Below are positions 1 to 64,000 of a stretch of DNA of 64,000 bases, in pieces. The stretch is from contig NW_027192673.1 in NCBI RefSeq assembly GCF_949987515.2, positions 739,001 through 803,000 on the forward strand, given 5' to 3'. This DNA is from Delphinus delphis. Lineage: Eukaryota; Chordata; Mammalia; Artiodactyla; Delphinidae. The notes under the pieces were generated by a model. That model saw only the letters and a program-made list of their open reading frames with translations. It had not been told where the DNA came from and made no database searches. A program made the position numbers and the translations under genes. Numbering within the stretch: the first letter of the stretch is position 1; every line of letters begins with the position of its first letter.

Positions 1-1247
1 AATCAAAAAGACACAGCCACCCCAAAGTTTGGGACGCCTCTGTTTACAAGAACTTCGTTTACAGTACAAGTTCAACATCGCAGAAAGTGAAAAATGGATA
101 AAGATGTTGTGATATTTACTTACAAAGCAATATCACTCAGCAATGAAATCTATGTCATCAGGCCCTTAGCAGCATAATGAGTGGATTAAGGTATGATGAT
201 TCTAACTGAAATAAGTCACACAGAAAAAGAAACATCATAAGATATCAGTAATACACGGAATGTAAACTTGGCTACACAGGAACTGAATTACAGAACAGAA
301 CAGGGTCTCAAATTTAGAAAACCAACTTATGCTTGCTTAAGGGGAATGGTGAGTTGGGGTGTTGCATAAAACCAGAGATTGAAATGAGCACAGATAAAGT
401 TCCTTAAGCCAAATATGGAATAGACAAGAGCTACTCCTTGCTCAACGAAATGGACTCAACACCGCATATTAAACGCCTAAGAATGTACCTGACTAGTAAG
501 TATCTTAAAACCTATGGATTGCTATGTCTCCGAAAGAGAATCAAGCGTGTGTACAGGGGCATAAACGCAGCAGTGATAGGATTGGAGAGGTTCGGTGAGC
601 AAATGAAGACCCTTTGAAGTCATATTGCATGGTACCCATTCCACGGGTTTCAACTACCGATGTTTAAGGTATTCTTCCTTCAGCTAAAACATGCATGTGG
701 AACCTAGAGCATGATCAACCATGTGATCGGGAGACATGTTCAAATATGTCTCAGTTTTCGTACCCTGGTACTCGGGTGCAACATTCCAGATGCTTTACTA
801 ACAGTCTCCCAACTTGGAGAGTCAGTCCCTTTAACCTCCTGTTTGGCCCAGTTTGCAATTTCTGCGGAAGATGAACAGGAATAGCGAGAACCAATGAGAG
901 ACTAGCTGGAGGTGTCTGGACGGGCAAATATAACTCTCATTTCCCACCAGGAAGAGGAATTAACCAAAGGCTCAGCGTGCCGTGCCGGAACCAGATTAGG
1001 GCCTGAAGCCATCCTGCGGTGTTGCGGCCAGCTCAAAAGAAAGCGAGTTGAAGAAAGGAGCTCAGGGGCACTGTAATTCACAAACCTGTAGAGTTATAAA
1101 TGACAGCTATCGTCCAAAAATATACTGAAGTAAGGCTGCCAAGAGGACTTGAATGCGGGGCAGAATTGTAGGAAACCGATTTCAGGAGGTAGACAGGAAT
1201 TGCATCGAAAGCATAGGAAAAGAGGCAGAACGTCCACAATGATGCAC
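1..1247 (+). repeat. Satellite monomer M0, partial, subtype 2
   Basis: The window edge removes the first ~333 bp, including the palindrome. It has subtype 2 marks: ATTTACTTACAAAGCAATATC near 113-132 and CCCTTAGCAGC near 162. Confidence 0.9.
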
Positions 1248-2824
1248 TTGGCCAAAAAGGGCGTATGCGTTTTTTCCTGAATATATTCAGGAAAAAACGC
1301 ATACCCACTTTTTGGCCAACCAAGCAAACTTGCAAAGGAAATCTGCAATACAATGAAGTCTCACTTCCCCCCGGTCAAAAGGGACATCTGAAAAAAGTGT
1401 AAAATCCAGAAAGGCAGGGCAGGCCATGGAGAACTGGGAGCCTTGTTATGCTGATGGGCGGGATGTAAATTGCCAACAGACACTCGGGAGAAGTGTATGG
1501 TGTTTCCTGAAACATCTAAAAAACAAAGCAACAGAGCCTAGGGCACTTCCACTTATGGTCCTATAGCTTAGGGAAATTAAAATCAAAAAGACACAGCCAC
1601 CCCAAAGTTTGGGATGGCTCTGTTTACCACAACCTCGTTTACAGTACAAGTTCAACATCACAAAAAGTGAAAAATGGATAAAGAAGTTGTGGAACACACG
1701 TACAATGCAGTATCACTCAGCAATGAAATCTATGTCATCAGGCCTGTAGCAGCATAATGAGTGGAGTTAGGTACGATGATTCTAACTGAAATAAGTCACA
1801 CAGAAAAAGAAACATCATAAGATATCACTAACACATGGAATGTAAACTTGGCTACACAAGAACTGAATTACAGAACAGAACAGGGTCTCAAATAGAGAAA
1901 ACCAACTTATGCTTGCTTAAGGGGAAAGTTGAGTTGGGGTTCTGCATAAAACCAGAGATTGAAATGAGCACAGATAAAGTTCCTTAAGCCAAATATGGAA
2001 TAGAAAAGAGCTACTCATTGCTCAACGAAATGGACTCAACACCCCATATTAAACGCCTAAGAATGTACCTGACTAGTAAGTATCTTAAAACCTATGGGGT
2101 GTATGTCTCCAAAAGAGAATCAAGCATGTGTTCAGGGGCATAAACGCAGCAGTGATAGGATGGGAAATGTTCGGTGAGCAAATGAAGACCCTTTGAAGAC
2201 ATATTGCATGGTACCCATTCCACGGGTCTCAACTCTCCAGGTTTAAGGTATTCTTCCTTCAGCTAAAACATGCATGTGGAACCCAGAGTATGATCAACCG
2301 TGTGATCGGGAGACGTGTTCAGATATGTCTCAGTTTTCGTGCCCTGGTACTCGGGTGCAACATTCCAGACGCTTTACTAACACTCTCCCCACTTGGAGAG
2401 TAGTGCCTTTAACCTCCTGTTTGGCCCAGTTTGCAATTTCTGCGGAAGATGAACAGGAATAGGGAGAACCAATGAGAGACTAGCTGGAGGTGTCTGGACG
2501 GGCAAATTTAACTCTCATTTCCCACCAGGAAGAGGAATTAACCAAAGGTTCAGCGTGCCGTGCCGGAACTAGATTAGGGCCTGAAGCCATCCTGCGGTGT
2601 TGCGGCCAGGTCACAAGAAAGCGAGTTGAAGAAAGGAGCTCAGGGACACTGTAATTCACAAAACTGCAGAATTATAAATGACAGCTATCGTCCAAAATTA
2701 TACAGAAGTAAGGCTGCCAGAGGACTTGAAAGCGGGGCAGAATTGCAGGAAACCGATTTCAGGAGGTAGACTGGAATTGCATTGAAAGCATAGGAAAAGA
2801 GGCAGAACGTCCACAATGATGCAC
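1248..2824 (+). repeat. Satellite monomer M1, subtype 1-like
   Basis: Length is 1,577 bp. The right palindrome arm carries two changes (CCCAC where CGCCC is usual), so the hairpin is imperfect. It has subtype 1 marks ACGTACAATGCAG near 1,698 and GGTACGATG near 1,770. Confidence 0.9.
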
Positions 2825-2896
2825 TTGGCCAAAAAGGGCGTATGCGTTTTTTCCTGAATATATTCAGGAAAAAACGCATACGCCCTTTTTGGCCAA
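2825..2896. repeat. 72-bp perfect zero-spacer palindrome (reference copy)
   Basis: The two 36-bp arms are exact reverse complements meeting at GAATATATTC, with no spacer. The outer ends read TTGGCCAAAAAG and CTTTTTGGCCAA. They resemble the terminal inverted repeat of mariner-type transposons in cetartiodactyl genomes and the plan of short palindromic mariner MITEs such as human MADE1 (family knowledge, from memory). The arms contain A/T tracts around a GC-rich block, so cruciform or hairpin formation is plausible. A copy begins every complete monomer in the window. Confidence 0.95.
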
Positions 2897-2909
2897 CCAA
2901 GCAAGCTTG

Positions 2910-3733
2910 CAAAGGAAATCTGCACTACAATGAAGTCTCACTTCCCCCCGGTCAAAAGGGCCATCTGAAAAAAGTGTAAAATCCAGAAAGGCAGGACAGG
3001 CCATGGAGAACTGGGAGCCTTGTTATGCTGATGGGCGGGATGTAAATTGCCAACAGACACTCGGGAGAAGTGTATGGTGTTTCCTGAAACATCTAAAAAA
3101 CAAAGCAACAGAGCCTAGGGCACTTCCACTTATTGTCCTATAGCTTAGGGAAATTAAAATCAAAAAGACACAGCCACCCCAAAGTTTGGGACGCCTCTGT
3201 TTACAAGAACCTCATTTACTGTACAAGTTCAGTATAACAGAAAGTGAAAACTGGATAAAGAAGTTGTGGTATTTACTTACAAAGCAATATCACTCAGCAA
3301 TGAAATCTATGTCATCAGGCCTTTAGCAGCACAATGAGTGGATTCAGGTATGATGATTCTAACTGAAATAACTCACACAGAAAAAGAAACATCATAAGAT
3401 ATCACTAATACACGGAATGTAAACTTGGCTACACAGGAACTGAATTTCAAAACAGAAGAGGGTCTCAAATTTAGAAAACGAACTTATGCTTGCTTAAGGG
3501 GAAAGGTGAGTTGGGGTGCTGCATAAAACCAGAGACTGAAATGAGCACAGATAAAGTTCCTTAAGCCAAATATGGAATAGACAAGAGCTACTCCTTGCTC
3601 AACGAAATAGACTCAACACCCCATATTAAACGCCTAAGAATGTACCTGACTAGTAAGTATCTTAAAACCTATGGATTGCTATGTCTCCGAAAGAGAATCA
3701 AGCATGTGTACAGGGGCATAAACGCAGCAGTGA
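2910..3733 (+). repeat. L1 3'-end-derived part of the satellite monomer (reference copy)
   Basis: From shortly right of the palindrome, the sequence follows a cetartiodactyl L1 3' end in order: the CAATGAAGTCTCAC...GGTCAAAAGGGCCATC block, GGATGTAAATTGCCAAC, ATGGATAAAGAAGTTGTGG, CACTCAGCAATGAAATC, AAATAAGTCACACAGAAA, then the 3'UTR-like AAGGGGAAAGGTGAG. The same landmarks appear in the same order in the L1 copy at 32,036-32,720. The reading frame is destroyed. The same segment occurs in every monomer. Confidence 0.8.
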
Positions 3734-4403
3734 TAGGATTGGAGAGGTTCGGTGAGCAAATGAAGACCCTTTGAAGTCATATTGCATGGTACCCATTCCA
3801 CGGGTCTCAACTCTCCAGGTTTAAGGTATTCTTCCTTCAGCTAAACATGCATGTGGAACCCAGAGTATGATCAAACGTGTGAACGGGAGACGTGTTCAAA
3901 TATGTCTCCGTTTTCCTCCCCTGGTACTCGGGTGCAACATTCCAGACGCTTTACTAACACTCTCCCGACTTGGAGAGTCAGTCCCTTTAACCTCCTGTTT
4001 GGCCCAGTTTGCAATTTCTGCGGAAGATGAACAGGAATAGCGAGAACCAATGAGAGACTAGCTGGAGGTGTCTGGACGGGCAAATTGAACTTTCATTTCG
4101 TACCAGGAAGAGTAATTAACAAAAGGCTCAGCGTGCCATGCCGGAACCAGATTAGGGCCTGAAGCCATCCTGCGGTGTTGCGGCCAGGTCACAAGAAAGC
4201 GAGTTGAAGAAAGGAGCTCAGGGGCACTGTAATTCACAAACCTGCAGAGTTATAAATGACAGCTATCGTCCAAAAATATACTGAAGTAAGGCTGCCAAGA
4301 GGACTTGAAACCGGGGTAGAATTGCAGGAAACCGATTTCAGGAGGTAGACTGGAATTGCATTGAAAGCATAGGAAAAGAGGCAGAACGTCCACAATGATG
4401 CAC
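3734..4403. repeat. Non-L1 part of the satellite monomer (reference copy)
   Basis: About 670 bp between the L1-derived part and the next palindrome; I recognise no family. It contains an ACCAATGAGAG motif near 4,046 and GTTATAAATGAC near 4,249. These could be read as CCAAT and TATA boxes, but they lie ~200 bp apart, too far for a normal promoter. No long open frame spans it. Confidence 0.6.
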
Positions 4404-5983
4404 TTGGCCAAAAAGGGCGTATGCGTTTTTTCCTGAATATATTCAGGAAAAAACGCATATGCCCTTTTTGGCCAACCAAGCAAGCTTGCAAAGGAAATCT
4501 GCACTACAATGAAGTCTCACTTCCCCCCGGTCAAAAGGGCCATCTGAAAAAAGTGTAAGATCCAGAAAGGCAGGACAGGCCATGGAGAACTGGGAGCCTT
4601 GTTATGCTGATGGGCGGGATGTAAATTGCCAACAGACACTCGGGATAACTGTATGGTGTTTCCTGAAACATATAAAAAACAAAGCAACAGAGCCTAGGGC
4701 ACTTCCACTTATGGTCCTATAGCTTAGGGAAATTAAAATCAAAAAGACACAGCCACCCCAAAGTTTGGGACGCCTCTGTTTACAAGAACCTCGTTTACAG
4801 TACAAGTTCGACATCGCAGAAAGTGAAAAATGGATAAAGAACTTGTGGTATTTACTTACGACGCAATATCACTCAGCAATGAAATCTATGTCATCAGGTC
4901 CTTAGCAGCACAATGAGTGGATTCAGATATGATGATTCTAACTGAAATAAGTCACACAGAAAAAAAAACATCATAAGATATCAGTAATACACGGAATGTA
5001 AACTTGGCTACAGAGGAACTGAATTCCAAAACAGAACAGGGTCTCAAATTTAGAAAACCAACTTATGCTTGCTTAAGGGGAAAGGTGAGTTGGGGTGCTG
5101 CATAAAACCAGAGATTGAAATGAGCACAGATAAAGTTCCTTAAGCCAAATACGGAATAGACAAGTACTACTCCTTGCTCAACGGAATGGACTCAACACCG
5201 CATATTAAACGCCTAAGAATGTACCTGACTAGTAAGTATCTTAAAACCTATGGATTGCTATGTCTCCAAAAGAAAATCAAGCGTGTGTACAGGGGCATAA
5301 ACGCAGCAGTGATAGGATTGGAGAGATTCAGTGAGCAAATGAAGACCCTTTGAAGTCATATTGCTTGGTACCCATTGCACGGGTTTCAACTACCCAGTTT
5401 TAAGGTATTCTTCCTTCAGCTAAAACATGCATGTGGAACCTAGAGTATGATCAAAAATGTGATCGGGAGACGTGTTCAAATATGTCTCAGTTTTCGTACC
5501 CTGGTACTCGGGTGCAACATTCCAGACGCTTTACTAACACTCTCCCGACTTGGAGAGTCAGTCCCTTTAACCTCCTGTTTGGCCCAGTTTGCAATTTCTG
5601 CGGAAGATGAACAGGAATAGTGAGAACCAATGAGAGACTAGCTGGAGGTGTCTGGACGGGCAAATTTAACTCTCATTTCCCACCAGCAAGAGGAATTAAC
5701 CAAAGGCTCAGCATGCCGTGCCGGAACCAGATTAGGGCCTGAAGCCATCTTGCGGTGTTGCGGCCAGGTCACAAGAAAGCAAGTTGAAGAAAGGAGCTCA
5801 GGGGCACTGTAATGCACAAACCTGCAGAGTTATAAATGACAGCTATCGTCCAAAAATATACTGAAGTAAGGCTGCCAAGAGGACTTGAAAGCGGGGCAGA
5901 ATTGCAGGAAACCGATTTCAGGAGGTAGACTGGAATTGCATTGAAAGCATAGGAAAAGAGGCAGAACGTCCACAATGATGCAC
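4404..5983 (+). repeat. Satellite monomer M3, subtype 2 variant
   Basis: Length is 1,580 bp. There is one right-arm mismatch (CGCATATGCCC). It carries private variants (CTTACGACGCAATATC near 4,855; AAGTACTACTCC near 5,163; GCTTGGTACCCATTGCAC near 5,364) that recur in M4, so the pair is a recent tandem duplication. Confidence 0.92.
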
Positions 5984-7563
5984 TTGGCCAAAAAGGGCGT
6001 ATGCGTTTTTTCCTGAATATATTCAGGAAAAAACGCATATGCCCTTTTTGGCCAACCAAGCAAGCTTGCAAAGGAAATCTGCACTACAATGAAGTCTCAC
6101 TTCCCCCCGGTCAAAAGGGCCATCTGAAAAAAGTGTAAGATCCAGAAAGGCAGGACAGGCCATGGAGAACTGGGAGCCTTGTTATGCTGATGGGCGGGAT
6201 GTAAATTGCCAACAGACACTCGGGAGAAGTGTATGGTGTTTCCTGAAACATCTAAAAAACAAAGCAACAGAGCCTAGGGCACTTCCACTTATGGTCCTAT
6301 AGCTTAGGGAAATTAAAATAAAAAAGACACAGCCACCCCAAAGTTTGGGACGCCTCTGTTTACAAGAACCTCGTTTACAGTGCAAGTTCAACATCGCAGA
6401 AAGTGAAAAATGGATAAAGAACTTGTGGTATTTACTTACGACGCAATATCACTCAGCAATGAAATCTATGTCATCAGGTCCTTAGCAGCACAATGAGTGG
6501 ATTCAGATATGATGATTCTAACTGAAATAAGTCACACAGAAAAAAAAACATCATAAGATATCAGTAATACACGGAATGTAAACTTGGCTACAGAGGAACT
6601 GAATTCCAAAACAGAACAGGGTCTCAAATTTAGAAAACCAACTTATGCTTGCTTAAGGGGAAAGGTGAGTTGGGGTGCTGCATAAAACCAGAGATTGAAA
6701 TGAGCACAGATAAAGTTCCTTAAGCCAAATACGGAATAGACAAGTACTACTCCTTGCTCAACGGAATGGACTCAACACCGCATATTAAACGCCTAAGAAT
6801 GTACCTGACTAGTAAGTATCTTAAAACCTATGGATTGCTATGTCTCCAAAAGAAAATCAAGCGTGTGTACAGGGGCATAAACGCAGCAGTGATAGGATTG
6901 GAGAGATTCAGTGAGCAAATGAAGACCCTTTGAAGTCATATTGCTTGGTACCCATTGCACGGGTTTCAACTACCCAGTTTTAAGGTATTCTTCCTTCAGC
7001 TAAAACATGCATGTGGAACCTAGAGTATGATCAAAAATGTGATCGGGAGACGTGTTCAAATATGTCTCAGTTTTTGTACCCTGGTACTCGGGTGCAACAT
7101 TCCAGACGCTTTACTAACACTCTCCCGACTTGGAGAGTCAGTCCCTTTAACCTCCTGTTTGGCCCAGTTTGCAATTTCTGCGGAAGATGAACAGGAATAG
7201 TGAGAACCAATGAGAGACTAGCTGGAGGTGTCTGGACGGGCAAATTTAACTCTCATTTCCCACCAGCAAGAGGAATTAACCAAAGGCTCAGCATGCCGTG
7301 CCGGAACCAGATTAGGGCCTGAAGCCATCTTGTGGTGTTGCGGCCAGGTCACAAGAAAGCGAGTTGAAGAAAGGAGCTCAGGGGCACTGTAATTCACAAA
7401 CCTGCAGAGTTATAAATGACAGCTATCGTCCAAAAATATACTGAAGTAAGGCTGCCAAGAGGACTTGAAAGCGGGGCAGAATTGCAGGAAACCGATTTCA
7501 GGAGGTAGACTGGAATTGCATTGAAAGCATAGGAAAAGAGGCAGAACGTCCACAATGATGCAC
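5984..7563 (+). repeat. Satellite monomer M4, near-copy of M3
   Basis: Length is 1,580 bp. It has the same palindrome mismatch and the same private variants as M3, with only scattered differences by eye. Confidence 0.92.
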
Positions 7564-9143
7564 TTGGCCAAAAAGGGCGTATGCGTTTTTTCCTGAATAT
7601 ATTCAGGAAAAAACGCATACGCCCTTTTTGGCCAACCAAGCAAACTTGCAAAGGAAATCTGCACTACAATGAAGTCTCACTTCCCCCTGGTCAAAAGGGC
7701 CATCTGAAAAAAGTGTAAAATCCAGAAAGGCAGGACAGGCCATGGAGAACTGGGAGCCTTGTTATGCTGATGGGCGGGATGTAAATTGCCAACAGACACT
7801 CGGGAGAAGTGTATGGTGTTTCCTGAAACATCTATAAAACAAAGCAACAGAGCCTAGGGCACTTCCACTTATGGTCCTATAGCTTAGGGAAATTAAAATC
7901 AAAAAGACACAGCCACCCCAAAGTTTGGGACACCGCTGTTTAAAAGAACCTCGTTTACCGTACAATTTCAATATCACAGAAAGTGAAAAATGGATAAAGA
8001 ACTTGTGGTACTTACGTACAATGCACTATCACTCAGCAATGAAATCTATGTCATCAGGCCCGTAGCAGCATAATGAGTGGATTCAGGTACGATGACTCTA
8101 ACTGAAATAAGTCACACAGAAAAAGAAACATCATAAGATATCACTAATACACGGAATGTAAACTTGGCTACACAGGAACTGAATTCCAAAACAGAACAGG
8201 GTCTCAAATTTAGAAAACCAACTTATGCTTGCTTACGGGGAAAGGTGAGTTGGGGTGCTGCATAAAACCAGAGATTGAAATGAGCACAGATAAAGTTCCT
8301 TAAGCCAAATATGGAATAGACAAGAGCTACTCCTTGCTCAATGAAATGGACTCAACACCCCATATTAAACACCTAAGAATGTACCTGACTAGTAAGTATC
8401 TTAAAACCTATGGATTGCTATGTCTCCAAAAGAGAATCAAGCGTGTGTACAGGGACATAAACGCAGCAGTGATAGGACTGGAGAGGTTCGGTGAGCAAAT
8501 GAAGACCCTTTGAAGTCATATTGCATGGTTCCCATTCCACGGGTTTCAACTACCCAGGTTTAAGTTATTCTTCCTTCAGCTAAAACATGCATGTAGAACC
8601 TAGAGCATGATCAACCATGTGATCGGAAGACGTGTTCAAATATTTCTCAGTTTTCGTACCCTGGTACTCGGGTGCAACATTCCAGACGCTTTACTAACAC
8701 TCTCCCGACTTGGAGAGTCAGTCCCTTTAACCTCCTGTTTGGCCCAGTTTGCAATTTCTGCTGAAGATGAACAGGAATAGGGAGAACCAATGAGAGACTA
8801 GCTGGAGGTGTCTGGACGGGCAAATTTGACTCTCATTTCCCACCAGGAAGAGGAATTAACCAAAGGCTCAGCGTGCAGTGCCGGTACCAGATTAGGGCCT
8901 GAAGCCATCCTGCGGTGTTGCGGCCAGCTCAAAAGAAAGCGAGTTGAAGAAAGGAGCTCAGGGGCACTGTAATTCACAAACCTGCAGAGTTATAAATGAC
9001 AGCTATCGTCCAAAAATATACTGAAGTAAGGCTGCCAAGAGGACTTGAAAGCGGGGCAGAATTGCAGGAAACCGATTTCAGGAGGTAGACTGGAATTGCA
9101 TTGAAAGCATAGGAAAAGAGGCAGAACGTCCACAATGATGCAC
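7564..9143 (+). repeat. Satellite monomer M5, subtype 1, palindrome perfect
   Basis: Length is 1,580 bp. It shows GTACAATGCACTATC near 8,017 and GATGACTCTA near 8,091, shared with M7 and M10. M5-M6 resembles M7-M8 as a dimer. Confidence 0.92.
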
Positions 9144-10723
9144 TTGGCCAAAAAGGGCGTATGCGTTTTTTCCTGAATATATTCAGGAAAAAACGCATAC
9201 GCCCTTTTTGGCCAACCAAGCAAGCTTGCAAAGGAAATCTGCACTACAATGAAGTCTCACTTCCACCCAGTCAAAAGGGCCATCTGAAAAAAGTGTAAAA
9301 TCCAGAAAGGCAGGACAGGCCATGGAGAACTGGGAGCCTTGTTATGCTGATGGGCGGGATGTAAATTGCCAACAGACACTCGGGAGAAGTGTATGGTGTT
9401 TCCTGAAACATCTAAAAAACAAAGCAACAGAGCCTAGGGCATTTCCACTTATGGTCCTATAGCTTAGGGAAATTAAAATCAAAAAGACACAGCCACCCCA
9501 AAGTTTGGGACGCCTCTGTTTACAAGAACCTCGTTTACCGTACAAGTTCAATATCACAGAAAGTGAAAAATGGATATAGAACTTGTGGTATTTACTTACA
9601 AAGCAATATCACTCAGCAATTAAATCTATGTCATCAGGCCCTTAGCAGCACAATGAGTGGATTCAGGTATGATGATTCTAACAGAAATAAGTCACACAGA
9701 AAAAGAAACATCATAAGATATCAGTAATACACGGAATGTAAACTTGGCTACACAGGAACTGAATTACAGAACAGAATATGGTCTCAAGTTTAGAAAACCA
9801 ACTTATGCTTGCTTAAGCGTAAAGGTGAGTTGGGGTGCTGCATAAAACCAGAGATTGAAATGAGCACAGATAAAGTTCCTTAAGCCAAATATGGAATAGA
9901 CAAGAGCTACTCCATGCTCAACGAAATGGACTCAACACCGCATATTAAACGCCTAAGAATGTATCTGACTAGTAAGTATCTTAAAACCTATGGATTACTA
10001 TGTCTCCGAAAGAGAATCAAGCATGTGTACAGGGGCATAAACGCAGCAGTGATAGGATTGGAGAGGTTCGGTGAGCAAATGAAGACCCTTTGAAGTCATA
10101 TTGCATGGTACCCATTCCACGGGTTACAATTACCCAGGTTTAAGGTATTCTTCCTTCAGCTAAAACATGCATGTAGAACCCAGAGTATGATCAACCATGT
10201 GATCGGGAGATGTGTTCAAATATGTCTCAGTTTTCGTACCCTGATACTCAGGTGCAACATTCCAGATGCTTTACTAACACTCTACCGACTTGGAGAGTCA
10301 GTGCCTTTAAACTCCTGTTTGGCCCAGTTTGCAATTTCTGTGGAAGATGAACAGGAATAGCGAGAACCAATGAGAGACTAGCTGGAGGTGTCTGGACGGG
10401 CAAATTTGACTCTCATTTCCCACCAGGAAGAGGAATTAACCAAAGGCTCAGCGTGCCGTGCCGGTACCAGATTAGGGCCTGAAGCCATCCTGCGGTGTTG
10501 CGGCCAGCTCAAAAGAAAGCGAGTTGAAGAAAGGAGCTCAGGGGCACTGTAATTCACAAACCTGCAGAGTTATAAATGACAGCTATCGTCCAAAAATATA
10601 CTGAAGTAAGGCTGCCAAGAGGACTTGAAAGCGGGGCAGAATTGCAGGAAACCGATTTCAGGAGGTAGACTGGAATTGCATTGAAAGCATAGGAAAAGAG
10701 GCAGAACGTCCACAATGATGCAC
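9144..10723 (+). repeat. Satellite monomer M6, subtype 2, palindrome perfect
   Basis: Length is 1,580 bp. It starts with subtype 1 marks (ACCGTACAAG, AATATCACAG near 9,537-9,560) and then becomes subtype 2, so it is a mosaic. Private variants shared with M8: GCTTAAGCGTAAAGG near 9,811 and CTGATACTCAGGTGC near 10,241. Confidence 0.92.
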
Positions 10724-10785
10724 TTGGCCAAAAAGGGCGTATGCGTTTTTTCCCAGGAAAAAACGCATACGCCCTTTTTGGCCAA
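10724..10785. repeat. Palindrome with central 10 bp deleted (M7)
   Basis: Both arms are intact, but the AT-rich centre is gone, leaving CC/CAGG at the middle. Loss of the tip is what hairpin cleavage or replication slippage at a cruciform would give. Confidence 0.9.
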
Positions 10786-12293
10786 CCAAGCAAACTTGCA
10801 AAGGAAATCTGCACTACAATGAAGTCTCACTTCCCCCCGGTCAAAAGGGCCATCTGAAAAAAGTGTAAAATCCAGAAAGGCAGGACAGGCCATGGAGAAC
10901 TGGGAGCCTTGTTATGCTGATGGGCGGGATGTAAATTGCCAACAGACACTCGGGAGAAGTGTATGGTGTTTCCTGAAACATCTAAAAAACAAAGCAACAG
11001 AGCCTAGGGCACTTCCACTTATGGTCCTATAGCTTAGGGAAATTAAAATCAAAAAGACACAGCCACCCCAAAGTTTGGGATGCCTCTGTTTACAAGAACC
11101 TCGTTTACCGTACAAGTTCAATATCAGAGAAAGTGAAAAATGGATAAAGAACTTGTGGTACTTACGTACAATGCACTATCACTCAGCAATGAAATCTATG
11201 TCATCAGGCCCATAGCAGCATAATGAGTGGATTCAGGTACGATGACTCTAACTGAAATAAGTCACACAGAAAAAGAAACATCATAAGATATCACTAATAC
11301 ACGGAATGTAAACTTGGCTACACAGGAACTGAATTCCAAAACAGAACAGGGTCTCAAATTTAGAAAACCAACTTATGCTTGCTTAAGGGGAAAGGTGAGT
11401 TGGGGTGCTGCATAAAACCAGAGATTGAAATGAGCACAGATAAAGTTCCTTAAGCCAAATATGGAATAGACAAGAGCTACTCCTTGCTCAACGAAATGGA
11501 CTCAACACCCCATATTAAACGCCTAAGAATGTACCTGACTAGTAAGTATCTTAAAACCTATGGAATGCTATGTCTCTGAAAGAGAATCAAGCGTGTGTAC
11601 AGGGGCATAAACGCAGCAGTGATAGGATTGGAGAGGTTCGGTGAGCAAATGAAGACCCTTTGAAATCATATTGCATGGTACCCATTCCACGGATTTCAAC
11701 TACCCAGGTTTAAGGTATTCTTCCTTCAGCTAAAACATGCATGTGGATCCTAGAGTATGATCAACCATGTGCTCGGGAGACGTGTTCAAATATGTCTCAA
11801 TTTTCGTACCCTGGAACTCGGGTGCAACAATCCAGACGCTTTACTAACACTCTCCCCACTTGGAGAGTCAGCGCCTTTAACCTCCTGTTTGGCCCAGTTT
11901 GCAATTTCTGCGGAAGATGAACAGGAATAGGGAGAACCAATGAGAGACTAGCTGGAGGTGTCTGGACGGGCAAATTTAACTCTCATTTGTCACCAGGAAG
12001 AGGAAATAACCAAAGGCTCAGTGTGCCGTGCTGGAACCAGATTAGGGCCTGAAGCCATCCTGCGGTGTTGCGGCCAGCTCAAAAGAAAGCGAGTTGAAGA
12101 AAGGAGCTCAGGGGCACTGTAATTCACAAACCTGCAGAGTTATAAATGACAGCTATCGTCCAAAAATATACTGAAGTAAGGCTGCCAAGAGGACTTGAAA
12201 GTGGGGCAGAATTGCAGGAAACCGATTTCAGGAGGTAGACTGGAATTGCATTGAAAGCATAGGAAAAGAGGCAGAACGTCCACAATGATGCAC
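10724..12293 (+). repeat. Satellite monomer M7, subtype 1, palindrome centre deleted
   Basis: Length is 1,570 bp. The 10 central bases of the palindrome (TGAATATATT) are missing, which accounts for the short length. It otherwise matches M10 closely, including CCCATAGCAGC and AATGCTATGTCTCTG. Confidence 0.92.
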
Positions 12294-13873
12294 TTGGCCA
12301 AAAAGGGCGTATGCGTTTTTTCCTGAATATATTCAGGAAAAAACGCATACGCCCTTTTTGGCCAACCAAGCAAGCTTGCAAAGGAAATCTGCACTACAAT
12401 GAAGTCTCACTTCCCCCCGGTCAAAAGGGCCATCTGAAAAAAGTGTAAAATCCAGAAAGGCAGGACAGGCCATGGAGAACTGGGAGCCTTGTTATGCTGA
12501 TGGGCGGGATGTAAATTGCCAACAGACACTCGGGAGAAGTGTATGGTGTTTCCTGAAACATCTAAAAAACAAAGCAACAGAGCCTAGGGCACTTCCACTT
12601 ATGGTCCTATAGCTTAGGGAAATTAAAATCAAAAAGACACAGCCACCCCAAAGTTTGGAACAGCTCTGTTTACAAGAACCTCGTTTACAGTACAAGTTCA
12701 ACATCGCAGAAAGTGAAAAATGGATAAAGAACTTGTGGTATTTACTTACAAAGCAATATCACTCAGCAATGAAATCTATGTCATCAGGCCCTTAGCAGCA
12801 CAATGAGTGGATTCAGGTATGATGATTCTAACTGAAATAAGTCACACAGAAAAAGAAACATCATAAGATATCAGTAATACACGGAATGTAAACTTGGCTA
12901 CACAGGAACTGAATTACAGAACAGAACATGGTCTCAAGTTTAGAAAACCAACTTATGCTTGCTTAAGCGTAAAGGTGAGTTGGGGTGCTGCATAAAACCA
13001 GAGATTGAAATGAGCACAGATAAAGTTCCTTAAGCCAAATATGGAATAGACAAGAGCTACTCCTTGCTCAACGAAATGGACTCAACACCGCATATTAAAC
13101 GCCTAAGAATGTATCTGACTAGTAAGTATCTTAAAACCTATGGATTGCTATGTCTCCGAAAGAGAATCAAGCATGTGTACAGGGGCATAAACGCAGCAGT
13201 GATAGGATTGGAGAGGTTCGGTGAGCAAATGAAGACCCTTTGAAGTCATATTGCATGGTACCCATTCCACGGGTTACAATTACCCAGGTTTAAGGTATTC
13301 TTCCTTCAGCTAAAACATGCATGTAGAACCTAGAGTATGATCAACCATGTGATCGGGAGATGTGTTCAAATATGTCTCAGTTTTCGTACCCTGATACTCA
13401 GGTGCAACATTCCAGATGCTTTACTAACACTCTCCCGACTTGGAGAGTCAGTCCCTTTAAACTCCTGTTTGGCCCAGTTTGCAATTTCTGTGGAAGATGA
13501 ACAGGAATAGCGAGAACCAATGAGAGACTAGCTGGAGGTGTCTGGACGGGCAAATTTGACTCTCATTTCCCACCAGGAAGAGGAATTAACCAAAGGCTCA
13601 GCGTGCCGTGCCGGTACCAGATTAGGGCCTGAAGCCATCCTGCGGTGTTGCGGCCAGCTCAAAAGAAAGCGAGTTGAAGAAAGGAGCTCAGGGGCACTGT
13701 AATTCACAAACCTGCAGAGTTATAAATGACAGCTATCGTCCAAAAATAGACTGAAGTAAGGCTGCCAAGAGGACTTGAAAGCGGGGCAGAATTGCAGGAA
13801 ACCGATTTCAGGAGGTAGACTGGAATTGCATTGAAAGCATAGGAAAAGAGGCAGAACGTCCACAATGATGCAC
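12294..13873 (+). repeat. Satellite monomer M8, subtype 2, palindrome perfect
   Basis: Length is 1,580 bp. It shares M6 private variants (AAGCGTAAAGG; CTGATACTCAGG). Confidence 0.92.
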
Positions 13874-15452
13874 TTGGCCAAAAAGGGCGTATGCGTTTTT
13901 TCCTGAATATATTCAGGAAAAAACGCATACGCCCTTTTTGGCCAACCAAGCAAGCTTGCAAAGGAAATCTGCACTACAATGAAGTCTCACTTCCCCCAGG
14001 TCAAACGGGCCATCTGAAAAAAGTGTAAAATCCAGAAAGGCAGGACAGGCCATGGAAAACTGGGAGCCTTGTTATGCTGATGGGCGGGATGTAAATTACC
14101 AACAGACACTCGGGAGAAGTGTATGGTGTCTCCTGAAACATCTAAAAACAAAGCAACAGAGCCTAGGGCACTTCCACTTATGGTCCTATAGCTTAGGGAA
14201 ATTAAAATCAAAAAGACACAGCCACCCCAAAGTTTGGGACGCCTCTGTTTACAAGAACCTCGTTTACAGTACAAGTTCAACATCGCAGAAAGTGAAAAAT
14301 GGATAAAGAAGTTGTGGTATTTACTTACAAATCAATATCACTCAGCAATGAAATCTATGTCATCAGGCCCGTAGCAGCATAATGATTGGATTCAGGTACG
14401 ATGATTCTAACTGAAATAAGTCACACAGAAAAAGAAACATCATAAGATATCACTAATACACGGAATGTAAACTTGGCTACACAGGAACTGAATTCCAAAA
14501 CAGAACAGGGTCTCAAATTTAGATAACCAACTTATGCTTGCTTAAGGGGAAAGGTGAGTTGGGGTGCTGCATAAAACCAGAGATTGAAATGAGCACAGAT
14601 AAAGTTCCTGAAGCCAAATATGGAATAGACAAGAGCTACTCCTTGCTCAACAAAATGGACTCAACACCCCATATTAAATGCCTAAGAATGTACCTGACTA
14701 GTAAGTATCTTAAAACCTATGGATTGCTATGTCTCCAAAAGAGAATCAAGCATGTGTACAGGGGCATAAACGCAGCAGTGACAGGACTGGAGAGGTTCGG
14801 TGAGCAAATGAAGACCCTTTGAAGTCATATTGCATGGTACCCATTCCACGGGTCTCAACTCTCCAGGTTTAAGGTATTCTTCCTTCAGCTAAAACATGCA
14901 TGTGGAACCCAGAGTATGATCAACCGTGTGAATGGGAGACGTGTTCAAATATGTCTCAGTTTTCCTCCCCTGGTACTCGGGTGCAACATTCCAGACGCTT
15001 TACTAACACTCTCCCGACTTGGAGAGTCAGTCCCTTTAAACTCCTGTTTGGCCCAGTTTGCAATTTCTGTGGAAGATGAACAGGAATAGCGAGAACCAAT
15101 GAGAGACTAGCTGGAGGTGTCTGGACGGGCAAATTTGACTCTCATTTCCCACCAGGAAGAGGAATTAACCAAAGGCTCAGCGTGCCGTGCCGGTACCAGA
15201 TTAGGGCCTGAAGCCATCCTGCGGTGTTGCGGCCAGCTCAAAAGAAAGCGAGTTGAAGAAAGGAGCTCAGGGGCACTGTAATTCACAAACCTGCAGAGTT
15301 ATAAATGACAGCTATCGTCCAAAAATATACTGAAGTAAGGTTGCCAAGAGGACTTGAAAGCGGGGCAGAATTGCAGGGAAACGATTTCAGGAGGTAGACT
15401 GGAATTGCATTGAAAGCATAGGAAAAGAGGCAGAACGTCCACAATGATGCAC
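13874..15452 (+). repeat. Satellite monomer M9, subtype 2-to-1 mosaic
   Basis: Length is 1,579 bp with a perfect palindrome. It reads subtype 2 to ~14,340 (TTTACTTACAAATC) and then switches to subtype 1 (CCCGTAGCAGCATAATG, GGTACGATG). This is a visible recombination or conversion junction within ~35 bp. Confidence 0.9.
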
Positions 15453-17031
15453 TTGGCCAAAAAGGGCGTATGCGTTTTTTCCTGAATATATTCAGGAAAA
15501 AACGCATACGCCCTTTTTGGCCAACCAAGCAAACTTGCAAAGGAAATCTGCACTACAATGAAGTCTCACTTCCCCCCGGTCAAAAGGGCCATCTGAAAAA
15601 AGTGTAAAATCCAGAAAGGCAGGACAGGCCATGGAGAACTGGGAGCCTTGTTAGGCTGATGGGCGGGATGTAAATTGCCAACAGACACTCGGGAGAAGTG
15701 TATGGTGTTTCCTGAAACATCTAAAAAACAAAGCAACAGAGCCTAGGGCACTTCCACTTATGGTCCTATAGCTTAGGGAAATTAAAATCAAAAAGACACA
15801 GCCACCCCAAAGTTTGGCACGCCTCTGTTTACAAGAACCTCGTTTACCATACAAGTTCAATATCAGAGAAAGTGAAAAATGGATAAAGAACTTGTGGTAC
15901 TTACGTACAATGCACTATCACTCAGCAATGAAATCTATGTCATCAGGCCCATAGCAGCATAATGAGTGGATTCAGGTACGATGACTCTAACTGAAATAAG
16001 TCACACAGAAAAAGAAACATCATAAGATATCACTAATACACGGAATGTAAACTTGGCTACACAGGAACTGAATTCCAAAACAGAACAGGGTCTCAAATTT
16101 AGAAAACCAACTTATGCTTGCTTAAGGGGAAAGGTGAGTTGGGGTGCTGCATAAAACCAGAGATTGAAATGAGCACAGATAAAGTTCCTTAAGCCAAATA
16201 TGGAATAGACAAGAGCTACTCCTTGCTCAACGAAATGGACTCAACACCCCATATTAAACGCCTAAGAATGTACCTGACTAGTAAGTATCTTAAAACCTAT
16301 GGAATGCTATGTCTCTGAAAGAGAATCAAGCGTGTGTACAGGGGCATAAACGCAGCAGTGATAGGATTGGAGAGGTTCGGTGAGCAAATGAAGACCCTTT
16401 GAAATCATATTGCATGGTACCCATTCCACGGGTCTCAACTCTCCAGGTTTAAGGTATTCTTCCTTCAGCTAAAACATGCATGTGGAACCCAGAGTATGAT
16501 CAACCGTGTGAACGGGAGACGTGTTCAAATATGTCTCAGTTTTCGTACCTGGTACTCGGGTGCAACATTCCAGACGCTTTTCTAACACTCTCTCCACTTG
16601 GAGAGTCAGCGCCTTTAACCTCCTGTTTGGTCCAGTTTGCAATTTCTGCGGAAGATGAACAGGAATAGGGAGAACCAATCAGAGACTAGCTGGAGGTGTC
16701 TGGACGGGCAAATTTAACCCTCATTTCCCACCAGGAAGAGGAAATAACCAAAGGCTCAGCGTGCCGTGCCGGAACCAGATTAGGGCCTGAAGCCATCCTG
16801 CGGTGTTGCGGCCAGCTCACAAGAAAGTGAGTTGAAGAAAGGAGCTCAGGGGCACTGTAATTCACAAACCTGCAGAGTTATAAATGACAGCTATCGTCCA
16901 AAAATATACCGAAGTAAGGCTGCCAAGAGGACTTGAAAGCGGGGCAGAATTGCAGGAAACCGATTTCAGGAGGTAGACTGGAATTGCATTGAAAGCACAA
17001 GAAAACAGGCAGAACGTCCACAATGATGCAC
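15453..17031 (+). repeat. Satellite monomer M10, subtype 1, palindrome perfect
   Basis: Length is 1,579 bp. It is very close to M7 in the L1-derived part (TATCAGAGAAAG, CCCATAGCAGC, TGAAATCATATTGC). Confidence 0.92.
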
Positions 17032-18609
17032 TTGGCCAAAAAGGGCGTATGCGTTTTTTCCTGAATATATTCAGGAAAAAACGCATACGCCCTTTTTGGC
17101 CAACCAAGCAAACTTGCAAAGGAAATCTGCACTACAATGAAGTCTCACTTCCCCCCGGTCAAAAGGGCCATCTGAAAAAAGTGTAAAATCCAGAAAGGCA
17201 GGACAGGCCATGGAGAACTGGGAGCCTTGTTATGCTGATGGGCGGGATGTAAATTGCCAACAGACACTCGGGAGAAGTGTATGGTGTTTCCTGAAACATC
17301 TAAGAAACAAAGCAACAGAGCCTAGAGCACTTCCAGTTATGGTCCTACAGCTTAGGGAAATTAAAATCAAAAAGACACAGCCACCCCAATTTGGGACGCC
17401 TCTGTTTACAAGAACCTCGTTTACCGTACAAGTTCAATATCACAGAAAGTGAAAAATGGATAAAGAACTTGTGGTACTTACGTACAATGCAGTATCACTC
17501 AGCAATGAAATCTATGTCATCAGGCCCGTAGCAGCATAATGAGTGGATTCAGGTACGATGATTCTAACTGAAATAAGTCACACAGAAAAAGAAACATCAT
17601 AAGATATCACTAATACACGGAATGTAAACTTGGCTACACAGGAACTGAATTACAGAACAGAACAGGGTCTCAAATTTAGAAAACCAACTTATGCTTGCTT
17701 AAGGGGAAAGGTGAGTTGGGGTGCTGCATAAAACCAGAGATTGAAATGAGCACAGATAAAGTTCCTTAAGCCAAATATGGAATAGACAAGAGCTACTCCT
17801 TGCTCAACGAAATGGACTCAACACCGCATATTAAACGCCTTAGAATGTACCTGACTAGGAAGTATCTTAAAACCTATGGATTGCTATGTCTCCAAAAGAG
17901 AATCAAGCATGTATACAGGGGCATAAACGCAGCAGTGATAGGATTGGAGAGGTTCGGTGAGCAAATGAAGACCCTTTGAAGTCATATTGCATGGTACCCA
18001 TTACACGGGTCTCAACTGTCCAGGTTTAAGGTATTCTTCCTTCAGCTAAAACATGCATGTGGAACCCAGAGTATGATCAACCATGTGAACGGGAGACGTG
18101 TTCAGATATGTCTCAGTTTTCGTACCCTGGTACTCGGGTGAAACATTCCAGACGCTTTAATAACACTCTCCCCACTTGGAGAGTCAGCGCCTTTAACCTC
18201 CTGTTTGGCCCAGTTTGCAATTTCTGTGGAAGATGAACAGGAATATGGAGAACCAATGAGAGACTAGTTGGAGGTGTCTGGACGGGCAAATTTAACTCTC
18301 ATTTCACAACAGGAAGAGGAATTAACCAAAGGCTCAGCGTGCCATGCCGAAACCAGATTAGGGCCTGAAGCCATCCTGCGGTGTTGCGACCAGCTCAAAA
18401 GAAAGCGAGTTGAAGAAAGGAGCTCAGGGGAACTGTAATTCACAAACCTGCAGAGTTATAGATGACACCTATCGTCCAAAAATATACTGAAGTAAGGCTG
18501 CCAAGAGGACTTGAAAGCGGGGCAGAATTGCAGGAAACCGATTTCAGGAGGTAGAATGGAATTGCATTTCAAGCATAGGAAAAGAGGCAGAACGTCCACA
18601 ATGATGTAC
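17032..18609 (+). repeat. Satellite monomer M11, subtype 1, palindrome perfect
   Basis: Length is 1,578 bp. Three bases are lost in the CCCAAAGTTTGGG dyad near 17,386. It is the first member of a possible 1-2-2 trimer (M11-M13). Confidence 0.92.
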
Positions 18610-20189
18610 TTGGACAAAAAGTGCGTATGCGTTTTTTCCTGAATATATTCAGGAAAAAACGCATACGCCCTTTTTGGCCAACCAAGCAAGCTTGCAAAGG
18701 AAATCTGCACTACAATGAAGTCTCACTTCCCCCCGGTCAAAAGGGCCATCTGAAAAACGTGTAAAATCCAGCAAGGCAGGACAGGCCATGGAGAACTGGG
18801 AGCCTTGTTATGCTGATGGGCGAGATGTAAATTGCCAACAGACACTCGGGAGAAGTGTATGGTGTTTCCTGAAACATCTAAAAAACAAAGCAACAGAGCC
18901 TAGGGCACTTCCACTTATGGTCCTATAGCTTAGGGAAATTAAAATCAAAAAGACACAGCCACCCCAAAGTTTGGGACGCCTCTGTTTACAAGAACCTCGT
19001 TTACAGTACAAGTTCAACATCGCAGAAAGTGAAAAATGGATAAAGAAGTTGTGGTATTTACTTACAAAGCAATATCACTCAGCAATGAAATCTATGTCAT
19101 CAGGCCCTTAGAAGCACAATGAGTGGATTCAGGTATGATGATTCTAACTGAAATAAGTCACACAGAAAAAGAAACATCATAAGATATCAGTAATACACGG
19201 AATGTAAACTTGGCTACACAGGAACTGAATTCCAAAACAGAACAGGGTCTCAAATTTAGAAAACCAACTTATGCTTGCTTAAGGGGAAAGGTGAGTTGGG
19301 GTGCTGCATAAAACCAGAGATTGAAATGAACAAAGATAAAGTTCCTTAATCCAAATATGGAATAGACAAGAGCTACTCCTTGCTCAACGAAATGGACTCA
19401 ACACCCCATATTAAACGCCTAAGAATGTACCTGACTAGTAAGTATCTTAAAACCTATGGATTGCTATGTCTCCGAAAGATTATCCAGCATGTGTACAGGG
19501 GCATAAACACAGCAGTGATAGGATTGGAGAGGTTCGGTGAGCAAATGAAGACCCTTTGAAGTCATATTGCATGGTACCCATTCCACGGGTTTCAACTACC
19601 CAGGATTTAGGTATTCTTCCTTCAGCTAAAACATGCATGTGGAACCCAGAGTATGATCAACCATGTGATCGGGAGACGTGTTCAAATATGTCTCAGTTTT
19701 CCTCCCCTGGTACTCGGGTGCAACATTCCAGACGCTTTACTAACACTCTCCCAACTTGGAGAGTCAGCGCCTTTAACCTCCTGTTTGGCCCAGTTTGCAA
19801 TTTCTGCGGAAGATGAACAGGAATAGCGAGAACCAATTAGAGGCTAGCTGGAGGTGTCTGGACGGGCAAATTTAACTCTCATTTCCCAACAGGAAGAGGA
19901 AATAACCAAAGGTTCAGCGTGCCGTACCGGAACCAGATTAGGGCCTGAAGCCATCCTGCGGTGTTGCGGCCAGCTCACAAGAAAGCGAGTTGAAGAAAGG
20001 AGCTCAGGGGCACTGTAATTCACAAACCTGCAGAGTTATAAATGACAGCTATTGTCCAAAAATAGACTGAAGTAAGGCTGCCAAGAGGACTTGAAAGCGG
20101 GGCAGAATTACAGGAAACCGATTTCAGGAGGTGGACTGGAATTGCATTGAATGCATAGGAAAAGAGGCAGAACGTCCACAATGATGCAC
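18610..20189 (+). repeat. Satellite monomer M12, subtype 2, left arm mutated
   Basis: Length is 1,580 bp. The left arm reads TTGGACAAAAAGTGCG (two changes) while the right arm is consensus, so symmetry is lost here. Confidence 0.92.
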
Positions 20190-21769
20190 TTGGCCAAAAA
20201 GGGCGTATGCGTTTTTTCCTGAATATATTCAGGAAAAAACGCATACGCCCTTTTTGGCCAACCAAGCAAGCTTGCAAAGGAAATCTGCACTACAATGAAG
20301 TCTCACTTCCCCCCGGTCAAAAGGGCCATCTGAAAAAAGTGTAAAATCCAGAAAGGCAGGACAGGCCATGGAGAACTGGGAGCCTTGTTATGCTGATGGG
20401 CGGGATGTAAATTGCCAACAACCACTCGGGAGAAGTGTATGGTGTTTCCTGAAACATCTAAAAAACAAAGCAACAGAACCTAGGGCACTTCCACTTATGG
20501 TCCTATAGCTTAGGGAAATTAAAATCAAAAAGACACAGCCACCCCAAAGTTTGGAACGGCTCTGTTTACAAGAACCTCGTTTACAGTACAAGTTCAACAT
20601 CGCAGAAAGTGAAAAATGGATAAAGAAGTTGTGGTATTTACTTACAAAGCAATATCACTCAGCAATGAAATCTGTGTCATCAGGCCCTTAGCAGCACAAT
20701 GAGTGGATTCAGGTATGATGATTCTAACTGAAGTAAGTCACACAGAAAAAGAAACATCATAAGATATCACTAATACACGGAATGTAAACTTGGCTACACA
20801 GGAACTGAATTACAGAACAGAACAGGGTCTCAAATTTAGAAAACCAACTTATGCTTGCTTAAGGGTAAAGGTGAGTTGGGGTGCTGCATAAAACCAGAGA
20901 TTGAAATGAGCACAGATAAAGTTCCTTAAGCCAAATATGGAATAGACAAGAGCTACTTCTTGCTCAACGAAATGGACTCAACACCCCATATTAAACGCCT
21001 AAGAATGTACCTGACTAGTAAGTATCTTAAAACCTATGGATTGCTATGTCTCCGAAAGAGAATCAAGCATGTGTACAGGGGCATAAACGCAGCAGTGATA
21101 GGATTGGAGAGGTTCGGTGAGCAAATGAAGACCCTTTGAAGTCATATTGCATGGTATCCATTCCACGGGTTTCAAATACCCAGGTTTTAGGTATTCTTCC
21201 TTCAGCTAAAACATGCATGTGGAACCCAGAGTATGATCAACCATGTGATCGGGAGACGTGTTCAAATATGTCTCAGTTTTCCTCCCCTGGTACTCGGGTG
21301 CAACATTCCAGACGCTTTACTAACACTCTCCCCACTTGGAGAGTCAGTGCCTTTAACCTCCTGTTTGGCCCAGTTTCCAATTTCTGTGGAAGATGAACAG
21401 GAATAGCGAGAACCAATGAGAGACTAGCTGGAGGTGTCTGGACAGGCAAATTTAACTCTCATTTCCCACCAGGAAGAGGAATTAACCAAAGGCTCAGCGT
21501 GCCGTAACGGAACCAGATTAGGGCCTGAAGCCATCCTGCGGTGTTGCGGCCAGCTCAAAAGAAAGCGAGTTGAAGAAAGGAGCTCAGGGGCACTGAAATT
21601 CACAAACCTGCAGAGTTATAAATGACAGCTATCGTCCAAAAATAGACTGAAGTAAGGCTGCCAAGAGGACTGGAAAGCAGGGCAGAATTGCAGGAAACCG
21701 ATTTCAGGATGTAGACTGGAATTGCATTGAAAGCATAGGAAAAGAGGCAGAACGTCCACAATGATGCAC
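20190..21769 (+). repeat. Satellite monomer M13, subtype 2, palindrome perfect
   Basis: Length is 1,580 bp. It carries rare variants (CTGAAGTAAGTCAC near 20,729; CTACTTCTTGCTC near 20,954; CACTGAAATTCAC near 21,591) found again in M33, about 40 kb away. Confidence 0.92.
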
Positions 21770-23348
21770 TTGGCCAAAAAGGGCGTATGCGTTTTTTCCT
21801 GAATATATTCAGGAAAAAACGCATACGCCCTTTTTGGCCAACCAAGCAAGCTTGCAAAGGAAATCTGCACTGCAATGAAGTCTCACTTCCCGCCGGTCAA
21901 AAGGGCCATCTGAAAAAAGTGTAAAATCCAGAAAGGCAGGACTGGCCATGGAGAACTGGGAGCCTTGTTATGCTGATGGGCGGGATGTAAATTGCCAACA
22001 ACCACTCGGGAGAAGTGTATGGTGTTTCCTGAAACATCTAAAAAACAAAGCAACAGAGCCTAGGGCACATCCACTTATGGTCCTATAGCTTAGGGAAATT
22101 AAAATCAAAAAGACACAGCCACCCCAAAGTTTGGGACGCCTCCGTTTACAAGAACCTCGTTTACCGTACAAGTTCAATATCACAGAAAGTGAAAAATGGA
22201 TAAAGAACTTGTGGTACTTACGTACAATGCAGTATCACTCAGCAATGAAATCTATGTCATCAGGCCCGTAGCAGCATAATGAGTGGATTCAGGTACGATG
22301 ATTCTAACTGAAATAAGTCACACAGAAAAAGAAACATCATAAGATATCACTAATACACGGAATGTAAACTTGGCTACACAGGAACTGCATTCCAAAACAG
22401 AACAGGGTCTCAAATTTAGAAAACCAACTTATGCTTGCTTAAGGGGAAAGGTGAGTTGGGGTGCTGCATAAAACCAGAGATTGAAATGAGCACAGATAAA
22501 GTTCCTTAAGCCAAATATGGAATAGACAAGAGCTACTCCTTGCTCAACGAAATGGACTCAACACCGCATATGAAACGCCTAAGAATGTACCTGACTAGTA
22601 AGTATCTTAAAACCTATGGATTGCTATGTCTCTGAAAGAGAATCAAGCATGTGTACAGGGGCATAAACGCAGCAGTGATAGGATTGGAGAGGTTCAGTGA
22701 GCAAATGAAGACCCTTTGAAGTCATATTGCATGGTACCCATTCCACGGGTTTCAACTACCCAGGTTTTAGGTATTCTTCCTTCAGCTAAAATATGCATGT
22801 GGAACCCAGAGTATGATCAACCATGTGATCGGGAGTCGTGTTCAAATATGTCTCAGTTTTCCTCCCCTGGTACTCGGGTGCAACATTCCAGACGCTTTAC
22901 TAACAGTCTCCCCAGTTGGAGAGTCAGTCCCTTTAAACTCCTGTTTGGCCCAGTTTGCAATTTCTGCGGAAGATGAACAGGAATAGCGAGAACCAATGAG
23001 AGGCTTGCTGGAGGTGTCTGGACGGGCAAATTTAACTCTCATTTCCCACCAGGAAGAGGAAATAACCAAAGGCTCAGCGTGCCGTACCGGAACCAGATTA
23101 GGGCCTGAAGCCATCCTGCGGTGTTGCGGCCAGCTCAAAAGAAAGCGAGTTGAAGAAAGGAGCTCAGGGGCACTGTAATTCACAAACCTGCAGAGTTATA
23201 AATGACAGCTATCGTCCAAAAATAGACTGAAGTAAGGCTGCCAAGAGGACTTGAAAGCGGGGCAGAATTGCAGGAAACCGATTTCAGGAGGTAGACTGGA
23301 ATTGCATTGAAAGCATAGGAAAGAGGCAGAACGTCCACAATGATGCAC
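21770..23348 (+). repeat. Satellite monomer M14, subtype 1, palindrome perfect
   Basis: Length is 1,579 bp. It begins with CACTGCAATGAAG and TTCCCGCCGG near 21,867-21,895, shared with M34. It is the first member of a second 1-2-2 trimer. Confidence 0.92.
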
Positions 23349-24927
23349 TTGGCCAAAAAGGGCGTATGCGTTTTTTCCTGAATATATTCAGGAAAAAACG
23401 CATACGCCCTTTTTGGCCAACCAAGCAAGCTTGCAAAGGAAATCTGCACTACAATGAAGTCTCACTTCCCCCCGGTCAAAAGGGCCATCTGAAAAAAGTG
23501 TAAAATCCAGAAAGGCAGGACAGGCCATGGAGAACTGGGAGCCTTGTTATGCTGATGGGCGGGATGTAAATTGCCAAAAACCACTCGGGAGAAGTGTATG
23601 GTGTTTCCTGAAACATCTAAAAAACAAAGCAACAGAACCTAGGGCACTTCCACTTATGGTCCTATAGCTTAGGGAAATTAAAATCAAAAAGACACAGCCA
23701 CCCCAAAGTTTGGAACGGCTCTGTTTACAAGAACCTCGTTTACAGTACAAGTTCAACATCGCAGAAAGTGAAAAATGGATAAAGAAGTTGTGGTATTTAC
23801 TTACAAAGCAATATCACTCAGCAATGAAATCTGTGTCATCAGGCCCTTAGCAGCACAATGAGTGGATTCAGGTATGATGATTCCAACTGAAATAAGTCAC
23901 ACAGAAAAAGAAACATCATAAGATATCAGTAATACACGGAATGGAAACTTGGCTACACAGGAACTGAATTACAGAAAAGAACAGGGTCTCAAATTTAGAA
24001 AACCAACTTATTCTTGCTTAAGGGTAAAGGTGAGTTGGGGTGCTGCATAAAACCAGAGATTGAAATGAGCACAGATAAAGTTCCTTAAGCCAAATACGGA
24101 ATAGACAAGAGCTACTCCTTGCTCAACGAAATGGACTCAACACCCCATATTAAAGGCCTAAGAATGTACCTGACTAGTAAGTATCTTAAAACCTATGGAT
24201 TGCTATGTCTCCGAAAGAGAATCAAGCATGTGTACAGGGGCATAAACGCAGCAGTGATAGGATTGGAGAGGTTCGGTGAGCAAATGAAGACCCTTTGAAG
24301 TCATATTGCATGGTACCCATTACACGGGTCTTAACTCTCCAGGTTTAAGGTATTCTTCCTTCAGCTAAAACATGCATGTGGAACCCAAGTATGATCAACC
24401 ATGTGAACGGGAGACGTGTTCAAATATGTCTCAGTTTTCCTCCCCTGGTACTCGGGTGCAACATTCCAGACGCTTTACTAACACTCTCCCCAGTTGGAGA
24501 GTCAGTCCCTTTAACCTCCTGTTTGGCCCAGTTTGCAATTTCTGCGGAAGATGAACAGGAATAGCGAGAACCAATGAGAGGCTTGCTGGAGGTGTCTGGA
24601 CGGGCAAATTTAACTCTCATTTCCCACCAGGAAGAGGAAATAACCAAAGGCTCAGCGTGCCGTACCGGAACCAGATTAGGGCCTGAAGCCATCCTGCGGT
24701 GTTGCGGCCAGCTCAAAAGAAAGCGAGTTGAAGAAAGGAGCTCAGGGGCACTGTAATTCACAAACCTGCAGAGTTATAAATGACAGCTATCGTCCAAAAA
24801 TAGACTGAAGTAAGGCTGCCAAGAGGACTTGAAAGCGGGGCAGAATTGCAGGAAACCGATTTCAGGAGGTAGACTGGAATTGCATTGAAAGCATAGGAAA
24901 AGAGGCAGAACGTCCACAATGATGCAC
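23349..24927 (+). repeat. Satellite monomer M15, subtype 2, palindrome perfect
   Basis: Length is 1,579 bp. Private variants ATTCCAACTG, ATGGAAACTTGG, TTATTCTTGC and AAAGGCCTAAG are repeated in M16. Confidence 0.92.
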
Positions 24928-26506
24928 TTGGCCAAAAAGGGCGTATGCGTTTTTTCCTGAATATATTCAGGAAAAAACGCATACGCCCTTTTTGGCCAAC
25001 CAAGCAAGCTTGCAAAGGAAATCTGCACTACAATGAAGTCTCACTTCCCCCCGGTCAAAAGGGCCATCTGAAAAAAGTGTAAAATCCAGAAAGGCAGGAC
25101 AGGCCATGGAGAACTGGGAGCCTTGTTATGCTGATGGGCGGGATGTAAATTGCCAAAAACCACTCGGGAGAAGTGTATGGTGTTTCCTGAAACATCTAAA
25201 AAACAAAGCAACAGAACCTAGGGCACTTCCACTTATGGTCCTATAGCTTAGGGAAATTAAAATCAAAAAGACACAGCCACCCCAAAGTTTGGAACGGCTC
25301 TGTTTACAAGAACCTCGTTTACAGTACAAGTTCAACATCGCAGAAAGTGAAAAATGGATAAAGAAGTTGTGGTATTTACTTACAAAGCAATATCACTCAG
25401 CAATGAAATCTGTGTCATCAGGCCCTTAGCAGCACAATGAGTGGATTCAGGTATGATGATTCCAACTGAAATAAGTCACACAGAAAAAGAAACATCATAA
25501 GATATCAGTAATACACGGAATGGAAACTTGGCTACACAGGAACTGAATTACAGAACAGAACAGGGTCTCAAATTTAGAAAACCAACTTATTCTTGCTTAA
25601 GGGTAAAGGTGAGTTGGGGTGCTGCATAAAACCAGAGATTGAAATGAGCACAGATAAAGTTCCTTAAGCCAAATACGGAATAGACAAGAGCTACTCCTTG
25701 CTCAACGAAATGGACTCAACACCCCATATTAAAGGCCTAAGAATGTACCTGACTAGTAAGTATCTTAAAACCTATGGATTGCTATGTCTCCGAAAGAGAA
25801 TCAAGCATGTGTACAGGGGCATAAACGCAGCAGTGATAGGATTGGAGAGGTTCGGTGAGCAAATGAAGACCCTTTGAAGTCATATTGCATGGTACCCATT
25901 ACACGGGTCTTAACTCTCCAGGTTTAAGGTATTCTTCCTTCAGCTAAAACATGCATGTGGAACCCAAGTATGATCAACCATGTGAACGGGAGACGTGTTC
26001 AAATATGTCTCAGTTTTCCTCCCCTGGTACTCGGGTGCAACATTCCAGACGCTTTACTAACACTCTCCCCACTTGGAGAGTCAGCGCCTTTAACCTCCTG
26101 TTTAGCCCAGTTTGCAATTTCTGTGGAAGATGAACAGGAATAGCGAGAACCAATGAGAGACTAGCTGGAGGTGTCTGGACGGGCAAATTTAACTCTCATT
26201 TCCCACCAGGAAGAGGAAATAACCAAAGGCTCAGCGTGCCGTGCCGGAACCAGATTAGGGCCTGAAGCCATCCTGCGGTGTTGCGGCCAGGTCACAAGAA
26301 AGCAAGTTGAAGAAAGGAGCTCAAGGGCACTGTAATTCACAAACCTGCAGAGTTATAAATGACAGCTATCGTCCAAAAATAGACTGAAGTAAGGCTGCCA
26401 AGAGGACTTGAAAGCGGGGCAGAATTGCAGGAAACCGATTTCAGGAGGTAGACTGGAATTGCATTGAAAGCATAGGAAAAGAGGCAGAACGTCCACAATG
26501 ATGCAC
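24928..26506 (+). repeat. Satellite monomer M16, near-copy of M15
   Basis: Length is 1,579 bp with a perfect palindrome. All M15 private variants are present until ~26,060, where the copies diverge. Confidence 0.92.
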
Positions 26507-28086
26507 TTGGCCAAAAAGGGCGTATGCGTTTTTTCCTGAATATATTCAGGAAAAAACGCATACGCCCTTTTTGGCCAACCAAGCAAGCTTGCAAAGGAAA
26601 TCTGCACTACAATGAAGTCTCACTTCCCCCCGGTCAAAAGGGCCATCTGAAAAAAGTGTAAAATCCAGAAAGGCAGGACAGGCCATGGAGAACTGGGAGC
26701 CTTGTTATGCTGATGGGCGGGATGTAAATTGCCAACAGACACTCGGGAGAAGTGTATGGTGTTTCCTGAAACATCTAAAAAACAAAGCAACAGAGCCTAG
26801 GGCACTTCCACTTATGGTCCTATAGTTTAGGGAAATTAAAATCAAAAAGACACAGCCACCCCAAAGTTTGGGACGCCTCCGTTTACAAGAACCTCGTTTA
26901 CCGTACAAGTTCAATATCACAGAAAGTGAAAAATGGATAAAGAACTTGTGGTACTTACTTACAATGCAGTATCACTCAGCAATGAAATCTATGTCATCAG
27001 GCCCGTAGCAGCATGATGAGTGGATTCAGGTACGATGATTCTAACTGAAATAAGTCACACAGAAAAAGAAACATCATAAGATATCACTAATACACGGAAT
27101 GTAAACTTGGCTACACAGTAACTGCATTCCAAAACAGAACAGGGTCTCAAATTTAGAAAACCAACTTATTCTTGCTTAAGGGGAAAGGTGAGTTGGGGTG
27201 CTGCATAAAACCAGAGATTGAAATGAGAACAGATAAAGTTCCTTAAGCCAAATATGGAATAGACAAGAGCTACTCCTTGCTCAACGAAATGGACTCAAAA
27301 CCCGATATTAAACGCCTAAGAATGTACCTGACTAGTAAGTATCTTAAAACCTATGGATTGCTATGTCTCCGAAAGAGAATCAAGCATGTGTACAGGGGCA
27401 TAAACGCAGCAGTGATAGGATTGGAGAGATTCGGTGAGCAAATGAAGACCCTTTGAAGTCATATTGCATGGTACCCATTCCACGGGTTTCAACTCCCCAG
27501 GTTTTAGGTATTCTTCCTTCAGCTAAAATATGCATGTGGAACCCAGAGTATGATCAACCATGTGATCGGGAGACGTGTTCAAATATGTCTCAGTTTTCCT
27601 CCCCTGGTACTCGGGTGCAACATTCCAGACGCTTTACTAACACTCTCCCCAGTTGGAGAGTCAGTCCCTTTAACCTCCTGTTTGGCCCAGTTTGCAATTT
27701 CTGCGGAAGATGAACAGGAATAGCGAGAACCAATGAGAGACTAGCTGGAGGTGTCTGGACGGGCAAATTTAACTCTCATTTCCCACCAGGAGGAGGAAAT
27801 AACCAAAGGCTCAGGGTGCCGTGCCAGAACCAGATTAGGGCCTGAAGCCATCCTGCGGTGTTGCGGCCAGGTCACAAGAAAGCGAGTTGAAGAAAGGAGC
27901 TCAGGGGCACTGTAATTCACAAACCTGCAGAGTTATAAATGACAGCTATCGTCCAAAAATAGACTGAAGTAAGGCTGCCAAGAGGACTTGAAAGCGGGGC
28001 AGAATTGCAGGAAACCGATTTCAGGAGGTAGACAGGAATTGCATTGAAAGCATAGGAAAAGAGGCAGAACGTCCACAATGATGCAC
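26507..28086 (+). repeat. Satellite monomer M17, subtype 1, palindrome perfect
   Basis: Length is 1,580 bp. It is the first member of a third 1-2-2 trimer (M17-M19). Confidence 0.92.
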
Positions 28087-29662
28087 TTGGCCAAAAAGAG
28101 CGTATGCGTTTTTTCCTGAATATATTCAGGAAAAAACGCATACGCCTTTTGGCCAACCAAGCAAGCTTCCAAAGGAAATCTGCACTGCAATGAAGTCTCA
28201 CATCCCCCCGGTCAAAAGGGCCAACTGAAAAAAGTGTAAAATCCAGAAAGGCAGGACAGGCCATGGAGAACTGGGAGCCTTGTTATGCTGATGGGCGGGA
28301 TGTAAATTGCCAACAGACACTCGGGAGAAATGTATGGTGTTTCCTGAAACATCTAAAAAACAAAGCAACAGAGCCTAGGGCACTGCCACTTATGGTCCTA
28401 TAGCTAGGGAAATTAAAATCAAAAAGACACAGCCACCCCAAAGTTTGGGACGCCTCTGTTTACAAGAAAACCGTTTACAGTACAAGTTCAACATCGCAGA
28501 AAGTGAAAAATGGATAAAGAAGTTGTGGTATTTACTTACAAAGCAATATCACTCAGCAATGAAATCTATGTCATCAGGCCCTTAGCAGCACAATGAGTGG
28601 ATTCAGGTATGATGATTCTAACTGAAATAAGTCACACAGAAAAAGAAACATCATAAGATATCAGTAATACACGGAATGTAAACTTGGCTACACAGGAACT
28701 GAATTACAGAACAGAACAGGGTCTCAAATTTAGAAAACCAACTTATGCTTGCTTAAGGGGAAAGGTGAGTTGGGGTGCTGCATAAAACCAGAGATTGAAA
28801 TGAGCACAGATAAAGTCCTTAAGTCAAATATGGAATAGACAAGAGCTACTCCTTGCTCAACGAAATGGACTCAACACCGCATATTAAACGCCTAAGAATG
28901 TACCTGACTAGTAAGTATCGTAAAACCTATAGATTGCTATGTCTCCGAAAGAGAATCAAGCATGTGTACAGGGGCATAAACGCAGCAGTGATAGGATTGG
29001 AGAGGTTCGGTGAGCAAATGAAGACCCTTTGAAGTCATATTGCATGGTACCCATTCCACGGGTTTCAACTACCCAGGTTTTAGGTATTCTTCCTTCAGCT
29101 AAAACATGCATGTGGAACCCAGAGTATGATCAACCATGTGATTGGGAGACGTGTTCAAATATGTCTCAGTTTTCCTCCCCTGGTACTCGGGTGCAACATT
29201 CCAGACGCTTTACTAACACTCTCCCCACTTGGAGAGTCAGCGCCTTTAACCTCCTGTTTGGCCCAGTTTGCAATTTCTGCGGAAGATGAACAGGAACAGC
29301 GAGAACCAATGAGAGGCTAGCTGGAGGTGTCTGGACGGGCAAATTTAACTCTCATTTCCCACCAGGAAGAGGAAATAACCAAAGGCTCAGCGTGCCGTAC
29401 CGGAACCAGATTAGGGCCTGAAGCCATCCTGCGGTGTTGCGGCCAGCTCAAAAGAAAGCGAGTTGAAGAAAGGAGCTCAGGGGCACTGTAATTCACAAAC
29501 CTGCAGAGTTATAAATGACAGCTATCGTCCAAAAATAGACTGAAGTAAGGCTGCCAAGAGGACTTGAAAGCGGGGCAGAATTGCAGGAAACCGATTTCAG
29601 GAGGTAGACTGGAATTGCATTGAAAGCATAGGAAAAGAGGCAGAACGTCCACAATGATGCAC
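28087..29662 (+). repeat. Satellite monomer M18, subtype 2, palindrome damaged
   Basis: Length is 1,576 bp. The left arm has one G-to-A change; the right arm has lost two bases (CGCCTTTTGGCC). Single-base losses elsewhere explain the remaining shortening. Confidence 0.92.
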
Positions 29663-31242
29663 TTGGCCAAAAAGGGCGTATGCGTTTTTTCCTGAATATA
29701 TTCAGGAAAAAACGCATACGCCCTTTTTGGCCAACCAAGCAAGCTTGCAAAGGAAATCTGCACTACAATGAAGTCTCACTTCCCCCCGGTCAAAAGGGCC
29801 ATCTGAAAAAAGTGTAAAATCCAGAAAGGCAGGACAGGCCATGGAGAACTGGGAGCCTTGTTATGCTGATGGGCGGGATGTAAATTGCCAACAGACACTC
29901 GGGAGAAGTGTATGGTGTTTCCTGAAACATCTAAAAAACAAAGCAACAGAGCCTAGGGCACTGCCACTTATGGTCCTATAGCTTAGGGAAATTAAAATCA
30001 AAAAGACACAGCCACCCCAAAGTTTGGAACGGCTCTGTTTACAAGAACCTCGTTTACAGTACAAGTTCAACATCGCAGAAAGTGAAAAATGGATAAAGAA
30101 GTTGTGGTATTTACTTACAAAGCAATATCACTCAGCAATGAAATCTGTGTCATGAGGCCCTTAGCAGCACAATGAGTGGATTCAGGTATGATGATTCTAA
30201 CTGAAATAAGTCACACAGAAAAAGAAACATCATAAGATATCAGTAATACACGGAATGGAAACTTGGCTACACAGGAACTGAATTACAGAACAGAACAGGG
30301 TCTCAAATTTAGAAAACCAACTTATGCTTGCTTAAGGGTAAAGGTGAGTTGGGGTGCTGCATAAAACCAGAGATTGAAATGAGCACAGATAAAGTTACTT
30401 AAGCCAAATATGGAATAGACATGAGCTACTCCTTGCTCAACGAAATGGACTCAACACCGCATATTAAACGCCTAAGAATGTACCTGACTAGTAAGTATCT
30501 TAAAACCTATGGATTGCTATGTCTCCGAAAGAGAATCAAGCATGTGTACAGGGGCATGAACGCAGCAGTGATAGGATTGGAGAGGTTCGGTGAGCAAATG
30601 AAGACCCTTTGAAGTCATATTGCATGGTACCCATTACACGGGTCTCAACTCTCCAGGTTTAAGGTATTCTTCCTTCAGCTAAAACATGCATGTGGAACCC
30701 CGCGTATGATCAGCCGTGTGAACGGGAGACATGTTCAAATATGTCTCAGTTTTCCTCCCCTGGTACTCGGGTGCAACATTCCAGACCCTTTACTAACACT
30801 CTCCCGACTTGGAGAGTCAGCGCCTTTAACCTCCTGTTTGGCCCAGTTTGCAATTTTTACGGAAGATGAACAGGAATAGGGAGAACCAATGAGAGACTAG
30901 CTGGAGGTGTCTGGACGGGCAAATTTAACTCTCATTTCCCACCAGGAAGAGGAAATAACCAAAGGCTCAGCGTGCCGTGCCGGAACCAGATTAGGGCCTG
31001 AAGCCATCCTGCGGTGTTGCGGCCAGCTCAAAAGAAAGCGAGTTGAAGAAAGGAGCTCAGGGTCTCTGTAATTCACAAACCTGCATAGTTATAAATGACA
31101 GCTATCGTCCAAAAATATACTGAAGTAAGGCTGCCAAGAGGACTTGAAAGCGGGGCAGAATTGCAGGATACCGATTTCAGGAGGTAGACTGGAATTGCAT
31201 TGAAAGCATAGGAAAAGAGGCAGAACGTCCACAATGATGCAC
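29663..31242 (+). repeat. Satellite monomer M19, subtype 2, palindrome perfect
   Basis: Length is 1,580 bp. It is the last fully homogeneous monomer before the island. Confidence 0.92.
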
Positions 31243-32035
31243 TGTGCCAAAAGGGCGTATGCGTTTTTTCCTGAATATATTCAGGAAAAAACGCATACGC
31301 CCTTTTTGGCCAACCAAGCAAGCTTGCAAAGGAAATCTGCACTACAATGAAGTCTCACTTCCCCCCGGTCAAAAGGGCCATCTGAAAAAAGTGTAAAACC
31401 CAGAAAGGCAGGACAGGCCATGGAGAACTGGGAGCCTTGTTATGCTGATGGGCGGGATGGAAATTGCCAACAGACACTCGGGAGATGTGTATGGTGTTTC
31501 CTGAAACATCTAAAAAACAAAGCAACAGAGCCTAGGGCACTTCCACTTATGGTCCTATAGCTTAGGGAAATTAATATCAAAAAGACACAGCAACCCCAAA
31601 ATTTGGGATGGCTCTTTTTACAGAAATCTCTTCTACGGCACAAGTTAAATATCCCAGAGAGCAAATAATGGATAAAGAAGTTGCGGTACTTATGTACAAC
31701 AGAATACCACTCAGCAATGATATCTATGTCACCAGGCCCGTACCAGCATAATGAGTGCATTGAGGCACGATGATTCTAAGTGAAATAAGTCACACAGAAA
31801 AAGAAACATCATAAGGTATCACTAATACACAGAATGTGAACTTGGCTACACATGAACTGAATTACAAAACAGAACAGGGTCTCAAGTTTAGAAAACCAAC
31901 TTATGCCTGCTTAAGGGGGAAGGTGAGTTGGGGTGCTGCATAAAAGCAGAGTTTTAAATTAGCACAGATACCGTTCCATAAGCCAAATATGTAATAGACA
32001 AGAGCTACCCCTTGCTCAACGAAATGGATTCAACA
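31243..32035 (+). repeat. Satellite monomer M20, decaying and truncated edge copy
   Basis: The palindrome's left end is altered (CTGTGCCAAAAGG). Up to ~31,575 it matches the array; beyond that, substitutions rise sharply (for example TACTTATGTACAACAGAATACC near 31,687). The monomer stops at 32,035, where an L1 fragment begins. Its variants near 31,800-31,930 recur in M21. Confidence 0.9.
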
Positions 32036-32720
32036 ATGAGGTATCACCTCACACCTGGTAGAATAGGCATCATTGAAAATCTACAAACAAAAAATGCTGG
32101 AAAGGGTGTGGAGAAAAGGAACCCTCTTCCACTATTGTTGGGAATATAAATTGATACAGTCATTATGGAGAACAATATGGAATTTCTTAAGAAACTAACA
32201 ATAGAATTACCATATGATACAGCAATCCCAGTACTGGACATATACCCAGACAAAACCATAAATCAAAAAGAGTCATTCACCGCAATGTTCATTGCATCAC
32301 TATTTACAATATCGAGGTAATGGAAGCAACCTAAATGCCCACAGACAGACGAATGCATAAAGCTGTGGTGCATATATAAAATGGAATATTACTCAGCCAT
32401 GAAAAGGAATGAAATTGGGTCATTTGTAGAGACGTCGATGGATCTAGAGACTGTCATACAGAGTGAAGTAAGTCAGAAAGAGAAAAACAAATCTTGTATA
32501 TTCATGCATATATGTGGAACCTAGAAAAACTGTACAGATTAACCATTTTGCAAGGCATAAATAGAGCAACAGATGTAGACAACAAACGTATGGACAACAA
32601 GGGGGGAAAGCTTTTGGGGGGGTGGTGGTGGGAGGAGTTGAGAGACTGGGATTGGCATGTATACATTTATATGTATAAAATAGATAACCAATAAGAACCT
32701 GCTGTATAAAAATATAAAAT
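32036..32720 (+). mobile_element. 5'-truncated L1, ORF2 C-terminus and 3'UTR
   Basis: It begins at AATGAGGTATCACCTCACAC, a standard block of mammalian L1 ORF2. It continues through recognisable ORF2 C-terminal codons (MEYYSAMKRNEIGSF near 32,383; VIQSEVSQKEKNK near 32,454) into a G-rich 3'UTR and GTATAAAATAGATAACCAA. Stops and frameshifts disrupt the ORF2 frame, so no functional protein is made. It abuts satellite M20 directly. The family is the cetartiodactyl type. The fragment starts close to the same L1 coordinate at which L1 homology begins inside the satellite monomer. Confidence 0.92.
32601..32637 (+). other. G-run cluster in L1 3'UTR, possible G-quadruplex
   Basis: Runs of six and seven G are followed by GG, GG, GGG and GG within 37 bp. 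Polypurine, quadruplex-prone tracts are a known feature of mammalian L1 3'UTRs. Confidence 0.6.
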
Positions 32721-32925
32721 AAAATTCAAAATTAAAAAGAAGTAAAATTTAAAAAATAAAACAGAAAAAACAATTATTCCCTGCACATACATGTATTTAT
32801 ATGAATAAATTATTTCCATGCTTATATCTGTAAATACAAAAAAGAGGAATAAAATCTACCTTGAACCAAAAACGAAAAAGAGAAAAAAAACACAGAACCC
32901 ACCAGTTACACAGAGGAAAACCGTA
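32721..32925. other. A/T-rich L1 tail and flank
   Basis: A-rich sequence with repeated AAATAAAA-like words, continuing from the L1 3' end and probably a degenerate poly-A tail plus low-complexity flank. No gene is seen. Confidence 0.6.
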
Positions 32926-34220
32926 TCAGGGCACTTGCTCCAGTTGTAAACAATTCTGAAGTTGGTCAGTGGTGGGGAATCGTCTCCCATTCAGCCAGCA
33001 GCCCCCACGCAACAAGCGTCCTCATTGCAAAGCTGGGGCACCGTGCCGAGGCATCTGTGAGTAAACGTGAGCTGAGCCCCAGGCCAGTTGCTGCTGAACT
33101 ATTCCCACCCGTCCCAGGTAAAACACCTGAATATATACAAGGACTTGAAAGCCTAGAGGAAGGGCCATAGAGCCACACGAGTGACAGCATGCCGGCCGAC
33201 TTGGTGCCTGCAGGCCAGCCAGGATGGTCCTGGCCCTGGGTGCTCTTCTGGAAGATTTCCATTTCCCTGCCTGAGATACCCGTCCTGTCCCTGCCCCCAC
33301 TGCTTTTTTCCTTCCTCACCTCTGCCCAGGGAGAAATTCCAGCAGCAGGTATGGGTGACACATCCTCTTCTTTAGCAGGTGGCAGCCTGGCAACTGCTGC
33401 AGAAAGTCCAGCAGAGCCCCACTCACACTGGGCCACCCACAAAGCCGTGGCCTCTCACTCCCTCCCACCAGCCCAGCCCCGAGACTGCTGACAGGGCAGA
33501 GAAAATGGCGTCAGGCACGGCTGCAGGGGCTCTTGCTGCCTGGAGTGGTATTTATATTGATCTCAACCCAGGCACACCTGGGGAGGGCTGGCCGGCACGG
33601 TAAGGCTGCCCAGGTCAGCCAATCATCACCCCTCAGGGGCTCACAGTTGCAGAAAATGGAACTTGCTGAACCGGCCAGGTCCAAGGAACAGGTGTGGGCT
33701 CCTGAGAGTCAGGATAGACAAGGGGCTGCAGCTTTGGCTTGTTTTCTAATCATTTTATCTGGCCCATGAGTGGGAGACAACTTCAAGAAAACCCTCTCCT
33801 AATGAGAGGAACCCAGGAGTCAGGGAGAGGAGGGGTGGGTGGTGGTTGGAGACAGAGGCCTGGTGCCCCGGGTGCAGTGGAAGTCTCTGGAAGACCAGGT
33901 GGAGGGAGGCCTCACGGAGTGATGCCCAGGGTCACAGACCTGTCGCAGCTGCTGTTTGTTAGTTCAAGTCCTGCTCTGAGGTGCTCTGTGTCAGCTCTGA
34001 GCGACAGGTGAGCTGGGGGTGCTCTGCAATGAGGGCTATGTGCACGGTTCCTGTGTGCCCAGCCCTGCCACGGTACCTGCAAGGGTAGCTCTGTATCCTG
34101 GGAGGGGCCTGACCACGAGAGCCCCGTGGGCTGGGGTGGGGGTGGGGTACCTGCCCAGGTGAGCTCCATATTCTGGGATTGGTCTGACCACGAGAGCCCC
34201 ATGGGCTGCTGGGGACCTGG
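32926..34220. other. Unassigned GC-rich single-copy-looking DNA
   Basis: About 1.3 kb, markedly more GC-rich than the satellite and not related to it. Several short overlapping frames lie on both strands (up to 158 codons, minus strand, 32966-33442). They are low-complexity Pro/Ser/Gly-rich translations with no domain I recognise and no matching splice structure. It may be a remnant of the retroviral insertion's 5' side or genomic DNA captured with it. Confidence 0.5.
34072..34208 (+). repeat. Two-copy tandem repeat, ~74 bp
   Basis: GGTACCTGC...GACCACGAGAGCCCCGTGGGCTG is followed from 34,146 by GGTACCTGCCC...GACCACGAGAGCCCCATGGGCTG. The period is 74 bp, with internal differences between the copies. 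It is a minimal minisatellite. Confidence 0.8.
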
Positions 34221-35200
34221 TAAAGGATGTCAGGACAGTCAGTGAAGCCACCGAGGATATACCTCCAGTTGCTCCTAATTCCTACACCCTGCTGGTCATT
34301 CTACCAACCACCAGGACATGGTATTCTGTATTAGTCTTCAATGATGCCTTCTTTTGTATTCCATTAGTCCCAGAGTCACAAGAAATTTTGGCTTGTGAGT
34401 GGCAGGACTCAACATACAACTAAAACAATACTTCCGGGCCGCCTGGCCCCAAGGGTGCAAAAATTCCCACACCATCTTTGGGGAAAGCTTAGCTAAAGAC
34501 CTAAAAGTTCTACCTCTGGAAAAGGAAACCCTCCTTCAATATGCAGACGACATTCTGATCACCAGCCCTACTAAGGAGGCCTCTGAACTACCAAGCCAAT
34601 AAAGGATAGAAGTTGTCCAAGAAAAAGCTCAAATATCACAGACTGCGGTGACCTGCCTGGGCTTCATTCTCACAGAAGGTCAGAGAAGCCCATCCCAGGA
34701 AAGGGAAGAAACCATTTTCAGCCTTACCCCTTTCTAAAACTAGAAGACAGCTTAGGGGTTCCTGGGGAGGCCAGGGTTTGCTGCTTCTGGATCCCTAGCT
34801 ACAGTCTACTAGCTGGGCCTCTATATGAAACACTGAAAGGAAAAGATGATGATCCTTTTGAATAGAATCCAGAAGTGGCCTTTCAAGAATGGAAAGAGCA
34901 GTCAATTCAGACCCTTGCCCTGGAACTCCCTAATTTAGCTAAACCCTTTGACCTTTACATTCCCGGTGAAAGGTGAATCGCCATTGGAGAATTAGTGCAA
35001 AAACTGGGACCACTTGAAATGGAACAATGCAAGAATGCCATCCAGGTAGGATAAACTACGGTCACTAAGGGGCTTGGCCCACTGCCACATCTGGCCAAGA
35101 TACTGGCGGTATCTAAAAACCTGGAAATCAGCAGCCCAAAAGGCCACCTCCCTCCTAAGGGAAAAGGACCCCACGTGGTGGTCCTAACCACCAACCATGC
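34221..35200 (+). pseudogene. Endogenous retrovirus pol remnant (RT and RNase H), broken
   Basis: Class I (gammaretrovirus-like) pol. Translation in shifting plus-strand frames gives reverse-transcriptase blocks: YTLL (~34,281), NDAFFCIPLVPESQ (~34,341), GESLAKDL (~34,480), the catalytic box YADD at 34540-34551, and a TCLGFIL block (~34,653). A connection/RNase H-like stretch with LAKPFDLYIPG follows near 34,937. Stops after ~34,420 and 34,600, at 34,863 and near 34,974, plus frameshifts, break it. The longest open piece is 67 codons (34399-34602). No gag or protease is seen upstream, and no integrase follows. It is an inactive fossil. Confidence 0.85.
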
Positions 35201-35700
35201 CCTGAAGTTGCAGGGTTCGCTCCGTGGGCACACCGACCTCGAGTGAGGAGGCCCTCCAACTCCAACACCCAGAGAGATAACCGGGGGCAACAGGGCACCA
35301 TGACGACTCGTGTGAACATCACTTGACCTGGAGTTTCTCTCATAAAACAACAAGAGTGTGTCCCAAAAGAGTAGACTACTGCTTGCAGGACTTACTGCAC
35401 CCAGAGGGGAGCTAATAATCTTGGCGGGGGAACAGTATACCACACTGTCACCATAGAAAAGCCGACAGACACCGTGATGATGGTGGCCAATAAGACCGGC
35501 TGGACTCCTGTTTACTTCAAAAGGCTGTTGACTCAGTAGCCATCATGGTCCTTGATCACCACTGACCCTGGACTGTCTGGGAGTTGAGCGGGCAGGGCTC
35601 TGACACCTGGTGCTGTTTGTACGTTAATTCAGGGGCCTAACTGAAGAAAGCGCAGACTACTGGTCAGAGCATCTAGGCTGGCAGAGACGGTCAGCCTAAG
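35201..35700 (+). pseudogene. Endogenous retrovirus env remnant, TM region scrap
   Basis: After the RNase H-like stretch only a few hundred bases precede the LTR-like end, so integrase and most of env are deleted. A degenerate transmembrane-subunit segment is visible: LQKAVDSVAIMVLDHH near 35,517, then a CC pair at 35611-35616 in the context DTWCCLYVNSG. This corresponds to the conserved cysteine motif of gammaretroviral TM. Stop codons interrupt it. The part from 35,201 to 35,500 is less certain. Confidence 0.6.
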
Positions 35701-36475
35701 GTGGCTGAACAAATGTGGGGCGGGGTGAAACCGGCCCCCACAGCGTCTCTGCACATCTCTTTCCTGGACCCTTAAAGGTCATTAGAATCTATAACACTTC
35801 CAATGCTGGTGCTCAGGTGGACGAGCAGGGAGGCAGGGGTCCTGGGGACAATCAACGTCACCGGGAGGCTGCTGGGGAGAAGCTCTGACCCTCGCCCCAG
35901 GGTATGAGGGCTCCCAACTCAGCACTCAGCAGTTACAGAAGAAGGGTCTGCACCCTCAGCACTCCAAGAATGAGGAACGGGACAAAAGGCAGAGGAGGGG
36001 TTTGTCCCCAGCAAAGCCCATTAAAAATCCCTGGGAGATAAAAATAGAATCTGGGCAATAAAGTCAAGTCTAACCTTTTTTATCCTTTGTGCTTTGTCTA
36101 ATTTCACGTGCTCCTAGGGTCCCGCATGCAGAGGTTCCACACCCGGCACTTCAGACCAGATTTCCTAGTGCAGAATGGCTGGGTCGACACCTCAGCTCCT
36201 GGGGCCCAGTGCAGACTCCACGATATAGAGCCTGAGCTACAGCCAACCCAGCCCTCGAGAGCTCCGCCGCCTCCCTCCCTCCCACTGACTCTGACAGGAT
36301 CTCTACACAGCAGCCCAGCCCACAGCCCACGGGGTAGTGCATGCTCTCACCTTTCCATTCTCTGATCAAAATATAAAGTTTCCTTTGCTTGTGAACCAAA
36401 CTCAGTCTCGATCTGTTGGCCCCAATGACACTGGGCAGGGGGACACTTGTTGGGGTCCACTCTGGAGGATCAGTA
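35701..36475 (+). mobile_element. LTR-like 3' end of the endogenous retrovirus
   Basis: Follows the env scrap in the place of a 3' LTR. Possible signals are CAATAAAGTCAAG near 36,056 and ATAAAGTTTCCTTTGCTTG near 36,372, followed by a G/C-rich end containing TTGGGGTCCACTCTGGAGG near 36,451. The pattern of AATAAA-type signal, pyrimidine-rich stretch and U5-like end is usual for class I LTRs. Exact borders and target duplications are not evident, and no matching 5' LTR was found in the island. Confidence 0.45.
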
Positions 36476-36804
36476 ACAGAAATTGAGACTATTGTAACCT
36501 CAATGAACAGATGTGTGAGCCAAACTGTAGTTAACATAGAACAGTGTATAAGGCTCGGGTAAAATAAGATGTTTTTAACACTTCCATTTGATATTTCCAT
36601 CACTTTTTATAAGCAAGTTCAGTGAAAAGGTTTGTCTTATTTGTCAGGTCAATATTAGAGAAACGAAGTGATTTCTTTCCAAGGATGTACAGCTAATAAT
36701 CTTGGTTAAACCTTCAATCTTGTTTTAAATGCTTTTCCATTGAAAATGATACCTCTCTTTCAGCTCCCCCATTTCTGAGAAGTATAAAATCTTATAATTT
36801 ATTA
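36476..36804. other. Unassigned A/T-rich DNA
   Basis: No repeat family or coding potential recognised. It lies between the LTR-like end and an L1 3'UTR scrap. Confidence 0.5.
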
Positions 36805-36985
36805 TTACCAAAGGGGAAAGGTGGGAGGAGGGATAAATTAACAGTTTGGAATGAACACATACACACTGCTATGTATAAAATAGATCATCAACAAGGAACT
36901 ACTGTATAGCACAGGGAACTACACTCAACATTTTGCAATAACCTATAAGGGGAAATAATCTGAAAAAGAATAGATATTTTTATTG
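36805..36985 (+). mobile_element. L1 3'UTR fragment
   Basis: It reads ACCAAAGGGGAAAGGTGG, then CACACTGCTATGTATAAAATAG, ACTGTATAGCACAGGGAACT and TCTGAAAAAGAATAGATATT in that order. This is the cetartiodactyl L1 3'UTR up to just before its poly-A. It shows the intact form of the 3'UTR words that are decayed in the satellite monomers. Confidence 0.85.
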
Positions 36986-37184
36986 ACATCATCTATCAAT
37001 GACAGTTAAAGTGTAGCCTAAGGGAAGCTGGTGGTGAGTGCTTCTGACCCTGAAGACTTCAATCATCTAAAGTTTGGACTCTGCCTACTTCCCAAGGCCC
37101 TTAATGAACATATGTGTAGCCGTAGCTTAAAAACTTCCCCAGTTTGGGTTTCGGGGAGACACTGATTTTGAAAAAGCCCTGGTG
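36986..37184. other. Unassigned DNA between L1 scrap and relic satellite
   Basis: Nothing recognised; the satellite match becomes visible from about 37,185. Confidence 0.4.
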
Positions 37185-37777
37185 TTCTCCTTACATGAAT
37201 GGGACTCTTCCTACTGCTAAAACATGTCTGTCACACCCAGAGGATGGTATACCGTCTGATCGGGAAGAGTTTGGAAAAGGCATCTCATCTCCTCATCTCC
37301 TGGTGCTCGGGTTCACCCCTCCAGCGTCTTTACTAACAGTCTCCCCACTTGGAGATGTCAGCACTGTCAACATCCTGTTGCGTACAGTTTGGAATTTGTC
37401 CAGAGGATGAAGCGGAAGGATGAGGAACAATGAGAGACAAGTCCTAGGTGTTCAGACAGGCACATGTCACTCTAATTTCCAATCAGGAAGACGAATTGAC
37501 CAAAGGCTAGGGTTGCCCATGGAAACAGTATAGGGCTTGAGGAAATCCCGCTGCTTTGTGACCAGTTCCCATAAACACGAGTTGAACAATGGAACTCAGG
37601 GGCAGTAAAATTCACAAAACTGCAGAGTTGAAAATATCCATCACTGAAAAATGTCTTGAGGAAAGTCAGAGAAAAGGACTTGTAAGCAAGGGAGAATGGC
37701 AGGAAAGGGATTTGAGGAGGTAGAAAGGACTCGCCATTAAGCACAAGAAAAGGAGCTGAACATTGCCAACATTGCAG
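37185..37777 (+). repeat. Relic satellite monomer D1, 5'-truncated, diverged
   Basis: It matches only the non-L1 part of the unit: CTACTGCTAAAACATG, GATCGGGAAGAG, CTTTACTAACAGTCTCCCCACTTGGAGA, ATGAGAGACAAG. Many substitutions are present. It precedes the relic palindrome of D2 with the usual spacing. Confidence 0.85.
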
Positions 37778-37847
37778 TTGGCCAAAAAGGGTGTATGCGT
37801 TCTTTTCTGTATATATTCAAGAAAAGGGCATACACTTTTTTAGCCAA
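37778..37847. repeat. Relic palindrome of D2
   Basis: An imperfect inverted repeat. Left GTGTATGC pairs with right GCATACAC, whereas the array uses GCGTATGC/GCATACGC, so both arms differ from the array consensus in a matched way. Outer bases extend to GTTGG...CCAAC. Confidence 0.85.
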
Positions 37848-38689
37848 CCAAACAGGTGGGCACTGGAAGTCAATACTACAAAAGATATCACTTCGCATCA
37901 GTCAGAAGAGCCATCCTCATAAAGCGTAAACAACAGAAATGCAGGACAGGGCAACGAGAAGAGGGAGCCCTGTGAGACTTATAGTGGAAATGTATATTGC
38001 CAACGGCCATTCTGGAGAAGTGTATTGTGTTTACTAAAGCATCTAAAAAATGAGCTACAGAGCATAGGGCACTTGCACTCATGGGCGTATATCTTGGGAA
38101 AAACAAAAATCGAGAGGACACAGGCACCCCAATGTTTACCCCCTCTCTGTTTAAAAGATCCTCGACTAGGATATAACTTAAATGTCTCTGGAGGGGAAAA
38201 ATGGATAGAGATGTGGTACTTAGGTAGAGTGGAATATTATTCAGCCTGGAAATCAATGAAATATGGCCAGTTGTAACGACTCCGGAGGAGTTACGTATGA
38301 TCATTCTAAGTGACAGAATTCAAAAAGAAAAAGACACATATCATAAGATATCACTTAAAGGTGGAATCCAAAATGGCTACACATGAAATAAATTACAAAA
38401 CAAAAACATAGTCAAATATGTAGAAAACACGCATAAGGCTGCTAAACGGGAAAGGTGGGGAGGGGTGAGGCATCATCCAGGAGGTTGAAATTAGCAAAGA
38501 TACCATTCCAAATACCAAACTGATAATCAACAAGGCCTACACGGTAGCTAAAAGAACTGCACTCAGCACACTCAAGTCACCGGAAAAGAATATATACGAC
38601 TGGTAAGAATCTGAAAAAGAATTTATTGATGTCTCTCTGTACGTGAATCAAGTGGATGTACAGCAGCAAGAAACAGAGCTTTGAAAATC

Positions 38690-38850
38690 AGCTGTAACCA
38701 ATATAGTAATAAATTGAAAAAAATAAACGACAGAGAGACAGAGAAAACCTCTTACAACTTTTCCTCAGGGACGGTGATGCAACATGGATTGAACACATCT
38801 AGACCCACAGCAGGATGAGACATAAGGCTGGAAACTGTTTGCGCTAAGAG
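38690..38850 (+). repeat. Junction segment kept in D2, absent from 1.58-kb monomers
   Basis: It holds an A-rich AATAAATTGAAAAAAATAAA stretch that fits a decayed L1 3' end and poly-A, then non-L1 sequence including GATGCAACATGGATTGA and AGACATAAGGCTGG. The equivalent place in array monomers goes directly from CAGCAGTGA to TAGGATTGG. Borders are approximate. Confidence 0.75.
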
Positions 38851-39517
38851 AAATGTGAGGTTGGGTGAGGAAATGCACACCCTTTAAAGTAATACTACCT
38901 GGTACCCATTCAATGGGTCCCAAATCTGCAGGTTCAAGGGATCTTCCTACAGCTAAAACATGCATGGAAAACCCAGAGGACTGTACACCATGTGATCGGG
39001 AGATGTGTCTAAAATGCACCTCATTTATCCTCTCCTGGTGCTCCTGTTCACCATTCCAGCCACGCTACTTAGAATCTCCCCACTTGGAGAATCAGCACAT
39101 TTAAACTTCTGTTTCACACATTTTGCAAATTGTGAGGAGGATGAACGGGAAGAGGGGGAACCAATGAGAGAAGAGTTGTAGGGGTTTGGACGGGCACATA
39201 TCACTCTAATTTCCCATTAAGAATAAGAATTAAAGAAAGGCTCAGCCTGCCTCGCCGGAGCCAAAATAGGGCCTGAAGCAATCCTGCGGGTTTGAGGCCA
39301 GCTCACAAAAGAGCAACTTAAAAAATGGAGCTCAGGGTCACTGCAATTCACAAACCTGCAGAGTTATAAATGAAAACTAACGTCCAAAAATATGTTGAGG
39401 TAAGGCAAAGAAGAGGATCTGAATGCAAGACAGAATTGCAAGAAACAGATTTCAAGAGATAGATTGGACTCGTCTTTAACGCACATGAAAAGCGGCAGAA
39501 TTTCGACAATGATGCAG

Positions 39518-39589
39518 TTGGCCCAAAAGGGCGTATGCGTTTTTTCCTGATTATATCCAGGAAAAAACGCATACGCACTTTATGGGCAA
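39518..39589. repeat. Relic palindrome of D3
   Basis: 72 bp long with several arm mismatches near the outer ends (TTGGCCCAAAAGG against CTTTATGGGCAA) and an altered centre (TGATTATATCCAGG). The inner arms remain paired. Confidence 0.88.
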
Positions 39590-40430
39590 CGAAGCAAGCA
39601 AGCAATGCAAATGTGCACAACAAAGAAGTCTCACTTCCCACCGGTCAAAAGGGCCATCCTAAAAAATTGTAAAAACCAGAAATGCAGGACAGGCCATGGA
39701 GAACAGGGAGCCTTTATACGTTGATGGGCAGTGTGTGAACTGCCGAGAGCCACTCTGGAGAAGTGTATGGTGGTTCCTAAATCATCTAAAAAACAGAGCT
39801 ACAGAGCATAGGACACTTCCAATCATGGGAGTATATCTAGGGAAGTCTAAAAATCAACAAGACACAAGCACACCACAGTTTAGGGCTACTCTGTTTACAA
39901 GAACCTCAACTTCAGTACACCTTAAATATCCCAGGAAAGAGAACAATGGATAAAGAAGATGTGGTACTTATGTACAATGGAATATCTCTTCACCATGAAA
40001 TCAATGTAATAAGGCTAGTAGAAGGATAAAGAGTGGATTTAGGTCCGATAATACTACTTGAAATAAGTCAAACAGAAAAAGAAACATATCATAAGATATC
40101 ACTTATAGAGGGAGGGTAAATATGGCTGCACAAGAAATGAATTACAGAACAGAACAGTGTCTCACATTTAGAAAACACACTTATGTCAGCTTAAGGGGAA
40201 AGGAGAGGTGGGGTGATGCATAAAACCAGAGTTTGAAATTAGCACAGATACCGTTCAATAAACCAAATAGGTATTAGACAAGATCTACACCTTGCTCAAT
40301 GAACAGGCCTCAACACACCCTATACACCGCAGAGAAATATATCTGAGGAATAAGAATCTTAAAACCCATGTATTGATATATCTCCATAAGGGAATCAAGT
40401 GTGTGCAGAGCGGCACAAACACAGCAGTGA

Positions 40431-40600
40431 AAAGGAGCTAAACCCCATTATAGAAATAAATTTTAAAAACAAAACGCTGAAACAATGAAAGAGAGAAAAA
40501 TTCTTACAAAATTCGCTCAGGGGATGTGATGCAACCTGGATTGACCACATATAAACCCACAGCTGGATAAGACATAAGGCTGGACACTTGGGGCTGACAG
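40431..40600 (+). repeat. Junction segment kept in D3, absent from 1.58-kb monomers
   Basis: It lies between ACAGCAGTGA and GATTGGTGAG, which are adjacent (2-3 bp apart) in every array monomer. It includes AAATAAATTTTAAAAACAAAA, GATGCAACCTGGATTGA and AGACATAAGGCTGG; the last two match D2, so the segment is ancestral and not a private insertion. Confidence 0.85.
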
Positions 40601-41267
40601 GATTGGTGAGCTTTGGTGAGCAACTGCTGAAAGTTTAATGCAATACTTCATGCTACTCAGTCCAAGGGTCCCAACACTCCAGGTTGAAGGGAATCTTCCT
40701 ACAGCTAAACCATGCTTGGGAAACCCAGCGACTGGTATACCATATGATCGGGAAAGGTTTCTAAAACGCACCTCATTTTTCCTCTCCTGGGGCTCCGGAT
40801 CGACATTCCAGCCGCTTTACTAACAACATCCCCACATGGAGTCAATGCCTTTAAGTTCTGGTATCGCACAGTCTGCAGTTAGTGCAGAGGATGAATGGGA
40901 ATAGGGGGAACCAGTGAGAAACTAGCTGTAGCGGTTTCAATGGGCACATGTCACTCTAATATCACATCAGTAAGAAGAATTAACCAAAGGCACAGCAAGG
41001 TGCCCCAGAAGAAAAATAGGGCTTCAAGGAATCCTGTGGTTATGGGGCAAGACCACAAAAATAAGAGCTAAAAAATGGAGCTAAGGGCCACTGCAATTCG
41101 AAAACCTGCAGAGTTATAAAGGCCAACTATTTTTTAAAAATATATTGAGGTAAGGCTATGAAGAGGCATTGAAAGCAAGGCAGAATTGCAGGAAACCGAT
41201 TTCAGGAGGTAGACTGGAATTGCATTGAAAGCATATGAAGAGAGTCAGAAACTCGACAATGATGCAC

Positions 41268-41339
41268 TTGGCCAAAAAGGGAGTATGCGTTTTTTCCTGA
41301 ATATATTCAGGAAAAAACGCATACTCCCTTTTTGGCCAA
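41268..41339. repeat. Palindrome with matched changes in both arms (M21)
   Basis: The left arm reads GGGAGTATGCG and the right arm CGCATACTCCC, where the array consensus has GGGCGT and ACGCCC. Two substitutions 46 bp apart keep all 72 bp perfectly palindromic. Confidence 0.95.
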
Positions 41340-42845
41340 CCAAGCAAGCTTGCAAAGGAAATCTGCACTACAATGAAGTCTCACTTCCCCCCGGTCAAAA
41401 GGGCCATCTGAAAAAAGTGTAAAATCCATAAAGGCACGACAGGCCATGGAGAACTGGGAGCCTTCTTATGCTGATGGCCGGGATGTAAATTGCCAACAGC
41501 CACTCTGGAGAAGTGTATGGTGTTTCCTGAAACATCTAAAAAACAAAGCAACAGAGCCTAGGGCACTTCCACTTATGGTCCTATAGCTTAGGGAAATTAA
41601 AATCAAAAAGACACAGCCACCCCAAAGTTTGGGACGGCTCTGTTTACAAGAACCTCGTTTACGGTACAAGTTCAATATCGCAGAAAGTGAAAAATGGATA
41701 AAGAACTTGTGGTACTTACGTACAATGCAATATCACTCAGCAATGAAATCTATGTAATCAGGCCCGTAGCAGCATAATGAGTGGATTCAGGTATGATGAT
41801 TCGAACTGAAATAAGTCACACAGAAAAGAAACATCATAAGGTATCATTAATACACAGAATGTCGACTTGGCTACACATGAACTGAATTACAAAACAGAAC
41901 AGTGTCTCAAGTTTAGAAAACCAACTTATGCTTGCTTAAGGGGGAAGGTGAGTTGGGGTGCTGCATAAAACCAGAGATTGAAATGAGCACAGATAAAGTT
42001 CCTTAAGCCAAATATGGAATAGACAAGAGCTACTCCTTGCTCAACGAAATGGACTCAACACCCCATATTAAACGCCTAAGAATGTACCTGACTAGTAAGT
42101 ATCTTAAAACCTATGGATTGCTATGTCTCCAAAAGAGAATCAAGCGTGTGTACAGGGGCATAAACGCAGCAGTGATAGGATTGGAGAGGTTCGGTGAGCA
42201 AATGAAGACCCTTTGAAGTCATATTGCATGGTACCCATTCCACGGGTTTCAACTACCCAGGTTTAAGGTATTCTTCCTTCAGCTAAAACATGCATGTGGA
42301 ACCCAGAGTATGATCATCCGTGTGAACGGGAGACGTGTTCAAATATGTCTCAGTTTTCTTCCCCTGGTACTCGGGTGCAACATTCCAGACGCTTTACTAA
42401 CACTCTACCAACTTGGAGAGTCAGCGCCTTTAACCTCCTGTTTGGCCCAGTTTGCAATTTCTGCGGAAGATGAACAGGAATAGCGAGAACCAATGAGAGA
42501 CTAGCTGGAGGTGTCTGGACGGGCAAATTTAACTCTCATTTCCCACCAGGAAGAGGAAATAACCAAAGGCTCAGCGTGCCGTGCCGGAACTAGATTAGGG
42601 CCTGAAGCCATCCTGCGGTGTTGCGGCCAGCTCACAAGAAAGCGAGTTGAAGAAAGAGCTCAGGGGCACTGTAATTCACAAACCTGCAGAGTTATAAATG
42701 ACAACTATCGTCCAAAAATATACTGAAGTAAGGCTGCCAAGAGGACTTGAAAGCGGGGCAGAATTGCAGGAAACCGATTTCAGGAGGTAGACTGGAATTG
42801 CATTGAAAGCATAGGAAAAGAGGCAGAACGTCCACAATGATGCAC
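41268..42845 (+). repeat. Satellite monomer M21, border mosaic, subtype 1-like
   Basis: Length is 1,578 bp. It has array-like sequence with relic patches, for example AAGGTATCATTAATACACAG near 41,838 and GGGGGAAGGTGAG near 41,940, which match M20 at the other side of the island. It is the first short-form monomer after the relics. Confidence 0.92.
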
Positions 42846-44424
42846 TTGGCCAAAAAGGGCGTATGCGTTTTTTCCTGAATATATTCAGGAAAAAACGCAT
42901 ACGCCCTTTTTGGCCAACCAAGCAAGCTTGCAAAGGAAATCTGCACTACAATGAAGTCTCACTTCCCCCCGGTCAAAAGGGCCATCTGAAAAAAGTGTAA
43001 AATCCAGAAAGGCAGGACAGGCCATGGAGAACTGGGAGCCTTGTTATGCTGATGGGCGGGATGTAAATTGCCAACAGCCACTCGGGAGAAGTGTATGGTG
43101 TTTCCTGAAACATCTAAAAAAAAAGCAACAGAGCCTAGGGCACTGCCACTTATGGTCCTATAGCTTAGGGAAATTAAAATCAAAAAGACACAGCCACCCC
43201 AAAGTTTGGGACGCCTCTGTTTACAAGAACCTCGTTTACAGTACAAGTTCAACATCGCAGAAAGTGAAAAATGGATAAAGAAGTTGTGGTATTTACTTAC
43301 AAAGCAATATCACTCAGCAATGAAATCTACGTCATCAGGCCCTTAGCAGCACAATGAGTGGATTCAGGTATGATGATTCTAACTGAAATAAGTCACACAG
43401 AAAAAGAAACATCATAAGATATCAGTAATACACGGAATGTAAACTTGGCTACACAGGAACTGAATTACAGAACAGAACAGGGTCTCAAATTTAGAAAACC
43501 AACTTATGCTTGCTTAAGGGGAAAGGTGAGTTGGGGTGCTGCATAAAACCAGAGATTGAAATGAGCACAGATAAAGTTCCTTAAGCCAAATATGGAATAG
43601 ACAAGAGCTACTCCTTGCTCAACGAAATGGACTCAACACCGCATATTAAACGCCTAAGAATGTACCTAACTAGTAAGTATCTTAAAACCTATGGATTGCT
43701 ATGTCTCCGAAAGAGAATCAAGCATGGGTACAGGGGCATAAACGCAGCAGTGATAGGATTGGAGAGGTTCGGTGAGCAAATGAAGACCCTTTGAAGTCAT
43801 ATTGCATGGTACCCATTCCACGGGTTTCAACTACCCAGGTTTAAGGTATTCTTCCTTCAGCTAAAACATGCATGTGGAAGCTAGAGTATGATCAACCATG
43901 TTATCGGGAGATGTGTTCAAATATGTCTCAGTTCTCGTACCCTGGTACTCGGGTGCAACATTCCAGACGCTTTACTAACACTCTCCCCACTTGGAGAGTC
44001 AGCGCCTTTAACCTCCTGTTTGGCCAAGTTTGCAATTTCTGCGGAAGATGAACAGGAATAGCGAGAACCAATGAGAGGCTTGCTGGAGGTGTCTGGACGG
44101 GCAAATTTAACTCTCATTTCCCACCAGGAAGAGGAATTAACCAGAGGCTCAGCGTGCCGTGCCGGAACCAGATTAGGGCCTGAAGCCATCCTGCGGTGTT
44201 GCGGCCAGGTCACAAGAAAGCAAGTAGAAGAAAGGAGCTCAGGGGCACTGTAATTCACAAACCTGCAGAGTTATAAATGACAGCTATCGTCCAAAAATAC
44301 ACTGAAGTAAGGCTGCCAAGAGGACTTGAAAGCGGGGCAGAATTGCAGGAAACCGATTTCAGGAGGTAGACTGGAATTGCATTGAAAGCATAGGAAAAGA
44401 GGCAGAACGTCCACAATGATGCAC
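42846..44424 (+). repeat. Satellite monomer M22, subtype 2, palindrome perfect
   Basis: Length is 1,579 bp. Its 3' part (GGCCAAGTTTGC near 44,023; AAGCAAGTAGAAG near 44,217) recurs in M31. Confidence 0.92.
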
Positions 44425-46003
44425 TTGGCCAAAAAGGGCGTATGCGTTTTTTCCTGAATATATTCAGGAAAAAACGCATACGCCCTTTTTGGCCAACCAA
44501 GCAAGCTTGCAAAGGAAATCTGCACTACAATGAAGTCTCACTTCCCCCCGGTCAAAAGGGCCATCTGAAAAAAGTGTAAAATCCAGAAAGGCAGGACAGG
44601 CCATGGAGAACTGGGAGCCTTGTTATGCTGATGGGCGGGATGTAAATTGCCAACAGACACTCGGGAGAAGTGTATGGTGTTTCCTGAAGCATCTAAAAAA
44701 CAAAGCAACAGAGCCTAGGGCACTGCCACTTATGGTCCTATAGCTTAGGGAAATTAAAATCAAAAAGACACAGCCACCCCAAAGTTTGGGACGCCTCTGT
44801 TTACAAGAACCTCGTTTACAGTACAAGTTCAACATCGCAGAAAGTGAAAAATGGATAAAGAAGTTGTGGTATTTACTTACAAAGCAATATCACTCAGCAA
44901 TGAAATCTATGTCATCAGGCCCTTAGCAGCACAATGAGTGGATTCAGGTATGATGATTCTAACTGAAATAAGTCACACAGAAAAAGAAACATCATAAGAT
45001 ATCAGTAATACACGGAATGTAAACTTGGCTACACAGGAACTGAATTACAGAACAGAACAGGGTCTCAAATTTAGAAAACCAACTTATGCTTGCTTAAGGG
45101 TAAAGGTGAGTTGGGGTACTGCATAAAACCAGAGATTGAAATGAGCACAGATAAAGTTCCTTAAGCCAAATATGGAATAGACAAGAGCTACTCCTTGCTC
45201 AATGAAATGGACTCAACACCGCATATTAAATGCCTAAGAATGTACCTGACTAGTAAGTATCTTAAAACCTATGGATTGCTATGTCTCCGAAAGAGAATCA
45301 AGCATGTGTACAGGGGCATAAACGCAGCAGTGATAGGATTGGAGAGGTTCGGTGAGCAAATGAAGACCCTTTGAAGTCATATTGCATGGTACCCATTTCA
45401 CGGGTCTCAACTCTCAAGGTTTAAGGTATTCTTCCTTCAGCTAAAACATGCATGTGGAACCCAAGTATGATCAACCATGTGAACGAGAGACGCGTTCAAA
45501 TGTGTCTCAGTTTTCCTCCCCTGGTACTCGGGTGCAACATTCCAGATGCTTTACTAACACTCTCCCCACTTGGAGAGTCAGCGCCTTTAACCTCCTGTTT
45601 GGCACAGTTTGCAATTTCTGCGGAAGATGAACAGGAATAGCGAGAACCAATGAGAGGCTAGCTGGAGGTGTCTGGACGGGCAAATTTAACTCTCATTTCC
45701 CACCAGGAAGAGGAAATAACCAGAGGCTCAGCGTGCCGTGCCGGAACCAGATTAGGGCCTGAAGCCATCCTGCGGTGTTGCGGCCAGCTCAAAAGAAAGC
45801 GAGTTGAAGAAAGGAGCTCAGGGGCACTGTAATTCACAAACCTGCAGAGTTACAAATGAGAGCTATCGTCCAAAAATAGACTGAAGTAAGGCTGCCAAGA
45901 GGACTTGAAAGCGGGGCAGAATTGCAGGAAACCGATTTCAGGAGGTAGACTGGAATTGCATTGAAAGCATAGGAAAAGAGGCAGAACGTCCACAATGATG
46001 CAC
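44425..46003 (+). repeat. Satellite monomer M23, subtype 2, palindrome perfect
   Basis: Length is 1,579 bp. CTGAAGCATC and GCACTGCCAC near 44,683-44,728 are shared with M33. Confidence 0.92.
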
Positions 46004-47582
46004 TTGGCAAAAAGGGCGTATGCATTTTTTCCTGAATATATTCAGGAAAAAACGCATACGCCCTTTTTGGCCAACCAAGCAAGCTTGCAAAGGAAATCTG
46101 CACTACAATGAAGTCTCACTTCCCCCCGGTCAAAAGGGCCATCTGAAAAAAGTGTAAAATCCAGAAAGGCAGGACAGGCCATGGAGAACTGGGAGCCTTG
46201 TTATGCTGAAGGGTGGGATGTAAATTGCCAACAACCACTCGGGAGAAGTGTATGGTGTTTCCTGAAACATCTAAAAAACAAAGCAACAGAGCCTAGGGCA
46301 CTTCCACTTATGGTCCTATAGCTTAGGGAATTTAAAATCAAAAAGACACAGCCACCCCAAAGTTTGGAACCGCTCTGTTTACAAGAACCTCGTTTACAGT
46401 ACAAGTTCAACATCGCAGAAAGTGAAAAATGGATAAAAAAGTTGTGGTATTTACTTACAAAGCAATATCACTCAGCAATGAAATCTGTGTCATCAGGCCC
46501 TAGGTAGCACAATGAGTGGATTCAGGTATGATGATTCTAACTGAAATAAGTCACACAGAAAAAGAAACATCATAAGATATCAGTAATACACGGAATGTAA
46601 ACTTGGCTACACAGGAACTGAATTACAGAACAGAACAGGGTCTCAAATTTAGAAAACCAACTTATGCTTGCTTAAGGGTAAAGGTGAGTTGGGGTGCTGC
46701 ATAAAACCAGAGATTGAAATGAGCACAGATAAAGTTCCTTAAGCCAAATATGGAATAGACAAGAGCTACTCCTTGCTCAAAGAAATGGACTCAACACCGC
46801 ATATTAAACGCCTAAGAATGTACCTGACTAGTAAGTATCTTAAAATCTAGGGATTGCTATGTCTCCGAAAGAGAATCAAGCATGTGTACAGGGGCAAAAA
46901 CGCAGCAGTGATAGGATTGGAGAGGTTCGGTGAGCAAATGAAGACCCTTTGAAGTCATATTGCATGGTACCCATTCCACGGGTTTCAACTACCCAGGTTT
47001 TAGGTATTCTTCCTTCAGCTAAAACATGCATGTGGAACCCAGAGTATGATCAACCATGTGATCGGGAGACGTGTTCAAATATGTCTCAGTTTTCCTACCC
47101 TGGTACTCGGGTGCAACATTCCAGACGCTTTACTAACACTCTCCCCACTTGGAGAGTCAGCGCCTTTAACCTCCTGTTTGGCACAGTTTGCAATTTCTGC
47201 GGAAGATGAACAGGAATAGCGAGAACCAATGAGAGGCTAGCTGGAGGTGTCTGGACGGGCAAATTTAACTCTCATTTCCCACCAGGAAGAGGAAATAACC
47301 AAAGGCTCAGTGTGCCGTACCGGAACCAGATTAGGGCCTGAAGCCATCCTGCGGTGTTGCGGCCAGCTCAAAAGAAAGCGACTTGAAGAAAGGAGCTCAG
47401 GGGCACTGTAATTCACAAACCTGCAGAGTTATAAATGACAGCTATCGTCCAAAAATAGGCTGAAGTTAGGCTGCCAAGAGGACTTGAAAGCGGGGCAGAA
47501 TTGCAGGAAACCGATTTCAGGAGGTAGACTGGAATTGCATTGAAAGCATAGGAAAAGAGGCAGAACGTCCACAATGATGCAC
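46004..47582 (+). repeat. Satellite monomer M24, subtype 2, left arm damaged
   Basis: Length is 1,579 bp. The left arm has lost one C and has a G-to-A change (GTATGCATTTTTT); the right arm is consensus. Confidence 0.92.
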
Positions 47583-49161
47583 TTGGCCAAAAAGGGCGTA
47601 TGCGTTTTTTCCTGAATATATTCAGGAAAAAACGCATACGCCCTTTTTGGCCAACCAAGCAAGCTTGCAAAGGAAATCTGCACTACAATGAAGTCTCACT
47701 TCCCCCCGGTCAAAAGGGCCATCTGAAAAAAGTGTAAAATCCAGAAAGGCAGGACAGGCCATGGAGAACTGGGAGCCTTGTTATGCTGATGGGCGGGATG
47801 TAAATTGCCAACAGACACTCAGGAGAAGTGTATGGTGTTTCCTGAAACATCTAAAAAACAAAGCAACAGAGCCTAGGGCACTTCCACTTATGGTCCTATA
47901 GCTTAGGGAAATTAAAATCAAAAAGACACAGCCACCCCAAAGTTTGGGACGCCTCTGTTTACAAGAACCTCGTTTACCGTACAAGTTCAATATCACAGAA
48001 AGTGAAAAATGGATAAAGAACTTGTGGTACTTACGTACAATGCAGTATCACTCAGCAATGAAATCTATGTCATCAGGCCCGTAGCAGCATCATGAGTGGA
48101 TTCAGGTACGATGATTCTAACTGAAATAAGTCACACAGAAAAAGAAACATCATAAGATATCACTAATACACGGAATGTAAACTTGGCTACACAGGAACTG
48201 AATTTCAGAACAGAACAGGGTCTCAAATTTAGAAAACCAACTTATGCTTGCTTAAGGGTAAAGGTGAGTTGGGGTGCTGCATAAAACCAGAGATTGAAAT
48301 GAGCACAGATAAAGTTCCTTAAGCCAAATATGGAATAGACAAGAGCTACTCCTTGCTCAACGAAGTGGACTCAACACCGCATATTAAACGCCTAAGAATG
48401 TACCTGACTAGTAAGTATCTTAAAACCTATGGATTGCTATGTCTCCGAAAGAGAATCAAGCATGTGTACAGGGGCATAAACGCAGCAGTGATAGGATTGG
48501 AGAGGTTCGGTGAGCAAATGAAGACCCTTTGAAGTCATATTGCATGGTACCCATTCCACGGGTTTCAAATACACAGGTTTAAGGTATTCTTCCTTCAGCT
48601 AAAACATGCATGTGGAACCCAAGTATGATCAACCATGTGAACGGGAGACGTGTTCAAATATGTCTCAGTTTTCCTCCCCTGGTACTCGGGTGCAACATTC
48701 CAGACGCTTTACTAACACTCTCCCGACTTGGAGAGTCAGTCCCTTTAACCTCCTGTTTGGCCCAGTTTGCAATTTCTGTGGAAGATGAACAGGAATAGCG
48801 AGAACCAATGAGAGACTAGCTGGAGGTGTCTGGACGGGCAAATTTAACTCTCATTTCCCACCAGGAAGAGGAAATAACCAAAGGCTCAGCATGCCGTGCC
48901 GGAAACAGATTAGGGCCTGAAGCCATCCTGCGGTGTTGCGGCCAGGTCACAAGAAAGCGAGTTGAAGAAAGGAGCTCAGGGGCACTGTAATTCACAAACC
49001 TGCAGAGTTATAAATGACAGCTATCGTCCAAAAATAGACTGAAGTAAGGCTGCCAAGAGGACTTGAAAGCGGGGCAGAATTGCAGGAAACCGATTTCAGG
49101 AGGTAGACTGGAATTGCATTGAAAGCATAGGAAAAGAGGCAGAACGTCCACAATGATGCAC
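47583..49161 (+). repeat. Satellite monomer M25, subtype 1, palindrome perfect
   Basis: Length is 1,579 bp. Marks AGCAGCATCATGAG, GAAGTGGACTC and TTTCAAATACACAGG are duplicated in M27. Confidence 0.92.
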
Positions 49162-50741
49162 TTGGCCAAAAAGTGCGTATGTGTTTTTTCCTGAATATAT
49201 TCAGGAAAAAACGCATACGCCCTTTTTGGCCAACCAAGCAAGCTTGCAAAGGAAATCTGCACTACAATGAAGTCTCACTTCCCCCCAGTCAAAAGGGCCA
49301 TCTGAAAAAAGTGTAAAATCCAGAAAGGCAGGACAGGCCATGGAGAACTGGGAGCCTTGTTATGCTGATGGGCGGGATGTAAATTGCCAAGAACCACTTG
49401 GGAGAAGTGTATGGTGTTTCCTGAAACAACTAAAAAACAAAGCAACAGAACCTAGGGCACTTCCACTTATGGTCCTATAGCTTAGGGAAATTAAAATGAA
49501 AAAGACACAGCCACCCCAAAGTTTGGAACGGCTCTGTTTACAAGAACCTCGTTTACAGTACAAGTTCAACATCGCAGAAAGTGAAAAATGGATAAAGAAG
49601 TTGTGGTATTTACTTACAAAGCAATATCACTCAGCAATGAAATCTGTGTCATCAGGCCCTTAGCAGCACAATGAGTGGATTCAGGTATGATGATTCTAAC
49701 TGAAATAAGTCACACAGAAAAAGAAACATCATAAGATATCACTAATACACGGAATGTAAACTTGGCTACACAGGAACTGCATTCCAAAACAGAACAGGGT
49801 CTCAAATTTAGAAAACCAACTTATGCTTGCTTAAGGGGAAAGGTGAGTTGGGGTGCTGCATAAAACCAGAGATTGAAATGAGAACAGATAAAGTTCCTTA
49901 AGCCAAATATGGAATAGACAAGAGCTACTCCTTGCTCAACGAAATGGACTCAACACCCCATATTAAACGCCTAAGAATGTACCTGACTAGTAAGTATCTT
50001 AAAACCTATGGATTGCTATGTCTCCAAAAGAGAATCAAGCATGTGTACAGGGGCATAAACGCAGCAGTGATAGGATTGGAGAGGTTCGGTGAGCAAATGA
50101 AGACCCTTTGAAGTCATATTGCATGGTACCCATTACACGGGTCTCAACTCTCCAGGTTTAAGGTATTCTTCCTTCAGCTAAAACATGCATGTGGAACCCA
50201 GAGTATGATCAACCATGTGATCGGGAGACGTGTTCAAATATGTCTCAGTTTTCCTCCCCTGGTACTCGGGTGCAACATTCCAGACGCTTTACTAACACTC
50301 TCCCCACTTGGAGAGTCAGCGCCTTTAACCTCCTGTTTGGCCCAGTTTGCAATTTCTGCGGAAGATGAACAGGAATAGCGAGAACCAATGAGAGGCTAGC
50401 TGGAGGTGTCTGGACGGGCAAATTTAACTCTCATTTCCCACCAGGAAGAGGAAATAACCAAAGGCTCAGCGTGCCGTACCGGAACCAGATTAGGGCCTGA
50501 AGCCATCCTGCAGTGTTGCGGCCAGGTCACAAGAAAGCGAGTTGAAGAAAGGAGCTCAGGGGCACTGTAATTCACAAACCTGCAGAGTTATAAATGACAG
50601 CTATCGTCCAAAAATAGGCTGAAGTTAGGCTGCCAAGAGGACTTGAAAGCGGGGCAGAATTGCAGGAAACCGATTTCAGGAGGTAGACTGCAATTGCATT
50701 GAAAGCATAGGAAAAGAGGCAGAACGTCCACAATGATGCAC
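49162..50741 (+). repeat. Satellite monomer M26, subtype 2, left arm mutated
   Basis: Length is 1,580 bp. The left arm has two changes (AAGTGCGTATGTG); one is at the same site as in M12. The body is duplicated in M28 (GCCAAGAACCACTTGG, AAACAACTAAAA). Confidence 0.92.
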
Positions 50742-52320
50742 TTGGCCAAAAAGGGCGTATGCGTTTTTTCCTGAATATATTCAGGAAAAAACGCATACGC
50801 CCTTTTTGGCCAACCAAGCAAGCTTGCAAAGGAAATCTGCACTACAATGAAGTCTCACTTCCCCCCGGTCAAAAGGGCCATCTGAAAAAAGTGTAAAATC
50901 CAGAAAGGCAGGACAGGCCATGGAGAACTGGGAGCCTTGTTATGCTGATGGGCGGGATGTAAATTGCCAACAGACACTCAGGAGAAGTGTATGGTGTTTC
51001 CTGAAACATCTAAAAAACAAAGCAACAGAGCCTAGGGCACTTCCACTTATGGTCCTATAGCTTAGGGAAATTAAAATCAAAAAGACACAGCCACCCCAAA
51101 GTTTGGGACGCCTCTGTTTACAAGAACCTCGTTTACCGTACAAGTTCAATATCACAGAAAGTGAAAAATGGATAAAGAACTTGTGGTACTTACGTACAAT
51201 GCAGTATCACTCAGCAATGAAATCTATGTCATCAGGCCCGTAGCAGCATCATGAGTGGATTCAGGTACGATGATTCTAACTGAAATAAGTCACACAGAAA
51301 AAGAAACATCATAAGATATCACTAATACACGGAATGTAAACTTGGCTACACAGGAACTGAATTTCAGAACAGAACAGGGTCTCAAATTTAGAAAACCAAC
51401 TTATGCTTGCTTAAGGGTAAAGGTGAGTTGGGGTGCTGCATAAAACCAGAGATTGAAATGAGCACAGATAAAGTTCCTTAAGCCAAATATGGAATAGACA
51501 AGAGCTACTCCTTGCTCAACGAAGTGGACTCAACACCGCATATTAAACGCCTAAGAATGTACCTGACTAGTAAGTATCTTAAAACCTATGGATTGCTATG
51601 TCTCCGAAAGAGAATCAAGCATGTGTACAGGGGCATAAACGCAGCAGTGATAGGATTGGAGAGGTTCGGTGAGCAAATGAAGACCCTTTGAAGTCATATT
51701 GCATGGTACCCATTCCACGGGTTTCAAATACACAGGTTTAAGGTATTCTTCCTTCAGCTAAAACATGCATGTGGAACCCAAGTATGATCAACCATGTGAA
51801 CGGGAGACGTGTTCAAATATGTCTCAGTTTTCCTCCCCTGGTACTCGGGTGCAACATTCCAGACGCTTTACTAACACTCTCCCGACTTGGAGAGTCAGTC
51901 CCTTTAACCTCCTGTTTGGCCCAGTTTGCAATTTCTGTGGAAGATGAACAGGAATAGCGAGAACCAATGAGAGACTAGCTGGAGGTGTCTGGACGGGCAA
52001 ATTTAACTCTCATTTCCCACCAGGAAGAGGAAATAACCAAAGGCTCAGCATGCCGTGCCGGAAACAGATTAGGGCCTGAAGCCATCCTGCGGTGTTGCGG
52101 CCAGGTCACAAGAAAGCGAGTTGAAGAAAGGAGCTCAGGGGCCCTGTAATTCACAAACCTGCAGAGTTATAAATGACAGCTATCGTCCAAAAATAGACTG
52201 AAGTAAGGCTGCCAAGAGGACTTGAAAGCGGGGCAGAATTGCAGGAAACCGATTTCAGGAGGTAGACTGGAATTGCATTGAAAGCATAGGAAAAGAGGCA
52301 GAACGTCCACAATGATGCAC
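50742..52320 (+). repeat. Satellite monomer M27, near-copy of M25
   Basis: Length is 1,579 bp with a perfect palindrome. It has the same private marks as M25 at exactly +3,159 bp. Confidence 0.92.
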
Positions 52321-53900
52321 TTGGCCAAAAAGGGCGTATGCGTTTTTTCCTGAATATATTCAGGAAAAAACGCATACGCCCTTTTTGGCCAACCAAGCAA
52401 GCTTGCAAAGGAAATCTGCACTACAATGAAGTCTCACTTCCCCCCGGTCAAAAGGGCCATCTGAAAAAAGTGTAAAATCCAGAAAGGCAGGACAGGCCAT
52501 GGAGAACTGGGAGCCTTGTTATGCTGATGGGCGGGATGTAAATTGCCAAGAACCACTTGGGAGAAGTGTATGGTGTTTCCTGAAACAACTAAAAAACAAA
52601 GCAACAGAACCTAGGGCACTTCCACTTATGGTCCTATAGCTTAGGGAAATTAAAATGAAAAAGACACAGCCACCCCAAAGTTTGGAACGGCTCTGTTTAC
52701 AAGAACCTCGTTTACAGTACAAGTTCAACATCGCAGAAAGTGAAAAATGGATAAAGAAGTTGTGGTATTTACTTACAAAGCAATATCACTCAGCAATGAA
52801 ATCTGTGTCATCAGGCCCTTAGCAGCACAATGAGTGGATTCAGGTATGATGATTCTAACTGAAATAAGTCACACAGAAAAAGAAACATCATAAGATATCA
52901 CTAATACACGGAATGTAAACTTGGCTACACAGGAACTGCATTCCAAAACAGAACAGGGTCTCAAATTTAGAAAACCAACTTATGCTTGCTTAAGGGGAAA
53001 GGTGAGTTGGGGTGCTGCATAAAACCAGAGATTGAAATGAGAACAGATAAAGTTCCTTAAGCCAAATATGGAATAGACAAGAGCTACTCCTTGCTCAACG
53101 AAATGGACTCAACACCCCATATTAAACGCCTAAGAATGTACCTGACTAGTAAGTATCTTAAAACCTATGGATTGCTATGTCTCCAAAAGAGAATCAAGCA
53201 TGTGTACAGGGGCATAAACGCAGCAGTGATAGGATTGGAGAGGTTCGGTGAGCAAATGAAGACCCTTTGAAGTCATATTGCATGGTACCCATTACACGGG
53301 TCTCAACTCTCCAGGTTTAAGGTATTCTTCCTTCAGCTAAAACATGCATGTGGAACCCAGAGTATGATCAACCATGTGATCGGGAGACGTGTTCAAATAT
53401 GTCTCAGTTTTCCTCCCCTGGTACTCGGGTGCAACATTCCAGACGCTTTACTAACACTCTCCCCACTTGGAGAGTCAGCGCCTTTAACCTCCTGTTTGGC
53501 CCAGTTTGCAATTTCTGCGGAAGATGAACAGGAATAGCGAGAACCAATGAGAGGCTAGCTGGAGGTGTCTGGACGGGCAAATTTAACTCTCATTTCCCAC
53601 CAGGAAGAGGAAATAACCAAAGGCTCAGCGTGCCGTACCGGAACCAGATTAGGGCCTGAAGCCATCCTGCAGTGTTGCGGCCAGGTCACAAGAAAGCGAG
53701 TTGAAGAAAGGAGCTCAGGGGCACTGTAATTCACAAACCTCCCGAGTTATAAATGAGAGCTATCGTCCAAAAATAGACTGAAGTAAGGCTGCCAAGAGGA
53801 CTTGAAAGCGGGGCAGAATTGCAGGAAACCGATTTCAGGAGGTAGACTGGAATTGCATTGAAAGCATAGGAAAAGAGGCAGAACGTCCACAATGATGCAC
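52321..53900 (+). repeat. Satellite monomer M28, near-copy of M26
   Basis: Length is 1,580 bp. The body matches M26 at +3,159 bp, but the palindrome is consensus, unlike M26. Either M26 mutated after duplication or M28 was repaired. Confidence 0.92.
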
Positions 53901-55478
53901 TTGGCCAAAAAGGGCGTATGCGTTTTTTCCTGAATATATTCAGGAAAAAACGCATACGCCCTTTTTGGCCAACCAAGCAAGCTTGCAAAGGAAATCTGCA
54001 CTACAATGAAGTCTCACTTCTCCCGGTCAAAAGGGCCATCTGAAAAAAGTGTAAAATCCAGAAAGGCAGGACAGGCCATGGAGAACTGGGAGCCTTGTTA
54101 TGCTGAAGGGCGGGATGTAAATTGCCAACAAACACTCGGGAGAAGTGTATGGTGTTTCCTGAAACATCTAAAAAACAAAGCAACAGAGCCTAGGGCACTT
54201 CCACTTATGGTCCTATAGCTTAGGAAATTTAAAATCAAAAAGACACAGCCACCCCAAAGTTTCGAACGGCTCTGTTTACAAGAACCTCGTTTACAGTACA
54301 AGTTCAACATCGCAGAAAGTGAAAAATGGATAATAAAGTTGTTGTATTTACTTACAAAGCAATATCACTCAGCAATGAAATCTGTGTCATCAGGCCCTTA
54401 GCAGCACAATGAGTGGATTCAGGTATGATGATTCTAACTGAAATAAGTCACACAGAAAAAGAAACATCATAAGATATCAGTAATACACGGAATGTAAACT
54501 TGGCTACACAGGAACTGAATTACAGAAGAGAACAGGGTCTCAAATTTAGAAAACCAACTTATGCTTGCTTAAGGGTAAAGGTGAGTTGGGGTGCTGCATA
54601 AAACCAGAGATTGAAATGAGCACAGATAAAGTTCCTTAAGCCAAATATGGAATAGACAAGAGCTACTCCTTGCTCAACGAAGTGGACTCAACACCGCATA
54701 TTAAACGCCTAAGAATGTACCTGACTAGTAAGTATCTTAAAACCTATGGATTGCTATGTCTCCGAAAGAGAATCAAGCATGTGTACAGGGGCATAAACGC
54801 AGCAGTGATAGGATTGGAGAGGTTCGGTGAGCAAATGAAGACCCTTTGAAGTCATATTGCATGGTACCCATTCCACGGGTTTCAAATACACAGGTTTAAG
54901 GTATTCTTCCTTCAGCTAAAACATGCATGTGGAACCCAACTATGATCAACCATGTGAACGGGAGACGTGTTCAAATATGTCTCAGTTTTCCTCCCCTGGT
55001 ACTCGGGTGCAACATTCCAGACGCTTTACCAACACTCTCCCCACTTGGAGAGTCAGTCCCTTTAACCTCCTGTTTGGCCCAGTTTGCAATTTCTGTGGAA
55101 GATGAACAGGAATAGCGAGAACCAATGAGAGACTAGCTGGAGGTGTCTGGACGGGCAAATTTAACTCTCATTTCCCACCAGGAAGAGGAAATAACCAGAG
55201 GCTCAGCATGCCGTGCCGGAAACAGATTAGGGCCTGAAGCCATCCTGCGGTGTTGCGGCCAGGTCACAAGAAAGCGAGTTGAAGAAAGGAGCTCAGGGGC
55301 CCTGTAATTCACAAACCTGCAGAGTTATAAATGACAGCTATCGTCCAAAAATAGACTGAAGTAAGGCTGCCAAGAGGACTTGAAAGCGGGGCAGAATTGC
55401 AGGAAACCGATTTCAGGAGGTAGACTGCAATTGCATTGAAAGCATAGGAAAAGAGGCAGAACGTCCACAATGATGCAC
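53901..55478 (+). repeat. Satellite monomer M29, subtype 2, palindrome perfect
   Basis: Length is 1,578 bp. It ends with M25-like marks (GAAGTGGACTC, AAATACACAGG), so it is a subtype 2/M25-like mosaic. Confidence 0.92.
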
Positions 55479-57058
55479 TTGGCCAAAAAGGGCGTATGCG
55501 TTTTTTCCTGAATATATTCAGGAAAAAACGCATACGCCCTTTTTGGCCAACCAAGCAAGCTTGCAAAGGAAATCTGCACTACAATGAAGTCTCACTTCCC
55601 CCCGGTCAAAAGGGCCATCTGAAAAAAGTGTAAAATCCAGAAAGGCAGGACAGGCCATGGAGAACTGGGAGCCTTGTTATGCTGATGGGCGGGATGTAAA
55701 TTGCCAACAACCACTCGGGAGAAGTGTATGGTGTTTCCTGAAACATCTAAAAAACAAAGCAACAGAACCTAGGGCACTTCCACTTATGGTCCTATAGCTT
55801 AGGGAAATTAAAATCAAAAAGACACAGCCACCCCAAAGTTTGGGACGCCTCTGTTTACAAGAACCTCGTTTACCGTACAAGTTCAATATCACAGAAAGTG
55901 AAAAATGGATAAAGAACTTGTGGTACTTACGTACAATGCAGTATCACTCAGCAATGAAATCTATGTCATCAGGCCCGTAGCAGCATAATGAGTGGATTCA
56001 GGTACGATGATTCTAACTGAAATAAGTCACACAGAAAAAGAAACATCATAAGATATCACTAATATACGGAATGTAAACTTGGCTACACAGGAACTGCATT
56101 CCAAAACAGAACAGGGTCTCAAATTTAGAAAACCAACTTATGCTTGCTTAAGGGGAAAGGTGAGTTGGGGTGCTGCATAAAACCAGAGATTGAAATGAGA
56201 ACAGATAAAGTTCCTTAAGCCAAATATGGAATAGACAAGAGCTACTCCTTGCTCAACGAAATGGACTCAACACCCCATATTAAACGCCTAAGAATGTACC
56301 TGACTAGTAAGTATCTTAAAACCTATGGATTGCTATGTCTCCAAAAGAGAATCAAGCGTGTGTACAGGGGCAGAAACACAGCAGTGATAGGATTGGAGAG
56401 GTTCGGTGAGCAAATGAAGACCCTTTGAAGTCATATTGCATGGTACCCATTCCACGGGTTTCAACTACCCAGGTTTAAGGTATTCTTCCTTCAGCTAAAA
56501 CATGCATGTGGAACCTAGAGTATGATCAACCATGTGATCGGGAGACGTGTTCAAATATGTCTCAGTTTTCGTACCCTGGTACTCGGGTGCAACATTCCAG
56601 ACGCTTTACTAACACTCTCCCCACTTGGAGAGTCAGTCCCTTTAACCTCCTGTTTGGCCCAGTTTGCAATTTCTGTGGAAGATGAACAGGAATAGCGAGA
56701 ACCAATGAGAGACTAGCTGGAGGTGTCTGGATGGGCAAATTTAACTCTCATTTCCCACCAGGAAGAGGAATTAACCAAAGGCTCAGCGTGCCGTGCCAGA
56801 ACCAGATTAGGGCCTGAAGACATCCTGCGGTGTTGCGACCAGGTCACAAGAAAGCGAGTTAAAGAAAGGAGCTCAGGAGCACTGTAATTCACAAACCTGC
56901 AGAGTTATAAATGACAGCTATCGTCCAAAAATATACTGAAGTAAGGCTGCCAAGAGGACGTGAAAGCGGGGCAGAATTGCAGGAAACCGATTTCAGGAGG
57001 TAGACTGGAATTGCATTGAAAGCATAGGAAAAGAGGCAGAACGTCCACAATGATGCAC
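55479..57058 (+). repeat. Satellite monomer M30, subtype 1, palindrome perfect
   Basis: Length is 1,580 bp with no unusual change beyond scattered substitutions. Confidence 0.92.
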
Positions 57059-58636
57059 TTGGCCAAAAAGGGCGTATGCGTTTCTTCCTGAATATATTCA
57101 GGAAAAAACGCATACGCCCTTTTTGGCCAACCAAGCAAGCTTGCAAAGGAAATCTGCACTACAATGAAGTCTCACTTCCTCCCGGTCAAAGGGCCATCTG
57201 AAAAAAGTGTAAAATCCAGAAAGGCAGGACAGGCCATGGAGAACTGGGAGCCTTGTTATGCTGATGGGCGGGATGTAAATTGCCAACAACCACTCGGGAG
57301 AAGTGTATGGTGTTTCCTGAAACATCTAAAAAACAAAGCAACAGAGCCTAGGGCACTTCCACTTATGGTCCTATAGCTTAGGGAAATTAAAATCAAAAAG
57401 ACACAGCCACCCCAAAGTTTGGGATGCCTCTGTTTACAAGAACCTCATTTACGGTACAAGTTCAACATCGCAGAAAGTGAAAAATGGAGAAAGAAGTTGT
57501 GGTATTTACTTACAAAGCAATATCACTCAGCAATGAAATCTGTGTCATCAGGCCCTTAGCAGCACAATGAGTGGATTCAGGTATGATGATTCTAACTGAA
57601 ATAAGTCACACAGAAAAAGAAACATCATAAGACATCAGTAATACACGGAATGGAAACTTGGTTACACAGGAACTGAATTACAGAACAGAACAGGGTCTCA
57701 AATTTAGAAAACTAACTTATCCTTGCTTAAGGGGAAAGGTGAGTTGGGGTGCTGCATAAAACCAGAGATTGAAATGAGCACAGATAAAGTTCCTTAAGCC
57801 AAATATGGAATAGACAAGAGCTACTCCTTGCTCAACGAAATGGACTCAACACCCCATATTAAACGCCTAAGAATGTACCTGACTAGTAAGTATCTTAAAA
57901 CCTATGGATTGCTATGTCTCCGAAAGAGAATCAAGCATGTGTACAGGGGCATAAATGCAGCAGTGATAGGATTGGAGAGGTTCGTGAGCAAATGAAGACC
58001 CTTTGAAGTCATATTGCATGGTACCCATTCCACGGGTTTCACCTACCCAGGTTTAAGGTATTCTTCCTTCAGCTAAAACATGCATGTGGAACCCAGAGTA
58101 TGATCAACCATGTGAACGGGAGACGTGTTCAAATATGTCTCAGTTTTCCTCCCCTGGTACTCGGGTGCAACATTCCAGACGCTTTACTAACACTCTCCCC
58201 ACTTGGAGAGTCAGCACCTTTAACCTCCTGTTTGGCCAAGTTTGCAATTTCTGCGGAAGATGAACAGGAATAGCGAGAACCAATGAGAGACTAGCTGGAG
58301 GTGTCTGGACGGGCAAATTTAACTCTCATTTCCCACCAGGAAGAGGAATTAACCAGAGGCTCAGCGTGCCGTGCCGGAACCAGATTAGGGCCTGAAGCCA
58401 TCCTGCGGTGTTGCGGCCAGGTCACAAGAAAGCAAGTAGAAGAAAGGAGCTCAGGGGCACTGTAATTCACAAACCTGCAGAGTTATAAATGACAGCTATC
58501 GTCCAAAAATACACTGAAGTAAGGCTGCCAAGAGGACTTGAAAGCGGGGCAGAATTGCAGGAAACCGATTTCAGGAGGTAGACTGGAATTGCATTGAAAG
58601 CATAGGAAAAGAGGCAGAACGTCCACAATGATGCAC
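57059..58636 (+). repeat. Satellite monomer M31, subtype 2, one palindrome mismatch
   Basis: Length is 1,578 bp. The left arm has GCGTTTCTTCC, one T-to-C change. Confidence 0.92.
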
Positions 58637-60216
58637 TTGGCCAAAAAGGGCGTATGCGTTTTTTCCTGAATATATTGAGGAAAAAACGCATACGCCCTTT
58701 TTGGCCAACCAAGCAAGCTTGCAAAGGAAATCTGCACTACAATGAAGTCTCACTTCCCCCCGGTCAAAAGGGCCATCTGAAAAAAGTGTAAAATCCAGAA
58801 AGGCAGGACAGGCCATGGAGAACTGGGAGCCTTGTTATGCTGATGGGCGGGATGTAAATTGCCAACAGACACTCGGGAGAAGTGTATGGTGTTTCCTGAA
58901 ACATCTAAGAAACAAAGCAACAGAGCCTAGGGCACTTCCACTTATGGTCCTATAGCTTAGGGAAATTAAAATCAAAAAGACACAGCCACCCCAAAGTTTG
59001 GGACGCCTCTGTTTACAAGAACCTCGTTTACCGTACAAGTTCAATATCACAGAAAGTGAAAAATGGATAAAGAACTTGTGGTACTTACGTACAATGCAGT
59101 ATCACTCAGCAATGAAATCTATGTCATCAGGCCCGTAGCAGCATAATGAGTGGATTCAGGTACGATGATTCTAAATGAAATAAGTCACACAGAAAAAGAA
59201 ACATCATAAGATATCACTAATACACGGAATGTAAACTTGGCTACACAGGAACTGCATTCCAAAACAGAACAGGGTCTCAAATTTAGAAAACCAACTTATG
59301 CTTGCTTAACGGGAAAGGTGAGTTGGGGTGCTGCATAAAACCAGAGATTGAAATGAGCACAGATAAAGTTCCTTAAGCCAAATATGGAATAGACAAGAGC
59401 TACTCCTTGCTCAACGAAATGGACTCAAAACCCCATATTAAACGCCTAAGAATGTACCTGACTAGTAAGTATCTTAAAACCTATGGATTGCTCTGTCTCC
59501 AAAAGAGAATCAAGCGTGTGTACAGGGGCATAAATGCAGCAGTGATAGGATTGGAGAGGTTCGGTGAGCAAATGAAGACCCTTTGAAGTCATATTGCATG
59601 GTACCCATTCCACGGGTCTCAACTCTCCAGGTTTAAGGTATTCTTCCTTCAGCTAAAACATGCATGTGGAACCCAGAGTATGATCAACCATGTGAACGGG
59701 AGACGTGTTCAAATATGTCTCAGTTTTCCTACCCTGGTACTCGGGTGCAACATTCCAGACGCTTTACTAACACTCTCCCGACTTGGAGAGTCAGTCCCTT
59801 TAACCTCCTGTTTGGCCCAGTTTGCAATTTCTGCGGAAGATGAACAGGAATAGCGAGAACCAATGAGAGGCTAGCTGGAGGTGTCTGGACGGGCAAATTT
59901 AACTCTCATTTCCCACCAGGAAGAGGAAATAACCAAAGGCTCAGCGTGCCGTGCCGGAACCAGATTAGGGCCTGAAGCCATCCTGCGGGGTTGCGGCCAC
60001 CTCACAAGAAAGCGAGTTGAAGAAAGGAGCTCAGGGGCACTGTAATTCACAAACCTGCAGAGTTATAAATGACAGCTATTGTCCAAAAATAGACTGAAGT
60101 AAGGCTGCCAAGAGGACTTGAAAGCGGGGCAGAATTGCAGGAAACCGATTTCAGGAGGTAGACTGGAATTGCATTGAAAGCATAGGAAAAGAGGCAGAAC
60201 GTCCACAATGATGCAC
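58637..60216 (+). repeat. Satellite monomer M32, subtype 1, one palindrome mismatch
   Basis: Length is 1,580 bp. The right arm has TATTGAGG instead of TATTCAGG. It starts with the same border variant (AATACACTGAAG, at the end of the previous copy) as M22-M23. Confidence 0.92.
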
Positions 60217-61795
60217 TTGGCCAAAAAGGGCGTATGCGTTTTTTCCTGAATATATTCAGGAAAAAACGCATACGCCCTTTTTGGCCAACCAAGCAAGCTT
60301 GCAAAGGAAATCTGCACTACAATGAAGTCTCACTTCCCCCCGGTCAAAAGGGCCATCTCAAAAAATGTAAAATCCAGAAAGGCAGGACAGGCCATGGAGA
60401 ACTGGGAGCCTTGTTATGCTGATGGGCGGGATGTAAATTGCCAACAGACACTCGGGAGAAGTGTATGGTGTTTCCTGAAGCATCTAAAAAACAAAGCAAC
60501 AGAGCCTAGGGCACTGCCACTTATGGTCCTATAGCTTAGGGAAATTAAAATCAAAAAGACACAGCCACCCCAAAGTTTGGGACGCCTCTGTTTACAAGAA
60601 CCTCGTTTACAGTACAAGTTCAACATCGCAGAAAGTGAAAAATGGATAAAGAAGTTGTGGTATTTACTTACAAAGCAATATCACTCAGCAATGAAATCTG
60701 TGTCATCAGGCCCTTAGCAGCACAATGAGTGGATTCAGGTATGATGATTCTAACTGAAGTAAGTCACACAGAAAAAGAAACATCATAAGATATCAGTAAT
60801 ACACGGAATGTAAACTTGGCTACACAGGAACTGAATTACAGAACAGAACAGGGTCTCAAATTTAGAAAACCAACTTATGCTTGCTTAAGGGTAAAGGTGA
60901 GTTGGGGTGCTGCATAAAACCAGAGATTGAAATGAGCACAGATAAAGTTCCTTAAGCCAAATATGGAATAGACAAGAGCTACTTCTTGCTCAACGAAATG
61001 GACTCAACACCCCATATTAAACGCCTAAGAATGTACCTGACTAGTAAGTATCTTAAAACCTATGGATTGCTATGTCTCCGAAAGAGAATCAAGCATGTGT
61101 ACAGGGGCATAAACGCAGCAGTGATAGGATTGGAGAGGTTCGGTGAGCAAATGAAGACCCTTTGAAGTCATATTGCATGGTACCCATTCCACGGGTTTCA
61201 ACTACCCAGGTTTTAGGTATTCTTCCTTCAGCTAAAACATGCATGTGGAACCCAGAGTATGATCAACCATGTGATCGGGAGACGTGTTCAAATATGTCTC
61301 AGTTTTCCTCCCCTGGTACTCGGGTGCAACATTCCAGACGCTTTACTAACACTCTCGCCACTTGGAGAGTCAGTCCCTTTAACCTCCTGTTTGGCCCAGT
61401 TTGCAATTTCTGCGGAAGATGAACAGGAATAGCGAGAACCAATGAGAGGCTAGCTGGAGGTGTCTGGACGGGCAAATTTAACTCTCATTTCCCACCAGGA
61501 AGAGGAATTAACCAAAGGCTCAGCGTGCCGTACCGGAACCAGATTAGGGCCTGAAGCCATCCTGCGGTGTTGCGGCCAGCTCAAAAGAAAGCGAGTTGAA
61601 GAAAGGAGCTCAGGGGCACTGAAATTCACAAACCTGCAGAGTTATAAATGACAGCTATCGTCCAAAAATAGACTGAAGTAAGGCTGCCAAGAGGACTTGA
61701 AAGCGGGGCAGAATTGCAGGAAACCGATTTCAGGAGGTAGACTGGAATTGCATTGAAAGCATAGGAAAAGAGGCAGAACGTCCACAATGATGCAC
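60217..61795 (+). repeat. Satellite monomer M33, subtype 2, palindrome perfect
   Basis: Length is 1,579 bp. It shares the rare M13 variants (CTGAAGTAAGTCAC, CTACTTCTTGCTC, CACTGAAATTCAC). Confidence 0.92.
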
Positions 61796-63375
61796 TTGGC
61801 CAAAAAGGGCGTATGCGTTTTTTCCTGAATATATTCAGGAAAAAACGCATACGCCCTTTTTGGCCAACCAAGCAAGCTTGCAAAGGAAATCTGCACTGCA
61901 ATGAAGTCTCACTTCCCGCCGGTCAAAAGGGCCATCTGAAAAAAGTGTAAAATCCAGAAAGGCAGGACAGGCCATGGAGAACTGGGAGCCTTGTTATGCT
62001 GATGGGCGGGATGTAAATTGCCAACAACCACTCGGGAGAAGTGTATGGTGTTTCCTGAAACATCTAAAACACAAAGCAACAGAACCTAGGGCACTTCCAC
62101 TTATGGTCCTATAGCTTAGGGAAATTAAAATCAAAAAGACACAGCCACCCCAAAGTTTGGAACGGCTCTGTTTACAAGAACCTCATTTACAGTACAAGTT
62201 CAACATCGCAGAAAGTGAAAAATGGATAAAGAAGTTGTGGTATTTACTTACAAAGCAATATCACTCAGCAATGAAATCTGTGTCATCAGGCCCTTAGCAG
62301 CACAATGAGTGGATTCAGGTATGATGATTCTAACTGAAGTAAGTCACACAGAAAAAGAAACATCATAAGATATCAGTAATACACGGAATGTAAACTTGGC
62401 TACAAAGGAAATGAATTACAGAACAGAACAGGGTCTCAAATTTAGAAAACCAACTTATGCTTGCTTAAGGGTAAAGGTGAGTTGGGGTGCTGCATAAAAC
62501 CAGAGATTGAAATGAGCACAGATAAAGTTCCTTAAGTCAAATATGGAATAGACAAGAGCTACTCCTTGCTCAACGAAATGGACTCAACATCGCATATTAA
62601 ACGCCTAAGAATGTACCTGACTAGTAAGTATCTTAAAACCTATGGATTGCTATGTCTCCGAAAGAGAATCAAGCATGTGTACAGGGGCATAAACGCAGCA
62701 GTGATAGGATTGGAGAGGTTCGGTGAGCAAATGAAGACCCTTTGAAGTCATATTGCATGGTACCCATTCCACGGGTTTCAACTACCCAGGTTTAAGGTAT
62801 TCTTCCTTCAGCTAAAACATGCATGTGGAACCTAGAGTATGATCAACCATGTGATCGGGAGACGTGTTCAAATATGTCTCAGTTTTCCTCCCCTGGTACT
62901 CGGGTGCAACATTCCAGACGCTTTACTAACACTCTCCCCACTTGGAGAGTCAGCGCCTTTAACCTCCTGTTTGGCACAGTTTGCAATTTCTGCGGAAGAT
63001 GAACAGGAATAGCGAGAACCAATGAGAGACTAGCTGGAGGTGTCTGGACGGGCAAATTTAACTCTCATTTCCCACCAGGAAGAGGAAATAACCAAAGGCT
63101 CAGCGTGCCGTGCCGGAACCAGATTAGGGCCTGAAGCCATCCTGCGGTGTTGCGGCCAGGTCACAAGAAAGCAAGTTGAAGAAAGGAGCTCAGGGGCACT
63201 GTAATTCACAAACCTGCAGAGTTATAAATGACAGCTATCGTCCAAAAATAGACTGAAGTAAGGCTGCCAAGAGGACTTGAAAGCGGGGCAGAATTGCAGG
63301 AAACCGATTTCAGGAGGTAGACTGGAATTGCATTGAAAGCATAGGAAAAGAGGCAGAACGTCCACAATGATGCAC
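61796..63375 (+). repeat. Satellite monomer M34, subtype 2, palindrome perfect
   Basis: Length is 1,580 bp. It begins like M14 (CACTGCAATGAAG, TTCCCGCCGG) but continues as subtype 2, so the M14/M34 similarity ends inside the L1-derived part. Confidence 0.92.
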
Positions 63376-64000
63376 TTGGCCAAAAAGGGCGTATGCGTTT
63401 TTTCCTGAATATATTCAGGAAAAAACGCATACGCCCTTTTTGGCCAACCAAGCAAGCTTGCAAAGGAAATCTGCACTACAATGAAGTCTCACTTCCCCCC
63501 GGTCAAAAGGGCCATCTGAAAAAAGTGTAAAATCCAGAAAGGCAGGACAGGCCATGGAGAACTGGGAGCCTTGTTATGCTGATGGGCGGGATGTAAATTA
63601 CCAACAGACACTCGGGAGAAGTGTATGGTGTTTCCTGAAACATCTAAAAAACAAAGCAACAGAACCTAGGGCACTTCCACTTATGGTCCTATAGCTTAGG
63701 GAAATTAAAATCAAAAAGACACAGCCACCCCAAAGTTTGGAACGGCTCTGTTTACAAGAACCTCGTTTACAGTACAAGTTCAACATCGCAGGAAGTGAAA
63801 AATGGATAAAGAAGTTGTGGTATTTACTTACAAAGCAATATCACTCAGCAATGAAATCTGTGTCATCAGGCCCTTAGCAGCACAATGAGTGGATTCAGGT
63901 ATGATGATTCTAACTGAAGTAAGTCACACAGAAAAAGAAACATCATAAGATATCAGTAATACACGGAATGTAAACTTGGCTACACAGGAACTGAATTACA
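63376..64000 (+). repeat. Satellite monomer M35, partial, subtype 2
   Basis: The palindrome is perfect; the copy is cut by the window end after 625 bp. Confidence 0.9.

Follow-up and report, generated by a model that had tools for sequence, protein, structure and literature searches.

Organization of the locus

We analyzed a stretch of 64,000 nucleotides from Delphinus delphis, hereafter the window, in which a self-comparison revealed a young array of 1.58-kb satellite monomers on either side of a diverged stretch at about 32036-41842. The features are listed below in coordinates of the window; short form refers to the 1,570-1,580-bp monomer, and D1, D2 and D3 are the three diverged satellite copies.

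244-31817, + strand: young short-form array, 20 full monomers of 1,570-1,580 bp, 95.4-99.0% identical to the short consensus
31818-32035, + strand: partial short monomer that spans monomer positions 1-218 and breaks off where the block begins, 90.4% identical to one short monomer
32036-41178, + strand: the whole amplified block, about 9.1 kb, recognized by its recurrence at many loci
32036-32765, + strand: 3' end fragment, presumably LINE-1-like, 62% identical over 662 bp to D1/D2, which served as outgroup
32766-34398, no strand assigned: non-satellite DNA, partly G+C-rich by eye
34399-35243, + strand: broken retrovirus-like sequence with pieces of a reverse transcriptase and of an integrase C terminus, from Pfam matches
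36780-37010, + strand: second 3' fragment, presumably LINE-1-like, 63% identical over 180 bp to D2
37196-38350, + strand: D1, a diverged, 5'-truncated satellite copy, 72-74% identical to the short consensus, old throughout
38351-40097, + strand: D2, a long-form monomer of 1,747 bp, 67-82% identical to the short consensus, old throughout
38682-38856, + strand: extra segment of D2, 175 bp in 8 of 8 loci
40098-41178, + strand: old part of D3, 74-80% identical to the short consensus
40428-40594, + strand: extra segment of D3, 167 bp in 8 of 8 loci
41179-41842, + strand: young part of D3, 95.8% identical to the short consensus
41843-63951, + strand: young short-form array, 14 full monomers of 1,570-1,580 bp

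The block is composed of a 5.16-kb transposon-bearing stretch followed by D1, D2 and the old part of D3. Eight stop-free pieces were searched against Pfam; two gave the retrovirus-like matches at 34399-35243, to RVT_1 (E 1.4e-6) and MLVIN_C (E 1.9e-4), neither reaching the Pfam cut-off, five had no match, and one matched Swm2 (E 0.055), which was dismissed as chance. By eye, a long-terminal-repeat-like stretch appears to extend to about 36450. No Rfam family was detected in 31000-43000. Exact searches of viral contigs with the palindrome of the monomer and with a presumed LINE-1 tail motif gave no matches, a shorter motif gave five matches in bacterial genome contigs that were taken as chance, and searches of one LINE-1-like piece against plasmids and of the other against phages returned none. 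The truncated start of D1 (37196) lies about 90 bp downstream of the site at which the longer copies carry an extra segment, so that the length class of D1 is unreadable.

Two minor features of the locus are recorded here. Within the non-satellite DNA at 32766-34398 there are two similar pieces of 62-63 bp, at 34072-34133 and 34146-34208 (82.5% identity). The last full monomer to the left of the block (30239-32035 region) is the most diverged of the 34 in the window, with 95.4% identity to the consensus, and, taken with the 90.4% partial monomer that follows it, the region looks as if some of the old edge had been mixed in.

Two long-form monomers share one extra segment

The common cetacean satellite has a monomer of about 1,580 bp in delphinoids and of 1,760 bp in other whales. 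In the window, palindromes at 37777, 39517, 41268 and 42846 gave spacings of 1,740, 1,751 and 1,578 bp, the first two of which reproduce the distances of 1,740 and 1,750 bp that the initial annotation had reported for D2 and D3, as against 1,570-1,580 bp in all 34 full short monomers (34/34). By monomer boundaries, the long form measures 1,747 bp in D2 and 1,745 bp in D3.

The added length was found to be a single homologous segment at an identical site in both monomers, as had been proposed. The proposal of surviving long copies had been made to hang in part on whether the two segments align with each other; they do so with 78.5% identity over 144 bp (E 6e-30) and a local score of 138, where 200 shuffles reached at most 30. 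K2P distances between D2 and D3 were 0.35 to the left of the segment, 0.30 inside it and 0.29 to its right, and from this similar divergence of the segment and its flanks the ancestor of D2 and D3 probably already carried it. A reading frame over part of the D3 segment had no protein match at E <= 0.001 (two candidates).

Judged by its monomer length and by its relation to LINE-1, the satellite is probably of the whale type. It shares with the common cetacean satellite the monomer length, near 1,580 bp in the short form and near 1,750 bp in the longer one, and a relation to the 3' end of LINE-1, these being the two characters compared; it differs in the block with transposon remains, which is absent from the descriptions in the literature searched. 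The literature searched contained no description of such a repeated block and no sequence or length table for the cetacean satellite.

D3 is a mosaic of old and young sequence

D3 is an old/young mosaic, in which the left parts are 80% and 74% identical to the short consensus and the remainder is 95.8% identical. The dense mismatches end at 41178 and the following 57 bases are free of mismatches, while a last cluster of six mismatches lies at 41236-41255; on account of this cluster the switch is placed between about 41179 and 41255, or it may be stepped. A smooth gradient of divergence from D1 to D3 was dropped as a description of the locus because D3 turns from old to young inside one monomer.

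Trees and the direction of the length change

The LINE-1-like stretch at 32036-32765 aligns across the D1/D2 junction (62%, 662 bp) and the D2/D3 junction (61%, 669 bp), as expected from the likeness of the cetacean satellite to LINE-1 reported in the available excerpts of PMC9659126, citing Kapitonov 1998. This stretch, only about 62% identical to the satellite, was the outgroup of a rooted tree of 19 sequences that included 15 of the 34 short units. The tree was a ladder in which the D1/D2 unit branched first, then D2/D3, and then the short units together with the young part of D3 (supports 100/100), and in both basal units the sequence leads directly on to a copy of the extra segment.

In each of three separate segments the short monomers formed a single clade, with supports of 100, 100 and 77 (D3 is young in the third). 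That clade excluded D2 and D3 in segment A, and D1 as well as D2 and D3 in segment B, with support 100 in each. This agrees with the earlier prediction that D2 and D3 branch outside the short clade, for the one genome sampled and with an order of the old copies that varies by segment. In the segment A tree D3 was the nearer relative of the short form; in the segment B tree, rooted on D1, D2 and D3 paired on a very short branch (support label 97), a pairing that leaves the direction of the length change open in that segment.

Taken together, the sequence comparisons within the window favour the long form as ancestral, with a deletion in the short form as the simpler reading, the segment trees not being unanimous. 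The loss would be simpler because the LINE-1-like root puts the segment-carrying units at the base. In both D2 and D3, the best fit for the tail of the LINE-1-like stretch is at the start of the extra segment; 47 and 66 of 500 shuffles reached this fit, which is therefore no better than chance (roughly 1 shuffle in 10). The description of D2 and D3 as surviving pre-deletion copies was thus retained in part: segment homology and basal position speak for it, and what falls away is survival by protection from homogenisation. The distances among D1, D2 and the old part of D3 (0.29-0.51) look too high for a simple clock; in alpha satellite, abandoned layers are reported to be hypermutable (PMC2729386, in the excerpts available).

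The block is repeated and uniform across the genome

We searched the 2.66-Gb assembly (630 contigs) with the D2-D3 stretch (3,490 bp); every one of the 40 scored places, which lie on 28 contigs and include the window, matched it in full. The scored places were drawn from 1,600 first-look candidates, so that the number of such places is at least 40. Upstream stretches were fetched for 20 of the 39 other places, and in all 20 the transposon part was colinear with the window. Over 31778-37777 these copies had a mean identity to the window of 99.2-99.9% per 500 bp (lowest single bin, 98.6%). The two LINE-1-like pieces had no match in two arbitrary 8-kb stretches of contig C1. The full matches at all 40 places, with the near-identical upstream parts in all 20 fetched copies, show that the block is amplified and itself uniform. 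D2 and D3 are old sequences, not isolated survivors; the D2-D3 stretch has neither the few copies nor the non-uniformity across the genome by which a relic would be recognized.

Among the 21 copies, the window included, the transposon part differed by 0.37% on average (210 pairs). The copies showed 119 variable sites, 66 of them singletons. Copies on the same contig differed over 32036-37777 by 0.09% (5 pairs) and copies on different contigs by 0.39% (205 pairs, range 0.03-0.59%); the two ranges overlap, the lowest value between contigs being 0.03%. The flanks were compared after excluding 7 of the 21 rows, in which another block lies close upstream, leaving 91 pairs. In these, the two flanking monomers differed between copies by 3.2% and 3.5%, against 0.38% for the transposon part. 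Pairwise comparison of all 34 short monomers in the window likewise gave 3.5% (561 pairs), the same level as for the flanking monomers between copies. The partial monomer at 31818-32035 had a mean pairwise difference of 0.66% (91 pairs), which indicates that it mostly travels with the block, and in all 6 copies tabulated the left cut fell at an identical position of the monomer.

On the right side (28 pairs, 8 loci), the mean difference was 0.25% in D1, 0.13% in D2 and 0.27% in the old part of D3, rising to 1.95% in the young part of D3 and to 3.1% in the next monomer. The step from 0.27% to 1.95% means that the boundary of uniformity coincides with the old-to-young switch in D3. Five longer right flanks, with 2-4% over their first 3.5 kb, were in agreement. 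One block copy (G000:C1:184360658-184364147) is located roughly 0.5 Mb short of the end of contig C1 (184.9 Mb), a position that would fit terminal heterochromatin.

Blocks and short monomers alternate in variable numbers

Another block was present within about 4.2 kb upstream in 7 of the 20 fetched stretches, and none that close in the other 13. Certain blocks stand almost in tandem. In one case (L012) block follows block directly, with no full short monomer between; one short monomer separates the blocks at L018, L025 and L026 and two do so at L017, while at L021 and L028 the end of another block lies at the same distance as at L017. Downstream, the next block at L031 begins after two short monomers. 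Same-contig spacings of 11,606, 16,342, 16,346, 17,923 and 22,657 bp correspond to 10,025 bp, measured from the monomer start before a block to the monomer start after it, plus 1, 4, 4, 5 and 8 short monomers. Measured neighbour blocks are thus separated by 0 to 8 short monomers; in the window there are at least 20 to the left of the block and at least 14 to its right.

In a higher-order or composite satellite, a unit of several distinct parts is repeated whole. The block resembles such repeats, as it too is a multi-part unit repeated as a whole with low divergence between units, and it differs from them in that non-satellite DNA makes up more than half of it and in the variable count of short monomers from one block to the next.

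Proposed origin and spread of the block

We consider it probable that the block at 32036-41178 is the fossil edge of a long-form array, which short arrays captured and carried along as they spread. The ancient edge would have consisted of transposon-bearing DNA beside three old satellite copies, D1 now truncated and D2 and D3 of the long form, all of which would predate the loss of about 167 bp that produced the 1,580-bp monomer. Homologous exchange inside D3, somewhere around 41179-41255, may have joined its right side to a short array, and a break behind position 218 of a monomer may have done so on the left. Within arrays the block would then have spread by unequal exchange, as the near-identity of neighbours on a single contig suggests, and it would also have passed from array to array by exchange, as copies on 28 contigs suggest. 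Its uniformity would follow if it had been founded recently as a unit and paired chiefly with its own copies, whereas the short monomers beside it would exchange with a far larger and older pool; that the flanks are no more alike than random short monomers fits this larger pool.

The initial annotation had offered a different history, in which D2 and D3 are local relics that escaped homogenisation next to transposon insertions, which would have blocked pairing. The strong divergence of D1-D3 and their place beside transposon remains agree with it, but a sheltered relic would not recur with hardly a change at all 40 scored places, spread over 28 contigs, with upstream parts 99.2-99.9% identical in 20 of 20 copies, nor would copies of the block be more alike than the short monomers are. 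We therefore did not maintain protection from homogenisation as the explanation, which is quite improbable for the present copies; it could hold only for a single founding locus before amplification. Less improbable, and still unlikely, is that the extra segment is a later insertion in an old side lineage and that the short form has the original length. Long forms were seen only inside the block, TGA occurs at either end of the D3 segment, as would be expected after a small duplication and equally after a microhomology deletion, and the segment B tree leaves the direction open; against this, the LINE-1-rooted ladder places the segment-carrying units successively at the base and the segment is as diverged as its flanks.

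Could the block instead be a mobile element that inserts into satellite arrays? Its many sharp-edged copies and its retrovirus-like and LINE-1-like content might suggest so, yet the spacing between blocks is in register with the short monomer, the left edge lies at the same monomer position in all six copies tabulated, the transposon parts that were scanned are broken, and satellite lies upstream in all 20 fetched copies, so that we regard such an element as very improbable. The rounded 100% match at all 40 scored places is also what an assembly artefact would give, with one locus copied into many contigs. This we hold to be extremely improbable, since the flanking monomers differ between copies by 3.2-3.5%, as any two short monomers do, the numbers of intervening monomers vary, and the copies bear substitutions of their own.

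Returning to a captured array edge as the preferred reading, the evidence leans, with some reserve, towards the broader statement that a fossil edge, complete with its transposons and pre-deletion monomers, was taken back into the living satellite and is now a repeat unit in its own right across the genome. If so, homogenisation would here carry ancestral satellite rather than erase it, leaving a multi-copy record of the long form in a short-form genome. The age of a satellite sequence and its continued part in homogenisation, two things often equated, are separated at this locus. One array holds two pools, a loose one of short monomers that differ by about 3.5% and a much tighter one of block copies that differ by about 0.1-0.4%; a recombination switch in one monomer forms their boundary. 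Two pools side by side would allow exchange rates to be compared, and the block offers an in-genome root for the short form. Such long copies, on the other hand, are not to be taken as single orthologous relics across whales.

A partial parallel is found in human centromeres, where, in the excerpts available of Shepelev 2009 (PMC2729386), old alpha satellite layers that have lost the ability to homogenise flank the active array. There, as here, older monomers of one family adjoin young homogeneous arrays, and the younger variants are described as spreading between chromosomes. In that account the old layers flank the array, whereas here the old edge is embedded in the young array and is itself widely copied.

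The palindrome of the monomer

The 72-bp palindrome at 41268-41339 and at the equivalent sites of other monomers was perfect in 24 monomers (23 short ones and D3) of the 32 that aligned there free of gaps, 5 of the 37 monomers having been set aside for gaps. Compared with the core, the palindrome of D3 carries one change, present on both arms with pairing kept; the other 16 changes are one-sided.
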